64,000 nt of DNA from Anaerohalosphaeraceae bacterium (GCA_037479115.1 JBBFLK010000003.1:1-64000); one strand, 5' to 3'; positions 1-64,000 are shown, counted from the stretch's first letter. Program-made: numbers and translations. Notes: a model not told the origin generated them from the sequence alone.

Positions 1-81
1 TATATGACCAAAGAAGAATATGCATTGCGGGGGTACGATCTACCATGGCTTCCCTTTTTTTGCTTTCTTGAAAAAAAAGTA

Positions 82-831
82 TCAGTCGCTGGAAGAAATC
101 GGCAGGGTGGGCTTGTCCGTCAGTGTCCACGGAGCTTCCAGAAGGTCGGCGATTTTCCGAAGAAAGGCCGCAGCGGTAATCTCATCAGCTGCACACTGGT
201 CAATGGCCAGAGACACATTCAGCAGTTTTCGAATCACCGGCTTTCCCTCAAGCGGCACAACGTCATCGGCGATGTATCCGATGGACAGAATCCCGTTGGC
301 CGAAGGCGGCGCAATGGCATAAAACCATTCAATACCGTACATTCCCAGGCCGCTCAAAACCAGGGTTGCTCCGTCAAAATCGTCCGGGGTAAGCCGATTC
401 GCCCTCGCCCGTCGAAGCAGGGCATCAGAGGCCTCCGCCATCTCCGCCAGTGTCAGGCGTCCGGCATCCTGAATCACCGGTACCACCAGCCCCTGCGGGG
501 CGGCGACGGCAAATCCCAGACCGATTTTTTCCGGAACCTCCCAGAGCCCCGCCTGGAGGTTTGGTTTGGCGCAGACTTGCGGAAACACGGCAGCAGCGCG
601 GACCATAGCCGTCAAAACGAGGTCGTTGGTAGTCAGGCGAATGCCGGTCTGCCGGCTGTATTCCTTGCGCATGGCTACCATATCCGTCACATCCGCCCAG
701 ACCGAATAATATCCGAAGGCCTTGGTCTGCTTGGCCTCCAGCATCGTTCGGCCGATGAGTTTCTGGATTCGTGTCAGGGGCCGCCGCCGACAGTATTGGT
801 TTTCTGTGTTCTCTGGTGTTTTCAGGTCCAT
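82..831 (-). CDS. E2-like acyltransferase catalytic-domain protein, active-site His absent
   Basis: 249 aa, resembling only the C-terminal catalytic domain of 2-oxoacid dehydrogenase E2 subunits (chloramphenicol-acetyltransferase fold). It has no lipoyl domain and no peripheral-subunit-binding domain. The family core is visible: an N-terminal IGRTMLEAK stretch, a GLGFAVA/GLVVPVI pair in the middle, and LSGLGMYGIEWFYAI before the end. The position that normally carries the catalytic His-Arg-x-x-Asp-Gly motif reads DQCAADE (about residue 210), so the catalytic His is replaced by Gln. It may be a non-catalytic scaffold or use another chemistry. No E1, E3 or lipoyl-protein gene is visible nearby, although the downstream side runs into the window edge. 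The family assignment is firm; the function is unknown. Confidence 0.75.
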   Translation of the reverse strand: MDLKTPENTENQYCRRRPLTRIQKLIGRTMLEAKQTKAFGYYSVWADVTDMVAMRKEYSRQTGIRLTTNDLVLTAMVRAAAVFPQVCAKPNLQAGLWEVPEKIGLGFAVAAPQGLVVPVIQDAGRLTLAEMAEASDALLRRARANRLTPDDFDGATLVLSGLGMYGIEWFYAIAPPSANGILSIGYIADDVVPLEGKPVIRKLLNVSLAIDQCAADEITAAAFLRKIADLLEAPWTLTDKPTLPISSSD

Positions 832-861
832 TCGGCCTATTGTACTGTGCGCCCAAGCTTC

Positions 862-883
862 GGCAAGCGGTTTTTCGCTTGCC
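862..883. other. Perfect 8-bp inverted repeat upstream of the small zinc-ribbon-like gene
   Basis: GGCAAGCG at 862-869 pairs with CGCTTGCC at 876-883 across a six-base loop. It lies in the divergent spacer between the E2-like gene and the 63-aa gene and touches the candidate -35 box of the latter. It lacks a T-run on either strand, so it looks more like an operator or leader hairpin than a terminator. Confidence 0.35.
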
Positions 884-906
884 CTTCAGGAAAAGCCGTT
901 TATACT
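879..906 (+). promoter_or_regulatory. Candidate sigma-70-type promoter
   Basis: TTGCCC (879-884), a 16-bp spacer and TATACT (901-906), 65 bp upstream of the small gene beginning at 971. It is called from consensus only. Confidence 0.4.
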
Positions 907-970
907 CAGGATAGGCCGCCTGGTTTGTCAGTACTTCTTTCAGTGCGGCGGAATTTTGGTAAGGAAAGGT

Positions 971-1162
971 ATGGTTATGCATCAGCCCGGAATGCCGCAT
1001 CCCGGACACAACAAACACCTGTGTTATCTCATCAACCTCCATTTTCATCACACGCACTGGGAACAGTACAAAAAACTGGTGGAAAACTCCCAGTATGTGT
1101 GCAAGCTGTGCGGGCGCACGGCCGCCGACAAAAACCGTCTCTGCCGGCCCGTGAAACTCTGA
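971..1162 (+). CDS. Small cysteine-containing protein, possible half zinc ribbon
   Basis: 63 aa starting at an ATG preceded by AAGGAAAGG, a good ribosome-binding site. The N-terminal half is His-rich (HQPGMPHPGHNKH, then HFHHTHWEQY). The C-terminal half has a Cys-x-x-Cys-Gly motif (CKLCG) followed nine residues later by another Cys, ending in RLCRPVKL. This looks like a compact metal-binding module. I do not recognise a named family. It is encoded alone between a divergent E2-like gene and a convergent PilZ gene. The ribosome-binding site, the absence of a competing gene on the other strand and the non-random motif support a real gene; its function is open. Confidence 0.6.
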   Translation: MVMHQPGMPHPGHNKHLCYLINLHFHHTHWEQYKKLVENSQYVCKLCGRTAADKNRLCRPVKL

Positions 1163-1197
1163 CTCCGTTCCGAGAACGGCCGGCGTCCGGCGGGTGC

Positions 1198-1527
1198 TTA
1201 CTCCTGCTCCTGCAGGAATTGAACCGCCAGTCCCAGCACGCCTTCACTCATCATTCGGGTGCGATCCACCCGAACCACCTTGCCGGTTTTGATGCGGGCA
1301 TACTGCCCTTTCTGATGAGCCAGATGGGCTGTTCGCGGGAAGTTTAATTCGACCTCTTGTCCCGGGCGGACCGGAGCTGTCAGAGGAATGGTCAAATAGG
1401 CCCCGCCTTTGCTGACATTTACGCTTCGCCCGTTGAAAAAGCGGTTGGCGCCAGGCAGCCAGACGCTTACCGGCCAACTCAATTCCGTTCGCACTTCCTT
1501 ACGCTGTTCGACCAGTGTGCCGTCCAT
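1198..1527 (-). CDS. PilZ domain protein
   Basis: 109 aa single-domain PilZ protein, the family that typically binds cyclic-di-GMP. The two ligand-binding elements are present: an N-terminal RKEVR (RxxxR) at about residues 9-13 and NVSKGGAYL (the D/NxSxxG element) about 30 residues later. A beta-barrel ends at GLAVQFL. The start is set by AGGGAGAAAAGG just upstream of the ATG. There is no attached output domain, so it would act as a stand-alone adaptor. The gene is flanked by non-coding DNA on the 5' side and its target is not evident from neighbours. Confidence 0.85.
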   Translation of the reverse strand: MDGTLVEQRKEVRTELSWPVSVWLPGANRFFNGRSVNVSKGGAYLTIPLTAPVRPGQEVELNFPRTAHLAHQKGQYARIKTGKVVRVDRTRMMSEGVLGLAVQFLQEQE

Positions 1528-1707
1528 AACCTTTTCTCCCTAAAAGTGTCTGAATCGTTGCAGTCTTTATTATCGTCAAAGTTAATCTGGGGAATATAGC
1601 AAAAATAGGAAAACTTTTGTTTTTTTGAAAAATGCAAGGCAGGTGGGGAATAAAAAAGATTTTTATCGGACGAAAAATTGATAAAAACAGATGAAAGCCA
1701 ACCCCTG

Positions 1708-2829
1708 TTATGTTTTCATCGCGTCAATCTGAAGCAGGGCGATTGGGAGGAACAGAAAAACCGGCGCCCAAACCCAGATTTCCGGCCAGACCTGCCCTCC
1801 AATGCTTTCGGTGGCGAACAGTTTGCACAGAAAAACGGTCAGAAAACAGCCGAGTGTGGTCAGAAAGCTGATCAAGATGGCCGATTTTATTTCTTTGGGG
1901 TCTCGCCGAATCAGAACCGGAAGCGCCGCCATCAGAACAATCAGGTTCATAATTGGGTCCACAATCCTCGAATGCTTTTGGAGAATCAGTTCCGCCAAAT
2001 CCGTTTTTCGCGTGCCCGGATAGTTCAGAAGTTCTTCAATCTGGCCGAAACTCAGCAGAGACTTGTACCCTTCCTGACGGCGAAGCCCGATGTCTTCCGG
2101 TCTCAGATTGCTGGCCAGAAAATCGATTGGCTCTACGGAGGTCAAAGAGGTAGGCCCTTCCTGTTCCGGCAGGACATTCATTCGCCGGCCGTGTTCCAGC
2201 ACCCAGCCCTTCCGCGATGCATCATACACCGCTCGGGCGGCTTCCACTTGTCCGATAACCGTCCATCGCTGTCCGGACGCATCCTGCTGACGAAGGATGA
2301 CAAAGGCATCCTCTACAGTTCGGGTGGATTCATTGTATTCCCGGCCGCAGAACAGATGACCCTCTGGAGAGCTGATAAACCAGAACGGAAAACGGCGGGG
2401 CTGGCCGATTTCATCCCGTCCCCGCGTCAAATCGCTCGCCAGCCGCGGAATCAGAAATTCTTCATCTGCTATCTGGAGCCCCATCAGCAGCACCGCCAGC
2501 AGCAGAATCGGTGCCAAAATGCGTTTGAGACTGATTCCGGAGGCCATTACGGCAATCAGCTCATTGTTTTTGGTCATTCGGGCCAGCGAAAAGACCGCTG
2601 CAATCACCGTAATCATCCCCGCCAGATGCCGAAACCACAGGGCTGTCTGCGGGCCGTAGTACGACAAAATGTGCCGCAGCAGCACGCCTTTTCCCTGTCC
2701 GGACTGTTCGACAAACTCGTCAATATTGACAAACAAATCCAGGGTGATGCACATCCCGATTAGGACAAAGAAGGAAATGAAATACCCGACCAGAAAGTTT
2801 TTGGCGATATATCGATCCAGCAGCCGCAT
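1708..2829 (-). CDS. LptF/LptG (YjgP/YjgQ) family LPS-export permease, second copy
   Basis: 373 aa, with start chosen at the Met of MRLLDRYIAKNF, the characteristic N-terminus of LptF/LptG permeases. It has transmembrane helices near the N-terminus (about residues 12-35, 60-80 and 95-115), a large soluble periplasmic region in the middle, and three more helices near the C-terminus. It is of normal family length. It follows the larger paralogue by 14 bp, so the pair forms an lptFG-type operon. In characterised systems the two permeases assemble with the ATPase LptB to extract lipopolysaccharide from the inner membrane. This copy is probably the LptG-like partner, but which is F and which is G cannot be fixed here. 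Confidence 0.85.
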   Translation of the reverse strand: MRLLDRYIAKNFLVGYFISFFVLIGMCITLDLFVNIDEFVEQSGQGKGVLLRHILSYYGPQTALWFRHLAGMITVIAAVFSLARMTKNNELIAVMASGISLKRILAPILLLAVLLMGLQIADEEFLIPRLASDLTRGRDEIGQPRRFPFWFISSPEGHLFCGREYNESTRTVEDAFVILRQQDASGQRWTVIGQVEAARAVYDASRKGWVLEHGRRMNVLPEQEGPTSLTSVEPIDFLASNLRPEDIGLRRQEGYKSLLSFGQIEELLNYPGTRKTDLAELILQKHSRIVDPIMNLIVLMAALPVLIRRDPKEIKSAILISFLTTLGCFLTVFLCKLFATESIGGQVWPEIWVWAPVFLFLPIALLQIDAMKT

Positions 2830-2843
2830 CGTTCTGTCCGCTT

Positions 2844-4451
2844 TCAAACCCGACTGATTTTCCGATACAGAATCCACGCCAGCATGGTCAGCAAAACCAG
2901 CCCGCCCCACATCACGGCAATCCCAACCTCCGGTCCGGCGGCCGGATTTTTGGTCAGCTGCTTGCCCGACAGGATAAACACAATCAGCACAGCTCCCGGG
3001 ATTGTACTGGCCCCGAAGGCGCTGAGAATATGTCCTCCGCGGAACAAAATCCCCAGACAGATTCCTGTTACAATCAGCGGGATGCATCCGAGTCCCAGGA
3101 CCAGCCGGGAATGAATCTCGCTGATCAGCTGATTGTCCACCTGGACGAGCCGCTCCTGCAGCTGTTTCTGAAGTGCTTCCAGGAATCGGCTCGGAGCGGA
3201 AATGCGGAGGCCTTTGGCGGACAAATCGTTTCCGGTCAGGGTCTGCAGCAGTGTGTCCGTCCGAAGTCCCTCCAGAATTCCTTCCGGAATCGGCAGGTCC
3301 GGAATCACTTTCTGCAGAGCGGTTCCTTTGATGCCTCCGGCCAGCTGCCACTGCGGGGTTTCCAGAATCAGTTCCAGCCCTCGTTCAATCCGGTCATCTT
3401 CGAGAGTAATCCGTCCATGGTCGCTTTCATACCGACAATAGACCTCGTTGTTCCGATAGGGCAGGATTTCCAGCAGCCGCACGGGTCCGATCAGCTCAAT
3501 CTGCCGTTCCTGGTTTACTTCCAGTCCTTTCGCCCGCAAAAGATATTCCCGTCCCCCGTCAGCGGAGCGAAACCTCAGATACTCCTGCGGGTTGTTCAGG
3601 GTCTGACGGCCTTCTTCAGCCAGACGCTCGATAATGGTTTGAGCCCGGACCGTCAGGGCCAAATCATAAACCGGTCCGAACTGAAGTTTGTCCGCCTGAA
3701 TCTGTTTGAGCTGTTCGATTTTCTGAAACTTGATTTTATCAGCCAGAAGAGGAGGCACCCGCCGGCTGACCCCAATGGTTCCCACGCGAACCGGCTGGTT
3801 TTCATCAAAACGAATGGTATCCTCTGTAATCACGGTGACCGAATGATGCTGCCGATGTGTTTCGATATCGACTGTGGCCTGGCGGGCTGTAATCATCCGC
3901 GGCGGTTTATTCTTTTGAATATCCAGAATCACCACATCCAGCAGCAGGTTGTTTGCCGGAACGGCCTGTTCAGCGTAAATTTTGTATCGGCCTCCGGGAA
4001 GGTCCCAATAGCCCTTGCGCTGGATATTGCGGAACAAAATCTGTTTGGCATCGGCCCGGACCCGATATTCGCTGCGGTGAATGAAGGCCGGGGTAATATA
4101 GAAGCTGAGCATCAGGTTGGCCAGGGCCGCTCCCAGGGCCAGAGAAAAGCCCGGCAGAATCAGCGTTCGAAAGGCGATTCCGCCGGCTCGGCAGGCATCC
4201 AGTTCCCGGTCCGCCGCAAAACGTCCGTAGGTCATTGCCGCCGCAAACAAGGCCGCGATTGGAATGACAAATGTCAGCGTAATCGGGCAGAAATCTCCGA
4301 TTAGACTGAGCATCTGGCGCGGACTGACACCGTATTCCTTAATCATCGGAACCAAAAGACCTGCGCTGAGCATCAGCGTCAGGGCCACGGTCGCCAGAAA
4401 GAAGATCCGCAGCAGCTCTTTCATCAAATATCGATGCAGCAGAAAAAACAT
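2844..4451 (-). CDS. LptF/LptG family LPS-export permease with enlarged periplasmic region
   Basis: 535 aa from the ATG of MFFLLHRYLMKELL, which is preceded by GAGGACGAAACAAG; an upstream in-frame extension lacks a ribosome-binding site. Three N-terminal helices carry the family signature (LSLIGDFCPITLTFVIP, then TYGRFAADRELDACRAGG near residue 90). Three further helices are at the C-terminus, ending ILYRKISRV. The part between them is about 150-170 residues longer than in typical ~360-aa LptF/LptG proteins, so the periplasmic jellyroll is probably extended or duplicated. It is first in the two-gene operon. The family call is secure; the role of the extra region is unknown. Confidence 0.85.
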   Translation of the reverse strand: MFFLLHRYLMKELLRIFFLATVALTLMLSAGLLVPMIKEYGVSPRQMLSLIGDFCPITLTFVIPIAALFAAAMTYGRFAADRELDACRAGGIAFRTLILPGFSLALGAALANLMLSFYITPAFIHRSEYRVRADAKQILFRNIQRKGYWDLPGGRYKIYAEQAVPANNLLLDVVILDIQKNKPPRMITARQATVDIETHRQHHSVTVITEDTIRFDENQPVRVGTIGVSRRVPPLLADKIKFQKIEQLKQIQADKLQFGPVYDLALTVRAQTIIERLAEEGRQTLNNPQEYLRFRSADGGREYLLRAKGLEVNQERQIELIGPVRLLEILPYRNNEVYCRYESDHGRITLEDDRIERGLELILETPQWQLAGGIKGTALQKVIPDLPIPEGILEGLRTDTLLQTLTGNDLSAKGLRISAPSRFLEALQKQLQERLVQVDNQLISEIHSRLVLGLGCIPLIVTGICLGILFRGGHILSAFGASTIPGAVLIVFILSGKQLTKNPAAGPEVGIAVMWGGLVLLTMLAWILYRKISRV

Positions 4452-4488
4452 AACTTGTTTCGTCCTCAAGGATTTTGACAAAGTCCGG

Positions 4489-4516
4489 ATTTTACTCTCT
4501 CGACTTCCATTTGCAA
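4489..4516 (-). promoter_or_regulatory. Candidate promoter for the lptF/lptG-type operon
   Basis: On the minus strand TTGCAA (4511-4516), a 16-bp spacer and TAAAAT (4489-4494) lie about 40 bp upstream of the 4451 start. The match is moderate. Confidence 0.4.
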
Positions 4517-4660
4517 AGCGGATAATTCCATTTCCGCAAGCTCGGTAGGGACGTTTCTGATTGTTTTTCCCCACAAAATCGGCTGGATTTTGGGGTTCGA
4601 TTCGTTTAGAATTTCCTGAAATCAGGATATACCGGAACCAAAAGCGAAGGGAGAAAGACT

Positions 4661-5206
4661 ATGGCCAAAAGTGCAAAGGACAAAAAGGCAAAAGTGATTG
4701 AGGTGCTTAACAAAGCCCGGGCGATGGAGCTGCAGGCCATCTCCCAGTATATGAATCAGCATTACGGTCTGGATGATATGGATTATGGCGAGCTGGCCGC
4801 CAATATGAAGCTCATTGCGATTGATGAGATGCGCCATGCGGAGGCCTTTGCCGAACGCATTAAAGAGCTGGGCGGCGAACCGACGGCTGAGCCGGCTGCC
4901 AAGACCATCCGGGGGCAGGAAGTCGAAAAAATCTTCCCCTTTGATGCCAACCTCGAAGACCACACCATCGATGTGTACAACCAGTTTGCCGCGGTCTGCC
5001 GGGAAAACGGCGATTCTGTCAGCCAGAAGCTCTTCGAGACCATCATTGAGGAGGAACAGTCCCATTTTAACTACTTTGACAATGTGGACCAGCACATCAA
5101 GAAGATGGGCAATACATATCTGGCCCGCATTGCCGGTACTCCCTCCTCCACCGGTCTGGCCCCGCAGGGGTTTGTCATTCGCGAGCAGGGCGGCGGCGCT
5201 GCCTAA
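4661..5206 (+). CDS. Bacterioferritin / ferritin-like di-iron protein
   Basis: 181 aa four-helix ferritin-like protein for iron storage or iron/peroxide detoxification. Di-iron ligands are recognisable: Glu23 in helix A (MELQAISQYMNQHY), Glu56-x-x-His59 in helix B (DEMRHAEAFAERI), and a later Glu-rich IIEEEQSHFNYF giving the third ligand set. The C-terminal tail (PSSTGLAPQGFVIREQ) is longer than in E. coli Bfr. The ATG is preceded by GAAGGGAGAAAG. It is a single-gene unit with its own terminator. Bacterioferritin fits best; a heme ligand cannot be confirmed by eye. Confidence 0.85.
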   Translation: MAKSAKDKKAKVIEVLNKARAMELQAISQYMNQHYGLDDMDYGELAANMKLIAIDEMRHAEAFAERIKELGGEPTAEPAAKTIRGQEVEKIFPFDANLEDHTIDVYNQFAAVCRENGDSVSQKLFETIIEEEQSHFNYFDNVDQHIKKMGNTYLARIAGTPSSTGLAPQGFVIREQGGGAA

Positions 5207-5232
5207 TCCGGGTCGTTGGCTTGCGTTTTTCA

Positions 5233-5267
5233 AGCGGACAGGGATTCCGTTCTCTGTCCGCTTTTTT
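5233..5267 (+). terminator. Rho-independent terminator after the bacterioferritin gene
   Basis: AGCGGACAG (5233-5241) pairs with CTGTCCGCT (5254-5262) and runs directly into six T residues. It sits 27 bp after the stop codon. Confidence 0.85.
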
Positions 5268-5307
5268 GTTATTGGCGGCGAATCAGCCTGCGGCGGTCAA
5301 CTTTTTT

Positions 5308-5336
5308 TTGCAGATTGTCCGTCAAATTGGTAGAGT
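5308..5336 (+). promoter_or_regulatory. Candidate promoter for the PFL-family gene
   Basis: TTGCAG (5308-5313), a 17-bp spacer and TAGAGT (5331-5336), about 70 bp upstream of the start at 5407. Confidence 0.45.
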
Positions 5337-5406
5337 ACTTTCCGGACAAGGCCGTTGCGCCGTCTGCACGGCCGAGGGTGAAAATCTTGTGCAATGAGGA
5401 TGGTCT

Positions 5407-6768
5407 ATGTCGATTACCGTCGAAGAAATCTTTGAAACCGTCAATATGACGCTTCGGCAGAACTTTGACATCCGCACACTTACGCTGGGCATCAACCTTA
5501 AAGACTGCATGGACCGCGACTTGGACCATTTCTGCGGTCGCGCCGGCCAGCGGATTGAACACATGGGCAGGCAGCTCAATGCCGCTGCCGACAAAATGCA
5601 GGCCAAATACGGCATTCCCATCATCAACCGCCGCATTGCCGTCACGCCTGTTTCGATTCTTCTGGAGCCGCTTCCCAAAACCAAAACCGTTGCTGTTGCG
5701 GTCGCCCGGATGCTTGACCGCTCGGCTGCCGCCGGCGACATTGATTTCATCGGCGGCTTCGGCGCCCACGTGCAAAAAGGGCTGACCGCCTCTGCCGAGA
5801 ATCTGATGCAGGCCCTGCCCGTCGCTCTTTCGCAGACGCATCGGGTCTGCTCCTATTTCAACATGGGCTCCACCCGTGCCGGATTGAATATGACTGCCGT
5901 CGAACGGTTCGGCCATATCCTCAAAGAGCTGGCCTTCCGCAGCAAAAACGGCATCGGCTGCGCCAAAGTGGCCGTCTTTGCCAACGTGCCTGATGACAAT
6001 CCTTTTATGGCCGGTGCTCATCACGGGGCGGGCGAGCCGGATTTTGCTCTCAATGTCGGCATCAGCGGCCCGGGCGTCGTCAAAGCCGTTGTCGAGCAGA
6101 ACCCGGACTGCGATTTGACGGAATTGTCCGAAGTCATCAAACGAACCGTCTTTAAGATTACCCGGGCCGGGGAGCTCATCGGACGGGAAGTTGCTGACCT
6201 GCTTGGTGTTGAATTCGGCATTGTGGACATCTCCCTGGCCGCGACTCCCCGTGCGGGGGACTCCGTGGCGGAAATCATCGAGGCGATGGGCGTAAGCCGA
6301 ATGGGCCGGCCGGGCACCACTGCCGCTCTGGCATTGCTGATTGACGCCGTCAAAAAGGGCGGCTCGATGGCCTCCGGGCATGTCGGCGGCCTTTCCGGCA
6401 CCTTTATTCCCGTCAGTGAGGATGCCGGAATGATTCGGGCCGTGCGGCAGGGGGCTTTAACGCTTGAAAAACTGGAGGCCCTTACCAGCGTCTGCTCCGT
6501 CGGGATGGATATGTTCGCCGTCCCCGGCAGCACGCCGCCCGATGTTCTCAGTGCCCTGATTGCCGATGAATTGTCTATCGGCATCATCAATAACAAGACC
6601 ACCAGCGTGCGGGTTATCCCCGTTCCGGGCAAAAAGCCGGGCCAGATGGTTCATTTCGGGGGGCTGCTGGGCTCTGCACCGATTATGCCTGTCAGTCGGC
6701 GTGCCTCGAGGGCTTTTGTGCTCCGCCGCGGACGAATGCCCGCCCCCATCCACTCACTCCGCAATTAA
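5407..6768 (+). CDS. PFL family protein (UPF0210 / DUF711)
   Basis: 453 aa, full length for the UPF0210/PFL family, a conserved cytoplasmic protein with a glycyl-radical-enzyme-like barrel fold but no established reaction. Recognisable pieces are the N-terminus EEIFETVNMTLRQNFDIRT, NMGSTRAGLNMTAVE in the middle, GAHHGAGEPDFALNVGISG, and the C-terminal GSAPIMPV. In many bacteria a small ACT-domain protein is encoded next to it; none is present here. The gene has its own promoter candidate and precedes a repeat-bearing spacer. Family identity is strong and function is unassigned. Confidence 0.85.
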   Translation: MSITVEEIFETVNMTLRQNFDIRTLTLGINLKDCMDRDLDHFCGRAGQRIEHMGRQLNAAADKMQAKYGIPIINRRIAVTPVSILLEPLPKTKTVAVAVARMLDRSAAAGDIDFIGGFGAHVQKGLTASAENLMQALPVALSQTHRVCSYFNMGSTRAGLNMTAVERFGHILKELAFRSKNGIGCAKVAVFANVPDDNPFMAGAHHGAGEPDFALNVGISGPGVVKAVVEQNPDCDLTELSEVIKRTVFKITRAGELIGREVADLLGVEFGIVDISLAATPRAGDSVAEIIEAMGVSRMGRPGTTAALALLIDAVKKGGSMASGHVGGLSGTFIPVSEDAGMIRAVRQGALTLEKLEALTSVCSVGMDMFAVPGSTPPDVLSALIADELSIGIINNKTTSVRVIPVPGKKPGQMVHFGGLLGSAPIMPVSRRASRAFVLRRGRMPAPIHSLRN

Positions 6769-6893
6769 CCCGCAGCGGTTTTTCAAGAGGGAGAAATGTC
6801 GCCTCTGGTTTTGTGAACAACGAGTTGTTATTTGACAGGCCCCCTGTGTCGTTCCCGAATCCTGCCCTCCAAAGCTTTCAAATAGGAAAAAAG

Positions 6894-6924
6894 CCGTCCT
6901 TCCCGCGCAGGCGGGAATCCAGCG
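6894..6924 (-). repeat. Dispersed palindromic repeat, copy 1
   Basis: Read on the minus strand this 31-bp element matches the copy at 36066-36096 at 30 of 31 positions. It contains the inverted repeat TTCCCGC/GCGGGAA around CTGC. It lies in the spacer between the PFL gene and aroK. A shorter, diverged copy is coding inside rsmB (12090-12116). Confidence 0.75.
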
Positions 6925-6983
6925 AGGTCACCTGTATTGCTTAAGAGAAGACAAAGCGGCAGGAGTCCAATCAGCCGCGTTCC

Positions 6984-7511
6984 TCAGCCGACCGGCCGAA
7001 TATCGAAAAAGCACGAAAGATGCTGCAGGATTCGCTGCAGGGCCTGCTCGTGGGTCAGGCCGGACAGGGAAATGGTCAGGTCGGCGTATTTTTCATACAG
7101 GGGCGTTCGTTTTTCAAAAAGCGTCTGCAGCGTCTGGCCCGGTTCGATAACCACCCCTCGAGCCGACATATCCGCCAGCCGCTTCTGAAGCGTTTCCAGC
7201 GGCACCTGCAGGTACAGGGCATAGCCGTTCTGCTTCAGATGCTTCATGGCCGATTCATAATAAACCGCACTGCCGCCGGTGGCAATGACCGTATGATGAA
7301 CATCCAGTTGGGTCAGATAGTCCTCTTCCAGCCTGCAGAAGCCCTCCAGCCCCAGTTGGGCAATCAGTTCCCGCAGGGTCTTGTTCTGCCGCCTCTGAAG
7401 GGCGACATCTGTATCCAGAAAATCCCGCCGCAGGGCCTTGGCCAGAAGGACCCCCAGGGTGCTCTTGCCCGCTCCGGGCATGCCAATCAGAATCAGATTG
7501 GATTTTTCCAT
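6984..7511 (-). CDS. aroK: Shikimate kinase
   Basis: 175 aa P-loop kinase phosphorylating shikimate in the chorismate pathway. It has a Walker A GMPGAGKST (residues 9-17), DTD of the shikimate pocket (about residue 33), an F-x-R element in GFCRLEEDYL, the ATGGSAVY loop (usually GGG, here GGS) and the LID-region Arg in FEKRTPLY. The length matches the family. The start overlaps the end of the upstream PHP gene by 19 bp, indicating coupled translation. A related small P-loop kinase is possible, but the DTD and FxR elements favour AroK. Confidence 0.82.
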   Translation of the reverse strand: MEKSNLILIGMPGAGKSTLGVLLAKALRRDFLDTDVALQRRQNKTLRELIAQLGLEGFCRLEEDYLTQLDVHHTVIATGGSAVYYESAMKHLKQNGYALYLQVPLETLQKRLADMSARGVVIEPGQTLQTLFEKRTPLYEKYADLTISLSGLTHEQALQRILQHLSCFFDIRPVG

Positions 7512-8272
7512 CGCTTCGCTGCCGGTAGGTCTTCCGGCTTCGACAACGCATTACTCGGCAGATGCCGCAAAATCTCTTTTGTGAAGGTACAGGACCCAAT
7601 CGACTCCGGTTCGTGGGAGTCCGAACCGTAAATCAGCCGAACCCCGGCCTCGAGGGCAATCTGGTACAGCCGAATCCAGAACCAAAGTCCGTTATGAGCC
7701 AGCCGGGAGCCGGTCAGTTCGTTGATTTCCCAGGCAATCTCATTTTTGGCCGACAGTACGGCCGCTTCCTGAAAGACCTTCAGGGCTCGTTCCCCGTGGA
7801 CGTCCAGCTGCATACACGAGGCCAGCAGCCGTCCCGGGTGGGCCAGTGTATCAATCGCCGGGTTGGAGACAATACCCAGCAGGGTTTTTTCCCAGACCCG
7901 CAGGAATGTTTCTTCATCCAGCCCCCGCTGTTCCGGCTTCCAGGGGTAATGGCCTTTGGTGGGAACATAATGAAAGCCGGCGATTACGTAATCAAGACCT
8001 GAGAAGTCGTTAACCATCAGACGGCCGTCATCCCGCTGTCCATCCACGTCGATTTCTGCTCCGACGATGACCCGGCAGTGAGGTTGAAACTGCTGAACCA
8101 GGCGGCGAATCTGCTCCACAGGGGCCTTTTTGTCCGGTTGAGTTGTATGGTCTGTAATGGCAATCATCCGCAGCCCCGCCTCATCCGCCCGTCGGCAGAT
8201 GGCCTCAATCGTCATCGTCGGGGCGTGCCCGCAATATTCCGTATGAATGTGAAAATCGTAGTCAATCTTCAT
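7493..8272 (-). CDS. PHP-domain metal-dependent phosphoesterase
   Basis: 259 aa with start at MKIDYDFHIHTEYCGH, which places the first metal-binding motif (His-x-His) at the very N-terminus as is usual for PHP proteins. An upstream ATG at 8320 lacks a clear ribosome-binding site. Other metal ligands are TDH (ITDHTTQ), GAEIDV, a His in AGFHY, THAH-like TLAHPGRL and GSDSHEPESIG near the C-terminus. PHP proteins cleave phosphoesters, e.g. histidinol phosphate or nucleotides. Neighbouring genes do not identify the substrate. It shares a transcript with aroK (19-bp overlap). Confidence 0.8.
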   Translation of the reverse strand: MKIDYDFHIHTEYCGHAPTMTIEAICRRADEAGLRMIAITDHTTQPDKKAPVEQIRRLVQQFQPHCRVIVGAEIDVDGQRDDGRLMVNDFSGLDYVIAGFHYVPTKGHYPWKPEQRGLDEETFLRVWEKTLLGIVSNPAIDTLAHPGRLLASCMQLDVHGERALKVFQEAAVLSAKNEIAWEINELTGSRLAHNGLWFWIRLYQIALEAGVRLIYGSDSHEPESIGSCTFTKEILRHLPSNALSKPEDLPAAKRWKNPI

Positions 8273-8384
8273 CGCTGATTCCGTCGTGTCAAAACCCCTT
8301 TCGACGATATAATTAACCATATTTTGGGGAAAATGCGAATAAGAAATTCATGAAAGGTTTTTTTGCAAAAGACGGTGTCGCAAT

Positions 8385-8419
8385 AAAAAAACCGCCGGTT
8401 TTTCAGGCCGGCGGTTTTT
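8385..8419 (-). terminator. Rho-independent terminator (bidirectional shape) after the GH51 gene
   Basis: ACCGCCGG (8391-8398) and CCGGCGGT (8408-8415) form a strong stem. Six A residues on the plus strand (8385-8390) give the T-run for minus-strand transcripts, and there is a T-run on the other side too. It ends the arabinofuranosidase transcript. Confidence 0.85.
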
Positions 8420-8437
8420 CGTTTTGAGACCGTTCTC

Positions 8438-10006
8438 CTACTGGACGATTTTCAGCACGCTCACGGAGCGGGCGGGCAGGGTGACGGAGATTTTGCCGTC
8501 TTTGACCTGAATGCCGCTCAGCGGGGCGGGTTTGACCGTGTTCGGCTTCTCGAAGGTGTTATGGGCCTGCATGGTCTCGGCCGTCAGGACTCGTCCGGTG
8601 ACGGAGCCGACTTTAAGCCCTTCAACCGTGCAGTTCAGCGAAGCCGGCTTGTTCGGATTCAGATTGCAGATGGAGACATACACCGCCCCGTCCTTGCCTT
8701 TGGAGGCGGATACATGCAGAGCCGGAATCTTCTGTTTGTCAAACGTGTAATCCTCGCAGGTCAGCTTCGTCGGCAGCAGCCGTCCGCCCTGGTGCACCTT
8801 GTACATTTCGAAAACATGGTAGGTCGGTGTCAGAAGCATCTTGTCGCCTTCGGTCAGAATCATCGCCTGAAGAACGTTGACTGTCTGAGCGATGTTCCCC
8901 ATCTTGACCCGGTCGCAGTGGTGATTGAAGACATTCAAAAAGATGCCCGCCGACAGGGCGTCCCGCAGCGTATTCTGCTGATAGAGAAACGCCGGATTGG
9001 TGCCGGGCTCGGCATCCCACCACGTGCCCCATTCATCCACAAACAGGGCCACCCGCTTCTGCGGGTCGTATTTGTCCATAATCTCCTTGACTTTGCGAAT
9101 TACTTCATCCACCTCGAGGGTATTTTTCATCAGGGCAAACCACTCTTTTTCATCAAACTGTGTGGCGCTGCCTTTTTCATTCTCTCCCCAGGTGCCCGTG
9201 CCGCGGACATAATAGTGCTGGGCAAGCGCATCCATATGGCGGTGGCAGTTTTTCATCACGACTTCGGTCCAGTGATAGTCCACCCCGCCCGGACCGCAGG
9301 CGATTTTGACGATTTCGTTGCCCGAATAGCTGCGGACATAGGTGGCGTAACGTTTGTAAAGGTCGCTGTAGTATTCCGGGGTCATATGGCCGCCGCAGCC
9401 CCAGTTCTCATTGCCGATGCCGAAATATTTGACCTTCCAGGGTTTTTCCCGTCCGTTGGCCCGCCGCAGATTGGCCATCTCGCTGTCGCCGTCAAAGGTC
9501 ATGTATTCCACCCAGTCCTGCATTTCCTCGACGGTGCCCGAGCCGACATTGCCCGCTACATACGCCTCACAGCCCAGCAGCTCGCACAAATCCAGAAATT
9601 CGTGGGTGCCGAAGGCGTTGGTTTCCGTGACCATGCCCCAGTGGGTGTTGACCATTTTCGGGCGTTTGTCCCGCGGGCCGATGCCTTCTTTCCAGTGGTA
9701 TTCATCGGCAAAACATCCGCCCGGCCAGCGCAGCACAGGAACATTCAGCGCTTTGAGGGCCTCCAGCACATCCAGCCGGATGCCGCGAATGTTGGGAATC
9801 GGCGAGTCCTCTCCGACCCAGATGCCGTCATAAATGCATCGCCCCAGATGCTCGGCGAAGTGCCCGTAGATTTCCGGGGCAATTGTGTCTTTGGGCTGGT
9901 CGGCTTGAATGGTCAGCTGGGCCGACCAGGCCGCCGCTGACAGCAGTCCGACCATCAGAAGAATCCCCGGTTTTCTTATCCTGCTGTGTGTCTTGCTTTC
10001 CTTCAT
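8438..10006 (-). CDS. Exported alpha-L-arabinofuranosidase, GH51 family
   Basis: 522 aa. A Lys/Arg-rich start and a hydrophobic stretch ([16 protein letters not shown]) form a signal peptide. The mature enzyme begins [27 protein letters not shown], the classical GH51 N-terminus. The acid/base Glu is in [11 protein letters not shown] (about residue 195-205) and the nucleophile Glu in FVDEWGTWW (about residue 320). A C-terminal beta-sandwich follows. It hydrolyses terminal arabinofuranosyl residues from arabinan or arabinoxylan. Two genes further along the same strand is an L-rhamnose mutarotase, in keeping with plant or algal polysaccharide use. The family call is secure; exact glycan specificity is unknown. 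Confidence 0.92.
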
Positions 10007-10057
10007 TTTTGTCCCTTTCCCAAAATGGTTCCAGTTGACGATGTCGTTTTGCTTGAC

Positions 10058-10600
10058 CTATTTCATTACGCCTTCGACAAACTTAAACTTCTGTCCGCCG
10101 ACGGAGGCATCCACCATCAGGCCGCGGTCGGCCATCATGAAGACCGCCATTCCGTCTTTGTAGTCCGACTTGGCGGCCGCCCCGATCGTGACAGCCGTAG
10201 CGGTGGCCTGTGCCGAAAAGGCAAACTCGCCCGAACGGAAGCGGTCCAGGTCCTGTTTCTGGCGGAAGAAGACGATTTCGCGGAAGAATTCTCCTCCGAA
10301 GGAGAAACCCAGGGTGGCCTGCGACAGACTGGCATAACCGATTTTGCGTCCGCGTTCGAAGACCTCGCCGCGCCCGTAGGCCCCGCCGACCCAGAACGCT
10401 CCTTTGGTCACTCGCGGAAACACCGCATAGCCGTAGGCATTATCAAAAAAGGACTGGATGCTCGGGTCAGCGGATTTGAACAGGGCAATCGCCTCCTGCA
10501 CTTCCGCACTGAGGACATCCCGTGTTTCTTTCTTTTCCGGAACGGTGGAGCATCCTGCCAATAGGGTCAGCAGGACAAGAGTGGACAGACAGCGTTTCAT
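10058..10600 (-). CDS. SYLF (Ysc84-like) domain lipoprotein
   Basis: 180 aa with a lipoprotein signal (LLTLLAGC, Cys at about residue 16). The rest is a SYLF domain: AYGYAVFPRVTKGAFWVGGAYGRGEVF, then a Gly-rich LGFSFGGEFFREIVFF and a C-terminal DASVGGQKFKF. SYLF domains are lipid-binding modules in eukaryotes; bacterial versions are envelope proteins of unclear function. The start has a strong upstream AAAGGAG. It lies about 50 bp upstream of the GH51 gene on the same strand. Confidence 0.85.
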   Translation of the reverse strand: MKRCLSTLVLLTLLAGCSTVPEKKETRDVLSAEVQEAIALFKSADPSIQSFFDNAYGYAVFPRVTKGAFWVGGAYGRGEVFERGRKIGYASLSQATLGFSFGGEFFREIVFFRQKQDLDRFRSGEFAFSAQATATAVTIGAAAKSDYKDGMAVFMMADRGLMVDASVGGQKFKFVEGVMK

Positions 10601-10628
10601 ACGAGAACTCCTTTCTTTTTGCTTTATT

Positions 10629-11114
10629 TTAAGGGATATTAAGACGAATCCGCAGGGTTTGCAGATTCACCACGTCTTCCTGATTGTAGTCCAGCAGGGT
10701 CTGCAGAGCGTCCGGGTCGCCGTTTTCCGTATAATCCCGCCACAGCTGCACCGCCATCCAGCCGTTGATGTCTTTGAGCCGGCGGCGGATATTCAGTTTT
10801 TGCTCAACCCGTTTCAGTCCGCCTTTGAGTTCCTGCTGCCAGCAGGAAAACATCAGGTCGCAGTGAACAAAGGATTTTTCCAGATGAATTCCCAGACGTT
10901 TGCGCAGAAACGGCAGGTCAAACCGGTGCCCGTTGTAGGTGTAAATGGTTGTCACGCCCTCCAGGGCGGCTCGAATGGACCGCTCTTCGATGCCCGGACT
11001 GACCAGCTGGATGACTTCGAGCATCGGCCCCCGTTCCAGCGCCAGCCCGACGACCGTAATCTCTGCATTTTTCGGACTTAAGCCCGTTGTTTCAATGTCC
11101 AGATAGCAACGCAT
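10629..11114 (-). CDS. RNase H-like (YprB-type) DEDD exonuclease domain protein
   Basis: 161 aa consisting only of an RNase H-fold exonuclease domain. The acidic residues are visible: LDIETTG at the N-terminus (Asp/Glu), YNGHRFDLPFL (Asp) about residue 65, and YNQEDVVNL near the C-terminus (Tyr and Asp of the DEDDy type). In YprB-like proteins this domain is often joined to TPR repeats; here it stands alone. It probably trims single-stranded nucleic acid, but the substrate cannot be read from the sequence. It sits downstream of rsmB on the same strand. Confidence 0.78.
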   Translation of the reverse strand: MRCYLDIETTGLSPKNAEITVVGLALERGPMLEVIQLVSPGIEERSIRAALEGVTTIYTYNGHRFDLPFLRKRLGIHLEKSFVHCDLMFSCWQQELKGGLKRVEQKLNIRRRLKDINGWMAVQLWRDYTENGDPDALQTLLDYNQEDVVNLQTLRIRLNIP

Positions 11115-11161
11115 AGGAAACCATTTCTTTTTGCCGCAGGACAGAATGATTTATGTATGAT

Positions 11162-12538
11162 TTATGTTTTCCGCAAAAGAGCGGCGTATCCGCCGTCGTG
11201 TCCAAAATCTGTCTGTGAGCCGCAGGAAGGCAGGGTCAATTCTTCCTGTTCAAGCGTAAACGATGGATGGTTGGCCAGAAAGTCCTGAACGACCTGCTGA
11301 TTTTCCTCCGGCAGGATGGAACAGGTCGAGTACACCAGCGTTCCGTGTTTGCGGACATACCCGGCGGCCTGTTCGAGCAGGTCTTTTTGGGTTTGAACCA
11401 TCTCGGGGATGGATTCGGGCTTGAGCCGCCATCGCACTTCCACGCGCCGCGCCATCACCCCCGTATTGGAACAGGGGACATCCAGCAGAACGGCCGAGAC
11501 CTTGTTTTTGGTTCCTAACGCCTCCTTGATTTGCTCCGGCCGAACACACTGCACACAGCTGATTTCCAGCCGCCGACAGTTCTCCTCGACCTTTTGGAGC
11601 CGCCGGCTGTCGGCATCCACCGCCAGAATCCGTCCCTGATTCTTCATTTTCATCGCCAGCTGAATGGTTTTCCCCCCGGGGGCGGCGCAAAAATCCAGCA
11701 CAACCGACCCCGGCTGAACCGGCAGCATCGAAGCCGCCCGGGCCGCCGTCGGGTCCTGGATAAAGAAATACCCTTTCTGAAACGTCCATAAGTCCGCCAG
11801 ATACCGATGCGTATGAATGCGCAGCATCGTCTGCTCGGTGTTCAGCTCGGCGTGGACGGCCTCTGATTTAAGCAGCTCCGCCAGACGCGGGGCGGTGGTT
11901 TTCAGCAGATTCGGCTGCAGGATGATGGCGGGAATCCGGTTGGAAGCCGCACAGATGGAGAGCAGATTGTCCGGTCCATAGGCCGCCAGCCATCGTTCCG
12001 TCAGCCATTTCGGAATCGAAAACGCAATGCTGCAATACTCGAGCATTTGGCTGTCCGGGTCCGGCAGGAGCGGTTCTTTCAGCAGACATCCTGTTCCGGC
12101 CTTGGCGGGAATCCACCGGCGCCGGTCGCTGCCTTCCCGGGGACAGCGTCGGTTTTCAATCAGCCGCTGCACGCGCCGCAGGACCGCATTGATGAAACCG
12201 CGCCGCCGGGCCTGTTTGCCCGCCAGCGAGGCCGTTTCATTCACAACCGCATATTCCGCTGTGTCCGGGCAGAAGAGCAGCTCAAACGCCCCCAGCCGCA
12301 GCAGCGTCATCAGGTCTTTTTCCACGAAAGACGGCTTCAGCTCCGCCGCCGCCGTCAGCACCGTATCCAGCAGCGTCCGGTTTCTCAGAACCCCCAGCAC
12401 CAAATCCGTCACCTGTCCTCTGGATTCGGCTTCCGGCAGGGTTTGTTCCAGCAGCTCCGAGGCGGTATGCTTTCCCTCTTCCCAGCTGAGCAGAATCCCT
12501 GCGGCCAGACCCCGATTGGAAGAACCAAAGGATTTCAT
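11162..12538 (-). CDS. rsmB: 16S rRNA (cytosine-967 C5)-methyltransferase RsmB, with a repeat-derived linker insert
   Basis: 458 aa. Residues about 1-135 form the NusB-like RNA-binding domain. From about residue 170 comes the m5C methyltransferase domain with VLDFCAAPGGKT (SAM), LLDVPCSNTG (one catalytic Cys) and VYSTCSI (the second Cys motif). Between them is a linker containing RRWIPAKAGTG, which is the translation of the dispersed repeat also present at 6894 and 36066. The insert is in frame and lies in a variable linker, so the enzyme is probably intact. The gene start overlaps the stop of fmt by 4 bp, the common fmt-rsmB arrangement. Confidence 0.92.
   Translation of the reverse strand: MKSFGSSNRGLAAGILLSWEEGKHTASELLEQTLPEAESRGQVTDLVLGVLRNRTLLDTVLTAAAELKPSFVEKDLMTLLRLGAFELLFCPDTAEYAVVNETASLAGKQARRRGFINAVLRRVQRLIENRRCPREGSDRRRWIPAKAGTGCLLKEPLLPDPDSQMLEYCSIAFSIPKWLTERWLAAYGPDNLLSICAASNRIPAIILQPNLLKTTAPRLAELLKSEAVHAELNTEQTMLRIHTHRYLADLWTFQKGYFFIQDPTAARAASMLPVQPGSVVLDFCAAPGGKTIQLAMKMKNQGRILAVDADSRRLQKVEENCRRLEISCVQCVRPEQIKEALGTKNKVSAVLLDVPCSNTGVMARRVEVRWRLKPESIPEMVQTQKDLLEQAAGYVRKHGTLVYSTCSILPEENQQVVQDFLANHPSFTLEQEELTLPSCGSQTDFGHDGGYAALLRKT
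12090..12116 (-). repeat. Dispersed repeat copy carried inside rsmB
   Basis: On the minus strand it shares TGGATTCCCGCC exactly with the copies at 6894-6924 and 36066-36096 and then diverges. It is translated in frame as WIPAKAG within the linker between the two RsmB domains. Confidence 0.6.
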
Positions 12539-13509
12539 TCGAGGACTCCCTTCAGAACTTTTTCCAGCGGCAGGAATAAATCACCCGGCTGACAGGCCCG
12601 GCCGTTGACGAAGGCACTGAACGGCATCAGGTCGGACCCGGCCGGCTTAATCCACTCAATCCGCACGGCGTCCTGACCGCACCAGACGTCCAGATTTTCA
12701 TTGAGCATTCCGCAGGGCTGATAGGCGGAATTGCTGGCCGAAACCGCCCGGGCCTTCTGGATAATCACCCGCCAGGAGCGGCCTGTCTTTCCGGAAACAT
12801 AGACCGCCTGTGCACCCGGCCAGGGCCACAGGGCCCGGATTTGATTGACGACCGCCGACGCCGGTCGGCTCCAGTCGATAAACCCGTGTTCTTTCTTCAG
12901 TTTCGGTGCATAGGTAACCTCGGATTCATCCTGGGGTATCAGGACAACCCGTCCGGCTTCGATATTGTCCAGCGTCTGCATCAGGACCGGCACTGCCAGG
13001 GCGGCCAGCCGGTCGTGAAGGGTCTGGGCGTTGTCCTCCGGTTCGATTGCCAGAGAGGACTGGGCCAGAATGTCTCCGGCATCCATCCGATCGGCCAGCG
13101 TGATGATGCTGATGCCGGTTTTGGTTTCGCCGTTCATCAGGGCCCAGTGAATTGGGGCAGCCCCGCGGTATTTCGGAAGCAGCGAAGCGTGAACGTTAAT
13201 CGCCCCATACGGAAAGAGGTTGATGACCGGCCGGCTGATTTTCTGGCCGAAGGCGATAACCAAAAGCAGCTCGCCCTTGCAGGCGGCGACCTTTTCGGCC
13301 CATTCCGGATCGTTGATGTTCTCGCTTTCCCGGCAGTCCAGTCCTTTCTGTTCACACCAGAGACGAACCGGCGTCGGCCTGGGCTGGCGATGACGTCCCG
13401 CCGGACGAGCCGGCTGCGTGAAAATCCCTGCCAGAGTATGCCGGCTTTGCAGGACGGCTTCCAGACACGGAAGCCCGAACTCCGATGAGCCGAAAAAGAC
13501 GATTCGCAT
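12535..13509 (-). CDS. fmt: Methionyl-tRNA formyltransferase
   Basis: 324 aa enzyme that formylates initiator Met-tRNA using 10-formyl-THF. Motifs in order: RIVFFGSSEFGLPCL at the N-terminus, INVHASLLPKYRGAAPIHW (Asn, His; about residues 108-126), ADRMDAGDIL (about residue 145), and a C-terminal OB-like domain from about 205. It is first gene of the fmt-rsmB unit, with a consensus-like promoter about 55-85 bp upstream. Length and motifs are standard for Fmt. Confidence 0.93.
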   Translation of the reverse strand: MRIVFFGSSEFGLPCLEAVLQSRHTLAGIFTQPARPAGRHRQPRPTPVRLWCEQKGLDCRESENINDPEWAEKVAACKGELLLVIAFGQKISRPVINLFPYGAINVHASLLPKYRGAAPIHWALMNGETKTGISIITLADRMDAGDILAQSSLAIEPEDNAQTLHDRLAALAVPVLMQTLDNIEAGRVVLIPQDESEVTYAPKLKKEHGFIDWSRPASAVVNQIRALWPWPGAQAVYVSGKTGRSWRVIIQKARAVSASNSAYQPCGMLNENLDVWCGQDAVRIEWIKPAGSDLMPFSAFVNGRACQPGDLFLPLEKVLKGVLE

Positions 13510-13565
13510 TCAAACAGACCCTCAATCTGGGTGTTGTTGTTCAACAAAACGGATTCTAAGAGGCC

Positions 13566-13594
13566 ATTATAGGGCCCGCCGGTCGGGTGTACAA
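13566..13594 (-). promoter_or_regulatory. Strong sigma-70-type promoter of fmt-rsmB
   Basis: On the minus strand TTGTAC (13589-13594), 17-bp spacer, and a perfect TATAAT (13566-13571), about 55 bp upstream of the fmt ATG. Confidence 0.7.
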
Positions 13595-13603
13595 GAGCCG
13601 GTT

Positions 13604-13942
13604 TTATTTCGTCCGGTTTTCGGGGGACGATTCGATATGAAAGACCTCCCGAAGAGGCCGCTGGACGGGGCTGTTGTCCGGATTTGACGGCATAATCTCC
13701 TTCATATAGGCCCACCATTTTTGACAGATTTCCGTCCGGGCCACAGCGTTCCAGCGTTCCTCGTCTTCGATTTCTGCATAGCCGAACAGCTGATTCGTCT
13801 GCGGGTCCAGAAAGATGGAGTAGCTCTTTACGCCGTGCTCCAAAAGGGTCTGCTCCAGCTGGGGCCAGATGGGATTGTGACGCTTTTCATATTCGGCCTC
13901 CTGTCCGGGATAAACCTGCATCACAAAGGCCTTGCGAATCAT
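13604..13942 (-). CDS. rhaM: L-rhamnose mutarotase
   Basis: 112 aa dimeric-ferredoxin-fold protein interconverting alpha and beta L-rhamnose. The typical pattern is present: [22 protein letters not shown] near the N-terminus (with the active-site His), [22 protein letters not shown], and [17 protein letters not shown] with the paired Trp residues. No other rhamnose catabolic gene is in the window. It follows the alkaline phosphatase gene by 12 bp on the same strand. The ATG is preceded by AAAGGAGGTG, a near-perfect ribosome-binding site. Confidence 0.88.
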
Positions 13943-13954
13943 CCAACACCTCCT

Positions 13955-15211
13955 TTAGTTCAGCGCGGCCGTTTCCAAAGCGGCGTGTGCCGCAGCGGAT
14001 TGTTTGCGGCGGGGTTTTGGAAAATCGGAGATGCCCAGAAGCCGGGCGATTCGCCGCGGGATGTCCGTATTGTCCAGCACACCGGTAAAGTGTTCAGCCC
14101 CGGGCCCGAAGGCCAGCAGAATCACCGGCCCATTGCTGTGATTTTTGGACGACCATTCGGACTTCATCCAATTGGGTTTCGGTCCGCCGCCGTAAAGGGT
14201 CAGTCCGCCGGTTTCGTGGTCGGCGGTCACCAGGACGAGGGTTTGTTTGTCGGCGGCGGCAAACTCGAGCGCCTCACGCACCGCCATATCAAACAGCAGC
14301 GTCTGACGAACGGCGGCCTTGGCATCATTTGCATGACAGCACCAGTCAATCTGGCTGCCTTCCATCAGGAGGAAAAAGGGTTTAGGCGGTGTTGTGCGGC
14401 TTAAAATCCGAAGGGCCGCCTGAGTCATTTCCGCCAGGGTCGGTTCCGGCGGCAGGGTAGTCATCGCATCCGAGGCAAAAAAACCAAGCACCCGTCCGGA
14501 GGACAAGGCCCCGAGCTGTTCCTTTGAAGAGATGACCTGCCAGCCCGCCGCTTCGGCTTCCGCCGGCAGATTTCGCCCGTCGGTTCGAACCCCTTGCGGC
14601 TGCGGCAGCCAGTATTTGCGTCCGCCGCCCAGCAGGACATCCGCTCGGCTTTCGAACAGCTGGACGGCGATTTGGGCCTCCAGGTTGCGGTCGTGAATAT
14701 GCGCAGCCAAGCCCGCCGGCGTGGCATGAGTAATCGTAGACGTGGCCACCGCTCCTATGCGGTATCCTTCCTGCTGAAGCCGCTCGGCAATCGATATCCA
14801 GTCTGCTCCTTTGGAATCCTGTCCGATTCGGTCGTTGCGGGTCTTGATGCCGCACATCAGGGCCGTAATCCCCGCCGCCGAATCCGTCACCTCTCCGCGG
14901 ATATTGTGTGTGTACACCAGAGCCGTATAAGGCATTCGCTCCATCCACAGCCGCCCGTCCGCCCCGGCTGCGGCCTGACGAGCCAGCGCAATCTGGTTGA
15001 TGCCCATCCCGTCCCCAATGCACAGGATGACATTTTTCGGACGCTCGCCGACGGGATTGGAAAGCGGTTCTTTGGCGGTCGGCGGCTGATAAAAAGAGAT
15101 GTCTGTTTCCGCCGGTGCGACATAGTGCCAGACGGTTGAACAGCCGGCGTCAAGAAGGAAAAGAACAGAAAGAGCCAAAACAAAAAAGCGGGTTCGAGGG
15201 TTTATGGTCAT
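13955..15211 (-). CDS. Alkaline phosphatase family lipoprotein
   Basis: 418 aa with start at MTINPRTRFFVL, after AAAGGATAA. A lipobox (LDAGC, Cys about residue 23) predicts membrane anchoring. The alkaline-phosphatase core is clear: VILCIGDGMGINQ (first metal Asp), TDSAAGITALMCG with the nucleophilic Ser about 55 residues later, ADWISIAE, MEGSQIDWCCH (metal ligands) and TADHETGGLTLYGG. It would release phosphate from organic esters outside the cytoplasmic membrane. It lies 7 bp downstream of the thymidylate-synthase-like gene. Substrate range is unknown. Confidence 0.9.
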   Translation of the reverse strand: MTINPRTRFFVLALSVLFLLDAGCSTVWHYVAPAETDISFYQPPTAKEPLSNPVGERPKNVILCIGDGMGINQIALARQAAAGADGRLWMERMPYTALVYTHNIRGEVTDSAAGITALMCGIKTRNDRIGQDSKGADWISIAERLQQEGYRIGAVATSTITHATPAGLAAHIHDRNLEAQIAVQLFESRADVLLGGGRKYWLPQPQGVRTDGRNLPAEAEAAGWQVISSKEQLGALSSGRVLGFFASDAMTTLPPEPTLAEMTQAALRILSRTTPPKPFFLLMEGSQIDWCCHANDAKAAVRQTLLFDMAVREALEFAAADKQTLVLVTADHETGGLTLYGGGPKPNWMKSEWSSKNHSNGPVILLAFGPGAEHFTGVLDNTDIPRRIARLLGISDFPKPRRKQSAAAHAALETAALN

Positions 15212-15218
15212 CGCAAAA

Positions 15219-16109
15219 TTATCCTTTCGCACGGGCGTACCAATCAGGGTCTTGAGCCAGTTTCGCGCGGGCTTCTTCCGTCATCAAGGCAAAGGCCGGA
15301 TAGGTGGACTCCCACGCCCGCAGCGTAAAGGGGGTGGTGCGCATCTTTTCCACTTCGATGCCCGCATCCTTCAGATAGGAACCGTAGATATGGAGCGAAT
15401 CGCTGATATCAACATAGCGGCCGACGCGGACCGGCTTGCCCAGTTTGCCGGCCAGGCGCTCGGCGATTGTCCGCTGAAGGTCCGTCAGGGCGTAGGCATT
15501 CATAAACCAGGCCTTGTATAAATCCCGGCTTCGCCAATGAGTGTTCATATTCAGCACAAACCCGCCTCGGCTGTCTTCCGTCAGACGGCACCAGATACGC
15601 TGCAGGCAGGGCGGGTCTTGTGTTTTCGGGTCCGCCGTAGGCATCCAGGTAATCGCCTGGGCCCGACGGGTATAGTGACAGGCCGCCAGGGCCTCCACCA
15701 AAGACTCGATTTGATTGACGGGGGCAAAGGGTTTTGGACTGTTGGGATTTCGCAGGTCTTCCGTCGGACAGTAGGCAAACAGCCGCTGATGATAGGTGTA
15801 GGTCCATTTGCCCGCCGCCGGGTCAATCCAGTGATCGTGAATGCCGTCCACTACCTCCTGCCGATACGCCTCCAGTTCCTCCGGTCCGCCGGGGAAGTTT
15901 TTGTGAATCCGCGGCTCCCGGAAGGGGTCGCTTACGGTAATCATCACAGTGGCATCTTTGCTGGGCGGGTCGCCCGGGCGGTCATACTGGGTCGGAATCG
16001 TCAGCCCGTAATCCCACACCGCCAGCACCGCCTTTTCCCACGCCTCGGGAAGACAGTCCGCCGCAACCGTCAGGACAGGCAAAGTCCCGTCTGAGGAGGA
16101 AGATGACAT
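15219..16109 (-). CDS. Methanogen-type thymidylate synthase homologue
   Basis: 296 aa. Thymidylate-synthase landmarks appear in order: Tyr-x-x-Arg-Leu (YHQRLFAYCP), an Arg pair in RRAQAITW, PPCLQ with the candidate nucleophilic Cys at about residue 167, RSRDLYKAWFMNAYAL (the RSxD/Asn dUMP-binding element) and DSLHIYGSY (His-Ile-Tyr) near residue 240. PCLQ instead of the bacterial PCH, and the shortened spacing, match the archaeal/methanogen branch rather than ThyA. It may make dTMP or modify another pyrimidine nucleotide. It is encoded between an exported protein and alkaline phosphatase, which does not settle its role. Confidence 0.72.
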   Translation of the reverse strand: MSSSSSDGTLPVLTVAADCLPEAWEKAVLAVWDYGLTIPTQYDRPGDPPSKDATVMITVSDPFREPRIHKNFPGGPEELEAYRQEVVDGIHDHWIDPAAGKWTYTYHQRLFAYCPTEDLRNPNSPKPFAPVNQIESLVEALAACHYTRRAQAITWMPTADPKTQDPPCLQRIWCRLTEDSRGGFVLNMNTHWRSRDLYKAWFMNAYALTDLQRTIAERLAGKLGKPVRVGRYVDISDSLHIYGSYLKDAGIEVEKMRTTPFTLRAWESTYPAFALMTEEARAKLAQDPDWYARAKG

Positions 16110-16125
16110 GAAAAATCTCCTTTAG

Positions 16126-17685
16126 TTAAAGCCCCAGTTCCTCTTTGGTCAGGCCGAGGGATTCCCGCTGGTCTTCCGGGATTTTGGTTCGCAGCAGTTC
16201 GCGGGCGGCTTCGGCATTTTTGGAGTTGGGGCAGTTGCGGATAACCTGCCGGCAAAGTTCCACCCCTCTTCGATAGGAAATGAAGCGTTTGCCGGCAGCC
16301 TGCAAAAAAAAATCCTGTGCCGCTGCCAGCTCGTTGGCCCCGCACAGTTCATTATACTCATCGCTTTCAACCGGGCCCCGAGCCGCTGACATCATCCGGG
16401 AATTGGGGTCCGCCGGTACAGGAGCCGGGCGGTTTGGGTCCGCCGGTCTTACACCCGGCACAATGTCTTCCCCCGATGCCGCAGGGGTCTGCTGGACCGG
16501 TTTGGTGAAGGCGAAACCCGTCAGGTTTCGCAGGAGCATCGGAAGCATAAATCCTTCCGCCGAGCCGGCAAATCGGAACTGGCCGTTTTTGTCAACAATC
16601 GCCGTAAACGGACTTTTCGCATCCATCACCAAATCCGGCGTGTTGGCGGCGGCATAAAGAATCGGCAGCGGATGCGGGTTCTCGTTCAAATACCGCTGAA
16701 CGGCAGGTTTTTGGTCGGGTTTATTGGTAATCACGCTCAGGAAAAGGATGTCTTTTTTGCCGGCTTTGGCGGTTTGCTCCTTGAGGATTTCAACGGCCTC
16801 CAGCTGGGCGGCAAAACTCGAACCGGTTTGGCCGTCCGGGGATGCGGCCGTCTCTTCGCCCGGACCGGCCGCCGGGGTTTGCCGAGCGGGGGTATAAAGC
16901 AGCGGCTGGCCGGCGTCTTCCGGTTTTTTCTCAATCAGATTTTCCGCCGGAACCTCCCAAATGAATAGACACAAGACGGCCTGATTGGGCTGATAATCAA
17001 AGGATTTTCCATCCAGAAAAGCCCCGTAAAACGGCTTGAGGGTCTTTCCAATCAAATCCATCCGCAGGGATTCCGGATTAAAGTCCAGTTTTCCGGTGGT
17101 TCCGTAGAGGGATTGTCCGGTCATTTCCGGCATCATTTCCGGCCCAGCGCCCATCCCCATCGGATTTCGCTGCATGGCCGGGCGAACGGCACGCGGCTGA
17201 ATCGGACGTTTGGAAAGCAGCAGCGAAAAGAACTGCTGCGAAACCCACGCGTCCCGATTGGACGCATCCATCCGGCAGGCCCGCGCGCTGGAAGTCAGCG
17301 CAGATTCAACCGCTCCCGTGCAGTATTCGACCCAGCCCTGCAGCAGCATATAACGGGCCTTGGCCGGGTCTTCAAACATCATCATATGTCGGCGGCTGTC
17401 CTCGAGCAGGGCGGAAGCCGATTTGACATAAAGCTCGCCGGGATTTTTGTATTCGTTGATTTGGGTAAAGAAGTCATCCAGGGCTTTTTCCAGCAGCCCG
17501 GCGGCCTCCTGAGCCTGCTGAAGCAGTGCCTGTCGTCGCGGGTCTTCCGTCTGCGCTGCTCCCATTTGTTCCGGGCTTCGAGGTCTGCGGGGGGCTGCAC
17601 CGCCGAAAACAATGCCGCTTAAGGCCAAGAGCCAGACAGCCCAAAGCAGTATTGAGAATTGTCTATAAATCATTCCTTTTTTCAT
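16126..17685 (-). CDS. Exported thioredoxin-fold and TPR-like protein, no CxxC
   Basis: 519 aa, start fixed by GCAGGAG six bases before the ATG. A signal peptide (about residues 10-30, ending LSGIVFGGA) is followed by a helical region (residues 35-150) rich in Ala/Glu. The middle (about 225-400) resembles a TlpA/thioredoxin fold: QAVLCLFIWEVPAEN, then ILFLSVITNKPDQ, PILYAA and FTAIVDKNGQFRFAG. The CxxC motif is absent. A short helical repeat near the end (YRRGVELCRQVIRNCPNSKNAEAARELL is TPR-like in spacing) completes the protein. The function is not recognised; a non-redox thioredoxin-fold envelope protein is the best description. Confidence 0.6.
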   Translation of the reverse strand: MKKGMIYRQFSILLWAVWLLALSGIVFGGAAPRRPRSPEQMGAAQTEDPRRQALLQQAQEAAGLLEKALDDFFTQINEYKNPGELYVKSASALLEDSRRHMMMFEDPAKARYMLLQGWVEYCTGAVESALTSSARACRMDASNRDAWVSQQFFSLLLSKRPIQPRAVRPAMQRNPMGMGAGPEMMPEMTGQSLYGTTGKLDFNPESLRMDLIGKTLKPFYGAFLDGKSFDYQPNQAVLCLFIWEVPAENLIEKKPEDAGQPLLYTPARQTPAAGPGEETAASPDGQTGSSFAAQLEAVEILKEQTAKAGKKDILFLSVITNKPDQKPAVQRYLNENPHPLPILYAAANTPDLVMDAKSPFTAIVDKNGQFRFAGSAEGFMLPMLLRNLTGFAFTKPVQQTPAASGEDIVPGVRPADPNRPAPVPADPNSRMMSAARGPVESDEYNELCGANELAAAQDFFLQAAGKRFISYRRGVELCRQVIRNCPNSKNAEAARELLRTKIPEDQRESLGLTKEELGL

Positions 17686-17823
17686 AGAAAACTCCTGCCC
17701 ATATCCTGATTTTATGAGTTCTGCATTCCCACCCATTCGAGTTTACTATCTTATCGGAAACGAGCCGAAAAAGAAACCTTTTTTTGAAACCGTTCTGGAA
17801 GCTTGAAAGCTCGCATGAGGGAA

Positions 17824-17868
17824 ATGCCGTTTGCTTTTTGCGTATTCTAAAGGTAGGATAAACGGCAT
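17824..17868 (+). promoter_or_regulatory. Promoter enclosed by a perfect inverted repeat, upstream of ribE
   Basis: ATGCCGTTT (17824-17832) and AAACGGCAT (17860-17868) are a perfect 9-bp inverted repeat. Between and overlapping them sit TTGCTT (17831-17836), a 17-bp spacer and TAGGAT (17854-17859). The arrangement suggests operator half-sites bracketing the ribE-pdxA-rsmA promoter. No FMN-riboswitch consensus was seen. Confidence 0.5.
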
Positions 17869-17893
17869 CTTAGAAAAGATGGACGGCGAAACG

Positions 17894-18547
17894 ATGTTTA
17901 CGGGTATTGTAGAACAGACAGGTCTTGTTCGAGGGACTCGTCCCCGGGGCGGCGGGCTGCAGGCGGAAATCGACCTGGGAGCCGCTGCGGAAGGGACCCG
18001 AGTAGGGGACAGTATTTCCGTCAATGGGGTCTGCCTGACCGTAACGGCTTTGCAGAATACGACGGCTGTCTTCGATGTGAGCCCGGAAACCCTGCGGCGC
18101 AGCACCTTAAAGACGCTCCGCAGCGGACAAAGGGTCAATCTCGAACGGGCGATGCGGGCCGACGGGCGTTTCGGAGGCCATTTCGTACAGGGGCATGTGG
18201 ACGGCATCGGAAGGATTGCCGAAATCCGCCGGCGCGGGGACTTTGCCGAGTTTCGAATCGAAGCGCCGGCCGCCCTTCTGGAGCAAATGGTTGAAAAAGG
18301 GTCTGTCGCAGTGGACGGCATCAGCTTGACGATAGCCTCCTTAGATGAAAAGGGGTTTACCGTGGCCCTTATCCCGGCTACGCTGGCCCAGACAACATGG
18401 AAAGAATCCAAAACGGGGGATGAGGTGAATATTGAAACGGATATTCTGGTCAAGATTGTCCGAAACCTGCTGCACAAGACCGCCGGACCGTCCGCCGCAC
18501 TGGACCCGGAGGTCCTGCGTTCGTGGGGGTATTCACCCAATGGCTGA
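17894..18547 (+). CDS. ribE: Riboflavin synthase alpha chain
   Basis: 217 aa with start at MFTGIVEQTG, the invariant N-terminus of the family. Two tandem lumazine-binding barrels are evident: the first with SVNGVCLTV (about residue 48) and the second with GGHFVQGHVDGIG (about 96-108) and SVAVDGISLTI (about 140). The enzyme dismutates two 6,7-dimethyl-8-ribityllumazine molecules to riboflavin. It is first gene of a three-gene unit; its stop overlaps the pdxA start by 8 bp. Standard length. Confidence 0.95.
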   Translation: MFTGIVEQTGLVRGTRPRGGGLQAEIDLGAAAEGTRVGDSISVNGVCLTVTALQNTTAVFDVSPETLRRSTLKTLRSGQRVNLERAMRADGRFGGHFVQGHVDGIGRIAEIRRRGDFAEFRIEAPAALLEQMVEKGSVAVDGISLTIASLDEKGFTVALIPATLAQTTWKESKTGDEVNIETDILVKIVRNLLHKTAGPSAALDPEVLRSWGYSPNG

Positions 18548-19610
18548 GCATACGCTGGACAATTCGGCTTCCAACCCGCTGACGATTGGGATTACGATGG
18601 GCGACCCGGGAGGCATCGGTCCGGAGATTATCGTAAAAGCCCTGGCGGACCCGCTCCTGCGCCGGCAGGCCAAATTTATTATTTTCGGTCTGGATGAGCA
18701 GCTCGAATATGCGGCGGACTTGGCGGAGGTGCCGCCGTTTTGGATTCGCCACCCGCACGAAAAAATCAGCCGCGATTACCCGCGTCAGGTGGTTGTGGCT
18801 GACTATGATGAATATTCCCTGCCGTCCTACATTCACCGGCCCACGCGCATCAGCGGGGAATGCTCCATCCGTTTTTGCCTGGATGCCGTTCAGGCCGCCC
18901 GGGACGGGATTATCGACGCGGTCGTGACTGCCCCCATCAGCAAAACCAGCTGGAAACTGGCGGATGCCCCCTGGCCGGGTCATACCGAGCTGCTTGCCGA
19001 CTGCTGCAAAAGCCCCCGCAAGGCGATGATGTTTGTCGCCGGGCCCCTAAAGCTGGCGTTGGCGACGATTCACGAGGCCCTTTTTGAAATTCGCCATAAG
19101 TTTACCATCGGCTGTGTCTTTGAGCCCATTGACCTGTTGAACACGGCTTTGCAGGATTATTTCGGAATCAAAAATCCGCGGATTGCTGTAGCGGGACTCA
19201 ACCCCCACGCCGGCGAAGACGGCCAGTTCGGCGACGAGGAGCAGCGGATTATTCGTCCGGCCATGCTCCTGGCGCAGGAAGTCGGCATTCGATGCGAAGG
19301 TCCGTTTCCGGCGGATACGCTTTTTGTTAAAGCCGCGCGCGGAGAGTTTGACGGCGTTGTGGCGATGTACCATGACCAGGGGCTGATTCCCGTTAAGATG
19401 CTTGCCTTTGAGGAGGCGGTCAATGTAACCATCGGCATCCCCATTATCCGCACCTCGCCTTCTCACGGAACGGCGTTTGATATTGCGGGCAAGGGGATCG
19501 CCAGCGAGGCCAGTATGAAACAGGCCATCCGCACGGCGATTGAAATGGCGACAATCCGGAGAAGTCGAAAAGCTCAAAAGAACAGCCATGCAGACCAAAC
19601 AGGAAATTGA
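18540..19610 (+). CDS. pdxA: 4-hydroxythreonine-4-phosphate dehydrogenase
   Basis: 356 aa enzyme of the DXP-dependent pyridoxal-phosphate pathway. Start at MAEHTLDNS inside the end of ribE. Motifs: GITMGDPGGIGPEI near residue 20, APISKTSWK about 135, GHTELLADCC with a metal His, LNPHAGEDGQFGDEE about 225, MYHDQGLIPVK about 280 with another metal His, and RTSPSHGTAFDIAGKG near the C-terminus. It overlaps the downstream rsmA by 23 bp. The pdxA-rsmA pairing is also seen in enterobacteria. Confidence 0.95.
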   Translation: MAEHTLDNSASNPLTIGITMGDPGGIGPEIIVKALADPLLRRQAKFIIFGLDEQLEYAADLAEVPPFWIRHPHEKISRDYPRQVVVADYDEYSLPSYIHRPTRISGECSIRFCLDAVQAARDGIIDAVVTAPISKTSWKLADAPWPGHTELLADCCKSPRKAMMFVAGPLKLALATIHEALFEIRHKFTIGCVFEPIDLLNTALQDYFGIKNPRIAVAGLNPHAGEDGQFGDEEQRIIRPAMLLAQEVGIRCEGPFPADTLFVKAARGEFDGVVAMYHDQGLIPVKMLAFEEAVNVTIGIPIIRTSPSHGTAFDIAGKGIASEASMKQAIRTAIEMATIRRSRKAQKNSHADQTGN

Positions 19611-20472
19611 ACAGTTGCTGGCGGCGGCGGGCACTCGTCCCAAGCATCGGCTGGGGCAGAACTTCCTGATTGACCTGAATCTGATGCGGGTTCTGGTGCA
19701 GTCCGCGGCGGTGCATTCCGGCGATGTGGTGCTGGAGGTCGGCTGCGGCACCGGTTCGTTAACCGAAGAACTGCTGCTGCACGGCGGCCGGGTTGTCGGA
19801 GTTGAGTATGACCCTGTTCTCTTCGGCATTGTTCAAAAACGCCTGGCCGGTGCCGACAACCTCACGCTTCTGTGCGGAGATGTCCTCGAAAGCAAAAATA
19901 CCCTCAACCATGCTGTTCTGGATGCGGTTCAGAAGGCCCTGGAGGAAACGGGGGGGCGGCTGCTGCTGGTGTCCAATCTGCCGTACAATGTGGCCTCCAG
20001 TGTGATGGCCAATCTGATTGCCGGGCCGCTGACGGCGGAGGCGATGACCGTGACTGTCCAGAAGGAAGTCGCCGAACGCATGGCCGCTGTTCCGGGACAC
20101 AAAGAATACAGCCCCTTGAGTATTTTGATGACGGCTACGGGAGACCTGCACTATCTCAAGCATCTGCCCCCAACGGTTTTCTGGCCGCGTCCGCAGGTGG
20201 ATTCCGCCATGGTTCAATTCGTCCGAAATCCCCAAAAGGCCGCTCAGATTCACAATATGGATGTTTTCCGGCAGGTTGTGCATCTGTTTATGAGCCATCG
20301 ACGCAAAATGCTCAAGGCCTGTGTTCATTTTGCCGAAGGACAGCTGGCTTCGGTACGGCACTGGTCCGATGTGTTTGCCGAGGCCTTTGTGGACGGGCAG
20401 CGCCGCCCGGAAGAACTGTCCGCCGCCGACTACATCAACATCGCCAACCTCTGCTTTGAGCAAATCCGTTAA
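19588..20472 (+). CDS. rsmA: 16S rRNA dimethyladenosine transferase RsmA/KsgA
   Basis: 294 aa SAM-dependent enzyme dimethylating A1518 and A1519 of 16S rRNA. RPKHRLGQNFLID near the N-terminus, LEVGCGTGSLTEELL (SAM-binding motif I, about residue 50), and NLPYNVASSVM (the catalytic NLPY, about residue 133) are all present, with the C-terminal helical domain intact. An alternative TTG start at 19540 would add 16 residues; the internal ATG is preferred because the RsmA core begins soon after it. Last gene of the ribE-pdxA-rsmA unit. Confidence 0.93.
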   Translation: MQTKQEIEQLLAAAGTRPKHRLGQNFLIDLNLMRVLVQSAAVHSGDVVLEVGCGTGSLTEELLLHGGRVVGVEYDPVLFGIVQKRLAGADNLTLLCGDVLESKNTLNHAVLDAVQKALEETGGRLLLVSNLPYNVASSVMANLIAGPLTAEAMTVTVQKEVAERMAAVPGHKEYSPLSILMTATGDLHYLKHLPPTVFWPRPQVDSAMVQFVRNPQKAAQIHNMDVFRQVVHLFMSHRRKMLKACVHFAEGQLASVRHWSDVFAEAFVDGQRRPEELSAADYINIANLCFEQIR

Positions 20473-20513
20473 ATCCTGCCTGCGGTCTCGCTGCAAAGGC
20501 TGCCTGCTTATTT

Positions 20514-20544
20514 TAAAAAAACACGGCCCCATGAAGGGGCCGTG
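20514..20544 (-). terminator. Rho-independent terminator after the metallothionein-like gene
   Basis: CACGGCCCC (20522-20530) and GGGGCCGTG (20536-20544) form a 9-bp stem. Eight A residues on the plus strand (20514-20521) give the T-run for minus-strand transcription. It lies between the convergent rsmA and the cysteine-rich gene. Confidence 0.85.
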
Positions 20545-20582
20545 GAAAAGGGTTTTCGTTTTAAACCGTTCATCCAGCAGGA

Positions 20583-20873
20583 TTAGGCTGCCTTAGGCTT
20601 TGTGCATCCGCTGCAGCAGGCACAGGAGTCCTGTCCGCACTTGCAGGGGTTGCAGGTGCAGTTTTCACAGGTGCATCCCTTTGTGCATTGGCAGTCCGTA
20701 CACGAGCAGTCGGTACAGGTACAGGCGCTGCAGCAGGCGGTCGCAGATGTCAAAGCGGCTGCGCTGCATCCGCTCTGGCCGTGCGAAGACATTTGGAACG
20801 CTCCGCCCGCAAAGGCGATTGCCAGCACAGCAATGCCTGACAGGAGCAGAAATGACATCATTCTTTTGTTCAT
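20583..20873 (-). CDS. Exported metallothionein-like cysteine-rich protein
   Basis: 96 aa. Residues 1-25 look like a signal sequence (MMSFLLLSGIAVLAIAFAGGA). The remainder holds 19 Cys in about 60 residues, arranged as repeated Cys-x-Cys and Cys-x-x-Cys units (ACTCTDCSCTDCQC, then CTCENCTCNPCKC and CACCSGC). That is metallothionein-like spacing, but an N-terminal export signal is unusual because classical metallothioneins are cytoplasmic. The start has AAAGGAACG upstream and a terminator follows. It is downstream of another exported Cys-rich gene. Likely role: binding soft metals such as Cu, Zn or Cd in the envelope; the metal is unknown. Confidence 0.75.
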   Translation of the reverse strand: MNKRMMSFLLLSGIAVLAIAFAGGAFQMSSHGQSGCSAAALTSATACCSACTCTDCSCTDCQCTKGCTCENCTCNPCKCGQDSCACCSGCTKPKAA

Positions 20874-20939
20874 GGTTCGTTCCTTTCGTTAAAAAGAGTT
20901 CAGGTTCTTTTCGGAGAAACCGACTTGAAAGGGAACGAA

Positions 20940-21356
20940 TCAACAGTTCAGACGGCAAAGAAAAGACAGCGCAGGGGCTGTCCGGACGTCTGCCGCCCCG
21001 TGTATCGTTTGGTTAGGAAGGACATCAAAGAATTGATGAAGGGTTTCAGGACTCAGCCAAGCGGCAGTCCCATTTGTTTTGGAATCGCCGGCGGACACAT
21101 TGCGGCCGACCTGAACAGGAATCGCAGGCCTGGACCGCAGAGCACAGGGACAAACTGTTTCCTGAGAAAAACCGCAGGAAGAGGTTTTTGGAGCAGGGGG
21201 TTGGCAGCAGGACGAGGTTTGCTTTTCGGAATGGCCGCTGTCCATTTTGGGCTGAATGCAGCATTCACAGCGGATACAGCGATTGCTCATCATTCCGCCC
21301 AGTGCCAGCGCGGCGGCTGACAAAAATACAAGATAATGTTTGTGAAAGCCAGCCAT
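20940..21356 (-). CDS. Small exported cysteine-rich protein, unknown family
   Basis: 138 aa, start at MAGFHKHYLVFLS after TAGGAAT. An N-terminal hydrophobic stretch (YLVFLSAAALALGG, about residues 8-21) predicts export or anchoring. It is followed by clustered cysteines (CIRCECC, SSCC, SSC, CPC) and a C-terminal FLCRLNC; 11 Cys in total. The C-terminal half (about residues 70-125) is Cys-free and has a short helical stretch (SPETLHQFFDVL). I do not recognise a family. It sits 72 bp after rimO and 66 bp before the metallothionein-like gene on the same strand, suggesting a metal-related pair. Confidence 0.5.
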   Translation of the reverse strand: MAGFHKHYLVFLSAAALALGGMMSNRCIRCECCIQPKMDSGHSEKQTSSCCQPPAPKTSSCGFSQETVCPCALRSRPAIPVQVGRNVSAGDSKTNGTAAWLSPETLHQFFDVLPNQTIHGAADVRTAPALSFLCRLNC

Positions 21357-21428
21357 CTTATTATTCCTATAAGATTTCAGGTCTATAATTCTATACATCA
21401 TTTTTTTAGATTTTGTTCTTTCCAAATT

Positions 21429-22781
21429 TCAGACCGGCTTCACCAGCAGGTCATAACCTTCCCGGCCGATGACGCGGACCGGAACGAACTGACCGGGCTG
21501 AACGGGAGTTCCCTCGATGAGGCAGACGCTGTCGATGTGCGGGGCCTGCCCATAAAAACGTCCGATAAGACGGTTGTTTTCGTCCATTTCATCCGCCAGA
21601 ATGGTCAATTCTTTCCCAATCATCCGGTCGGCTTTTTTAAAGGCGATTTCCTGCTGGGTAAGCATAATCCGATTCAGCCGCTCTTGTTTGAGCGAATCCG
21701 GCACTTGGTCCGGCAGCTCGGCGGCCTTGGTTCCGGATTCGGCAAAATAGGGAAAAGCGCCGAGTGCATCGAATTGAGCCCATTGAATGAAGTCGAGGAG
21801 TTCTTCGAATTGTTCATCGGTTTCCCCCGGAAATCCGACAATAACCGTGGTTCGCAGGATGATATCCGGAATAGACTGCCGTAATTTCTGGATTAATTGA
21901 AACGTGTTTTCTTTTGTGTCCGGCCGATGCATTGCCCGCAGGATAGGATTGCTGATATGCTGTATCGGGATATCGACGTAATGGACAACTTTGGAGCTTT
22001 GGGCAATCTTTTCGATGAGGGCTTCATCGATAGACGCCGGATAAAGGTACATCAGCCGCAGCCATTGAATTGTTTTTATCTTTTCCAACTCGCTTATCAG
22101 TGTAGCCAGGCCGTTTTTTAAGCCGAGGTCCCGCCCATAGGAGGTGGTATCCTGTGCAATGAGGTTCAATTCGAGAACCCCATGTTCGGCCAGCTGCCTG
22201 GCTTCAGAAAGGACTAAGTCGATAGGCTTGCTTCGGAATTTGCCCCGGATAGAAGGGATTGTACAGAACGAGCAATGTCGGCTGCATCCTTCGCTGATGC
22301 GGAGATACGCCCAGTGGGAGGGGGTAATTAAAAGACGTTCGCTGTCGTCAAAGATTATCTCCGAAGAGGGCTGAAGAAATTGTCGATTGCCCGGCTGTTT
22401 TGGTGAGGATTGCAAAACCGCATGAAGGATCTCGACTACCTGTTCCCGCTGGCCGAGTCCGACGACGGCGTCAATTTGGGGGATTTCTTCGAGCAGGGAA
22501 GCCCCCATCCGCTGGGATAAACAGCCCGCCACGATAATTTTGCCCAGCCGGCCTTTCTTTTTTTCTTTGACGGCCTGACGGATGACCGACAACGCTTCCT
22601 GTTTAGCCGGTTCAATAAAGCCGCACGTGTTGATAATCACGACATCGGCCTGCATCTGGCCGGTCAAAACAAAACCCGCCTGACCGATGCGGGCCAGCAT
22701 CACCTCGCTGTCCACTGTGTTTTTCGGACAGCCCAGAGAGACAAAACCGACTGTAATGGACGGATTTGTTTTTTTGCTCAT
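21429..22781 (-). CDS. rimO: Ribosomal protein S12 methylthiotransferase RimO
   Basis: 450 aa radical-SAM enzyme adding a methylthio group to an Asp of ribosomal protein S12. The N-terminal UPF0004 domain has GFVSLGCPKNTVDSE and INTCGFI with conserved Cys residues. The radical-SAM motif is CSRHCSFC (Cys-x3-Cys-x2-Cys, about residue 172), preceded by LRISEG. The C-terminal TRAM domain ends the protein (VPVRVIGREGYDLLV). SLGCPKN and the TRAM ending favour RimO over MiaB. Length is standard. Confidence 0.93.
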   Translation of the reverse strand: MSKKTNPSITVGFVSLGCPKNTVDSEVMLARIGQAGFVLTGQMQADVVIINTCGFIEPAKQEALSVIRQAVKEKKKGRLGKIIVAGCLSQRMGASLLEEIPQIDAVVGLGQREQVVEILHAVLQSSPKQPGNRQFLQPSSEIIFDDSERLLITPSHWAYLRISEGCSRHCSFCTIPSIRGKFRSKPIDLVLSEARQLAEHGVLELNLIAQDTTSYGRDLGLKNGLATLISELEKIKTIQWLRLMYLYPASIDEALIEKIAQSSKVVHYVDIPIQHISNPILRAMHRPDTKENTFQLIQKLRQSIPDIILRTTVIVGFPGETDEQFEELLDFIQWAQFDALGAFPYFAESGTKAAELPDQVPDSLKQERLNRIMLTQQEIAFKKADRMIGKELTILADEMDENNRLIGRFYGQAPHIDSVCLIEGTPVQPGQFVPVRVIGREGYDLLVKPV

Positions 22782-22799
22782 TCTTCAACTATACCATTT

Positions 22800-22816
22800 C
22801 CTGAAGTTTTTTTCAG
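22800..22816. other. Small perfect hairpin upstream of rimO
   Basis: CCTGAA (22800-22805) and TTCAGG (22811-22816) flank a short T-rich loop, in the divergent spacer between rimO and the first secretin gene. It could be an operator or leader hairpin; nothing else supports a role. Confidence 0.25.
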
Positions 22817-22921
22817 GAGATTTCACCGAAAAATCCCTTTTTTATTACAGAAAACTGTGTTTTTTATCCGATGTTTAGGATACGTTAGAGTACCGAAACG
22901 TTCTGTTTATTACGAGCGGGG

Positions 22922-24784
22922 ATGTCTTTTTTCAGAAAATATCGTTTTTCCCTTCAAGTGGTTTTCCTGAGGGAACTCATTATCAGCGGGACTTTGGCCT
23001 TTTTGTTTTTCACGGTCGGTTGTGCGCAGGAACCCTCCGAGCAGAAACTTCGGACCTTCTTTGAGCGAAAATCGACGGAAATAGAATCCCGACTGATTCT
23101 GAATGAACTCTCTCAGGTTCGCGAAAACCCCCATATTGCCAATCCCTTGCCGCTTCTATATCGGCAGCCGCCCATCCGGTTGAAGGTACCGGATGGAGTC
23201 AAATTGTTTTATTTTACGAAACACAATCCGTCCGGGGATTTGTCTTTTCGCAGTCCGGATAAGGCCAAAGAAAAGGAAGTGCATTCTCTGGCGGGAGCCC
23301 TTCGCGATTTGGGATACAAAGTCAGTTCCAATCCGACAACCAATCAGCTGATTATTCATTGTGCGGATGAGGCAGAGGCGGACCGGGTTCTGGATTTTCT
23401 GGAGCGGATTGATGTACCGCCGATTCAGGTCCATATTGACTGTCTGATTCTGGAGCGGTTCGGCGATATCACGATGGACTGGGAGACGACTTTGCTAATG
23501 GAAAATCTTTTGGGAGAAGGAATTACTCTCGGGGCTTCCAAGTATCCAAGATCGGCCTTTCCGGGGGCTTCGCTGCGGGAAAGCCGCCGCTCGGAGTTTG
23601 GGATGGATTTTGGTTTTTGGCGCAATAAGGGCATAGACGGGCGTCAAATTCGCCTGGTGGTGGACATGCTCGAATCCCGCGGCTATCTGAAGATACTGCT
23701 GAATCCGTCTATCGAGACGATCAACGGGAAAAGTGCGACCATTTCCATTCGGGACAATGCTCCGATTGAACTGCAGGTGACGGCCAAAGGGACTTCCGAG
23801 ACCAACAAGACCATCACCTATACCCTGACGGATTACAAGTGGGTGGCGGATACCCTGACGGTTACGCCCCGAGTGTATGCGGACGGTTCCATCGGCCTTC
23901 AGACCTCCATTGCCATCGGCTCCAAGTCCAAGCCGGAAGGGGTGGTTCAGACGTCCATTATCACGGAGCGTTCGATTCAGGTGGAAGAAAATCGGATTGC
24001 CCCCGGGCAGAGTCTGATTATCGGGGGGATGCGCAAAAGCGAAAATCGGTCCGTCATTCGGGGGATACCGGGGCTGAAGGACCTGCCGATTTTGGGGATT
24101 CTCTTTTCCAGCAAGGATTTTGAGGAGAAGGCGACCGAGATTATTTTTATTCTGACGCCGAGCATTTCCTCCGGCAGCATTCCTTATGTGGAAGCGGCGC
24201 AGATGGTTCGGGACAAATATGAAGCCCCGCAGCGCCGTCAGACCCTCGAGGAGATTTTGGGGGACCCGACGGGAGCCGATATGTACACCGGTTTGCTGGA
24301 AAAGCGGGCGGCGGAAGCCCGGGCGGCTCTGGTTCGGGCCCAGCGGGAAGCGGAGGAGGCGGAGCGCCTGGCACAGGAGCGTCAGACACAGGCGGAGGAA
24401 GCCCGCCGGCAGGCAGAACTGTTTGAATCGCTGCGAAAACAGGCCCTGGAACAGATTGAAAAGGCCCGGCAGCAGATGGACGAAAATCGTCAGAAAACCG
24501 AGTCGGAGGAAATAACGGCTGTCGAACAGCAAGTCCTTCGGATGAGACTGGACGAACAGATTCAGCAGGCCCGACGGCAGGCTGAAGCGGCTGAAGCGGC
24601 GATTCAGGATGCGCAAAAGCGGGCCGCGGAGCTCGAACAGCAGGCGGCGGAAGCAGCGGAACGGGCGGCCCGAATTCGGCAGGAACAGCAGCGCCTCCTG
24701 CAAATTCGTCAAACTCAAACTGAGGAACAGAAAAGTCCTGACTCCGCCGAATCTCCGGCGGCTCCTGCAAATCCGAAACAATAA
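22922..24784 (+). CDS. Secretin-family lipoprotein with C-terminal coiled coil, copy A
   Basis: 620 aa. A lipobox (FFTVGC, Cys34) follows a hydrophobic segment. Residues about 85-165 form an N1/NolW-like secretin subdomain (LRDLGYKVSSNPTTNQLIIH). About 165-415 is the secretin core, with PPIQVHIDCLILERFGD, LKILLNPSIETING, GQSLIIGGMRKSE and the ending FSSKDFEEKATEIIFILTPS. Residues about 440-605 are a long Ala/Glu/Arg/Gln coiled coil, not usual for secretins. Secretins form the outer-membrane gate of type II/III secretion or pilus systems, but no other secretion gene is nearby. It is followed 4 bp later by a paralogue. Confidence 0.8.
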   Translation: MSFFRKYRFSLQVVFLRELIISGTLAFLFFTVGCAQEPSEQKLRTFFERKSTEIESRLILNELSQVRENPHIANPLPLLYRQPPIRLKVPDGVKLFYFTKHNPSGDLSFRSPDKAKEKEVHSLAGALRDLGYKVSSNPTTNQLIIHCADEAEADRVLDFLERIDVPPIQVHIDCLILERFGDITMDWETTLLMENLLGEGITLGASKYPRSAFPGASLRESRRSEFGMDFGFWRNKGIDGRQIRLVVDMLESRGYLKILLNPSIETINGKSATISIRDNAPIELQVTAKGTSETNKTITYTLTDYKWVADTLTVTPRVYADGSIGLQTSIAIGSKSKPEGVVQTSIITERSIQVEENRIAPGQSLIIGGMRKSENRSVIRGIPGLKDLPILGILFSSKDFEEKATEIIFILTPSISSGSIPYVEAAQMVRDKYEAPQRRQTLEEILGDPTGADMYTGLLEKRAAEARAALVRAQREAEEAERLAQERQTQAEEARRQAELFESLRKQALEQIEKARQQMDENRQKTESEEITAVEQQVLRMRLDEQIQQARRQAEAAEAAIQDAQKRAAELEQQAAEAAERAARIRQEQQRLLQIRQTQTEEQKSPDSAESPAAPANPKQ

Positions 24785-24787
24785 AAG

Positions 24788-26644
24788 ATGAGGCAAGTGA
24801 ATTTACAATCTGTCTTTGGAAAGGGAGGCGGACGGCTGCCGTGGGTGCTCTGTCTGGCGGCTCTGGCCGGGATTCTGCCGGGGGCCGGCTGCGGAAACTT
24901 CCTCGAAAAACGAAGTACCGAGGCGGAAACCGTCCGGGTCTTAAAGGAGCTTCGGGAAATTCAAACCAAACCCCAGATGACCAATCCGATTCCCGAGCTG
25001 TATCTGCAGCCGCCCAGCCGGCTGGAAATTAAGGACGGCATCAAGGCCTTTTATTTTACGCGTCACCATTCTGCAGACTATCTGGCGGGGTTGGTTCGGG
25101 AGCAGATGGACATCCAGGCTGTCGCATATAATTCAACGAATCAGCTGGTTCTCTATTGTCAGGATCATGCGCAGGCGGATGCGGCCCTGGCCTATCTGGA
25201 GGGGGTGGATGTGCCGCCGATTCAGGTCAATGTGGACTGTCTGATTCTCGAGCGGTTCGGCGATGTCACAATGGACTGGGAAAGCTCGCTGTTTCTGGAA
25301 AACTTGTTTGGGGAAAATCTGACGCTCGGGGAGAAAATGGCCACATTCTATTACGGTCAGAGCGGCGGAAAGCATTATGCGATTAAAAATGGACGGATTT
25401 TCCAGATTGACCCGTCTCAGTATCCCGGAATGTCGCTCCAGCCGGGGGAACTGATTGATTTGGACCCTGCGTTTCCAGGGGCGTCGCTTCGGGAGACGGA
25501 GCGGTCGAATTTCGGCGGAGATTTCGGGGCCTGGGTCAATCGCGGAAAGCCCCGCCATCAGGTTCGACTGGTTCTGGATATGCTGGTTTCCCGCGGGTAT
25601 CTGAAAATTCTGCTGAACCCGACTCTGGAGACCGTCAACGGCAAAAAGGCGACGGTAACGATTCAGGATTATACTCCGGTCGAAAAGGTCAAAACGGGTC
25701 TGGGCGGGGCCAGCGACGCCTATAATATTACCGAGTATGTCTGGGTAAAGGATACGCTGACGGTGGTGCCGACGGTCTATTCGGACGGTTCTATCGGCTT
25801 GTCCGTTTCGATCACCATCGGCTCCCGCTCCAAACCTGAAGGCGTCATCCAGCGTTCCATTATTACGGAGCGTTCGATTGAGATTGCCGAGACGCGGGTG
25901 CGTCCGGGCGAAAGTCTGGTTATCGGCGGGATGCGCAAGAGCGAGAAGCGCTCGGTGGTGCGCGGCATTCCGTTCTTTAAGGACCTTCCTGTCATCGGAT
26001 ATCTGTTTTCCAGCAAGGACTTTGAAGAAAAGGGGACGGAGATATTCTTCATTCTGACGCCGAGCATTTCCGGCGGCGGCAAGGCCTTCGAAACCGTAGC
26101 CGAGGATATCCGAAAGAAGTTTGAAAAACCCGGGTTCGATTTGGACACGGAAGGCGGGGCTCTGGATTTCCTTTGGGGGGATTCCTATCGAAATATTGTG
26201 GAAAGACGGGCTGCTCAATTTGAAACGCGGCGTGTCAAGGCCGAAGTTGAGCGGGACGAGGCGCTGCGTCGGCTTCAGGAAGAGGAAGCAAAGTATCAGG
26301 CAGCGCAGGAGGAGGCCGAGCGGCTCCGTCAGGAAGCGACGGCCCTGCAGGAGGAGGCTGCCCGTGCCCAGCAGGCCCTTCAGCAGCGGCTGGAGGCCGA
26401 AGCGGCCGCCCAGCAGCAGCGCCGGCTTACTCAGGAACAGATGATGCTGCTTTCGGAGGAGATGCAGAAGGCCCTGCAGGACCTTCAGGCCAAACAGGTT
26501 CAGCTGGAAGAGGCCCGGCGTCAGGCAGCCGCAGCGGAGGAAAAGGCCCGACAGGAGGCCGAGGCCGTTCGGCGGCTTCAGGAGGAGCTGCGCCGTCTGG
26601 AACAGACGGAAAATCAGCCGAAGCAGACGGAACCGACGCCATAG
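24788..26644 (+). CDS. Secretin-family lipoprotein with C-terminal coiled coil, copy B
   Basis: 618 aa paralogue of the preceding gene, co-linear along its length. The lipobox is LPGAGC (Cys35). The secretin core carries PPIQVNVDCLILERFGD, LKILLNPTLETVNGKKATV, GESLVIGGMRKSEKRS and FSSKDFEEKGTEIFFILTPS. Compared with copy A it has an insert of about 35 residues around residue 185-220 (EKMATFYYGQSGGKHY...). The C-terminal tail (about residues 465-610) is again a coiled coil rich in Ala, Glu, Gln and Arg. The two genes are 4 bp apart and must be co-transcribed; a hetero-oligomeric ring is possible. Confidence 0.8.
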   Translation: MRQVNLQSVFGKGGGRLPWVLCLAALAGILPGAGCGNFLEKRSTEAETVRVLKELREIQTKPQMTNPIPELYLQPPSRLEIKDGIKAFYFTRHHSADYLAGLVREQMDIQAVAYNSTNQLVLYCQDHAQADAALAYLEGVDVPPIQVNVDCLILERFGDVTMDWESSLFLENLFGENLTLGEKMATFYYGQSGGKHYAIKNGRIFQIDPSQYPGMSLQPGELIDLDPAFPGASLRETERSNFGGDFGAWVNRGKPRHQVRLVLDMLVSRGYLKILLNPTLETVNGKKATVTIQDYTPVEKVKTGLGGASDAYNITEYVWVKDTLTVVPTVYSDGSIGLSVSITIGSRSKPEGVIQRSIITERSIEIAETRVRPGESLVIGGMRKSEKRSVVRGIPFFKDLPVIGYLFSSKDFEEKGTEIFFILTPSISGGGKAFETVAEDIRKKFEKPGFDLDTEGGALDFLWGDSYRNIVERRAAQFETRRVKAEVERDEALRRLQEEEAKYQAAQEEAERLRQEATALQEEAARAQQALQQRLEAEAAAQQQRRLTQEQMMLLSEEMQKALQDLQAKQVQLEEARRQAAAAEEKARQEAEAVRRLQEELRRLEQTENQPKQTEPTP

Positions 26645-26668
26645 GCCCGGCAGGGATTCCAGGCAGTC

Positions 26669-27322
26669 TTACTGCGTGTCGTGGGGCAAATCTTCCAGCG
26701 GGCAGCCCGCACAGACCGGTTTGGGTTTGCAGGTTTCTTTGCCGCAGCGGACCAGCAGGGCGTGGTATTCGTTAAACAGGGCGGTGTCTTTCGGCAGGGC
26801 GTTTTCAAAGAGGGACTGAATCTCGTCATAGCCGGCCCCTTCTTCCAGAAGGCGATGGCGGCCGAGAATTCGGGCGGTGTAGGCATCCACAACAAAGACC
26901 GGTTTTTCGAGGGCGTACAGAAGGATGGAATCCGCCGTTTCCGGTCCGATTCCCCGAATCGACAAAAGCTCCTCCCGAAGCCGTGAAGTCGAAAGGGTTT
27001 TGAGGGATTCGATTTGTCCGCCGTGTTTTTCGGAAAGCCAGGCAATCAGGTTTTTGAGCCGGCGGGCTTTGACGTTGAAGTAGCCGGCGGGCTGTATCAG
27101 CTCCGCCAGACGCTCTGCGGAAATCGCCTCCAGTCTGGACAAGTCCAGCAGCGAAGCGGCCTTTAGGTTGGCGATGGCTTTTTCGACGTTTTTCCAGTTG
27201 GTGTTTTGGGTTAAGACGGCTCCAATCATGATTTCCAGCGGGGTTTCCCCGGGCCACCAGTGCTGCGGGCCGAAGCGGTCGTAAAGCCGGCGGTAGATGT
27301 CCATCAGGATTTCGGAACGCAT
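26669..27322 (-). CDS. HhH-GPD DNA glycosylase, endonuclease III-related (COG2231 / MagIII-like)
   Basis: 217 aa helix-hairpin-helix glycosylase. LEIMIGAVLTQNTNWKNVEKAI at about residue 30-50 and LLSIRGIGPETADSILLYA (HhH) near 125 are typical. The catalytic Asp is in VVDAYTARIL (about residue 148). The position of the endonuclease III catalytic Lys (GxGxKTA) reads GIGPETA, so it is probably a monofunctional glycosylase without lyase activity. The C-terminal cysteines are spaced C-x4-C-x5-C-x2-C, unlike the canonical C-x6-C-x2-C-x5-C iron-sulfur motif. It likely removes alkylated or damaged bases in DNA repair. Confidence 0.82.
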   Translation of the reverse strand: MRSEILMDIYRRLYDRFGPQHWWPGETPLEIMIGAVLTQNTNWKNVEKAIANLKAASLLDLSRLEAISAERLAELIQPAGYFNVKARRLKNLIAWLSEKHGGQIESLKTLSTSRLREELLSIRGIGPETADSILLYALEKPVFVVDAYTARILGRHRLLEEGAGYDEIQSLFENALPKDTALFNEYHALLVRCGKETCKPKPVCAGCPLEDLPHDTQ

Positions 27323-27428
27323 TGATTTTCCTTTCCGGTCTGGTAAATTGTCTTTACTTTTCCGCCGACGAATTTTACTGTTTCGGGTACAGGATGAAAA
27401 GAAAGAAGCCCCGGCAGACCGTGAAAAA

Positions 27429-28274
27429 ATGAGCCGAAAGCGAAAACATCGGGATTCGTTTCGCCAACTGATGGTGTTTGTTCCGGATACCTATATGGAC
27501 CGGACGAGTCGGCCGATTTATGCGTTCGTTTATCTGCTGGGATTTATCCTGCTGTATGAACTGGGGACCTATCTGATTGACCCGGAGGCCCTTTCAGAAC
27601 GCCTGGCCCAGCCCCAGACGCGGGTTGTGGCCTTCCTGTGGGTGCAGAATGTTCTGGAATATCTGGGATTTTCGCCCCGAATGATTTGGGTGGCCACTCC
27701 GCTGGTGCCGCTGGTGATTCTGCTGGGGTTTCAGTTCACGTCCCGAAGCTCCTGGCGGATTCACTGGCCGGATTTTCTGCCGATGACGGCGGAGTGTCTG
27801 CTGCTGTCGGTTCCGCTGATTGTGCTCAGTCTGCTGCTGAACCGTACGGCGGAAATCACCTCCAATGCGGCGATGATGCTGTCTTCTGTGCTCAGTCTGG
27901 CCCGTCAGGAACTGTGGCTTCAGGTGATTACCGGCATTGGAGCGGGGATTTATGAGGAGCTGGTCTTCCGTCTGATTCTCATCGGCGTGCTGATGCTCCT
28001 GTTTCAGGATGTTCTGGGCCTGAAGCGGAAACATGCTGTGATAGCTTCGGTGCTGGTGTCGGCTTTCCTGTTCAGCATTCATCATCACGTGTTTTTTGTA
28101 AACGGACGTGTTGGAGTAGGGGAAGCATTTGAATGGAGCCGCTTTTTCTTTCGAATGCTGGCAGGCATTTATTTTGCCGTGCTTTATGCCTTCCGCGGAT
28201 TCGGCATTACGGCGGGCACTCACGCTTTTTATGACATTCTGGCGGCCTTTCTGAATCTGCTGGTTTTCAGCTGA
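27429..28274 (+). CDS. CPBP-family intramembrane metalloprotease (Abi/Rce1-like)
   Basis: 281 aa from the ATG of MSRKRKHRDSFRQLM; an earlier in-frame start at 27297 would overlap the divergent glycosylase gene. Several transmembrane helices (about residues 30-50, 75-100, 125-145, 170-190, 210-228, 240-280). The CPBP motifs are present: Glu-Glu-x3-Arg in GIYEELVFRLILIG (about residue 178), Phe-x3-His in FLFSIHHHVF (about residue 218) and a third-motif His in THAFYDIL. The family cleaves peptide bonds within membranes or processes prenylated or bacteriocin peptides; the substrate here is unknown. Confidence 0.83.
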   Translation: MSRKRKHRDSFRQLMVFVPDTYMDRTSRPIYAFVYLLGFILLYELGTYLIDPEALSERLAQPQTRVVAFLWVQNVLEYLGFSPRMIWVATPLVPLVILLGFQFTSRSSWRIHWPDFLPMTAECLLLSVPLIVLSLLLNRTAEITSNAAMMLSSVLSLARQELWLQVITGIGAGIYEELVFRLILIGVLMLLFQDVLGLKRKHAVIASVLVSAFLFSIHHHVFFVNGRVGVGEAFEWSRFFFRMLAGIYFAVLYAFRGFGITAGTHAFYDILAAFLNLLVFS

Positions 28275-28399
28275 GCGGACGGCCAAAGCGGATTTTTCAC
28301 AAATTTTTTTGCACTTCTTTAGTCGTTGTTTCGTACAGACTTGCAAAAGTTTGGTCCGATAAGCCGGCCCAAATGGGTTTTTCAGTATTGATAAGGGCC

Positions 28400-28429
28400 T
28401 TGATTTGCTTTTTTCCGATTTGGTATAAT
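28400..28429 (+). promoter_or_regulatory. Candidate promoter with perfect -10 box
   Basis: TTGATT (28400-28405), an 18-bp spacer and TATAAT (28424-28429), 42 bp upstream of the DUF2617-like gene. Confidence 0.6.
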
Positions 28430-28471
28430 CGGAAATGACAAACAGGGATTTGCATAGAAAGGCAGGACAAG

Positions 28472-29020
28472 ATGGATGTTCCGAAGACCAACCTGGCAGT
28501 CAGCGAATTGACCTTCTCCCTCTTTCAGCGTCCGCTGCATCCGGAACTGTTTCGCATTTATGCCCGCCGGCATCTGAAAACAGAACGGTATGAGATGCTG
28601 CTGTGGGCGACCGGCTGTTCCCATGTGGTGAGCGTCTTTGCGGATGATGTCTGCCTGACGGAACTGATCAGCGGTCCCGAGCAGCCGCTGCCGCGCCGCG
28701 GTTTGGTGGAGCGGTTTCCGTTCCGGGGTCCGCGGACCCACAAATGCACGCTCAGCCGGGGTTTGAGCTATATGACGGACTTCCAGGTGGAAAAAATGAG
28801 TCCGAATCTGTACCGACAGAGCCACATCGATTTGCAGCGGTTTGCCCGAAATCGGGGGCTGTTTGTCGCCTTTGGAGGTTCTTCCGCCGAAGGGCTGGAG
28901 GCCTTCAGTTATATTGATTTTGAAGCCCGACGGGACGAGCTTCACATTCATGCCTTTCATGCCTTCCCGGAGCAGCTGACCATTATCAAAACCCAGTCGC
29001 TTTTCGATATGCGCGGCTGA
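28472..29020 (+). CDS. DUF2617-like protein
   Basis: 182 aa soluble protein of unknown function. The sequence resembles the DUF2617 family: LTFSLFQRPLHPELF near the N-terminus, ATGCSHVVSVF about residue 48, and HIHAFHAFPEQLTIIKTQS near the C-terminus. It is a single-gene unit with its own promoter, ahead of a convergent membrane coiled-coil gene. I rely on remembered family patterns, so the DUF name should be treated as tentative. No catalytic motif is recognised. Confidence 0.6.
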   Translation: MDVPKTNLAVSELTFSLFQRPLHPELFRIYARRHLKTERYEMLLWATGCSHVVSVFADDVCLTELISGPEQPLPRRGLVERFPFRGPRTHKCTLSRGLSYMTDFQVEKMSPNLYRQSHIDLQRFARNRGLFVAFGGSSAEGLEAFSYIDFEARRDELHIHAFHAFPEQLTIIKTQSLFDMRG

Positions 29021-29053
29021 AAACGGCCGGCCGGGCTTTGCGGTGGCGGAGGG

Positions 29054-30061
29054 TCAGGAGGCGGTGCTTTCGGAAGTGCTTTGACGGGCCCGCTCCTGCA
29101 GAATGTCCATTTTGCCGCGAATTTCCGCCGCCATTCGGCTGTTGGGGAAGTGCTGAACAATCTGACGGGCGGCGTGCAGAGCCGCCTTCCAGTTTTTTTC
29201 CGTGACCGCCATCTGAAACTCCACGCCGAGATTGTGCAGTTTGGTCTTAAAGACGGTGCTGGCGGATTCCTGAAGGGCCAGGGCCTCGGCGGGGGTCAGA
29301 TACATATCCAGTTCTTTGAGAATTTCCAGGCTGCGGTCGGTCTCTTTGTTTTTGACCGCTTTGTCCCATTCGGCCAGAAGTTTGCGTTTGTACTGGTTTT
29401 TCTTTTCCTGCAGTTTGGCGGGCATCTGCCGGGCCTTTTCGGAGAAGGAATAGAGCGTCAGCAGGTTTTCAATCTGGGCGGCGGCCTGTGCCCACAAGTG
29501 CCGCTCAAGCAGGTCGTTGATGTGGTTGATAATCTGGTTGATGCGTCCCTCTTCGGTGGCCGTGCGGTATTTGACGGCCATCTGCCGCAGGCGGGCTTCG
29601 AGCTCTTTGTAGCGGGCCTCTTTGGCCATTTCATTGAGCATGGCCTCCGCCGCCTCGAAATCATGCTGATGCACCTTGCTTAACACCGCTTCTCCGAGCT
29701 CAATCTGCTCAGCGTCGCGGAAGATGATTTCCTTGGCCCGGTCGCTGACGCGGACGGCCTGGGAGATTTTGACCAGCAGGGTCTGCTGCCGCCCGAGGGA
29801 TTCGAGGGTCTGCTCCATTTTTTCGATCACGGCATGAAGAGATTGGGCCGTGTCGTTCAAGTACACCAGAACGGCGATGACGCCGACAGCGGCGGTTGTC
29901 AGGAACAGAAACACAGAAGGCAGGAGCAGAAAACTGAGCATTTCAAACAGCCGGCCGGCGGCAAAACACAGCAGGGAGATGACAAACAGACTGATGAAAA
30001 TCAAAAGCCAGAGAAATCCTTTTCGATGAGTCGGCTGTTTTGGAGACAGTATAAAATCCAT
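29054..30061 (-). CDS. Membrane-anchored coiled-coil protein, unknown function
   Basis: 335 aa with start at MDFILSPKQ after GGGAGAG. Two close transmembrane helices (about residues 16-36 and 42-66) precede a long cytoplasmic or periplasmic helical part. Residues about 70-110 look like a coiled coil (SLHAVIEKMEQTLESLGRQ). From about 140 onward come repeated 30-35-residue helical hairpins that read as TPR-like units (AAEAMLNEMAKEARYKEL, AAAQIENLLTLYSFSEKARQ, ALHAARQIVQHFPNSRMA). It is a probable scaffold. No enzymatic motif is present. It is encoded downstream of the XerC/D-type gene's stop, on the same strand. Confidence 0.65.
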   Translation of the reverse strand: MDFILSPKQPTHRKGFLWLLIFISLFVISLLCFAAGRLFEMLSFLLLPSVFLFLTTAAVGVIAVLVYLNDTAQSLHAVIEKMEQTLESLGRQQTLLVKISQAVRVSDRAKEIIFRDAEQIELGEAVLSKVHQHDFEAAEAMLNEMAKEARYKELEARLRQMAVKYRTATEEGRINQIINHINDLLERHLWAQAAAQIENLLTLYSFSEKARQMPAKLQEKKNQYKRKLLAEWDKAVKNKETDRSLEILKELDMYLTPAEALALQESASTVFKTKLHNLGVEFQMAVTEKNWKAALHAARQIVQHFPNSRMAAEIRGKMDILQERARQSTSESTAS

Positions 30062-30178
30062 TTTTTTCTCTCCCTGGAGGGGCTCTGTTGGTTCCTGCAC
30101 TGTGCAATGACCGCTACCTCATAAATCATGGTAATCGAACAGGAGGGATTTGTCAATCGTCGGTTTTGGCAAATGGGG

Positions 30179-31111
30179 TTACGGCCGGGGGTGGAATTTT
30201 CGGTGAATGGCTTTCAGGCGGTCATGGTCCACGTGAGTGTAAATCTGGGTGGTTCGGATGTCGGCATGGCCGAGCATTTCCTGCAGGGAGCGGAGGTCCA
30301 CGCCTCCGGCCAGCAGATGACTGGCAAAACAGTGCCGAAGGGTGTGGACGCTTAACTTTTTCGGCAGACCGGCCCGTCGGGCGTATTTTTTGACAATCCG
30401 CCACAGTTCGATGCGGTCCAGAGGCCGGCCCGTCCGCGAGAGAAACAAAGCGGCGCCGCTGAACGGTTTGGCCAGCTGAGGGCGCAGGGTTTCCAGATAG
30501 GCCTGAACGGCCTGAGCTGCGGCACGGCCCAAAGGGACGATACGCTCCTTGCGTCCTTTGCCGAAGCAGCGGACGTATCCGACAGACAGGTTGACATCTT
30601 TGATTTCCAGTGCGGCGACCTCTGCGGCACGGGCCCCTGTGGCATACAGCAGTTCCAGAACGGCCTTGTCCCGAAGCCAATAGGGGTCATCCGGGCCGGG
30701 CGCATCGAGGAGAGCGAAGATTTGCTGCTTGGAGCACACGGCCGGCAGCCGTTTCCATTGTTTGGGGCTTTCGAGGGTGTCGATAAAGGTGTCTTTTACG
30801 AGACCTGTCAGTACGGCAAAACGGAGCATCATTTTGACGGCAACGAGATGTCGGCTCAGGGAGGCCTCTGAAAGACCGCGGCGGGTGTGCAGATATTGGG
30901 AAACGACGGCCGGCTGAATGTCCTGGAGCCGATGAATGTTTCGGCTGCGGCAAAACCGGGCAAATTCCAGCAGGTCCCTGCCGTAGGCCAAAACGGTGTT
31001 GGAGGCCAGCCCCGCCTCGACAATCAGATAGTCGAGAAATGACTCGACGGTCTTTCCGAGGGGCAGCTCGGCCAGACGCCTGCGAAGATTTTGAATTTGG
31101 ACGTTCAGCAT
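30179..31111 (-). CDS. Tyrosine recombinase XerC/XerD
   Basis: 310 aa site-specific recombinase, full length for XerC/D. The start at MLNVQIQNL has an ideal AAAGGAG upstream. The N-terminal SAM-like DNA-binding domain (residues 1-100; FLDYLIVEAGLASNTVLAY) precedes the catalytic domain with Arg in ATGARAAEV (about 160), Lys in the GKGRKER region (about 186), His-x-x-Arg in HTLRHCFASHLL (about 258), His/Trp-position GHADIRTTQ and the nucleophile Tyr in IYTHV (about residue 291). The usual role is resolving chromosome dimers at dif. No island or att-like repeats flank it, so a housekeeping Xer is more likely than a mobile-element integrase. Confidence 0.9.
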   Translation of the reverse strand: MLNVQIQNLRRRLAELPLGKTVESFLDYLIVEAGLASNTVLAYGRDLLEFARFCRSRNIHRLQDIQPAVVSQYLHTRRGLSEASLSRHLVAVKMMLRFAVLTGLVKDTFIDTLESPKQWKRLPAVCSKQQIFALLDAPGPDDPYWLRDKAVLELLYATGARAAEVAALEIKDVNLSVGYVRCFGKGRKERIVPLGRAAAQAVQAYLETLRPQLAKPFSGAALFLSRTGRPLDRIELWRIVKKYARRAGLPKKLSVHTLRHCFASHLLAGGVDLRSLQEMLGHADIRTTQIYTHVDHDRLKAIHRKFHPRP

Positions 31112-31191
31112 AATCGTTCTCCTTTCATATCGTCCGGGGCTCGCCCGGAGGTTGAATGATGTTGGTCCGAATGGAAAAAACAAAACGAGTC

Positions 31192-31220
31192 TTGAGAAAA
31201 GAGAGGATTCCGGATACAAT
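31192..31220 (+). promoter_or_regulatory. Candidate promoter of the lipoprotein-galE unit
   Basis: TTGAGA (31192-31197), a 17-bp spacer and TACAAT (31215-31220), 26 bp upstream of the lipoprotein ATG. Confidence 0.55.
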
Positions 31221-31246
31221 TTTGCATCAACTTACAGGAGACAGGT

Positions 31247-31816
31247 ATGAAACAGAAAAAGATATGGCTCGGGCTTGTGCTGGGGCTGCTGGCGGGCTGC
31301 GCATCGACCCAACAGACGGAGCCGACGGAACCGATTTGTCTGGAGCCGGTATCAATGGACCAGGTTTTTTCGGCAGCCGAGCGCACCATGACCCGGATGC
31401 AGTTTGCCATTGAGAAATCGGATGTTCGGGCGGGACAAATCATCACATTTCCGCTTCGCGGAGCCCAGTTTTTTGAGTTCTGGCGGGCGGACAATGCGGG
31501 TCTGTCCGACACAGCGGAAGCCAGTCTGCACAGTCTTCAGCGGATTGCCGAGGTTCGGTTGGAGGCCGAAGGCAGTCAGGTCTGCGTTAACTGCCGTGTC
31601 CTGGTTCGTCGGCTGAGCGTGCCGGACCAGCCGCTGGAGGGCAGAAGCCGGGCGGGCGGTTATGTCACGGACAGTGACGGCCGCAGACAATCTCTTCAAA
31701 TGAGAGAGCAGGTGCTGGCGCAGGCCGAATGGGTCTATCTGGGGACGGATCCCCGGCTGGAAAAGAAAATCCTGCGTTCGATTCAGAAGTCGGTTTCTCA
31801 CGGAGGAAAGAAATGA
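31247..31816 (+). CDS. Lipoprotein of unknown function
   Basis: 189 aa. A strong lipobox (GLLAGC, Cys about residue 18) and an ACAGGAGACAGGT leader fix the start. The mature part resembles small envelope lipoproteins with a two-layer fold: residues 35-110 (DQVFSAAERTMTRMQFAIEKSD, then GAQFFEFWRADNAG) and a pair of Cys in VCVNCRVL (about residues 104-107). I do not recognise a family. Its last four bases overlap the galE start (ATGA), so it is translationally coupled to galE, which may reflect only operon structure. Confidence 0.7.
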   Translation: MKQKKIWLGLVLGLLAGCASTQQTEPTEPICLEPVSMDQVFSAAERTMTRMQFAIEKSDVRAGQIITFPLRGAQFFEFWRADNAGLSDTAEASLHSLQRIAEVRLEAEGSQVCVNCRVLVRRLSVPDQPLEGRSRAGGYVTDSDGRRQSLQMREQVLAQAEWVYLGTDPRLEKKILRSIQKSVSHGGKK

Positions 31817-32793
31817 ATATTTTGGTTTGCGGCGGGGCCGGCTATATCGGCAGCAATATGACCGAGATGCTGGCTCGAGCGGGACATCGTCCGGTTGTGC
31901 TGGACAATCTGAGCAAGGGACATCGAGCCGCCGTGCGAAGTGCGGAGTTTGTGCAGGGGGATTTCGGAAATCTGGAGTTTACGGTCGAGGTTCTCAAAAA
32001 ACATCGAATTGAAGCGGTGATGCATTTTGCGGCCTTCATCGAGGTCGGCGAATCGGTGGAAGTGCCGCTTCGCTATTATGACAACAATGTGAGCCGAACG
32101 CGTACCCTGCTGGAGGCGATGGAGAAAACCGGAGTGGAAAAGTTCGTCTTCAGCAGCACGGCAGCGGTGTATGGAATGCCCCGGACGATTCCGATACCGG
32201 AGGACCTGCCGAAAGACCCCATCAATCCCTACGGCGAGACCAAATGGGCTGTGGAGCGGATGTGTCATTTTCAGTGTCAGACGGGACGGCTTCGCTATGC
32301 GGCGCTTCGGTATTTCAACGCGTGCGGGGCGGGTTTTGATGCTCAATTCGGCGAAGACCATCGCCCCGAGTCGCATCTGATTCCGCTGATTATTCAGGCG
32401 GCGATGGGAAAACGGCCGTCGATCAAGATTTACGGGACGGATTATCCGACCCCGGACGGCACGTGCATTCGCGATTATATTCACGTGGAGGATTTGTGTT
32501 CGGCGCATCTGCTGGCTTTGGAGCGGCTGGCGGACCAGCGGGAGCTGGTGTACAACCTGGGCAACGGAACCGGCTATTCCGTCCGCCAGGTGATTGACAC
32601 GGTGCGGCGTGTGTCGGGTCGTTCGTTTCGGGTGGAAGAGACGTCCCGCCGCCCGGGCGACCCGCCGGTGCTTACGGCCGACGCCTCCCGCGCCATCCGG
32701 GAATTGGGATGGAAGACCCGGTATCCGGACCTGGAAACCATCGTCGAAAGCGCCTGGAAGTTTCATACGGCGCATCCGAATGGATATGAATAA
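31813..32793 (+). CDS. galE: UDP-glucose 4-epimerase
   Basis: 326 aa extended short-chain dehydrogenase interconverting UDP-glucose and UDP-galactose. NAD-binding GGAGYIGSN is at residues 7-15. The catalytic triad is Ser in VFSSTAAVYG and Tyr-x-x-x-Lys in NPYGETKWA (about 145-149). The epimerase-specific ALRYFNACGA and GTDYPTPDGTCIRDYIHV segments are present. GGAGGAAAG precedes the ATG. It follows the lipoprotein gene with a 4-bp overlap and precedes hexokinase, so a sugar-handling operon is likely. Confidence 0.95.
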   Translation: MNILVCGGAGYIGSNMTEMLARAGHRPVVLDNLSKGHRAAVRSAEFVQGDFGNLEFTVEVLKKHRIEAVMHFAAFIEVGESVEVPLRYYDNNVSRTRTLLEAMEKTGVEKFVFSSTAAVYGMPRTIPIPEDLPKDPINPYGETKWAVERMCHFQCQTGRLRYAALRYFNACGAGFDAQFGEDHRPESHLIPLIIQAAMGKRPSIKIYGTDYPTPDGTCIRDYIHVEDLCSAHLLALERLADQRELVYNLGNGTGYSVRQVIDTVRRVSGRSFRVEETSRRPGDPPVLTADASRAIRELGWKTRYPDLETIVESAWKFHTAHPNGYE

Positions 32794-32848
32794 AACAACA
32801 AAAGGCACAGACCCGTAAGTCGTGGGGTTTGTGTGGGAGGATGAGAAC

Positions 32849-34192
32849 GTGGTTCAGAAAAAAACAGGTGGGTCCGGGGCCGTCAACTCGAAATCGGTCC
32901 GCCGGCGGGTGATTCGTTTCCTTCGGGACTGGGAAATGGATGTCCTCGATGTGGATTTTGAGGAGAATGTCGGCCGGTTTCTGGCGGAGATGCAGAAGGG
33001 GCTTGCCGGAAAGAAAAGCACGGTGGAGATGATTCCGACATATCTGGAGGCGGATGCGGATGTGCCGGTCGGGCAGCGGGTGATTGTCGCCGATGCCGGC
33101 GGAACCAACTTCCGGGCCGCCACAGTGATTTTCGATGAGCAGAGAAGGCCGATTCTGGAGAATCTGCGGCTGTTTTCCATGCCCGGCATCGACAGAGAAG
33201 TCTCGGCGGAGGAGTTCTTCCGCATCATGGCCGGGTATTTCCGCGACATCGGGGATGCCTCCGAGCGGCTCGGATTCTGCTTTTCATATCCGGTGGAGAT
33301 GTACCCGAATAAAGACGGGCGGCTGCTCCGCTTTTCCAAAGAAATTAAAGCCCCGTCGGTCATCGATCAGATGATCGGCCAGCGGCTCAATGAGGCCCTT
33401 GAGGCCGCCGGACTGGGGCGGAAACATATTGTGCTGCTGAATGATACAGTGGCGACCCTTTTGGCGGGCTGCGGTTATCAGAATCGAATTTTCGGGGGAA
33501 TGATCGGCTTTATTCTGGGAACCGGGACAAACTGCTGCTACATCGAAAAGAACGCCAATATTCTCAAGAAAAAAAATTTGGACCTGACCCGCAGCCAGAT
33601 TATCAACACGGAATCCGGCGGTTTCGGCCATTGTCACCGCGGCAAACTGGATATTCGCTTTGACAAGTCCACGGTCAATCCGGGCTCACAGCGGTTTGAG
33701 AAGATGATTTCAGGGGCGTATTTGGGGGCCCTGCTGGGGGTGGTGATTTGTCAGGCATGCAAAGACGGTCTTTTCAGCCGCCAGGCCGCAGAACCGCTGT
33801 CAACCCTGGAAAATCTGACCACAAAAGAGATGAATGAGTTTCTGGAACATCCTTACGGCACGGGGCGTCTGGCGGCGGCGGTGCGGCAGGGCAGGCCGGA
33901 GGATGTGCAGATTCTTTACGGACTGGCGGACCGGCTGACGGAGCGGGCGGCAAAACTGGCGGCACTGAATCTGTCCAGTGCGGCCCTGCAGTCCGGACAG
34001 GGGACAGACCCCACCCGTCCGATTTGCATCGTGGCGGAGGGCACGACGTTTTACAAAATGAAGTCCCTCAAAAGCCGCGTGGAGTTTTATCTGAAAGACT
34101 ATCTGGAAAACAAAAAGGGGGTTTTCACGGAAATTGTCAGTGTGGACAATGCGACGCTGGTCGGTGCGGCGATTGCCGGTTTGACGAATTGA
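32849..34192 (+). CDS. Eukaryote-type hexokinase
   Basis: About 447 aa; start taken at a GTG with GGGAGG eight bases upstream (an upstream GTG at 32822 would add nine residues). It belongs to the two-domain hexokinase family of eukaryotes, not the short bacterial Glk/ROK kinases: VADAGGTNFRAA (phosphate 1, about residue 75), LGFCFSYPVEMYPNKDG (sugar-binding loop, about 135-150), LLNDTVATLLAGCGY (about 200) and IGFILGTGTNCCYIE (about 220), then a C-terminal VAEGTTFYK. It phosphorylates glucose or another hexose with ATP. It is followed 44 bp later by pyruvate kinase, so the pair covers the first and last steps of glycolysis. Confidence 0.88.
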   Translation: MVQKKTGGSGAVNSKSVRRRVIRFLRDWEMDVLDVDFEENVGRFLAEMQKGLAGKKSTVEMIPTYLEADADVPVGQRVIVADAGGTNFRAATVIFDEQRRPILENLRLFSMPGIDREVSAEEFFRIMAGYFRDIGDASERLGFCFSYPVEMYPNKDGRLLRFSKEIKAPSVIDQMIGQRLNEALEAAGLGRKHIVLLNDTVATLLAGCGYQNRIFGGMIGFILGTGTNCCYIEKNANILKKKNLDLTRSQIINTESGGFGHCHRGKLDIRFDKSTVNPGSQRFEKMISGAYLGALLGVVICQACKDGLFSRQAAEPLSTLENLTTKEMNEFLEHPYGTGRLAAAVRQGRPEDVQILYGLADRLTERAAKLAALNLSSAALQSGQGTDPTRPICIVAEGTTFYKMKSLKSRVEFYLKDYLENKKGVFTEIVSVDNATLVGAAIAGLTN

Positions 34193-34236
34193 ATCCGGCG
34201 GTTTTCAGGGGACGCTTTGGTAGGGAAAGGACCCAC

Positions 34237-35670
34237 ATGATTACCAAGACGGCGATTGTGGCTACGCTGGGGCCCGCTTCGGCGGATGTGAAGACCGTCC
34301 GGCAGCTGATGGAGGCGGGGGTGCGGACGTTTCGGCTGAATTTTTCGCACGGAGAACCCGATACGCATCAGTCGATGCTGGCGGCGGTGCGCTCGGCGGC
34401 ACGGGAAGTGCCGTTTGCCGTCTCCGTGATGGGGGATTTGTGCGGTCCCAAAATCCGCCTCTGTCCCATTGACCCCGACGGCGGTCTGATTGAACCCGGC
34501 CGGACGGTTTTGATTCATCGCCGTCTGGAGGTCGGACGGCCTGACGCCTTTTCCACGACTCTGCCGGAGCTGATTGACCGGGTCCAGCTCGGCCAGCGCA
34601 TCCTGCTGGATGACGGAGCGATTGTTCTGCAGGTCGTTGACAAAAAAGGCGAGATTCTGGAGTGCCGTGTTCTGGTCGGCGGCCCTGTCCGAAGCCGAAA
34701 GGGCGTCAATCTGCCGGATACCGATTTGGGCATCCCCGCCATCACGCCGCGCGACCGGCAGTGGATCGATTGGGCGGTGGAGCATCAGTTGGATTATCTG
34801 GCTCTGAGCTTTGTTCAGAAAGCGCAGGAGATTCTTGACCTGCGGCAGATGCTGCGGCAGAAAGACTCTCCGATAAAAGTCGTCGCCAAGATTGAAAAAC
34901 CCCGAGCGGTGGAAAATCTGGAGGAAATTATTCAGGTCTCCGATGCCGTGTTGGTGGCTCGCGGGGATTTGGGCGTGGAAATGCCGGCCGAACAAGTGCC
35001 TCTGATTCAGAAGCGGATAACCGCCTTATGCCGACGGTTCGGCAAGCCCGTCATCGTGGCGACACAGGTTCTTCAGTCGATGATTGAACATCCCTGGCCG
35101 ACACGGGCGGAGGTGTCGGATATTGCCAATGCCGTGATGGATTATGCCGATGCGATTATGCTCTCCGGCGAGACATCGGTCGGCAAATATCCGGTCGAAG
35201 CCGCCCGGGTGATTCATCGGGTCTGCGGCAGCACGGAAGCGTATCTGGAGCGGCTGAATCTGCCGCGTCCTCCGATGGAGACCGACCCTGCCTTAAAGAC
35301 TCTGTCGGTCATCGCCCGCTGTGTGGCCCAGATGCTTGATGAAATTCCCTGCGCGCTCGTTGCCGTGGCCACCAAAACCGGCACTACGGCTCGTCTGCTC
35401 AGCAAGGCACGCATGGATGTGCCGATTGTTTCGTTTTGTCCGGATGAGCGGGTCAATCAGCAGATGGGGCTTCATTACGGGGTCATCGGGGTGTACAGTC
35501 CCTTTGTGAGCACCCTGGCGGAATTTACCGAATACGCGGAAAAGACGATTCTCAAGCACGGCTGGGCCAAAGCCGGTCAGCAAATCCTCCTGCTGCCCGG
35601 ACAGGACCTGCTGTCCGGACGAGACAGCCAGGCGATTCTGCTGCATACACTCCGTCCGAACGGTCGGTAA
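34237..35670 (+). CDS. pyk: Pyruvate kinase
   Basis: 477 aa enzyme converting phosphoenolpyruvate and ADP to pyruvate and ATP. N-terminal TKTAIVATLGPAS and FRLNFSHGE hold substrate residues; MGDLCGPKIRL, the catalytic-Lys loop VVAKIEKPRAVENLEEI (about residue 220), and the metal/PEP motif VARGDLGVEMP (about 245) follow. VATQVLQSMIEHPWPTRAEVSDIANAV and ETSVGKYPVEAA complete the barrel, with the C-terminal allosteric-type domain present. GGGAAAGG precedes the ATG. Standard length. Confidence 0.95.
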   Translation: MITKTAIVATLGPASADVKTVRQLMEAGVRTFRLNFSHGEPDTHQSMLAAVRSAAREVPFAVSVMGDLCGPKIRLCPIDPDGGLIEPGRTVLIHRRLEVGRPDAFSTTLPELIDRVQLGQRILLDDGAIVLQVVDKKGEILECRVLVGGPVRSRKGVNLPDTDLGIPAITPRDRQWIDWAVEHQLDYLALSFVQKAQEILDLRQMLRQKDSPIKVVAKIEKPRAVENLEEIIQVSDAVLVARGDLGVEMPAEQVPLIQKRITALCRRFGKPVIVATQVLQSMIEHPWPTRAEVSDIANAVMDYADAIMLSGETSVGKYPVEAARVIHRVCGSTEAYLERLNLPRPPMETDPALKTLSVIARCVAQMLDEIPCALVAVATKTGTTARLLSKARMDVPIVSFCPDERVNQQMGLHYGVIGVYSPFVSTLAEFTEYAEKTILKHGWAKAGQQILLLPGQDLLSGRDSQAILLHTLRPNGR

Positions 35671-35712
35671 GACTTCCCCTGCCGGTGTGTCTCAAAATCT
35701 TTGCAAAAAACC

Positions 35713-35780
35713 AGCCCCGGGCGATAGGCCCGGTGATAGGAAACCAGGGCAGGAATTAGCCCCGGGCGATAAGCCCGGGG
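35713..35780. repeat. Tandem pair of a GC-rich palindromic repeat
   Basis: Two copies of AGCCCCGGGCGATA followed by G/A-GCCCGG are at 35713-35733 and 35758-35779, 45 bp apart. In the second, CCCCGGGC (35760-35767) pairs with GCCCGGGG (35773-35780) around a GATAA loop. Confidence 0.75.
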
Positions 35781-35920
35781 AAAGGGCAAGCATGCCTCTG
35801 TTTTCCTCTTTCCCTGACAAATGAAGGCTGACGACAACGGCCTGATGATGGATGACGTTTTTCTCCACGCCCTTTCGGGCGGGGCTGTCTTCCGCCGGAC
35901 AGTGTCCAGACGCCAGCGGC

Positions 35921-35968
35921 CAGTCGCCAGTTATCAGTCAACAGTTGCTAGTCATCAGTCATCAGTCA
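35921..35968 (+). repeat. Degenerate CAGT/ATCAGTC short tandem repeat
   Basis: CAGT recurs about every 7-14 bases (CAGTCGCCAG, TTATCAGTCA, ACAGTTGC, then CATCAGTC twice). It is too short and irregular for a CRISPR array. Confidence 0.7.
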
Positions 35969-36000
35969 AATTCATTTGCTTTCCTTCTTCATTTTTTTCA

Positions 36001-36060
36001 AATCTGTGGAATCCGCGCAATCTGTGGTGAATTGTTTCGGATTTCGAGCTTCGGATTTTC
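36001..36060 (+). repeat. AATCTGTGG direct pair and GGATTTCG-type repeats
   Basis: AATCTGTGG occurs at 36001-36009 and 36019-36027, followed by two copies of TTCGGATTT within 36035-36060. These resemble low-complexity intergenic repeats of other genomes. Confidence 0.55.
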
Positions 36061-36065
36061 CCCTC

Positions 36066-36096
36066 CGCTGGATTCCCGCCTGCGCGGGAATGACGG
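36066..36096 (+). repeat. Dispersed palindromic repeat, copy 3
   Basis: 31 bp matching the minus-strand copy at 6894-6924 at 30 of 31 positions, with the inverted repeat TTCCCGC/GCGGGAA. It lies near the end of the repeat-rich spacer. Confidence 0.8.
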
Positions 36097-36170
36097 GAGC
36101 TTCACGAAACGCTTCGGAGGGCAAGCCGCGGAACTGCCGAAGAATTTTTGTAGTCAGACTCAAAAAAGTC

Positions 36171-37718
36171 TCACAGAGCAGCCAGCCATTGTTCGGCCAG
36201 AACAGCCAGGTCCGACAAATCGATTCGCCCGCTGCTGATAAAATCGGCCGCCGGATTCCAGCCTGCCTGCCCGCTTTCGCTCAGCCATGCTCGGCTGAAT
36301 TCCGCCAAATCCAGCATATCCACACGGCCGTCCCGAACGGCCGGGGCAATATCCCCGCGCAGCGGCGGAACAAACCGTTCAAACTCCAGCGCCGGGTCGT
36401 CTCCTAAAAACAGCCCGCCCCCGCGGAGAATCAGATTGTATTCAGTGAACAGATTCATCCCGATGACCCCGTCCAGTTTGCCGCCCTCCGGCGAAGAAAT
36501 TTCCAGCCAGACGACCGGCACGTTGGTAAACTCCAGCCACTGTCCGATCGCCGGAATCTTCAGGGAGTCAAGATAATACCCCGGCGCCTCGATGGTCTCC
36601 CCGGTCACCCCGATAATCGGCACCTGAAATTCCCAGGCGTCCGGGTCCAGCCCCAGCCGGGCGGCGATTCGGTCCCCGATGACGGTGATTTGTGCTCCGG
36701 TATCGAGCATAAAGCGGCTCCGGTCAATCGCCGACCGCCCGCCTTCTGCCAAATCCACACTGTGGACAAAGAACAGACACTGTGAACCGGTTCCGATGAT
36801 GACGGAGGGACTGGACGGGCTGAAATCAAAATTAAAAATATCGTCTATGCTGAATGGAACGTATTGGACGGCGGCGGCGCCGAGCGGACGCAGTTCCAGC
36901 GGGACGCGGTTTCGGAATCGCGGGGCATTCTCATCGCCGGCGGGATAAAAAGTCAGCGAAGGCCCGGTATAGGTCTGGCCCTTATAAACGGATGTCACCG
37001 GCTGGTCATTTCGAATCACCGTCGTCCAAAAGACGCTCATCGGAGTTCCGACGGCGGTCACCAAATCCGGATTTGTGCCCGGGTTTTGCCCCACCAGCAC
37101 GGAGACATTGTATTCGCCCACCATTCCGGCTGTAGAGGGCAGACGGGCCTCCCGGTCCGGAGTCTGGTTGGGTTCCAGCAGATTCAGACCGCCCATAAAC
37201 AGCCCCAGAGGATAACTGACATAAGCATCAACGGAGCCGGTTACGCCGGCTATCGTGATGGTATTGTTGGTCAGATAGGTTCTGTTGTTCAGCCGCAGAG
37301 CAACGGAGGCGGCATAACTGAGAACATGGGCGCTGGCTCCGGTATCGAAAATGCCGACGGCAAAATCCCGCTGCCAGTTGGCGGCTGTAAATTGCCCCAC
37401 AACAGCGGCTGACGGGACGGCATCCAGCTCCAGGTCGGCCAGCCGACGATTGGTGGTAGTAATGACAATCCATGGGACGAAGCCGTCAATCGGAGGGGAG
37501 TCTATCGCATTCGCGGCTGGCAGGCTGAGGGCCTTGGGAAGTTGTTCTTCAGCAGCCGGTTCCTCTTTAACTCGAAAACGGACTTCCGGAATCCTTCCCC
37601 CGCCCGGCGCCCGCCAATCCACCGGACGGCTGACAATCTTCTCCGCCCCGGACGCAAAAGCACAAAGGCTGAACAAGGTTGTCAGGAGCAGAAACCGCAG
37701 AATGGTTTTGTTTTTCAT
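36171..37718 (-). CDS. Secreted two-domain retropepsin-like aspartyl protease with EF-hand-like tail
   Basis: 515 aa, start at MKNKTILRFLLLTT after ACGGAGAGA. A signal peptide spans about residues 1-24. Two retropepsin-like halves each contain Asp-Thr-Gly-Ala: FDTGASAHVLS (Asp125) and LDTGAQITVIG (Asp339), with hydrophobic-Gly elements later in each half (GVIGMNLFTEYNLIL in the second). This suggests an intramolecular pepsin-like pair. The last 65 residues carry two EF-hand/dockerin-like units (DGRVDMLDLAEFSRAWL and SGRIDLSDLAVLAEQWL), a Phycisphaerae surface-protein tail. It is probably cell-surface or secreted. Substrate and any partner are unknown. Confidence 0.8.
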   Translation of the reverse strand: MKNKTILRFLLLTTLFSLCAFASGAEKIVSRPVDWRAPGGGRIPEVRFRVKEEPAAEEQLPKALSLPAANAIDSPPIDGFVPWIVITTTNRRLADLELDAVPSAAVVGQFTAANWQRDFAVGIFDTGASAHVLSYAASVALRLNNRTYLTNNTITIAGVTGSVDAYVSYPLGLFMGGLNLLEPNQTPDREARLPSTAGMVGEYNVSVLVGQNPGTNPDLVTAVGTPMSVFWTTVIRNDQPVTSVYKGQTYTGPSLTFYPAGDENAPRFRNRVPLELRPLGAAAVQYVPFSIDDIFNFDFSPSSPSVIIGTGSQCLFFVHSVDLAEGGRSAIDRSRFMLDTGAQITVIGDRIAARLGLDPDAWEFQVPIIGVTGETIEAPGYYLDSLKIPAIGQWLEFTNVPVVWLEISSPEGGKLDGVIGMNLFTEYNLILRGGGLFLGDDPALEFERFVPPLRGDIAPAVRDGRVDMLDLAEFSRAWLSESGQAGWNPAADFISSGRIDLSDLAVLAEQWLAAL

Positions 37719-37963
37719 ACATCTCTCCGTAAAAGAAGATTCTTGCTTGCAGGACAGGACACAAAAAAATTGACAGATTTTCGAAGCGGCCAAAGGGTTT
37801 ATTTTTACCTATTTTAACGGAGTAGCGTCAAAAATGCAATTTAAAAAACGATTTAAGTTACGCCTGGCGAGGGGGGAAACAGGATATTTTTGGAGGATTG
37901 AACCTTTATGAACCCATATTCCGGCAGTCAGAAAGTATTATTCCTCCCCATTTGATTCAGGAT

Positions 37964-38362
37964 TCAAAGATACTCTTCAAAGGCAGCCGTATTCCCAATT
38001 AAAGGTCGAGTATGGTCAATACGGAAAAAGACCAATCTCGCCCGCTCCTGGGTTAGAGATTTGTTTTTCTGACGGCAGCGCCGCATCGACTGAACGACGG
38101 CTGGGTCGCTTTCCTCCCGCTCTTTCACTAAATACAGCCGATGGCCTTTATAGCCTTCTCCTTTTTCAAGAAACAAATACACGGCTTTCGGATTGATTTG
38201 AATATTGGCATAGCTTAACTGCGGCTGCATAATAAATGCGATTCGTCCGTCGGGCTGGACGTGAGGGCGTGCAAAAACAGCTGCATTGACATTTCCGGAC
38301 TTATCCGCCGTAGCGAGAATGCCGACCCCTTCGGTGCTCTCAAAATAGGTTTTCCAGTCCAT
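37964..38362 (-). CDS. Pyridoxamine-5'-phosphate-oxidase-like flavin-barrel protein
   Basis: 132 aa with start at MDWKTYFES after AAAGGAAAG. The FMN-binding split-barrel pattern is seen: GVGILATADKSGNVNAAVFARP at residues 13-34, IAFIMQPQLSYANIQINPKAVYLF in the middle, and a C-terminal barrel strand (RLVFFRIDHTRPLIG). Such small PNPOx-like proteins bind FMN or F420 and act as oxidoreductases or stress proteins; it is not the PLP-pathway PdxH, which is longer. It is transcribed divergently from the thioredoxin-family gene. Confidence 0.72.
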   Translation of the reverse strand: MDWKTYFESTEGVGILATADKSGNVNAAVFARPHVQPDGRIAFIMQPQLSYANIQINPKAVYLFLEKGEGYKGHRLYLVKEREESDPAVVQSMRRCRQKNKSLTQERARLVFFRIDHTRPLIGNTAAFEEYL

Positions 38363-38479
38363 CGGTCTTTCCTTTCCGCAAAATATGATTGATTCCCGCA
38401 ATCTGTTTCTCCAGAACCCGGCGGTTCTTTCATTTGTATTATTCAAGAGACGGATTTGTTCGGAAAGGAGATTAAAAAT

Positions 38480-39061
38480 ATGGCTTTTACATTAAAAATA
38501 GGTGAGTCTGCTCCGGATTTTTCACTGCCGGCGACGGACGGCAAAACATACACGCTGCATGATTTTGATTCGGCCCCGGTTTTGGTGATTTTCTTTACCT
38601 GCAACCATTGCCCGTACGTGCTCGGGTCCGAAGAGGTCACCCGACGCACGGCGGAAAAGTTTTTGCCCAGAGGAGTAAAGTTTGTCGCCATCAATTCCAA
38701 CAGCCCCAATACGTATCCGGAGGATTCCTTCGAGCATATGGTTCGGCGGATGCAGGAAAAGAAATTTCCCTGGCCGTATCTGTATGACCGTTCTCAGGAT
38801 GTGGCGCGAAAATACGGGGCCCTGCGAACCCCGCATTTTTATGTGTTTGACCGAAACCGCAAACTGGTTTATACCGGCCGCGAACTGGATAATCCCCGCG
38901 ATCCGAGCAAGAGCACGGTCAACGACCTGGAGAATGCACTGGAGGATGTGCTGGCGGGCCGGCCGGTCCGAAAGCCCCTGACCAATCCTATCGGCTGCAA
39001 CGTCAAATGGGAAGGACAAGACCCGCACTGGATGCCGCCGGATGCCTGCGATTTGGTTTAG
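38480..39061 (+). CDS. Thioredoxin-family redox protein (AhpC/TSA-like fold, CxxC)
   Basis: 193 aa; ATG with AAAGGAG upstream. It begins [21 protein letters not shown], the typical peroxiredoxin/TlpA opening. The redox motif is CNHCPY (about residues 38-43), where this subfamily has Cys-x-x-Cys instead of a single peroxidatic Cys. [31 protein letters not shown] carries the cis-Pro region. It lacks a signal peptide, so it is cytoplasmic. The likely role is thiol-disulfide exchange or peroxide reduction. It is encoded between a divergent flavin protein and a convergent acetyltransferase. Confidence 0.85.
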
Positions 39062-39068
39062 GCGGGCT

Positions 39069-39557
39069 TCAAACGAGAGGTTTTAAATAAATGCATTTGG
39101 AATCCCCGGGGGCATAAAAGTCCGGGACTTCCGCCGCCAGCAGATAGCCGTTCTGCTCATAAAAGGCCCGTGTCGCATCGTAGCGCGGGGTTCCGGAGGT
39201 TTCGACGATAATCAGCCGCCCGTCTTGTCCGCGGATTTTTTCCTCGGCAAATTCGCTCAGCTTCCTGCCGATTCCTCTGCGCTGAAAGAGAGGGTCCACA
39301 GCAATCCAGTACATATCGAAGGTGCCGACGGTGCAGGGAGTCGGCCCGAAGCAAACCCAGCCGACGACTCTGTTTTCCAGCTCGGCTACATAGGATTGAT
39401 ACGTGCATTCCGGTTTTCCGCTGACGGCTTCACAAAAGACTTCGCGAGCGACAGCCAGCTCTCCGACTCGGAAAAAGCCGGTCCGTTCCACGAACTCCAG
39501 CACAGTGGATTCGTCCGAAGGGCGGGCCGGCCGGATTGCGAAAGCAGGGGCTGTCAT
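39069..39557 (-). CDS. GNAT acetyltransferase, last gene of the kamA operon
   Basis: 162 aa N-acetyltransferase with start at MTAPAFAIRPARPSDE. The acetyl-CoA-binding motif is QRRGIGRKLSEFAEE (about residues 92-106), preceded by YWIAVDPLF. Other parts are ATRAFYEQNGYLLAAEVPDFY and the ending CIYLKPLV. Its start codon overlaps the stop of the upstream ATP-grasp ligase by 4 bp. It is not an obvious AblB, but would be placed to N-acylate a product of the aminomutase/ligase genes. Substrate is inferred only from context. Confidence 0.82.
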   Translation of the reverse strand: MTAPAFAIRPARPSDESTVLEFVERTGFFRVGELAVAREVFCEAVSGKPECTYQSYVAELENRVVGWVCFGPTPCTVGTFDMYWIAVDPLFQRRGIGRKLSEFAEEKIRGQDGRLIIVETSGTPRYDATRAFYEQNGYLLAAEVPDFYAPGDSKCIYLKPLV

Positions 39558-40591
39558 AGGGTATTTCCGTTTTGACTGGTCAGCGTATTCCGGGCCCGAA
39601 TCGCCAGGGCGTTTTGAAGCATCAGCCACACGAAGCGTTCATAGGGGATATTGGCGGCTTTCAGGGCGGCTGCAAACCCTGCATCCGGGGAAATGTCCGG
39701 ATTGGGATTGATTTCGAGAATGTACGGATGATTTTTTTCGTCCAGCCGAAAATCGACTCGGGCATAGCCCCGGCAGTCGAGGGCCAGCCAGGCCTGCGTG
39801 GCCAGACGGCGGATTTTCTCGGCCAGCGGCTCTTCGAGGGGTGCCGGAATGATGCGGGGGGTGTGCTGATAGGCAAAGGATTCTTTCATCCATTTGGCGT
39901 GGTAATCCACGATGCGGGGCTTGTCCGGCGGAAAGGCGGAAAAATCAATTTCCGCCAGAGGCAGAATCCGGATTTTGCCGGCGGTTTCGAGCAGCGAGAC
40001 GTTCAGCTCCCGAGAGGGAATAAACTGCTCCACAATAGCGGCCTGATGAAACCGCTGGTGAATGGCCTGGACTTTTTCGACGGCCTGCGGGGATGGAATC
40101 GTCACCACCGAATCCGGATAGATGCCTTCGCTGGCATCGGAACAGGCGGGCTTGATGATGTAGGTGCCTTTTTTGAGTTTGTCCATCGGCAGCGGACGTC
40201 CCGGCTCGACCGTCAGGCCCGCCGGACAGGGAAGACCGGCGGCCGTCAGGATAGCCCGCGTCCGCGATTTGTCCTGAGCCAGAAACAGGGCTTCCGTGCC
40301 GCTGCCGGTGCAGCCGGCTCCAAAGGCCTCGCACAGGGCCGGAACGGCGCAGGCATCCCGCGCCGAGCCCGGAAACTCTTCAATCAGGTTGAAAATCAGT
40401 TTCTCTTTCCGCCGTTTCAGCAGGGAAACCAGATGCTGGAGACTTTCCACGGCCAGGGCTTCGGATTCAATCCCGAGTTTATCGAGGGCCTCCAGGACTG
40501 CTTTGACCTGGTCCAGGACGCCTCCGCGGCTTTCCCGAAAATCCGGGTCGGCCGGGTCAATCTGGTTATACAATACAAGGACGTCTTCCAT
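39554..40591 (-). CDS. ATP-grasp amino-acid ligase (D-Ala-D-Ala-ligase-like), second copy
   Basis: 345 aa from the ATG of MEDVLVLYNQID. The ATP-grasp domain reads KGTYIIKPACSDASEGI (about residue 140), AAIVEQFIPSRELNVSLL (about 185), and the Mg2+/ATP site RVDFRLDEKNHPYILEINPNPDISP near residue 290. It resembles Ddl in the C-terminal half but lacks the bacterial Ddl N-terminal signature. It overlaps the preceding ligase gene by 26 bp. The housekeeping Ddl is elsewhere in this window (47353), so a different carboxylate-amine substrate pair is likely. Confidence 0.85.
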   Translation of the reverse strand: MEDVLVLYNQIDPADPDFRESRGGVLDQVKAVLEALDKLGIESEALAVESLQHLVSLLKRRKEKLIFNLIEEFPGSARDACAVPALCEAFGAGCTGSGTEALFLAQDKSRTRAILTAAGLPCPAGLTVEPGRPLPMDKLKKGTYIIKPACSDASEGIYPDSVVTIPSPQAVEKVQAIHQRFHQAAIVEQFIPSRELNVSLLETAGKIRILPLAEIDFSAFPPDKPRIVDYHAKWMKESFAYQHTPRIIPAPLEEPLAEKIRRLATQAWLALDCRGYARVDFRLDEKNHPYILEINPNPDISPDAGFAAALKAANIPYERFVWLMLQNALAIRARNTLTSQNGNTL

Positions 40592-41588
40592 GGATATTCC
40601 GTTCTTCCTGCGCTCGTTCAAAAGCGCTCTGGAGAATAGCGCCGATCAGTTCTTCATACGTCATGCCTTCCTGGGCGGCAATCATCGGAAGGTCAGAATG
40701 GGTCGGATGCAGCCCGGCCAGGGGGTTGACTTCCAGAAAATACGGCCGATTCTGCGCATCGCACCGTATATCGACCCGGCCTGCATCGCGGCATTCGAGC
40801 ACCTGATAACACCGCAGGGCCAGACTTTCGATGGATTGTTTCAGAGCCGCTTCCCGAAGCGGAGAATACCGAATCCGCGTTTCACATTCTTCTTTGTTCA
40901 GGTAGGAATAAATCGGGGGCTGATTTTTGTCGGCGACCTCGATTTCCATCGTCCCGATTACACGGGCTTTGGACCCCGTGCCGACAATCCCGACGGTGAA
41001 TTCGCGTCCGGCCAGGTACTCTTCCACCAGAACGGGCTGCTTGTGCTGCTCCAGCAGATTTCGGCAGACCCGCTTGAGCTGCGCCGGATTTTCAACTTTG
41101 GAGTTTGGGTCGATTCCCTTGCCGGTTCCTTCAGCCAGCGGTTTGGCAAAAAGAGGATACCGCAGTGCGACGGATTGGATGTCTTCCGCCCGGCGCACGA
41201 CGGCAAACGCCGGCGTGGACAGCCCTTCATACGCCACCAGTTTCTTGGCGACCGCCTTGTCGAGTGTGGCTGCACAGACCAGCGGGTCGGAAAACGTGTA
41301 CGGAATCTGATACAGCTCCAGCACAGCAGGCACCTGGGCCTCTCGACTTCTGCCTTTGAGCCCTTCGGCAATGGTAAAGACCAAATCCCATCGTTTTCCG
41401 GCCGTGAGGGCACGGCACAGCGCCCAGCCGTTGCCGATGCGTTCCACTTCGTATCCGAGCGACTCAATGGCCTGATGAAGGCAGTCAATCGTGCTGTCGG
41501 AGTCAAACTCCGCCACATCCTCCGGCGTGAAGCCGGCGGATAAATAGTCTCTTCGCAAATCGTAAACCAGGCCGATTTTTTTCTTCAT
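40566..41588 (-). CDS. ATP-grasp amino-acid ligase (D-Ala-D-Ala-ligase-like), first copy
   Basis: 340 aa with N-terminus KIGLVYDLRRDYL. It has a Ddl-like first domain (DSDSTIDCLHQAIESLGYEVERIG; WDLVFTIAEGLKGRSREAQVP) and an ATP-grasp core: PLFAKPLAEGTGKGID (about residue 135), PVLVEEYLAGREFTVGIVG (about 185), and RVDIRCDAQNRPYFLEVNPLAGLHP (about 275-300). It is closer to Ddl than the second copy. It is placed between kamA and the second ligase, 35 bp after kamA. It likely activates a carboxylate as acyl phosphate for peptide-like bond formation. Confidence 0.87.
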   Translation of the reverse strand: MKKKIGLVYDLRRDYLSAGFTPEDVAEFDSDSTIDCLHQAIESLGYEVERIGNGWALCRALTAGKRWDLVFTIAEGLKGRSREAQVPAVLELYQIPYTFSDPLVCAATLDKAVAKKLVAYEGLSTPAFAVVRRAEDIQSVALRYPLFAKPLAEGTGKGIDPNSKVENPAQLKRVCRNLLEQHKQPVLVEEYLAGREFTVGIVGTGSKARVIGTMEIEVADKNQPPIYSYLNKEECETRIRYSPLREAALKQSIESLALRCYQVLECRDAGRVDIRCDAQNRPYFLEVNPLAGLHPTHSDLPMIAAQEGMTYEELIGAILQSAFERAQEERNIHGRRPCIV

Positions 41589-41623
41589 AGGATTCTAAGT
41601 TTTCGAGGCTCAGCGGTTCCGAA

Positions 41624-42988
41624 TCATGAGTCGAACAGAAAACCGGTGGCATCCAGTCCGGAGCGATTCCGGATTTTTTCCCGCCGCTGTCCCCGGAGGG
41701 TTCTGGCCGGCTGAATGACCGACGCTTTGCCCGCCGCCAGTTCCCATACGCCGGGGGTTCCGTGGAGTTCGGTCTGTTCATCCGGGATGGTTTCCACGCC
41801 GGGTTCGGGATAGTGAATCAGAAGTCCTTCGTAGTTGCGCAGAACCGTATGAGTCGGGCTCATCGAAACAACATAGTTGGGAAGGACCGGAATTTTGCCG
41901 CCCCCGTGCGGTGCATCCACGACGAACGTGGGGATGGCGATTCCGCTCAGACGCCCCCGCAGATATTCCATGATTTCAATGCCGGCCCGTACGGAGGTTC
42001 GGAAATGCTCTACGCCGCGGACCAGGTCGCATTGATACAGATAATAGGGCCGCACCCGAATCCGCACCAGGCCCCGATACAGTTCTTCGAGCACCTGTGG
42101 CCGGTCATTCACCCCGCGGAGCAGGACGGACTGATTGCCCAGCGGAATCCCGGCATCCGCCAGCTTGCCGCAGGCTGCGGAGGATTCCGCCGTCAGTTCG
42201 TTCGGATGATTGAAGTGAGTATTGATCCACAGCGGGTGGTATTTGCGGAGCATCTGAACCAGGGCATCCGTGATGCGCATCGGCAGCACGACAGGCACCC
42301 GGGTGCCGATGCGGATGACCTGAACCGACGGCACGGAACGAACCGCCGACAGCACCGATTCAAGCGCGGCGTCTGCCATCGTCAGCGGGTCGCCTCCGGA
42401 GATAATCACATCGCAGATTTCCGGATGGGCCTGAAGGTATTCGACGACCTGGCGAAGACGGCGGGAGGAAATCGCCGTTTCCCGCGTGCCGGCGATGCGC
42501 TTGCGCGTGCAGTGCCGGCAGTACATCGAACAGGTTGTCGTGGCAATCAAAAGGGCTCGGTCTTTATACCGGTGAATCAGCCCGGGGACCGGCATGTCCA
42601 CATGTTCTTCCAGCGGGTCCTCGCTCAGGCAGGGCGGGTCCGACAGTTCCTGCGGATTCGGAATGCTCATCCGGAAAATCGGGTCCGATAAATCCGGCAC
42701 GCGAATCAGGGAGGCATAATACGGGGTGATGGCCATCGGATATTTGCTGATGACCGCTTTCAGGTCGGCCCGCTCTGACAGGCCCGGCAGATACGCCGAC
42801 AGCTGTTCGAGCGTGCGAATCCGATTTCGGATTTGCCACCGCCAATCATTCCAGAGCGAGTCTCTGGAAGAAACGGCAGGACAGTCTGGGGCAGGGGAGG
42901 GCGGCTCTTCCGCCCTCGGTCTACTCGGAGGTTCCGAAGATTGCTCTTCTTCACGTGACGCAGCGAGAGAAGTCACTTGGGGCTGCAT
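41624..42988 (-). CDS. kamA: Radical-SAM lysine 2,3-aminomutase family protein
   Basis: 454 aa; start at MQPQVTSLAAS after AAGGAAC (a further in-frame ATG at 43018 would overlap tetR). The radical-SAM [4Fe-4S] motif is CSMYCRHC (about residue 150). The PLP Lys sits in VVDAPHGGGKIP (about residue 340). The two Asp that hold lysine in characterised enzymes are conserved (YQCDLVRGVEHFR and VVDAPHGGGK). That argues for L-lysine to beta-lysine conversion rather than glutamate 2,3-aminomutase. It is longer than EpmB and has an N-terminal Pro/Glu-rich extension (residues 8-40). It sits 17 bp after tetR and before two amino-acid ligases and a GNAT. Confidence 0.88.
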   Translation of the reverse strand: MQPQVTSLAASREEEQSSEPPSRPRAEEPPSPAPDCPAVSSRDSLWNDWRWQIRNRIRTLEQLSAYLPGLSERADLKAVISKYPMAITPYYASLIRVPDLSDPIFRMSIPNPQELSDPPCLSEDPLEEHVDMPVPGLIHRYKDRALLIATTTCSMYCRHCTRKRIAGTRETAISSRRLRQVVEYLQAHPEICDVIISGGDPLTMADAALESVLSAVRSVPSVQVIRIGTRVPVVLPMRITDALVQMLRKYHPLWINTHFNHPNELTAESSAACGKLADAGIPLGNQSVLLRGVNDRPQVLEELYRGLVRIRVRPYYLYQCDLVRGVEHFRTSVRAGIEIMEYLRGRLSGIAIPTFVVDAPHGGGKIPVLPNYVVSMSPTHTVLRNYEGLLIHYPEPGVETIPDEQTELHGTPGVWELAAGKASVIQPARTLRGQRREKIRNRSGLDATGFLFDS

Positions 42989-43005
42989 AAGCTGAGTTCC
43001 TTTTC

Positions 43006-43665
43006 CTATGGTTGCCATTCTTTATTTTCCGGTAAATATCCCAAAAACGAGGATAAGCTCTTTACAAAACTCTGCCGAAGCGGCTGGATGCTGGATTCAA
43101 CCTGTTCCATCTCCATTCCAATCATAGCAAAGGAGAAGAAGCCGAAAACGAACCCTGCCACAGCACACGCCAGACGTCGGATTTTCATCGGGTCAATCTT
43201 TTCTCCGACAAAGGGAGTGAGCAGATGTTCCAGCTCGTGGAGATACCGCTCATAGGGGCCTTCCATTTTTTCGGAAATCCGACGTTCCAGTTTTACCAGC
43301 AGTCTGCCCTGAAATAAAAGAATAAACTTTTCATTTTCTTCCAAAAAAAACTTATAGTGGGCATCCAAAAGGTGTTCGAGCGCCTCCGGAAGGGTTTTGA
43401 TGGGTTTGCTGACGTTTCGGAGCCGTTCGAGCAGTTCATCAATGGATAAATCGACAAGATAGGTAGCGATTTCTTCTTTATCTTGAAAATGCCGATAGAA
43501 CGTGCCTTTGCCGAGGTCGGCTCTTTGGGTAATGTCCTCAATTGTGGTTGCGTCGAGTCCATATTCTGTGAAAACTTCCAGTGCGGCCGCGAGAAGTTTT
43601 CGCCGGGTCCTGTCGGCTCTTTTATCCGCACGAGTTATATTGCTTTTTTCTGCACCAATCATCAT
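43006..43665 (-). CDS. TetR-family regulator of the kamA operon
   Basis: 219 aa; helix-turn-helix is TTIEDITQRADLGKGTFYRHF (about residues 35-55; its N-terminal RADRTRRKLLAAALEVFTEYG is typical). The C-terminal ligand domain has hydrophobic helices (FVFGFFSFAMIGMEME). Start chosen at the first of two ATGs just after the -10 box, so the mRNA would be nearly leaderless; a third ATG at 43677 lies inside the promoter. The promoter is covered by a 32-bp palindrome, consistent with autoregulation. It is 17 bp upstream of kamA, so the whole operon is probably under its control. Confidence 0.85.
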   Translation of the reverse strand: MMIGAEKSNITRADKRADRTRRKLLAAALEVFTEYGLDATTIEDITQRADLGKGTFYRHFQDKEEIATYLVDLSIDELLERLRNVSKPIKTLPEALEHLLDAHYKFFLEENEKFILLFQGRLLVKLERRISEKMEGPYERYLHELEHLLTPFVGEKIDPMKIRRLACAVAGFVFGFFSFAMIGMEMEQVESSIQPLRQSFVKSLSSFLGYLPENKEWQP

Positions 43666-43670
43666 ATAAG

Positions 43671-43702
43671 TGACCATATAGTCAGGTCTGACTATTTGGT
43701 CA
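43671..43702. promoter_or_regulatory. 32-bp TetR-type operator palindrome
   Basis: TGACCATATAGTCAG (43671-43685), two bases, then CTGACTATTTGGTCA (43688-43702): 15+2+15 with one mismatched pair. It covers the -35 to -10 region of the tetR promoter, the position expected for a repressor operator. Confidence 0.8.
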
Positions 43703-43703
43703 A
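43675..43703 (-). promoter_or_regulatory. Promoter of the tetR-kamA operon
   Basis: On the minus strand TTGACC (43698-43703), a 17-bp spacer and TATATG (43675-43680). A transcript starting about 7 bp downstream would begin about 3 bp before the tetR ATG, suggesting leaderless translation. Confidence 0.7.
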
Positions 43704-43764
43704 CTTCTTTTCGGAAATTTCTTTTAATTTCTTAATTTTTTTATAAAAACGAGTAAAAATATCG

Positions 43765-43800
43765 CTGTAGTAGGTGCGTCCGATAATGAAAATACTACAG
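43765..43800 (+). promoter_or_regulatory. Inverted repeat upstream of the U32 gene
   Basis: CTGTAGTA (43765-43772) and TACTACAG (43793-43800) are perfect inverted repeats separated by 20 bp, ending 23 bp before the U32 start. It is unlike the TetR operator. It could be an operator or leader hairpin. Confidence 0.4.
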
Positions 43801-43823
43801 ATTGTTGTTAAGGTTCACCAAAC

Positions 43824-45023
43824 ATGACGGAGCTGCTGGCCCCTGCCGGAACTCTCGAAAAGTTGAAATGGGCGGTCGCCTACGGGGCGGATTCCGTCTA
43901 TTTTGGATTGGAATTTGGTTCTTTGAGAAATTTCGCGGGGAATTTTACGCTTGAAGACGCAAAAGAGGGTCTATTGTATCTTCATAATATGGGTAAAAAA
44001 GGGTATGCGGCACTAAATATTTTTCCATTTTCGGATGAATATAGTCGATTGATTTCCGATGCTTTCGCCCTTCAGGATATGTCGATTGACGGAATTATTG
44101 TTTCCGATATCGGTGTGTTAACCGCGCTGCGAAAAAAGGGGTTCAAAGCCCCGATTCATATCAGTACTCAGGCCAATACACTCAGCTGGCAGACCGCTCT
44201 GGCCTACAAAGAATTGGGCGCTGAGCGGGTCATTCTGGCGCGGGAGTTATCGCTTGAGCAGCTGGCGGAGATTCAAAAACACCTGAAAGGCCGGATGGAA
44301 ACAGAAGTTTTCATCCATGGGGCGGTTTGTTTTTCTTATTCCGGCCGCTGTGCCCTCAGCGACTACATGACCGGCTACCGCGCCAATCGCGGGGAATGCA
44401 AACAGCCCTGTCGGTATCAGTATTTTGTGGTCGAGGAAAAGAGGCCGGGAAAATATATGCCGGTTTTTGAAGACAATCGAGGTCTTTATTTGTTCAATTC
44501 CAAAGACCTCGCTTTATTTGAGTATCTGCCCCAATTAAGAGAAATGGGGATTTGCTCTTTTAAGATTGAAGGACGGATGAAATCGATTCATTATATTGCG
44601 ACTGTCGTCTCTTTTTATCGTCAGCTGCTGGACGGAAAAACCTTCACAAAAGAGCAGGCCCTCGACTGGCTCAATCGCGTGCCCAATCGGGGCTATACAG
44701 CCGGTTTTATCAAGGGCTCGTTTTTGCCGGAGGATTATTCCTGGGACAAAAGTGTGTCGGCGGGCACCAGCCGGTTTGTCGCCAATGTTCTTGAGACTCG
44801 GCCGGATGGGTGCACCCTTCGTGTTCGAAATACAATTGCTTCCGGCGAGACGTTTGAAGTGCTTTCACCCGGCGGACGTCTGTCCAGCGTCCGGATGCCC
44901 CAGCCGCTGAACCATACGGACGGGACGGTGTCAGAGACGGCCAAAAACGGGGACTGTTTGGAATTGCCGGATTCCCTGCCCGAATATGCCGTTTTACGCC
45001 GGATTGAAGTTGAATCAGCATAA
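43824..45023 (+). CDS. Peptidase U32 family protein (RNA-hydroxylation type)
   Basis: 399 aa. N-terminal ELLAPAGTLEKLKWAVAYGADSVYFG is the standard U32 opening; STQANTLSWQTALAYKELGAERVILARELSLEQ forms the barrel. The signature with Cys cluster is FIHGAVCFSYSGRCALSDYMTGYRANRGECKQPCRYQY (four Cys, about residues 170-195), probably an iron-sulfur or metal site. Relatives TrhP and RlhA hydroxylate tRNA or 23S rRNA bases; the old name collagenase is misleading. Length fits TrhP-like members. It directly precedes murC by 41 bp. Confidence 0.85.
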   Translation: MTELLAPAGTLEKLKWAVAYGADSVYFGLEFGSLRNFAGNFTLEDAKEGLLYLHNMGKKGYAALNIFPFSDEYSRLISDAFALQDMSIDGIIVSDIGVLTALRKKGFKAPIHISTQANTLSWQTALAYKELGAERVILARELSLEQLAEIQKHLKGRMETEVFIHGAVCFSYSGRCALSDYMTGYRANRGECKQPCRYQYFVVEEKRPGKYMPVFEDNRGLYLFNSKDLALFEYLPQLREMGICSFKIEGRMKSIHYIATVVSFYRQLLDGKTFTKEQALDWLNRVPNRGYTAGFIKGSFLPEDYSWDKSVSAGTSRFVANVLETRPDGCTLRVRNTIASGETFEVLSPGGRLSSVRMPQPLNHTDGTVSETAKNGDCLELPDSLPEYAVLRRIEVESA

Positions 45024-45064
45024 AGACAGGGATATAAAGGGTGCGTTGTTTTCACGGAGAAGAC

Positions 45065-46459
45065 ATGGAATCGTTTCTTGGCAAAAAATATCATTTTATC
45101 GGCATCGGCGGGATTGGGACCAGCGGGCTGGCCAAGATGCTGCTCAAGCACGGGGCCGTTGTTTCCGGGTCCGATATGGCCGACAGTGCAGTGCTGGAAG
45201 AGATGGCCTCGATGGGAATCCGGATTTGTCTGGGGCACAGTCCGGAGAATATTCCGGCGGATGCGGATGCGGTAGTCATCAGTGCGGCCATTTCGGCCGG
45301 CAACCCGGAGCTGGCACGGGCCGGAGAGCTGGGAATCCGCATTTATAAGTATGCCGAAATGCTCGGTCGGCTGTTTGGGGAATATCAGGGGATTGCGGTG
45401 GCGGGCACGCACGGCAAGAGCACAACCAGCGCCTGGATTGCCTATCTGCTCGAAAAGGCCGGCCGGTCGCCGACGTTTCTGATTGGCGCCCATGTGCCGC
45501 AGATGGGGGGCTCCAGCGGAATCGGAGACGGGCCCTTTTTTGTGGCGGAGGCCTGCGAATATGACCGAAGTTTCCTGAATCTTCGGCCTTCCATCGGGGT
45601 GATTCTGAATATCGAGCAGGACCATCTGGATTACTACAGAGACGAAGAGGAAATCGTGGACGCCTTTACGGACTTTGCCGCAGGCATCCGTCCGGGAGGC
45701 GTGCTGATTGCCAACGGCCAGGACAAAAATACCCTTCGTCTGCTTCGCCGTCTGAACGGACAAATTCAGGTTCGAACGTTCGGACGCAGCGAATCCTGCG
45801 ATTACTCCGCCGGCCGGCTGTTTCTGCGGGAAGGGTGTTATGAGTTTGAGTTGTGCGAAAGAGGAGCGGTTCTGGGGCTGGCGAGGCTGTCGATTCCGGG
45901 AATCCACAATGTCGATAATGCCCTCGCGGTGACGGCGGCCTGTCTGTCCGCCGGCTTGTCGGCGGAGGCCCTGCTGCAGCATCTGGGGGGCTTTACCGGC
46001 ATTGACCGCCGGCTGATGCTCAAAGGTCAGGCCCGCGGCATTATTGTCCTGGATGATTATGCACACCATCCTACGGAGATTCGGGCCTCTCTTTTGGCAA
46101 TTCGAGAGCGCTACCGTCCCCGGCGGCTCTGGTGTGTTTTCCAGCCCCATCAATACAGTCGGACCCGTTTTTTACTTGATGATTTTGCAGAAAGTTTTAA
46201 TCTGGCCGATACAACCATCGTCCCGGAAATCTATTTTGTGCGGGATACCGCCGAGAGCCGCAGGATGGTGAATGCGGAAGTGCTGGTGGAACGGATACGC
46301 CGAACCGGAAGCGAGGCGGTTTTTATCCGCGATTTTCCGGGCATTGCGTCTTATTTGAAAGAACATGTACAATCCGGCGATGTGGTGGTAACGATGGGTG
46401 CCGGAACCATCTGGAAGGTGGCCGATGAATATCTTCAGTGGCTTAGAACACATTGTTAA
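45065..46459 (+). CDS. murC: UDP-N-acetylmuramate-L-alanine ligase
   Basis: 464 aa; start at MESFLGKKYHFIGIGGIG after GGAGAA. It has the N-terminal UDP-binding Rossmann domain, AVAGTHGKSTTSAW (ATP P-loop, about residue 110), NIEQDHLDYYRDEEE (metal/His, about 182-195) and VLDDYAHHPTEI (about 335). It adds L-Ala to UDP-MurNAc in peptidoglycan synthesis. Its stop lies 35 bp inside murB. First of a murC-murB-ddl-ftsQ run on the plus strand. Confidence 0.95.
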   Translation: MESFLGKKYHFIGIGGIGTSGLAKMLLKHGAVVSGSDMADSAVLEEMASMGIRICLGHSPENIPADADAVVISAAISAGNPELARAGELGIRIYKYAEMLGRLFGEYQGIAVAGTHGKSTTSAWIAYLLEKAGRSPTFLIGAHVPQMGGSSGIGDGPFFVAEACEYDRSFLNLRPSIGVILNIEQDHLDYYRDEEEIVDAFTDFAAGIRPGGVLIANGQDKNTLRLLRRLNGQIQVRTFGRSESCDYSAGRLFLREGCYEFELCERGAVLGLARLSIPGIHNVDNALAVTAACLSAGLSAEALLQHLGGFTGIDRRLMLKGQARGIIVLDDYAHHPTEIRASLLAIRERYRPRRLWCVFQPHQYSRTRFLLDDFAESFNLADTTIVPEIYFVRDTAESRRMVNAEVLVERIRRTGSEAVFIRDFPGIASYLKEHVQSGDVVVTMGAGTIWKVADEYLQWLRTHC

Positions 46460-47303
46460 GGAAAAGTGTCCGCTGGCTCCTTATACCTGGTACGGCCTGG
46501 GCGGGCCGGCGGATTATCTGATTCTTCCGCAAAGCCGGGAGCAGATTGCCGAGGTCCTTCGCCGGTGTCAGGACCATCAGCTGCCGGTGCGGGTCCTCGG
46601 ATTCGGCTCCAATCTGCTTGTGAGCGATGAAGGGGTGCGCGGAGCGGTGATTCGGCTGGAGAATCCGGTTTTCTGCGAGTACAAGTTTGACGGCACGACC
46701 CTGAAAGCCGGAGCCGGAGCGAATCTGAACAAGCTGGTTCTCGAATCAGTCCGAAAAGGCCTGGGGGGGCTTGAAGCCCTGACCGGAATTCCGGGGTCCA
46801 TCGGCGGGGCGGTTCGGATGAATGCCGGCGGTCGGTTCGGGGACCTCGGTTCGGTGGTTCAAAGCGTGACCGTTATGAATGCGGAGGGGCAGATTTTCGA
46901 AAAGGCCAAGCCGGAGCTGGTGTTTGATTACCGCAGCACCAATATTACAGCCAAAGTGATTCTGGAGGCCACAATCGAATTGACGGAATCAGACCCGGAA
47001 TCGCTTCTGCAGGTGATTAAAGAGGTCTGGATTTACAAAAAGAACACGCAGCCGCTGGATACCCACAATGCCGGCTGCATTTTCAAGAATCCGCGAGGCC
47101 TGTCCGCCGGTGCTCTGATTGACCGGGCCGGGCTGAAGGGCACGCAAATCGGCGGGGCGGTGGTCAGCGAAAAACACGCCAACTTTATCATTGCGGAAAA
47201 AGGATGCCGGAGCTCCGATGTCAGGCAGCTGATTGATTTAATCCGTACCCGAGTCCGCGAGAAGTTTGATGTTCAGCTCGAGCTGGAGATTGAAATCTGG
47301 TAG
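46425..47303 (+). CDS. murB: UDP-N-acetylenolpyruvoylglucosamine reductase
   Basis: 292 aa FAD enzyme making UDP-MurNAc. TWYGLGGPADYLILP (about residue 20), VRVLGFGSNLLVSDEGVRG (FAD), LTGIPGSIGGAVRMNAGGRFGD (about 120) and the C-terminal GCIFKNPRG with QIGGAVVSEKHANFII (type-I MurB ending) are clear. The start is at MNIFSGLEH after GGAAGGTGG, within the end of murC. Confidence 0.94.
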   Translation: MNIFSGLEHIVKEKCPLAPYTWYGLGGPADYLILPQSREQIAEVLRRCQDHQLPVRVLGFGSNLLVSDEGVRGAVIRLENPVFCEYKFDGTTLKAGAGANLNKLVLESVRKGLGGLEALTGIPGSIGGAVRMNAGGRFGDLGSVVQSVTVMNAEGQIFEKAKPELVFDYRSTNITAKVILEATIELTESDPESLLQVIKEVWIYKKNTQPLDTHNAGCIFKNPRGLSAGALIDRAGLKGTQIGGAVVSEKHANFIIAEKGCRSSDVRQLIDLIRTRVREKFDVQLELEIEIW

Positions 47304-47352
47304 GGCCGCCGGTGCGGGACGGAGCCGTTGCACAGTTTTTCCGGGAAGCAGA

Positions 47353-48321
47353 ATGAAATCGCAAAGAAACAGATTTAAGACGGTGGCGGTGTTGGCAGGG
47401 GGCATCGGCGAAGAGCGTCCGGTCAGCCTTCAAAGCGGGCAGAATGTGTATCAGGCCCTCCAAAAAACGGATTTGGATGTGCGTTTTGCAGACATTCAGC
47501 CGGAGGATTTGTCGATTCTGGATGACCCGTCGATTGACATTTTTTTCCTGATTCTGCACGGCCAGTTCGGCGAGGACGGGCACCTGCAGAAGATTCTGGA
47601 AGAGAAAAACCTGGTCTATACGGGTTCGGATTCGGCGGCCAGCTGTCTGGCTTTTGACAAATGGGCCGCCAAAAAGCGCTTTTGTGAGCAGGCTATTCCG
47701 ACGCCGCCGGCTGTGTATGTGGATGCCGAGGCGGTTGAGGCGGAGCTGCTGGAGGCGATAAACGGTTTGGGGGGCGAGCGTTTTGTGGTCAAGCCGCTGC
47801 GGCAGGGCAGCAGTGTCGGGGTGCAGCTGGTCCGAACGGCTCGCGAGGCGCTGGATGCCGCGCAGGATTGTTTCCGCCGCTTCGGAGACTGTATGGTGGA
47901 GCGGTTTATTCCGGGACGGGAAATCACGGTCGGAATCGTGGACCAGATGATTTTGCCTGTGATTGAAATCCGTCCCAAACGTTCTTTTTATGATTATCAG
48001 GCCAAATATATCGATGAGCAGACGGAGTTTTTGTTTGACACATTCCCGAATGCTCGCGATGTTGCGCTTTTCCAGGAAACCGCGCTGAAAAGTTTCCGGG
48101 CTTTGGGATGCCGGCACTTCGGACGGGTGGATATGATTGTGGATGCGCAGGGGACTCCGTGGGTGTTGGAAATCAATACTCTGCCGGGGTTTACGAGCCA
48201 TTCGCTGCTTCCGATGGCGGCGGCGCGGGCAGGCCTTGATGCAACCGGATTGTGTCTGAAAATCCTGGAGGCGGCCTGGATGGATTTTCAGAAACGGGCA
48301 AGTGAGACCAGAGAACTATGA
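47353..48321 (+). CDS. ddl: D-alanine-D-alanine ligase
   Basis: 322 aa; starts MKSQRNRFKTVAVLAGG after GGAAG. N-terminal GGIGEERPVSLQSGQNV (substrate/His-like region), FLILHGQFGEDGHLQKILEE (about 70), ERFVVKPLRQGSSVGVQLV (ATP-grasp, about 150), FIPGREITVGIVDQ, and VDMIVDAQGTPWVLEINTLPGFTSHSLLP (about 265-290) are all as expected for bacterial Ddl. It makes the D-Ala-D-Ala dipeptide for peptidoglycan. Its last 4 bp overlap ftsQ. Confidence 0.94.
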   Translation: MKSQRNRFKTVAVLAGGIGEERPVSLQSGQNVYQALQKTDLDVRFADIQPEDLSILDDPSIDIFFLILHGQFGEDGHLQKILEEKNLVYTGSDSAASCLAFDKWAAKKRFCEQAIPTPPAVYVDAEAVEAELLEAINGLGGERFVVKPLRQGSSVGVQLVRTAREALDAAQDCFRRFGDCMVERFIPGREITVGIVDQMILPVIEIRPKRSFYDYQAKYIDEQTEFLFDTFPNARDVALFQETALKSFRALGCRHFGRVDMIVDAQGTPWVLEINTLPGFTSHSLLPMAAARAGLDATGLCLKILEAAWMDFQKRASETREL

Positions 48322-49268
48322 AACTGTTTGGCAAGAAAGACCGTCAAAACGGCCGTTCAGGAGGCCTGCTGAGCCGATGGTTCGGGAAAAAGGACGCCCC
48401 GCCTGTCCGGCCGTCGGAAAAAAAGGAATCTGTCTGGCCGGCCCGGGTAAAGATTTGCCTGTCCTGGCTGGTCTGGATTCTGCTCGGAACCGGTCTTGTC
48501 TGGAGTTTCGGCTATCTGAACCAGTATGTCCGAAGGGAATATCCTCAGGCCTTTCAGGACGGCCCGCTGGAACTGGCCAATGTGCCGGAGTGGGTGGAGT
48601 CGTCCTGGATTGATGCCATCAAGGCGGCGGTTGGGAGCGGGTTGTTTGCTCTGGAAGAGGGCTCTGCACGCCGAGTGTGGGAAAAACTGACGGTTTTTTC
48701 CTGGCTGTCGGACGTACGCGTGCAGGCGGTTCCGGGACGTCTTCGGGTCGAGGCGCGGTACCGCAAACCTTGCCTTCAGGTGAAAACCGCTTCCGGAAAG
48801 ACGATTTATCTGGATGAAGAGGCTGTTGTGCTCGATGCCCCCGTGCTGATGTCCCTGCCGATCGTGGAGCTCCGCGGGCTGCCGTCTGAGCGGCTCGGAA
48901 AGGCCGGACAAGTGTCCCGTTCGGAAGAGGCGGTGTCCGTGTTGAAGCTTATCGAAATCCTGCGCCGCATGGATGAAAAATGTTCTCCGAACAAACCTCT
49001 CCTGAATGAAATCAAAGCGGTGGATATTGCCAATTGGGTTGGCGGCCGAAATCCGTCTGCACCGCGGATTATCCTGGAAACCCATGACGGCACTCAGGTT
49101 TACTGGGGCGCTCCTTACGGCAAGGCGGGGGTTTTTCTGGAAGCGGATGAGACGGAAAAACTCTCTTCGCTGTATAACTTTTACATTCGGTCCGGATATA
49201 CGCTGCAGGGCAAAGTCAAGTATCTGGAGCTTCGCACTCCGGTCGGGCAGCGTCCCCGTCCTCGCTGA
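48318..49268 (+). CDS. ftsQ: FtsQ/DivIB-type division protein
   Basis: 316 aa. A basic cytoplasmic N-terminus (residues 1-45) precedes one transmembrane helix (about 48-65, ICLSWLVWILLGTGLVW), then an extracytoplasmic domain with a FtsQ-like pattern: KLTVFSWLSDVRVQAVPGRLRVEARYRKPCL (about 115-150), and a C-terminal strand region ending GKVKYLELRTP. The position after ddl is the classical ftsQ site. It lacks ftsA/ftsZ downstream: the next gene is ftsI in the opposite direction, 14 bp away. FtsQ is called from position, topology and the short motif. Confidence 0.78.
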   Translation: MKLFGKKDRQNGRSGGLLSRWFGKKDAPPVRPSEKKESVWPARVKICLSWLVWILLGTGLVWSFGYLNQYVRREYPQAFQDGPLELANVPEWVESSWIDAIKAAVGSGLFALEEGSARRVWEKLTVFSWLSDVRVQAVPGRLRVEARYRKPCLQVKTASGKTIYLDEEAVVLDAPVLMSLPIVELRGLPSERLGKAGQVSRSEEAVSVLKLIEILRRMDEKCSPNKPLLNEIKAVDIANWVGGRNPSAPRIILETHDGTQVYWGAPYGKAGVFLEADETEKLSSLYNFYIRSGYTLQGKVKYLELRTPVGQRPRPR

Positions 49269-49282
49269 AAAACAAAAAGCCT

Positions 49283-51010
49283 TTAGGGATTGCTGTCCAG
49301 ATACGCAAGAGTTTTTTGCAGGATTTCCCGGAAGACCGGAGCGGCTACCCGTCCGCCGCTGTAGCCCTTTCCCAACGCGCGGTTCGGTTTTCGGATGGAC
49401 ACCAGGATAATCACTCGCGGATGGTCCACAGGGGCTCCGCCGACAAAGGAAGAGACATAGTTGGTTGTATCATAGCCGCCGGTCGGAAGGGCAATATTGG
49501 CCGTTCCGGTTTTTCCGAAGACCTCAACGCCTTCGACGGCCGCTTGGTCTCCCGTCCCTTCTTTGACCACGGCCCGAAGCGGTTCCCGAACCATCCATTC
49601 GGCGATTTCCGGCTTGAGAATGTATCCGGTTCCGACCAAACTGGGCGTAACATCCGTAATTTGTCCGTCCGGATTGATGACGGCCCGAACCAGATGGGGC
49701 TGCACCAGTGTTCCGCCGTTGGCCAGGATGCAGTAGGCCCGGGCCATCTGCAGGGCGGTTACGGAGATTTCGTGTCCGAACGCAATTCGCGTGGGGCTGT
49801 ATCCGCTCCATTGTTTGACCGGTCGAAGAACACCTGATTCTTCTCCGGCCAGGTCCACGCCTGTCGGACGGCCGAAGCCGAACAGACGCAGTCCCTCATG
49901 CAGTCTTTTTGCTCCGGTCTTGAGGCCGATTTTGGCCATTCCGATATTGCTCGAATTCAGGATGATGCCCCGCACATTCAGAATGCCGTAACGTTTGTTG
50001 CCGAACTCATGGATGCCGCCGTATTGTCCCCAGTAGCCGTCTTCACAGTCAAACTTTTCTTCCTTGGTAATGGCTCCGCAGTCCAGGGCCACCGCTGCTG
50101 CAATGGGCTTGAAAATGCTGCCCGGCTCATACGGGTCGGACAAAATTCGGTTTTTTAGACGGTCGGCGGGGGTTTTGGAAAATTGGTGGGGGTCAAAGTC
50201 CGGCAGGGATACCCAGGCCAGGATGCCGCCGGTCCAGGGGTCCATCACCAGCGCAATCCCTGATTCGGCCTGATACTCCCGGATTTGCTTCTGAAGGGCT
50301 TCCCGGACGATTTCCTGGATGACCAGGTCGATGGTCAGGACCAGATTGTCTCCGTTTTGAATAGGGGAGCGGCCTTCCGGATAGGCGGCGATGGGCCTTC
50401 GAAAGACATCGACTACATAGACATCTTGTCCGCCTCTGCCGGCCAGCACCGCGTCGTATTTCAGTTCAATGCCGGCCAGGCCGCGGCCCTCTGCGCCGAC
50501 AAAGCCGACCACATGAGAGCACAGCGAAGCCGCCGGATAGGACCGAACCCAGGCCTCTTCAATTCCGATGCCGGGCAGGCGTGCCCGCAGAACGGCCTGC
50601 TGCTGGTCCGAAGGGATGTCTTTGACCAGACGAAGAAAGCCCGGATTTTTGGCCTCCAGAATCTGCTTGGAAATTTCATGTCCCGGGATATTCAGAATGG
50701 ATTGAAGCGTGTCGGCCGTCAGTTTGTACTGTTCGTCCTGCAGCAGCCGGCGGGGTTCGGCAAAAACATTGTAAATCATTGTGCTGGCCGCCAGGATTCT
50801 CCCTTTGCGGTCTGTAATGAGTCCTCGCTGCGGGGATTGGCGAACCACGGCGTAGCGCTGAGTGCGGCTGGTCTGTTCGAAGTGTTCCTTTTGACGAAAC
50901 TGGAGGTCCCAAAGGCGAGCTCCTAAGCCGCTGAAGCCCGCCAGCAGAAACAAGCTTAACAGTCCGATGCCGGACCACAGTCGGATGGAGCCGGAAGCGG
51001 GCCGGTTCAT
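49283..51010 (-). CDS. ftsI: Penicillin-binding protein (FtsI/PBP3-like transpeptidase)
   Basis: 575 aa; start at MNRPASGSIR after AGGAGAG. One N-terminal transmembrane helix (about 10-30), a pedestal domain (60-215, with RGLITDRKGRILA), and the transpeptidase domain: SxxK in EPGSIFKP (Ser about 290), SxN in LNSSNIGM (about 350) and KTGT in FGKTGTAN (about 490). It crosslinks septal peptidoglycan. Its start overlaps the stop of ftsL by 4 bp. It is the last gene of the minus-strand half of the dcw cluster. Confidence 0.92.
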   Translation of the reverse strand: MNRPASGSIRLWSGIGLLSLFLLAGFSGLGARLWDLQFRQKEHFEQTSRTQRYAVVRQSPQRGLITDRKGRILAASTMIYNVFAEPRRLLQDEQYKLTADTLQSILNIPGHEISKQILEAKNPGFLRLVKDIPSDQQQAVLRARLPGIGIEEAWVRSYPAASLCSHVVGFVGAEGRGLAGIELKYDAVLAGRGGQDVYVVDVFRRPIAAYPEGRSPIQNGDNLVLTIDLVIQEIVREALQKQIREYQAESGIALVMDPWTGGILAWVSLPDFDPHQFSKTPADRLKNRILSDPYEPGSIFKPIAAAVALDCGAITKEEKFDCEDGYWGQYGGIHEFGNKRYGILNVRGIILNSSNIGMAKIGLKTGAKRLHEGLRLFGFGRPTGVDLAGEESGVLRPVKQWSGYSPTRIAFGHEISVTALQMARAYCILANGGTLVQPHLVRAVINPDGQITDVTPSLVGTGYILKPEIAEWMVREPLRAVVKEGTGDQAAVEGVEVFGKTGTANIALPTGGYDTTNYVSSFVGGAPVDHPRVIILVSIRKPNRALGKGYSGGRVAAPVFREILQKTLAYLDSNP

Positions 51011-51243
51011 GAGGCGCTCTCCTGCAGATGGGGAAGGACCTGCTGGGGCTGGAGGAGTTTTTCCAGCTCCACCTGTTTTTTCCACAGCTGCCGCCGCAGC
51101 TGTTCCTGAACAATCTGGGCCTGACGGGCCTGATGAAAGAGCCGCGAGGTGCTGATACGCAGATGGGTGGTTGCAATCAGAGCGGCTGTTAAGGAAAAAA
51201 TCACAAACCTCAAACGGGCCCGGGAAATCATAAATCTTATCAT
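51007..51243 (-). CDS. ftsL: FtsL-like small membrane protein
   Basis: 78 aa. One transmembrane segment (about residues 10-26, FVIFSLTAALIATTHL) is followed by a short coiled-coil stretch (QARQAQIVQEQLRRQLWKKQVELEKLL). This size, topology and location just upstream of ftsI match FtsL, which links FtsB/FtsQ and PBP3 at the septum. It overlaps the upstream LysM gene by 4 bp and ftsI by 4 bp. The call is positional as FtsL sequence is poorly conserved. Confidence 0.72.
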   Translation of the reverse strand: MIRFMISRARLRFVIFSLTAALIATTHLRISTSRLFHQARQAQIVQEQLRRQLWKKQVELEKLLQPQQVLPHLQESAS

Positions 51244-52064
51244 CGTACGGGGATTTTCAGACGAGTGCCGGCCTGCAGATTATCCGGGTTGGGTATCTGG
51301 GCCTGATTCAGCTGGACGATTTCCTGATATCTTTTTCCGTCTCCCAGATATTTCTGGGCGATGTCCCAGAGCCGATCCCCCGGCTGCACGACGTATTCTA
51401 CCGTGCGCGGTTTGTTTCGGTCGGAGACCGCCGGCTCGAGAACATTTTTGTATTTGTCCAGAAGGACTCGTTCCGGGCGGGAGGGCGAAGCCTGAGCGGA
51501 ACCGGCAGCGGCTTTTTCGAGCGGCGGGATTACGAGTTTATCCCCGATTCGGATGGAGTCCGGCGAGGTCAGCAGGTTCCGATTGGCCTCGTAGAGTTTT
51601 TGAATGGCGGCCCGTGTGTTTCCGGTTTCCTTTCCATAATAGCGAACAGCGATGGAGGCCAGCGTATCTCCTTTTTGGACGGTATGAATTTGTCCGGCCG
51701 GTGGGGTCGGTGTGGTCGCTGGGGTTGGTGCAGCCGATGCAGACGGCGCAGCGGGGGCGGCCGGTTGAGTCTGTACAGCTGGTGCCGGAGCGGCCGGAGC
51801 CGTCGCCGGAGTGGCCGGTGTTGGTTCAATCAGCCGAATATCCGCCGGAGGCTGGGTCTGACGCAGCGGTGCCGGTTCCAGTTCCCGTGCGGCCTGCTCG
51901 ACGGCCTGCTCGATAAGAACCGAACGGCTGGAAGGCACCTGAACCGCTGTTTCAATTACGGGTTTGTCGGCTTTAAAAAATCCGCCGGGGCCATTGATGA
52001 GAAACGCAATGATTACAATGAATAAGAAACTGATCAGCAGTCCGATTTTCCCGTCTGAAGTCAT
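51240..52064 (-). CDS. Membrane-anchored protein with two LysM domains inside the dcw cluster
   Basis: 274 aa; start at MTSDGKIGLLIS after AGAGGTGAG. A transmembrane helix (about 7-25) is followed by a Pro/Ala-rich linker (about 70-120). LysM 1 (IHTVQKGDTLASIAVRYYG, about 125-180) and LysM 2 (VEYVVQPGDRLWDIAQKYLG, about 222-273) bind peptidoglycan. Between them is a linker of about 40 residues. It sits between rsmH and ftsL where E. coli has no such gene. It may tether the division machinery to the wall; that is inference. Confidence 0.85.
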   Translation of the reverse strand: MTSDGKIGLLISFLFIVIIAFLINGPGGFFKADKPVIETAVQVPSSRSVLIEQAVEQAARELEPAPLRQTQPPADIRLIEPTPATPATAPAAPAPAVQTQPAAPAAPSASAAPTPATTPTPPAGQIHTVQKGDTLASIAVRYYGKETGNTRAAIQKLYEANRNLLTSPDSIRIGDKLVIPPLEKAAAGSAQASPSRPERVLLDKYKNVLEPAVSDRNKPRTVEYVVQPGDRLWDIAQKYLGDGKRYQEIVQLNQAQIPNPDNLQAGTRLKIPVR

Positions 52065-52068
52065 GTTC

Positions 52069-53025
52069 TCACCTCTTACCTGGCCTGTCTTGTTCGATTC
52101 GCTGGGCAATTCTCAGTTTGGCGCTTCGAGAGCGGGGATTTTCTCTCCGTTCTTCTTCGTCTGCCGTGATGGGCTTGGGCGTCAGAATCTGATAAATCCC
52201 ATCCATTTTATTTTCTCGAAAATTATTTTTCACCAGTCTGTCTTCTAAACTGTGAAAACTGATAATGGCCAAAAAGCCGCCGATTTTCAAGAGATTCGGA
52301 GCCGACTTCAGCAGCATTTCCAGACACTCCAGTTCCCGGTTGACGGCAATCCGAAGGGCCTGAAAGGTTCGCGTTGCCGGATGCAGCCGACGCAGGCCCC
52401 TTCGTTCCGGCCTTGTTATGGCTTTTTGGACAATTCGGGCCAACTGACCGGTTGTTGTAATCGGTTGGCGGTCTCGGGCCTGAACGATGAAACGGGCGAT
52501 TTTCCGTGAAGCCCGTTCCTGCCCGTAGCGATAGATTAAATCCGCCAGTGTCTTTTCCTCCAGTCGATTGACCAGGTCTGCCGCCGTTACAGTCAGCCGG
52601 TCGTCCAGCCGCATATCCAGCGGCATATCGGTCTGAAAACTCAGCCCGCGTTCTTCATCTTCAATTTGGGCTGAACAGAACCCCAAATCCGCCAAAATTA
52701 AATCCGCCTGCGCAAGTCCGTGCTCGGTCATCACCTCCGGCAGTCTGGCGAAGTTTTCCCGTACGAGCACCACCTTGCAGGACAGGTCTTTTGTTAAAGA
52801 TTGGGCCCTTTGGATACATTTCGGATCTACATCCAGACCAAGAATTATCCCCTCAGGGCCCAGTTGGGCGCCGAACAGCCGGCTATGGCCTCCATAACCA
52901 ATGGTTGCATCTACAACCCGCCCATCCTTAGGCAGCCGGATTCGCTCGGCTAATGCTTTCCAAAGAACCGGTATATGACCGGGCGAATCGTCCTCCGTGA
53001 GACTCGCCCAGCCGTTCTGCGTCAT
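52069..53025 (-). CDS. rsmH: 16S rRNA (cytosine-1402 N4)-methyltransferase
   Basis: 318 aa. HIPVLWKALAERIRL at the N-terminus, VVDATIGYGGHSRLF (SAM motif I), DLGFCSAQIEDEERGLSF (about 125), RFIVQARDRQPITTTGQLARIV and IISFHSLEDRLVK (about 275) are all present. It methylates C1402 of 16S rRNA. Start after AAGGGAAGGG. It is the usual partner downstream of mraZ; here a 67-residue gene intervenes. Confidence 0.95.
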   Translation of the reverse strand: MTQNGWASLTEDDSPGHIPVLWKALAERIRLPKDGRVVDATIGYGGHSRLFGAQLGPEGIILGLDVDPKCIQRAQSLTKDLSCKVVLVRENFARLPEVMTEHGLAQADLILADLGFCSAQIEDEERGLSFQTDMPLDMRLDDRLTVTAADLVNRLEEKTLADLIYRYGQERASRKIARFIVQARDRQPITTTGQLARIVQKAITRPERRGLRRLHPATRTFQALRIAVNRELECLEMLLKSAPNLLKIGGFLAIISFHSLEDRLVKNNFRENKMDGIYQILTPKPITADEEERRENPRSRSAKLRIAQRIEQDRPGKR

Positions 53026-53050
53026 CTCAATACCCTTCCCTTGGTATTGG

Positions 53051-53254
53051 TCAGTGGGCCGCCGCCGCAGCGGCCTGTTCGAGCAAATGCTCCATTTGCT
53101 CAGAAAATCCGATTTTTTCGAAAAGAGCGCTCTTCTTTTTCAGACTTTCCAGCTGCCTTTCCAGATAATTCAGACTGCTGAGGATTTGCTCATCCAGCGG
53201 ATAGCTCCCCTGGAGCACCTTTTGAATCAGCTGAACGGCTTGAGCGGCTTTCAT
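53051..53254 (-). CDS. Small coiled-coil protein between mraZ and rsmH
   Basis: 67 aa. Starts 3 bp after the mraZ stop with an ideal GGAGGAATAAACC before the ATG, so it is very likely translated. Helical: LNYLERQLESLKKKSALFEKIGFSEQMEHLLEQAAAAAA. No family recognised. The position within the mraZ-rsmH pair suggests a dcw-linked role; an unrelated small regulator is also possible. Confidence 0.65.
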   Translation of the reverse strand: MKAAQAVQLIQKVLQGSYPLDEQILSSLNYLERQLESLKKKSALFEKIGFSEQMEHLLEQAAAAAAH

Positions 53255-53257
53255 GGT

Positions 53258-53773
53258 TTATTCCTCCGTGGGCTGCAGATTTTCCTCTTCGGGGTAAGCG
53301 GCTTCCTGGGCCTGCTTCTGGAGCAGCGATTTTCGGGCCCGCATCAGGTGTTTTTCAAACCCGGCGGCCTTTTCGGCCACAAACCGGTCCCACTCGTCCG
53401 TGTTCCAGATTTCGATATGGTCCCGCACACCCAGCAGCGTCAGTTTATTGCCGAGGTTGGCCCGTTTTTTCAGTTTTTCCGGAATCAGAAGCCGACCCTG
53501 TTTATCAAACTCCACAAGACTCGAGAACGCAAAATGCAGGCGTTCAATCATCACAAAGTCATCATCCGGGATATTGTTATCAGCTGCCAGTTCGGCCAAG
53601 AGCTGCTGATAGCATTTCTCCGGATACAGACACAGAATCCCGTCAATGCTCAGCGCCAGAATCCAGTCGCTGCCGTATTTTTCGGCATCCACCTTGCTTC
53701 GCAGTTTGGCAGGGATGAAAAGACGGTTCTTTTCATCGACCACATGCTCGGATTCGCCTGTTAGCATAAGCAT
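53258..53773 (-). CDS. mraZ: Transcriptional regulator MraZ
   Basis: 171 aa; two SpoVT-AbrB half-domains: VVDEKNRLFIPAKLRSKV (residues 11-28) and EFDKQGRLLIPEKLKKRANL (about 88-107), each with the Asp-x-x-Gly/Asn-Arg pattern. MraZ binds repeats upstream of dcw operons and represses them. The C-terminus (residues 140-171) is longer than in E. coli. It is first gene of the minus-strand dcw half, with a strong promoter 45-75 bp upstream. A second Met at residue 3 could also be the start. Confidence 0.92.
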   Translation of the reverse strand: MLMLTGESEHVVDEKNRLFIPAKLRSKVDAEKYGSDWILALSIDGILCLYPEKCYQQLLAELAADNNIPDDDFVMIERLHFAFSSLVEFDKQGRLLIPEKLKKRANLGNKLTLLGVRDHIEIWNTDEWDRFVAEKAAGFEKHLMRARKSLLQKQAQEAAYPEEENLQPTEE

Positions 53774-53819
53774 GGGAATCTTTGCTATTTCTCCCTACTT
53801 TTCTTTACTTTTATGGGGG

Positions 53820-53848
53820 ACAATACCACATTATTATTTTCGTGTCAA
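53820..53848 (-). promoter_or_regulatory. Strong promoter of the mraZ operon
   Basis: On the minus strand a perfect TTGACA (53843-53848), a 17-bp spacer and TATTGT (53820-53825). The transcript would have a leader of about 40 bases. Confidence 0.75.
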
Positions 53849-54168
53849 AGCCAAATTTTCTTAAAACAAACAAAAAAAGTTTTTTCATTTTTCTAAAAGC
53901 GTTCGGTTAAATAGGCGGGAAACCAATATATAGTGGTTACAAAAAAATCAGGAACATTATATAGTGCCAGCTTTTTTAGTTTCCCAAGATGGTTCCGGAC
54001 AAAAAATTTTGTGTCAACCACCCACTTTTTTCCACAAAAAAGTATAAATATGGACAGGATAAATCCTTATATCTCGCAAAACTTTCAAAAAAAACATTGC
54101 GGTTTTTTTGCAATAAAAATAAGGTTTCATTTCGTATATGAAGGGGAATTTGAGGGAAACGACGAAAA
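53849..54168. other. AT-rich divergent spacer before the TolC-type gene
   Basis: This spacer is clearly richer in A and T than the surrounding genes. It contains two ATATAGTG copies (about 30 bp apart, near 53927 and 53958), and ACTTTTTT/AAAAAAGT as an inverted repeat near 54023-54042, followed by TATAAA at about 54044. These may hold the exporter promoter, but no convincing -35 box was found. No gene is visible. Confidence 0.5.
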
Positions 54169-56073
54169 ATGAGGATTTTTCCTGTACGCGGAATCCTGAC
54201 GGCCGGAAGGATTTTTTTTGTCCCCATACTGAGCGTTGTCTGGGGCTGTAAAAGCCCGTCCGACTATCGTCAAAAGGCGGATGAAGTTTCTTATAAAATC
54301 ATTGAGCAGAAGCAGTTAGAGTCGATTGGTCGGACGGAGCCTTTCAGCGTAGAACGGCCGAGCGATTTGTTCCGACGGCGTCTGATAGAGATTCAGGCAC
54401 TGCCGGTTTCCACTCCGGCCTCGCTCGGGACTGACAAGACAGAACCGCTTGCCCACTGGCCTGAAAAGGATTACCCATTTGAAAAACCAAAGACGGGGAC
54501 CTGGACAGCGGAGCCGAATCAGGTGATTACCCTTTCGCTGATGGATGCGCTGCAAATCGGAGCCGCCAACAACTTTGATTATCAATCCAGAAAAGAAGCT
54601 ATTTTTTCGGCGGCTCTGGATTTAGACCTGGCCCGCAACGAATTTCGCACGCTGTTTGCCGGAGCGGCCAAGAGTTATTATGAGGAAAATCGTACCGGTC
54701 TGTCTCCGCAAAGGGGATTCGTTCACAGCGGCAGTCTGAGTGCGTCTCAGAAGCTCACCAACGGGACGGAGCTGCGGGCGGGGATGGCTGCGGACCTGGT
54801 CAATCTTTTAACGCTCGGCGGGGCCTCTTCGCTGGGTCTGACGGCCGATGCGAGCATTTCTGTTCCTCTGCTTCGCGGGTCCGGCCCTCATATTGCGGCC
54901 GAACCCCTTTTGCAGGCCGAGCGCCGCGTGATGTATGCCATCTGGCAGTTCGAACGCTATAAAAGCGAGTTTGCCGTCACCATCGCGGCGGAATATCTGG
55001 GCGTTCTTCGCCAGTTTGACCAGGTGCGCAACAGCCGGGAAAACTATATCAGTGCGATGGCGTCCGCCCGTCAGTCCCGGCGTCTGGCCGATGCCGGACG
55101 GCTGCCCGAAATTCAGGTGGACCAGGCTGTGCAGCGGGAGCTGAGCGCCCGGGCGCAATGGATTGGGGCGGTGGAGTCGTACAAGCAGCGCCTGGACTCC
55201 TTTAAGATTCGTCTGGGACTCCCGCCCGATGCTCAGATTGAGCTGGATCGGAAAGATTTGGAACAGCTGCAGGTTTATAAGAATTATTTTGTTTATTCGG
55301 ATTCGTCCGAGCAGAAAAGGGGCAGAGACCAGAGTTTTCCGGCGGCCGACGCTCCGATTGAACCCCAGCCCCCGACAGGGGAAGATGCAGGTCCCTTTGA
55401 ACTGCCGGAGGCAATCGCCGTCAAGACCGCCTTCGAAAAGCGTCCGGACTTGTGGGTGGTTCAAGGCCAGGTGTATGATGCTCAGCGGGACGTTATCGTA
55501 AAAGCCGATCGTCTGAAGGCGGAGCTGACGTTTTTGGGAACAGCCGGCTGGGGAAGCGGACGTTCGCTGGGGTCCGCCGGAATGGACGATGCACGGCTTG
55601 AATGGGACCGCGGGCGCTATACGGCCCTGCTGAATCTGAATCTTCCGCTGGAACGCACGGCCGAACGAAACGCCTATCGCAAGAGCTATCTGGCTCTCGA
55701 AGAAGCCGTTCGCTCTCTTCAGCAGGCGGAGGATTCGATTAAATTGTCTATCCGAAACCAGCTCCGTACGCTGCTGGAGTCGCGGGAACAGGTCAAAATT
55801 CAGGCCAAGGCGGTGACCGTTGCGGAAAAACGACAGAAAAGCACCAAGCTGTTCCTGGATGCCGGGCGTGCTCAAATTCGTGATTTGCTGGATGCCCAGG
55901 ACGCTTTGCTGAACGCCCAGAATCAGCTGACCGCCTCGATTATCAATTATCGGCTGGCTGAACTGAACCTGCAGCGGGATATGGGGGTTCTGCAGGTGGG
56001 TGAAAACGGTTTATGGAAGGAGATTGCTCCGGAGGTTTTGTATGACAGACAATCGGATTCCCAAACCCGCTAA
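54169..56073 (+). CDS. TolC-family outer-membrane channel lipoprotein
   Basis: 634 aa. A lipobox (VVWGC, Cys about residue 27) and a 120-residue variable N-terminus precede the outer-membrane-efflux fold: two repeats with long helices (about 130-360 and 400-620). Typical ends are visible: AALDLDLARNEFRTLFAGAAKSYY, SLRQSRRLADAGRLPEIQVDQAVQRELS (helical turn), QAEDSIKLSIRNQLRTLLESREQV and DAQDALLNAQNQLTASIINYRLAELNLQRDMG. It would export small molecules or proteins across the outer membrane. Its last 32 bp overlap the MacA-type gene. Confidence 0.88.
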   Translation: MRIFPVRGILTAGRIFFVPILSVVWGCKSPSDYRQKADEVSYKIIEQKQLESIGRTEPFSVERPSDLFRRRLIEIQALPVSTPASLGTDKTEPLAHWPEKDYPFEKPKTGTWTAEPNQVITLSLMDALQIGAANNFDYQSRKEAIFSAALDLDLARNEFRTLFAGAAKSYYEENRTGLSPQRGFVHSGSLSASQKLTNGTELRAGMAADLVNLLTLGGASSLGLTADASISVPLLRGSGPHIAAEPLLQAERRVMYAIWQFERYKSEFAVTIAAEYLGVLRQFDQVRNSRENYISAMASARQSRRLADAGRLPEIQVDQAVQRELSARAQWIGAVESYKQRLDSFKIRLGLPPDAQIELDRKDLEQLQVYKNYFVYSDSSEQKRGRDQSFPAADAPIEPQPPTGEDAGPFELPEAIAVKTAFEKRPDLWVVQGQVYDAQRDVIVKADRLKAELTFLGTAGWGSGRSLGSAGMDDARLEWDRGRYTALLNLNLPLERTAERNAYRKSYLALEEAVRSLQQAEDSIKLSIRNQLRTLLESREQVKIQAKAVTVAEKRQKSTKLFLDAGRAQIRDLLDAQDALLNAQNQLTASIINYRLAELNLQRDMGVLQVGENGLWKEIAPEVLYDRQSDSQTR

Positions 56074-57901
56074 AAAACTGCAGACAATACTTCTGACCGG
56101 CCTGGCGGTTTTGCTGCTGCTGGCCGGCGGCCTTTATTTCCTGACGTCCCGTTCGGATGCCTCTCAGGCGATGGCGGTCTTTCCTGTCCAGCGGGGGCCG
56201 CTGACCATCAGTGTGCTTCAGTCCGGCACCATCAAGGCCAAGGACCAGATTATTATCAAGAACGAAGTAGAAGGCCGTACATCCATTATCTATTTGATTG
56301 AAGAGGGGGCCCGGGTGAAAGCCGGAGATTTGCTGGTCGAACTGGATGCCAGTTCTTTGCTGAGCTCCAAGATTGACCAGGAAATCCGTGTGCAGAATGC
56401 TGAGGCCTCGTTTATCAACGCCAAGGAGAATCTGGAGGTCATCCGCAATCAGGCCGAAAGCGACAAGGATGCCGCCTTGTTGGCCCTCGAGTTTGCCCGC
56501 GAAGACCTTAAGCAGTACAAGGAAGGAGAGTTCCCCAATCAGCTCCGGGATGCGGAGGCCCGAATCAAACTGGCCGAGGAGGAACTGGAGCGGGCGCAGG
56601 ATACGCTGACCTGGTCCCAGAAGCTTTGGGAGGAAAAATACATTTCGCAAAATGAGCTCAAAGCCGATCAGCTGGCTGTGACCCGCCGTCGGCTGGATTT
56701 GGACCTGGCGATTAACAATCTGAATCTGCTTCAAAACTTTACCTACTTGCGGAAGATCAAACAGCTGGAAAGTGATATTCGCCAGGCCGAGATGGCCTAT
56801 GAACGAACTGTTCGCAAGGCCAATGCGGCGGTGGTGCAGGCGGAAGCGGAGCTGAAGGCCCGTCAGGCCGAGTACAATCAGCAGAAAGACCGTCTGGCGA
56901 AACTGGAAGACCAGCTGCGAAAAACCAAACTGTATGCACCGGCGGACGGTCTGGTGATCTATGCCACCAGCGCTCAGCGGGGCGGTTTCCGCGGCGGGCA
57001 GGAGCCGCTGATGGAGGGCCAGGAAGTGCGCGAACGGCAGGAATTGATTTATCTGCCGCTGGGGTTTTCAGCCATTGCGGAGGTGATGGTTCACGAAGCT
57101 AGTCTCAAAAAGGTGCATCCGGGCCTTCCGGTGGTAATTACAGTGGATGCGCTGCCGGGCCGGCGGTTTATGGGCAAAGTGGATTTTATCGCTCCGCTGC
57201 CCGATGCGCAGAGCATGTGGATGAATCCGGATTTGAAGGTCTACAACACCCAAATTTCTATTGAAGGGGAGGAGCCGGCTTTGCGGACGGGAATGAGCTG
57301 CCGTGTGGAAATCATTGTGGCTCATTATGACGATGCGCTGTATGTGCCGGTGCAGTCAGTCCTTCAGGTCGGCGGCCAGCCGACGGTGTATGTGGTCAAT
57401 GGTCCCGTCATCGAACGCCGTGCGGTCAAGGTCGGGCTGGATAACAATCGGATGATTCACATCCTCGAAGGGCTCAAAGAGGGGGAAAAGGTGCTGCTGA
57501 ATCCGCCGCTCAAAGAGGCGGAAACACCGACAGGGGCGAGCCAGCCGGGCGGACAAGTCTCCGAAGAGATTCGTCAGCGGCTGGACAATGTGGTCCGTCC
57601 GGAGGCCGGAGAAGTGAGGGCTTTTCCGGACAGCTCGGAGAACGGAGGGACTCGCCGCCGCAGCAGACCGGACGGCTCGGAGACCTCGCCTTCGCCGGAG
57701 TCGATGCGGCGCCGATTTGAAAACCTCACTCCGGAACAGCGGGAGCAGATGCGGCGCCGGTTTGAAAATATGACGCCGGAGCAGCGGGAGGAAATGCGCC
57801 GACGGTTCGAGCAGATGAGACCGCAGGAAGGGGCGCCCGCCGAGCAAAACCGCTCTTGGCCGGAGTCGCAGACAGGCTCGTCTGGAGAAGGGCGGCCATG
57901 A
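56042..57901 (+). CDS. MacA/HlyD-type membrane-fusion protein with repeated C-terminal tail
   Basis: 619 aa; start at MTDNRIPKPAKK after GGAGG. One transmembrane helix (about 13-32). Barrel-sandwich and lipoyl-like half-motifs flank a long coiled coil (about 110-290, KENLEVIRNQAESDKDAALLALEFA ... QQKDRLAKLEDQLRK), then a beta-barrel (VVITVDALPGRRFMGKVDF) and a membrane-proximal domain (about 400-480). The last 100 residues contain three 15-residue repeats (MRRRFENLTPEQREQ-type), absent from typical MacA. It couples the TolC-type channel to the MacB-type transporter that follows with a 4-bp overlap. Confidence 0.88.
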   Translation: MTDNRIPKPAKKLQTILLTGLAVLLLLAGGLYFLTSRSDASQAMAVFPVQRGPLTISVLQSGTIKAKDQIIIKNEVEGRTSIIYLIEEGARVKAGDLLVELDASSLLSSKIDQEIRVQNAEASFINAKENLEVIRNQAESDKDAALLALEFAREDLKQYKEGEFPNQLRDAEARIKLAEEELERAQDTLTWSQKLWEEKYISQNELKADQLAVTRRRLDLDLAINNLNLLQNFTYLRKIKQLESDIRQAEMAYERTVRKANAAVVQAEAELKARQAEYNQQKDRLAKLEDQLRKTKLYAPADGLVIYATSAQRGGFRGGQEPLMEGQEVRERQELIYLPLGFSAIAEVMVHEASLKKVHPGLPVVITVDALPGRRFMGKVDFIAPLPDAQSMWMNPDLKVYNTQISIEGEEPALRTGMSCRVEIIVAHYDDALYVPVQSVLQVGGQPTVYVVNGPVIERRAVKVGLDNNRMIHILEGLKEGEKVLLNPPLKEAETPTGASQPGGQVSEEIRQRLDNVVRPEAGEVRAFPDSSENGGTRRRSRPDGSETSPSPESMRRRFENLTPEQREQMRRRFENMTPEQREEMRRRFEQMRPQEGAPAEQNRSWPESQTGSSGEGRP

Positions 57902-58617
57902 GCTCGGGGATGTCCAGCCCAACCGGCAATTCCGAAATGATCCGGCTGACGGACGCCTGGAAGATTTACAAAATGGGCCGTCAGGAGGTTCATGCGCTGG
58001 CGGGTGTGAATGCCTCCTTTGCCAAGGGCAGTTTTTGGGCGATTATGGGGCCCAGCGGTTCCGGCAAAAGCACCATGATGAATATCCTGGGCTGCCTGGA
58101 CCGGCTTACGAAAGGGCGGTATTACTTTGACGGGCAGGATATCAGCACGTTCAGCGATGATGAACTCAGCGACCTGCGGCTGCGCAGAGTCGGCTTTATC
58201 TTTCAGAGTTTTAATCTGATTCCGCAGCTGACGGTGCAGAAGAATATCGAACTGCCGCTGTATTATCTCGGATGGGACGCCCGCCGCAGCAGTGAACGGG
58301 CCCGGTATCTGGCCGAGCAGGTGGGGCTGGCGGAACGGCTCAATCATCGTCCGACCGAATTGTCCGGCGGGCAGATGCAGCGGGTGGCGATTGCACGAGC
58401 CCTGGCCAATGACCCGCAGGTGATTTTCGCCGATGAACCCACGGGAAATCTCGATACGAAGACGGGACTTCAGATTCTGGATATGCTCCAGAAGCTCAAT
58501 CAGGACGGCAAGACCATTATTATGGTGACCCACGAGCCGGATATTGCGGCCTTCGCCCAGTATCAGATGCATATGCGGGATGGAAAGATTGAACGAATCG
58601 ACGGAGGAAACAAATGA
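57898..58617 (+). CDS. MacB/LolD-type ABC transporter ATPase
   Basis: 239 aa. Walker [10 protein letters not shown] (about residue 48), Q-loop [10 protein letters not shown], signature [15 protein letters not shown] (about 155), Walker [13 protein letters not shown] (about 178) and the His loop VTHEP are all present. It is of the LolD/MacB subfamily. Start at [11 protein letters not shown], whose ATG overlaps the stop of the MacA-type gene. It powers the permease encoded next, which it overlaps by 4 bp. Confidence 0.93.
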
Positions 58618-59882
58618 GGCAGACCCGTTTGATTCGCAATATTGCACTGGGGGTTGAGAATCTGCTGCTCCACAAGCTCCGGTCGTTTCTGACGATGCTG
58701 GGCATCGTCTTCGGCGTCGGCAGCGTCGTGGCCATGCTTTCCGTCGGCGAAGGGGCCAGCAAAGAAGCCCTCGAACAGATTCGCAAGCTGGGCAGCAACA
58801 ACATCATCATCTCTTCCGTAAAGGCTGTGGAGGATGAGTCCATCACCAATACCCGTGTGTTTATGAGCGTGTACGGCCTGACTTACGAGGATTACGGGCG
58901 GATTTCGGAAGGGTTTAAAAACGTTCAGAAGACAGCGCCGGTGAAAATCATCCGCCGGGAATCGCGGCTGGGAGAACGCTCCCTCGAGCTGCGGGTGGTG
59001 GGCACCACGCCTGCCTGGTTTGAACTGGTGCCGCGGGATATTATCGCCGGACGGGTGCTGACGGAAATTGACATCGAAAAGCAGGCCCCTGTGGCGGTCT
59101 TGACGGAATACGGAGCCCGGCGGCTGCTGGCGGCCGAACATACCATCGGGCAAACCCTCCGCATCGGCGGCGATGCCTTTCAGGTGATTGGAATCGTCAA
59201 AAGCGAAAGCGGCCAGGCGGGGAACATCCAGATTCCGGACCAGGAGGTGGACGCTTATATCCCGATTGAGGTGGCGCGGCGCTATTTTGGGGATATTCAG
59301 ACCCGTGTGTCCGCCGGCACCCGGGAGCGCGAAAAGGTCGAACTCCATCAGGTGATTGTCCAGATTGATTCCACCGAGCATGTGGAGCCGACGGCTGCCG
59401 CCATTGAACAGATGCTCAAACGCTTTCATAAGAAAAAAGATTATACCATCAGTGTTCCGCTGGCTTTGCTCAAACAGGCGGAGGCCACCAAACGCCGGTT
59501 TAATATCGTGCTGGGCTCCATTGCGGGCATCAGTCTGCTGGTGGGGGGCATCGGGATTATGAATATTATGCTGGCTTCGGTGACCGAACGCACCCGCGAA
59601 ATCGGCATTCGGCGGGCCATCGGGGCCAAACGCAGACAAATTATCGTTCAGTTTCTTATTGAGACGGTTGTCTTGTCCACGACCGGAGGCATTATCGGTC
59701 TGGGTGTCGGGATTTTCATCCCCTTTGTGATTACGAAAGTCAGCGGGATGGCCACGGTTTTGACGATGTGGGGAATTCTCCTGCCGCTGCTGATCAGCAT
59801 GCTCATCGGCATTTTGTTCGGCCTGTATCCGGCCATTCACGCCGCGCAGGTGGACCCCATCGTGGCCCTTCGGCACGAATAG
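58614..59882 (+). CDS. MacB-type ABC transporter permease
   Basis: 422 aa. An N-terminal transmembrane helix (about 18-40, LHKLRSFLTMLGIVFGVGSVVAML), a large periplasmic domain (about 45-280) and three C-terminal helices (about 300-325, 350-375, 385-410) with GGIGIMNIMLASVTERTREIGIRRAIGAKRRQI, the MacB/FtsX signature. The ATPase is a separate gene here, as in LolCDE-like and split MacB systems. With the TolC and MacA-type proteins it makes a tripartite exporter; a substrate (macrolide, peptide, lipid) is not indicated. Confidence 0.92.
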   Translation: MRQTRLIRNIALGVENLLLHKLRSFLTMLGIVFGVGSVVAMLSVGEGASKEALEQIRKLGSNNIIISSVKAVEDESITNTRVFMSVYGLTYEDYGRISEGFKNVQKTAPVKIIRRESRLGERSLELRVVGTTPAWFELVPRDIIAGRVLTEIDIEKQAPVAVLTEYGARRLLAAEHTIGQTLRIGGDAFQVIGIVKSESGQAGNIQIPDQEVDAYIPIEVARRYFGDIQTRVSAGTREREKVELHQVIVQIDSTEHVEPTAAAIEQMLKRFHKKKDYTISVPLALLKQAEATKRRFNIVLGSIAGISLLVGGIGIMNIMLASVTERTREIGIRRAIGAKRRQIIVQFLIETVVLSTTGGIIGLGVGIFIPFVITKVSGMATVLTMWGILLPLLISMLIGILFGLYPAIHAAQVDPIVALRHE

Positions 59883-59905
59883 AGTCAAAAGAGAGGTTTC
59901 TTCAG

Positions 59906-60547
59906 ATGGAGTGGAAATATCGGCAGAAAATTTTGTTCATCGGAGACAGCATCACAGATGCCCTGCGGCGGGAGCAGGCGTATGCGCCCCTGGGCTGCGG
60001 GTATGTTCATTTTGCCGGATATTTCTTACAGGCCCGGTTTCCTGAACTGGATTTGCAGGTTGAAAATCGCGGCGTCAGCGGGGATACCACTCGAGAACTT
60101 CTGGCCCGTTGGAAAGAAGACTGTTTGGACCTTCGGCCCGATGTGGTGAGCATTCTGGTCGGCATCAATGATTTGTGGCGTGGATACAAACCGGTGCTTG
60201 AGCCGCACAAAACTCCTGTTCCGCCGGAGGAGTACGAGAACAACCTTCGGCAGATGCTTTCAGGTGTTCAGCGGCTCGGCAGCCGTCTGATTCTGATGGA
60301 GCCGTTTTATTTCTGCCGGGATTTGCAGGAGCCGATGCGGCAGGGCCTGGATGCCTACTTGGACGTCGTGCACCGGTTGGCTCGGGACTATCAGACCCTT
60401 CTGGTGCCTCTGCAGAAGGCCTATGAGCAGCTCAGCAGTCAGGTGCCGGACGAACGCTGGGCGGAGGACAGAGTCCACCCGTCGATGTGGGCCCATGCCT
60501 GGATTGCCCGCCAGTGGCTGTCGGCGGTTCTGGATGGGGAGATTTAA
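59906..60547 (+). CDS. SGNH/GDSL-family hydrolase
   Basis: 213 aa; start at MEWKYRQKILFIGDSITDALR after GAGAGG. Block I GDSITD carries the catalytic Ser (about residue 14), block II RGVSGDTT a Gly, block III VGINDLWRG the Asn, and block V DRVHPSMWAHAWIA the Asp and His (about residues 190-194). There is no signal peptide, so it is probably cytoplasmic. Such enzymes deacylate sugars, lipids or glycans. It lies 23 bp after the MacB-type permease gene and is probably co-transcribed with the exporter. Confidence 0.9.
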   Translation: MEWKYRQKILFIGDSITDALRREQAYAPLGCGYVHFAGYFLQARFPELDLQVENRGVSGDTTRELLARWKEDCLDLRPDVVSILVGINDLWRGYKPVLEPHKTPVPPEEYENNLRQMLSGVQRLGSRLILMEPFYFCRDLQEPMRQGLDAYLDVVHRLARDYQTLLVPLQKAYEQLSSQVPDERWAEDRVHPSMWAHAWIARQWLSAVLDGEI

Positions 60548-60551
60548 CCAC

Positions 60552-62573
60552 TTAGACTGTTCGGAGCTCTGCGCGGAATTTTTCTTTCAGAACATTTAAA
60601 ATCCCAGCCTCGAATTGGTCCACCTGTTCGTGCCGCAGCGTGCCGTCATCATCCCGGAATCGAAGGGAGACCGTCAGACTTTTTTTGCCGGCGGGAATCG
60701 GTTTGCCGCGATAGAGTCCGCCGAATCGGATTTCCTCCAGTTCCTCCGGGGCAGCCGAACGAACGGCCTGTTCAATCTCCGCCCAGCGGACGGGCTCATC
60801 GAGAATCAGGGACAGGTCCCGTCGGATGGCGGGGAATCGCGGCAGCGGCCGGGCGGAGGGTTTGGCGTCGGCAGCCAGCTCAATCAATGTTTCAAGGTCC
60901 AATTCCGCCGCACAGACCATACCCTTGTCCAAATCCAGACGCCGGGCAATGGTATCCTCCACCGCACCGACAAAGCCGACAGGGCGGTCGCCGACAAAAA
61001 TCTCCGTACCGCCCTGAGCCCATTTTGCACCGGCGGGCTGGAAACGGGCTTCCCGGTAGGTCAGCCGCTCCAGAAGCCCTTCCAGAACCCCCCGCATCTC
61101 CTGAAACTCCATATCGGCGGCCAGGGCTACTTTCGGTTTTTCGAGAGGAAGAACCTGTTTTTCTCGGGAAGGAAGAAATGTATCGGCAATTTCGTAGAGC
61201 CGACAGGGGATATTGCCTGCGTGGTAGTTGGTCTGCATCGTATTCAGGAGCGACCCGATGAGATTTTGGCGGAGCAGGTTGGTGTTTTTGCGGGACACAT
61301 CGCTGACCGCCAGATGCTCCGACGCCGGTGCGGGGGAGAAGCACTCGGCGGTCTGTTTATCAATAAAGGTAATGTTAATGGTTTCAAAGAATCCGCAGCC
61401 GTTCAGATAGGTGCGGATTTTCTGGCAGACTTTTTCGCGTGCATCCATCGGCACGGCGGTGATGCGAATCTTGTTTTCGACCGGCACCTTCTCATAGCCC
61501 CAGCATCGGGCGGCTTCCTCGATGAGGTCGGCCTCCCGGCTCAAGTCGTGCCGCCAGCTCGGCGGGGTGCAGACAATCACATCGCTGTTTTCCCGCTGAG
61601 GATTCAGCCCCAGGCCGGAGAAAATCGCAAGCACGTTTTCGAGAGGAATCTCAATCCCCAAAAGGTGTTTGAGCCGTGACAGCCGCATCCGCACCGGTGA
61701 AGCGGCCGTTTTTCCCGGATAGCAGTCCACAACCCCCCGGGCGATTTGTCCGCCGGCGACCTGAACAATCAGCTGAGCGCATCGTCGAGAGGCCCAGTCG
61801 ATGTTGTCCGTATCCACCTGCCGTTCGAATCGGAAGGAGGCCTCCGAAGGCAGTCCGAGCCGGCGCGAAGTCCGGCGGATGCTCACCGGTGCAAACGAGG
61901 CCTCTTCCAGCAGAATCGTTGCGGTCTGCTCCGTCACTTCGGTTTCCAGCCCGCCCATGACGCCGCCGACGGCCACCGGTCGTTCCGCATCGGCTATCAC
62001 GAGCATCCAGTCCTGCAGCTGACAATCTGTGCCGTCAATGCTGATGAGCCGCTCTCCGGGGCGGGCTTTTCGAACAATGATTTTTTTGCCGCGGATTTTG
62101 TCGTAATCAAAGGCATGGGGCGGCTGGCCGTGCTCGAGCATGGCATAGTTGGTGGCGTCCACGACATTATTGACGCTTCGCATTCCGGCGGCCTGAAGGC
62201 GGCGAACCATCCAGTCCGGAGAAGGCCCGACTTTCACCCCCGTGATAATCCGGGCGGTATAGCGGGAGCATAACTGCGACTCTTCGATTTGCACGCTCAC
62301 CCAATTCTGAACGGGACTGTCGGACTCCTGAATCGATGCATCCGGCAGCCGCAGGGGTTTTCCATACGCGGCGGCCAGTTCTCGGGCAATACCAATGTGG
62401 CTCAGACAGTCCCCGCGATTGCTTGTGATTTCTATGTCGATGACTGTATCGCCGTCAATCTTCTCGATGCTTTCGGTCGGAAACCCCAAGTCGCTCAGCC
62501 GTTTGGCGATTTCTTCCGGGCGGATACCTTTGAGGTCAACGTACTCCTGCAGCCATTCCAATGAGATTTTCAT
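60552..62573 (-). CDS. pheT: Phenylalanine-tRNA ligase beta subunit lacking the tRNA-binding (EMAP-like) domain
   Basis: 673 aa, versus about 795 in E. coli; start at MKISLEWLQEYVDLKG. After the N-terminal ~40 residues the sequence goes directly to VIDIEITSNRGDCLSHIGIARELAA, which normally follows the ~110-residue tRNA-binding domain. So that domain is missing. The rest is intact: B3/B4 editing domain (GLPSEASFRFERQVD), B5, the central catalytic-like domain and the C-terminal ferredoxin-fold anticodon-binding domain (about 585-673, RFPAIRRDLSLIL). pheS is not adjacent. It has a TTGACA/TATTGT promoter just upstream. Confidence 0.93.
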   Translation of the reverse strand: MKISLEWLQEYVDLKGIRPEEIAKRLSDLGFPTESIEKIDGDTVIDIEITSNRGDCLSHIGIARELAAAYGKPLRLPDASIQESDSPVQNWVSVQIEESQLCSRYTARIITGVKVGPSPDWMVRRLQAAGMRSVNNVVDATNYAMLEHGQPPHAFDYDKIRGKKIIVRKARPGERLISIDGTDCQLQDWMLVIADAERPVAVGGVMGGLETEVTEQTATILLEEASFAPVSIRRTSRRLGLPSEASFRFERQVDTDNIDWASRRCAQLIVQVAGGQIARGVVDCYPGKTAASPVRMRLSRLKHLLGIEIPLENVLAIFSGLGLNPQRENSDVIVCTPPSWRHDLSREADLIEEAARCWGYEKVPVENKIRITAVPMDAREKVCQKIRTYLNGCGFFETINITFIDKQTAECFSPAPASEHLAVSDVSRKNTNLLRQNLIGSLLNTMQTNYHAGNIPCRLYEIADTFLPSREKQVLPLEKPKVALAADMEFQEMRGVLEGLLERLTYREARFQPAGAKWAQGGTEIFVGDRPVGFVGAVEDTIARRLDLDKGMVCAAELDLETLIELAADAKPSARPLPRFPAIRRDLSLILDEPVRWAEIEQAVRSAAPEELEEIRFGGLYRGKPIPAGKKSLTVSLRFRDDDGTLRHEQVDQFEAGILNVLKEKFRAELRTV

Positions 62574-62631
62574 TCTGATTTCTCGTTTCCGGGGCGTTTT
62601 GTTCTTTTCTGTTCCGGTATTCAAAACACGT

Positions 62632-62660
62632 ACAATAGCGATATTGGCTTGCGGTGTCAA
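62632..62660 (-). promoter_or_regulatory. Strong promoter of pheT
   Basis: On the minus strand a perfect TTGACA (62655-62660), a 17-bp spacer and TATTGT (62632-62637), the same boxes as the mraZ promoter. It fixes the pheT start downstream, since longer open-frame starts would begin within the -35 box. Confidence 0.8.
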
Positions 62661-62820
62661 TAAAAGCCAGGGGATTCCGAAAAGAAAACCCAGCCTGCAT
62701 GGGTGTGCAAGTCTTTATTTTGAAAAGAGATAGAACTATTTGGATTGCAAGCAGCCGAAAATGTCCTATAAAACACCTTGATTTTGCCAAAATGCCTTAT
62801 TAGAATATGGTTTTGGAGGC

Positions 62821-62864
62821 GTGAGGAAAACTGTTGCGGGGAAAAGGCCTATCAGTTTTCTCAC
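62821..62864 (+). promoter_or_regulatory. Leader stem-loop upstream of the sigma-54 activator gene
   Basis: GTGAGGAAAACTG (62821-62833) pairs with CAGTTTTCTCAC (62853-62864), a 12-bp stem with one bulged G and a 19-base loop. A short T-rich tract follows (62871-62875). It is about 75 bp before the ATG. It could be an attenuator, an upstream terminator or an operator. Confidence 0.4.
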
Positions 62865-62883
62865 CCATTGTTTTTAGAGAACG

Positions 62884-62924
62884 CTCATCTGGAAAGAAGG
62901 GTTTTGAACGTGTGTTTCAGATGG
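62884..62924 (+). other. CATCTG/CAGATG inverted repeat before the activator start
   Basis: CATCTG near 62886-62891 and CAGATG near 62918-62923 flank about 26 bp immediately upstream of the ATG at 62938. It may sequester the ribosome-binding region. Low evidence. Confidence 0.25.
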
Positions 62925-62937
62925 GCGGGGTAGTTTC

Positions 62938-63993
62938 ATGACCAGTGCCAACGAAACCAACCGCGCACAGGGACGTGCCGCTAAGGGAAAAGTCTGTTCT
63001 GACAGTGTGCCGCCGCTCCGAAAAGACGGCCGTCTGATGGGCGAAGAAAAGACGGCTTTCATCGGGCAGTCCCAGGCCTTTCAGGCGATTGTAGAGACCA
63101 TCCGTTCCGTAGCAGCGCGGCGATGCTGTATTACCATCACGGGGGAAACGGGGACCGGCAAGGAGATGGTTGCCCGGAAGATTCACGAATTTTCGGACCG
63201 CTCGGACAAGGTCTTTATTCCAGTGGACTGCACGACCCTGACCGGACAGCTTTTCGAAAGTCAGTTGTTTGGTCATGTACGCGGCAGTTTTACCGGTGCC
63301 GTTGAAAACACGCTCGGCTTTTTCCGCGCCGCCGACGGCGGAACCATTTTTTTGGATGAAATCAGCGAAATTCCCCTCGAACTTCAGGCCAAACTGCTGC
63401 GGGTCCTTCAGGAAGGCACCGTCACGCCGCTGGGCTCCACGCAGTCCTACAAGATTGATGTGCGGGTGATTTGTGCAACCAATCGCGATTTGCGGCAGAT
63501 GGTCGAGAAAAACCAGTTCCGGGCGGACCTGTTTTATCGGCTGAATGTGATTAATCTGCAGATTCCGCCCCTGCGTCAGCGGCCGGAAGACATTCTGCCG
63601 TTGGCCAATTATTTTCTGGAGAATCTGAGCCGTTTTTATGGAGAGCCCCTCAAAAAGCTCTCTTCGGAAGCGGAGCATCTGCTGCTTCGCTATCGCTGGC
63701 CGGGCAATGTTCGGGAATTGTCCAACGCGATGGAACGGGCCTACGTGCTCAGCCGCGGGATGGTGATTGAGCCGTCTGTCTTGCCGCCGGAGATTTTCAT
63801 GGGCGGTTTCACCCGTGTGGACTCGCCGCTGCCGACGCTGGATGAGGCCAATCAGCGGCTGGTTCAGGAGGCGCTTCGCATCACCAAAGGACGCAAAATG
63901 GAAGCGGCCAGGATTCTCGGCATCGAACGCCGGCGTCTCAATCGGCTCCTCGAAAAGCTGAATATTGAGCCCGCCAAGTTCAAAGACCACTGA
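62938..63993 (+). CDS. Sigma-54-dependent activator lacking a sensor domain
   Basis: 351 aa. There is only a short N-terminal extension (residues 1-35) and no receiver, GAF or PAS domain. The AAA+ domain (about 40-275) has Walker A GETGTGKE, the sigma-54-contact loop GSFTGA (a variant of GAFTGA), Walker B GGTIFLDEIS and the Arg-finger region FRADLFYRLNVI. A FIS-type helix-turn-helix ends the protein (MEAARILGIERRRLNRLLEKL, about 320-340). Control may be by expression level or an interacting sensor. It is downstream of a leader stem-loop; the stop is 7 bp before the window edge. Confidence 0.9.
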   Translation: MTSANETNRAQGRAAKGKVCSDSVPPLRKDGRLMGEEKTAFIGQSQAFQAIVETIRSVAARRCCITITGETGTGKEMVARKIHEFSDRSDKVFIPVDCTTLTGQLFESQLFGHVRGSFTGAVENTLGFFRAADGGTIFLDEISEIPLELQAKLLRVLQEGTVTPLGSTQSYKIDVRVICATNRDLRQMVEKNQFRADLFYRLNVINLQIPPLRQRPEDILPLANYFLENLSRFYGEPLKKLSSEAEHLLLRYRWPGNVRELSNAMERAYVLSRGMVIEPSVLPPEIFMGGFTRVDSPLPTLDEANQRLVQEALRITKGRKMEAARILGIERRRLNRLLEKLNIEPAKFKDH

Positions 63994-64000
63994 CGGATAA

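Follow-up and report, generated by a model that had tools for sequence, protein, structure and literature searches.

The 64,000-nucleotide window analyzed in this study (Anaerohalosphaeraceae bacterium, GCA_037479115.1 JBBFLK010000003.1:1-64000) contains an operon in which a TetR-family gene is followed by genes for a lysine aminomutase-like enzyme, two Ddl-type ATP-grasp ligases, and a GNAT acetyltransferase. The question raised by this locus is which compound, if any, these four enzymes make together.

Organization of the Operon

The features of the locus are listed in Table 1. The five genes, tetR, kamA, ligase 1, ligase 2, and the GNAT gene, lie in this order on the minus strand, and with the best starts are separated by 17 bp and 35 bp, followed by a 26-bp and a 4-bp overlap. 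Gene calls and domain profiles of Pfam and NCBIfam (TetR_N; Radical_SAM and LAM_C; Dala_Dala_lig_C twice; GNAT) exactly confirm the order, common strand, and spacings given in the original prediction. The source genome (3.0 Mb, 99.85% complete) has a separate housekeeping ddl, which belongs to the dcw cluster, lies about 6 kb from the operon, and is seen as an ATP-grasp match at 47536-48291 on the plus strand; this agrees with the earlier view that the operon ligases are not housekeeping enzymes.

Table 1. Features of the tetR-kamA-ligase-GNAT locus (coordinates in the window)
Feature	Coordinates	Strand	Evidence and remarks
TetR-family repressor	43006..43662	-	PF00440, 58 bits; TetR in 25/43 loci
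KamA, lysine 2,3-aminomutase-like radical SAM/PLP enzyme	41624..42988	-	TIGR03820, 511 bits; match to 2A5H; alternative ATG at 43018
Ligase 1 (LigA), Ddl-fold ATP-grasp ligase with altered substrate pocket	40566..41588	-	Profile, alignment, structure model
Ligase 2 (LigB), second Ddl-fold ATP-grasp ligase	39554..40591	-	GNAT-fused in many relatives
GNAT N-acetyltransferase, not AblB	39069..39557	-	PF13508/PF00583; no TIGR03827 match
Two 14-bp palindromic operator half-sites, probable TetR site	43671..43684 and 43689..43702	.	Upstream of and overlapping the possible tetR starts

Conservation and Co-occurrence of the Gene Set

With ligase 1 as the sole query, a search of genome contigs yielded 80 loci, most of them from metagenome bins and carrying the labels Planctomycetota, Lentisphaerae, Kiritimatiellae, Verrucomicrobiota, Sumerlaeota, Myxococcota, Acidobacteria, and Chloroflexi, these phylum names being those of the records, unchecked. 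Genes in the other genomes were labeled by tblastn with the proteins of the window and a simple gene caller. Among 43 loci with sufficient flanking sequence, KamA, ligase 2, and GNAT were each present in 41, and all four enzymes in 39, which supports the operon as a functional unit, as had been supposed. In distant planctomycetes, the same four genes occur in other orders, for instance ligase 1-ligase 2-GNAT-KamA; such rearranged loci are L134, L136, L137, L148, L149, and L160. No recurrent additional family, including any transporter, peptidase, or stress gene, was found beside the cluster across the loci, and no viral copies of the gene set were found. The plasmid relatives are only rhizobial ATP-grasp proteins, 32-34% identical and in other gene contexts.

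The association also holds at the level of whole genomes. Among 294 evenly drawn planctomycete genomes, ligase 1 (threshold E <= 1e-60) has a patchy distribution and was found in 56, and a cluster-type KamA, scoring about 380-516 bits against TIGR03820, in 59. KamA accompanies ligase 1 in 54 of the 56 carriers and is found in five of the 238 other genomes (Fisher p ~1e-50, uncorrected for phylogeny). The two exceptions look like contig-end effects, KamA being truncated in G043 and the contig short in G090, and one genome scored as KamA-only (G196) carries a full but diverged cluster. In G125 and G143, KamA is far from the ligases, yet present. Since 39 of the 43 loci are complete, and given the co-occurrence figures, the arrangement is far beyond chance, and the search of planctomycete genomes, proposed earlier as a check, shows the set to be conserved among relatives. 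Genuine AblA, above its cut-off, occurs in five of the 294 genomes, and ligase 1 in none of these five, too few for significance; true AblA together with AblB was found in relatives without the gene set.

The gene set is conserved in many Planctomycetes and some other bacteria, and probably constitutes an apparently undescribed pathway. The open-licence literature yielded no paper linking an aminomutase with ATP-grasp ligases or with a histone deacetylase, and no description of the cluster; PMC9337991 and PMC3543383 cover ablA/ablB only.

Probable Regulation by TetR

The two copies of TGACYAWWYRGTCA in front of tetR are the sole two such sites in the genome, and similar palindromes precede tetR in several relatives. 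The segment 43671-43702 is probably the TetR binding site, and tetR the autoregulated first gene of the operon. Because TGACYAWWYRGTCA is confined to this promoter, the repressor appears to be dedicated to the operon. TetR weakly matches the ScbR family (73 bits, cut-off 150). No known riboswitch or other RNA was detected upstream, either in the window or around the clusters of nine loci in which no tetR is obvious; the only RNA matches, an FMN riboswitch and tRNAs, lay away from the cluster.

The Aminomutase

KamA matches lysine 2,3-aminomutase of Clostridium subterminale (2A5H) over residues 14-369 (E 1e-138). All 61 cluster KamA proteins examined keep the radical SAM motif CxxxCxxC, R134, the lysine-binding D293 and D330, and K337 as the PLP lysine, so that the conserved aspartates of lysine aminomutases named in the original prediction are in place. 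However, the structural zinc site is absent: no cluster KamA has a cysteine at the zinc ligand position 268, and the C-terminal tail of the window protein, being free of cysteine, lacks the C-terminal cysteine trio. AblA proteins of two related planctomycetes (L155, L156) keep the zinc-site cysteines. The window protein also falls narrowly below the TIGR03820 equivalog cut-off, at 511.2 against 525.4 bits, whereas true AblA of relatives reaches 775 bits. The earlier assignment as a lysine 2,3-aminomutase therefore stands for the substrate residues, which fit lysine, and fails for the AblA cut-off and the zinc site. We conclude from this pattern of residues that KamA would act like lysine 2,3-aminomutase, albeit in a variant form; arginine or another basic amino acid is a possible substrate. 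In the KamA tree, branch supports are weak and AblA proteins are placed among the cluster KamAs, and for this reason we do not claim a single origin.

The Two ATP-Grasp Ligases

Comparison of predicted ligase structures with Ddl, proposed earlier as a check, confirmed the Ddl fold, and alignment revealed the pocket replacements. The AlphaFold models (mean pLDDT 90.4 for ligase 1 and 90.9 for ligase 2) match the Ddl fold with best Z of 32.1 (298 aligned, rmsd 2.5) and 34.6 (316 aligned, rmsd 2.5), respectively, and the predictions, which are of high confidence, show both ligases adopting the complete Ddl fold along their entire length. The ATP and Mg residues K97, K144, K215, R255, D257, E270, and N272 (Ddl numbering) are present in all LigA rows of the alignment, and in the LigB rows except for rare D/E swaps at 257 and 270.

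The D-Ala pocket was tested at E15, H63, S150, Y216, S281, and L282, the E15 column being poorly aligned. Both ligases have Glu in place of His63. Tyr216 is replaced by Glu in 65 of 67 near ligase 1 proteins and by Trp in every ligase 2 protein, and Leu282 by Asp in near ligase 1 proteins and by Gly in ligase 2; Ser281 persists in near ligase 1 proteins, whereas most ligase 2 proteins lack it. As judged from the alignment, the D-Ala-binding residues are replaced in both ligases, mostly invariantly, and the two proteins, at 125 and 167 bits, miss the curated Ddl cut-off of 243 bits. The acidic residues gained by ligase 1 at positions 63, 216, and 282 would suit a cationic partner. In distant ligase 1 members, position 216 often is Arg or Trp instead of Glu; the pocket thus differs among lineages, and the specificity of ligase 1 may vary with it.

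The Acetyltransferase and an Additional Amidohydrolase Gene

The acetyltransferase was originally predicted to be of the AblB type, and here the prediction fails. Even at E 5, TIGR03827 (AblB) does not match the window protein, compared with 344.5 bits for AblB of relatives (L155, L156; near AblA in G010 and G026), which rules out AblB identity for this ACETYLTRANSFERASE acetyltransferase. A single ORF encodes both ligase 2 and the GNAT at 40 of 64 loci, a fusion being defined as an uninterrupted common frame. Since the two share one open frame so often, the GNAT probably acts on what ligase 2 binds or makes.

At 14 of the 43 loci, KamA and ligase 1 are separated by an extra gene of about 600 codons, which encodes a weak GNAT in its N-terminal third and, in its C-terminal part, a classical deacetylase domain (PF00850, 257 bits), nearest to acetylpolyamine amidohydrolases (PDB 6phr, E 4e-72), with the PPGHHA and DFHHGNGTQ regions aligned. 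The gene is present in G002 and G005 of the same genus, is absent from the genome of the window and from G001, G003, and G004, and in G017 is reduced to two scraps at the same place. The gene is therefore probably ancestral, dispensable, and lost in the window's genome.

Proposed Pathway and Alternative Explanations

On balance, though narrowly, we believe that the operon, controlled by TetR, encodes a pathway dedicated to a small amide or peptide that is N-acetylated and contains beta-lysine. The conserved residues strongly suggest that KamA would convert L-lysine to beta-lysine by radical SAM/PLP chemistry. Ligase 1 would then use ATP to activate a carboxylate as an acyl phosphate and join it to an amine, beta-lysine being one of the partners. 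A second amide bond would be formed by ligase 2, acting either on the product of ligase 1 or on a partner that it supplies itself. Finally, the GNAT, assigned to its class by domain profiles, could acetylate, as a cap, an amino group on either the substrate or the product of ligase 2. In other lineages, the GNAT-amidohydrolase fusion could both add and remove an acetyl group on the diamine-like moiety. The role of the product, the weakest step of the proposal, is most likely that of a neutralised intracellular solute or stress metabolite. Several observations count against this explanation: a regulator of the TetR type points to a ligand, and not salt, as the controlling factor; KamA has no zinc site, scores slightly below its cut-off, and might use another basic amino acid; the pocket of ligase 1 varies among lineages at position 216; and the cluster has no recurrent transporter, peptidase, or stress gene beside it. 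A bolder form of the proposal, which we regard as possible and rather doubtful, is that the metabolite made by the cluster belongs to a new class: an acetylated oligopeptide of beta-lysine, assembled by two dedicated Ddl-type ligases with neither ribosome nor NRPS, in some lineages with an acetylation/deacetylation switch (the GNAT-amidohydrolase fusion), and spread over Planctomycetota, Verrucomicrobiota-type, and other bacteria.

Beta-lysine units are known in the antibiotics streptothricin and viomycin, and the product could instead be an exported natural product or signal, namely a small beta-lysine peptide antibiotic or an autoinducer, with TetR sensing the product or a precursor and the GNAT providing self-protection. 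The position of tetR as the first gene, its dedicated operator and faint resemblance to ScbR, and the patchy distribution of the set would fit such a role. However, streptothricin and viomycin are NRPS-based, whereas the cluster has stand-alone ATP-grasp ligases only; the neighborhood contains no recurrent NRPS, exporter, or tailoring gene, and an antibiotic cluster would not usually keep the same minimal set across the labeled phyla, as this one does. We consider this explanation unlikely.

Less probable again, and by a clear step, is a modification of the cell wall, in which the ligases would couple beta-lysine to precursors of peptidoglycan. The Ddl fold of both ligases would fit, as would the position of the operon in the genus of the source organism, where it adjoins murC, murB, and ddl; this dcw neighborhood is, however, limited to close relatives, the set has no UDP-MurNAc-type ligase or transpeptidase, and a fused acetyltransferase fits poorly with such a function.

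The pairing of KamA with an acetyltransferase follows the logic of the AblA/AblB pathway to N-epsilon-acetyl-beta-lysine in methanogens and some bacteria (here G010 and G026), where a lysine 2,3-aminomutase likewise acts before an acetyltransferase. The ligases might then serve something else, and the separation of AblA/AblB from the gene set (none of the five AblA genomes, too few for significance) could be read in this way. Yet the cluster differs in an aminomutase that has no zinc site and scores below the AblA cut-off, in an acetyltransferase unrelated to AblB at the profile level, and in two additional ligases, both conserved as KamA is and one of them GNAT-fused, and we find this reading slightly more improbable than the previous one.

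KamA is the first enzyme of clostridial lysine fermentation, and lysine catabolism beginning with KamA is very unlikely here, since the genome has no BKACE (Kce), a search for the OAM dimer domain, run without a positive control, was empty, and the ligases of the operon are biosynthetic. The least likely of all is a supply of beta-lysine for EF-P modification in the role of EpmB, a member of the KamA superfamily: KamA scores 254.7 bits against a TIGR03821 cut-off of 369.3, the window genome (G000) has lysyl-tRNA synthetases only and no EpmA (genX) above the cut-off, and the set holds two ligases and a GNAT instead.

Relation to Known Systems

The preferred pathway to an acetylated beta-lysine amide or peptide shares elements with several known systems. 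With Ddl, the ligases have in common the whole fold and the ATP and Mg residues, and differ in the replaced D-Ala pocket and the missed curated cut-offs, in a genome that keeps its own ddl. The genes for N-acetylglutaminylglutamine amide comprise a GNAT-ATP-grasp fusion and a partner amidotransferase. The synthesis of this osmolyte dipeptide has a similar logic, in that a fused ATP-grasp ligase and GNAT yield an acetylated peptide, whereas the cluster lacks the amidotransferase, which was not found as a recurrent neighbor across the loci, has a different, Ddl-type ligase, and adds beta-lysine chemistry. TIGR03103 was not among the best 25 matches listed. The compound itself is described in PMC1224877. 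Further, the deacetylase domain of the extra gene is like acetylpolyamine amidohydrolase, but in the relatives it is GNAT-fused and placed inside this operon.

If the proposal is correct, about one fifth of the sampled planctomycete genomes would make an unrecognised beta-amino-acid metabolite by a short pathway, while family models would label the genes as a stray lysine aminomutase and D-Ala ligases. The pathway would provide new ligases for amide bonds, their substrate pocket having shifted, the labels Ddl and AblB would call for caution in such genes, and the cluster would offer a compact test case for predicting the metabolites that conserved gene sets make. The ligase 2-GNAT fusions, the lost GNAT-amidohydrolase gene, and the dedicated operator are features beyond those of the original prediction.

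Genomic context of the ligase cluster

The operator lies in the intergenic region common to tetR and a divergent U32-type peptidase gene, from which the dcw genes murC, murB and ddl run on. The cluster (KamA, both ligases and GNAT) adjoins dcw genes in close relatives only. On the other side, the window carries a gene for a thioredoxin/AhpC-like protein, an orthologue of which is also found close to the cluster in the relatives G002 and G005. A further gene, kept next to the cluster in G001, encodes a long protein in which retropepsin-like DTGA motifs recur and whose C-terminal tail is dockerin-like (by eye).

Paralogs and variant loci

The second KamA paralog of the window's own genome, adjoined by hisH/hisF, lacks D293 and D330 and falls below all curated NCBIfam cut-offs for specific KamA equivalogs; therefore its substrate, judged from sequence, is probably not lysine. 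Two planctomycete relatives without the ligase cluster (L155, L156) have canonical AblA.

Among variant layouts, the fused 666-aa ORF of L132 possibly replaces ligase 2. Cysteine-rich proteins separate KamA from ligase 1 in two distant planctomycetes. At two further loci (L143, L144), the ligase 1-ligase 2 pair is found without adjoining KamA, which these genomes carry at another site, and has an aminotransferase as neighbor. Proteins resembling the further-type ATP-grasp ligase of L079 also occur near a few other loci.

Features of the window and compared loci (L, locus-internal coordinates)
Feature	Position	Strand	Remark
U32-type peptidase	window 43824-45023	+	divergent to tetR
murC	window 45041-46459		3' of peptidase gene
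murB	window 46398-47303		after murC
ddl	window about 47.5 kb		after murB
Thioredoxin/AhpC-like	window 38456-39061	+	convergent with GNAT
DTGA-repeat protein	window 36171-37793	-	
DTGA-repeat protein, L014	L014 2165-3742	-	counterpart of window protein
AblA, solute:sodium symporter-like gene, AblB	L155 2887-6705		in this order
AblA, solute:sodium symporter-like gene, AblB	L156 3154-7701		in this order
Second KamA paralog	G000:C9 about 38716-39852 (L154 4717-5853)	-	
Two fused ligase-1-like ATP-grasp domains	L132 4313-6313	+	directly after KamA
CxxC protein, YkgJ-like by eye	L142 6884-7582	-	between KamA and ligase 1
CxxC protein, YkgJ-like by eye	L146 6032-6541	-	between KamA and ligase 1
Further-type ATP-grasp ligase	L079 7681-8757	-	adjoins cluster
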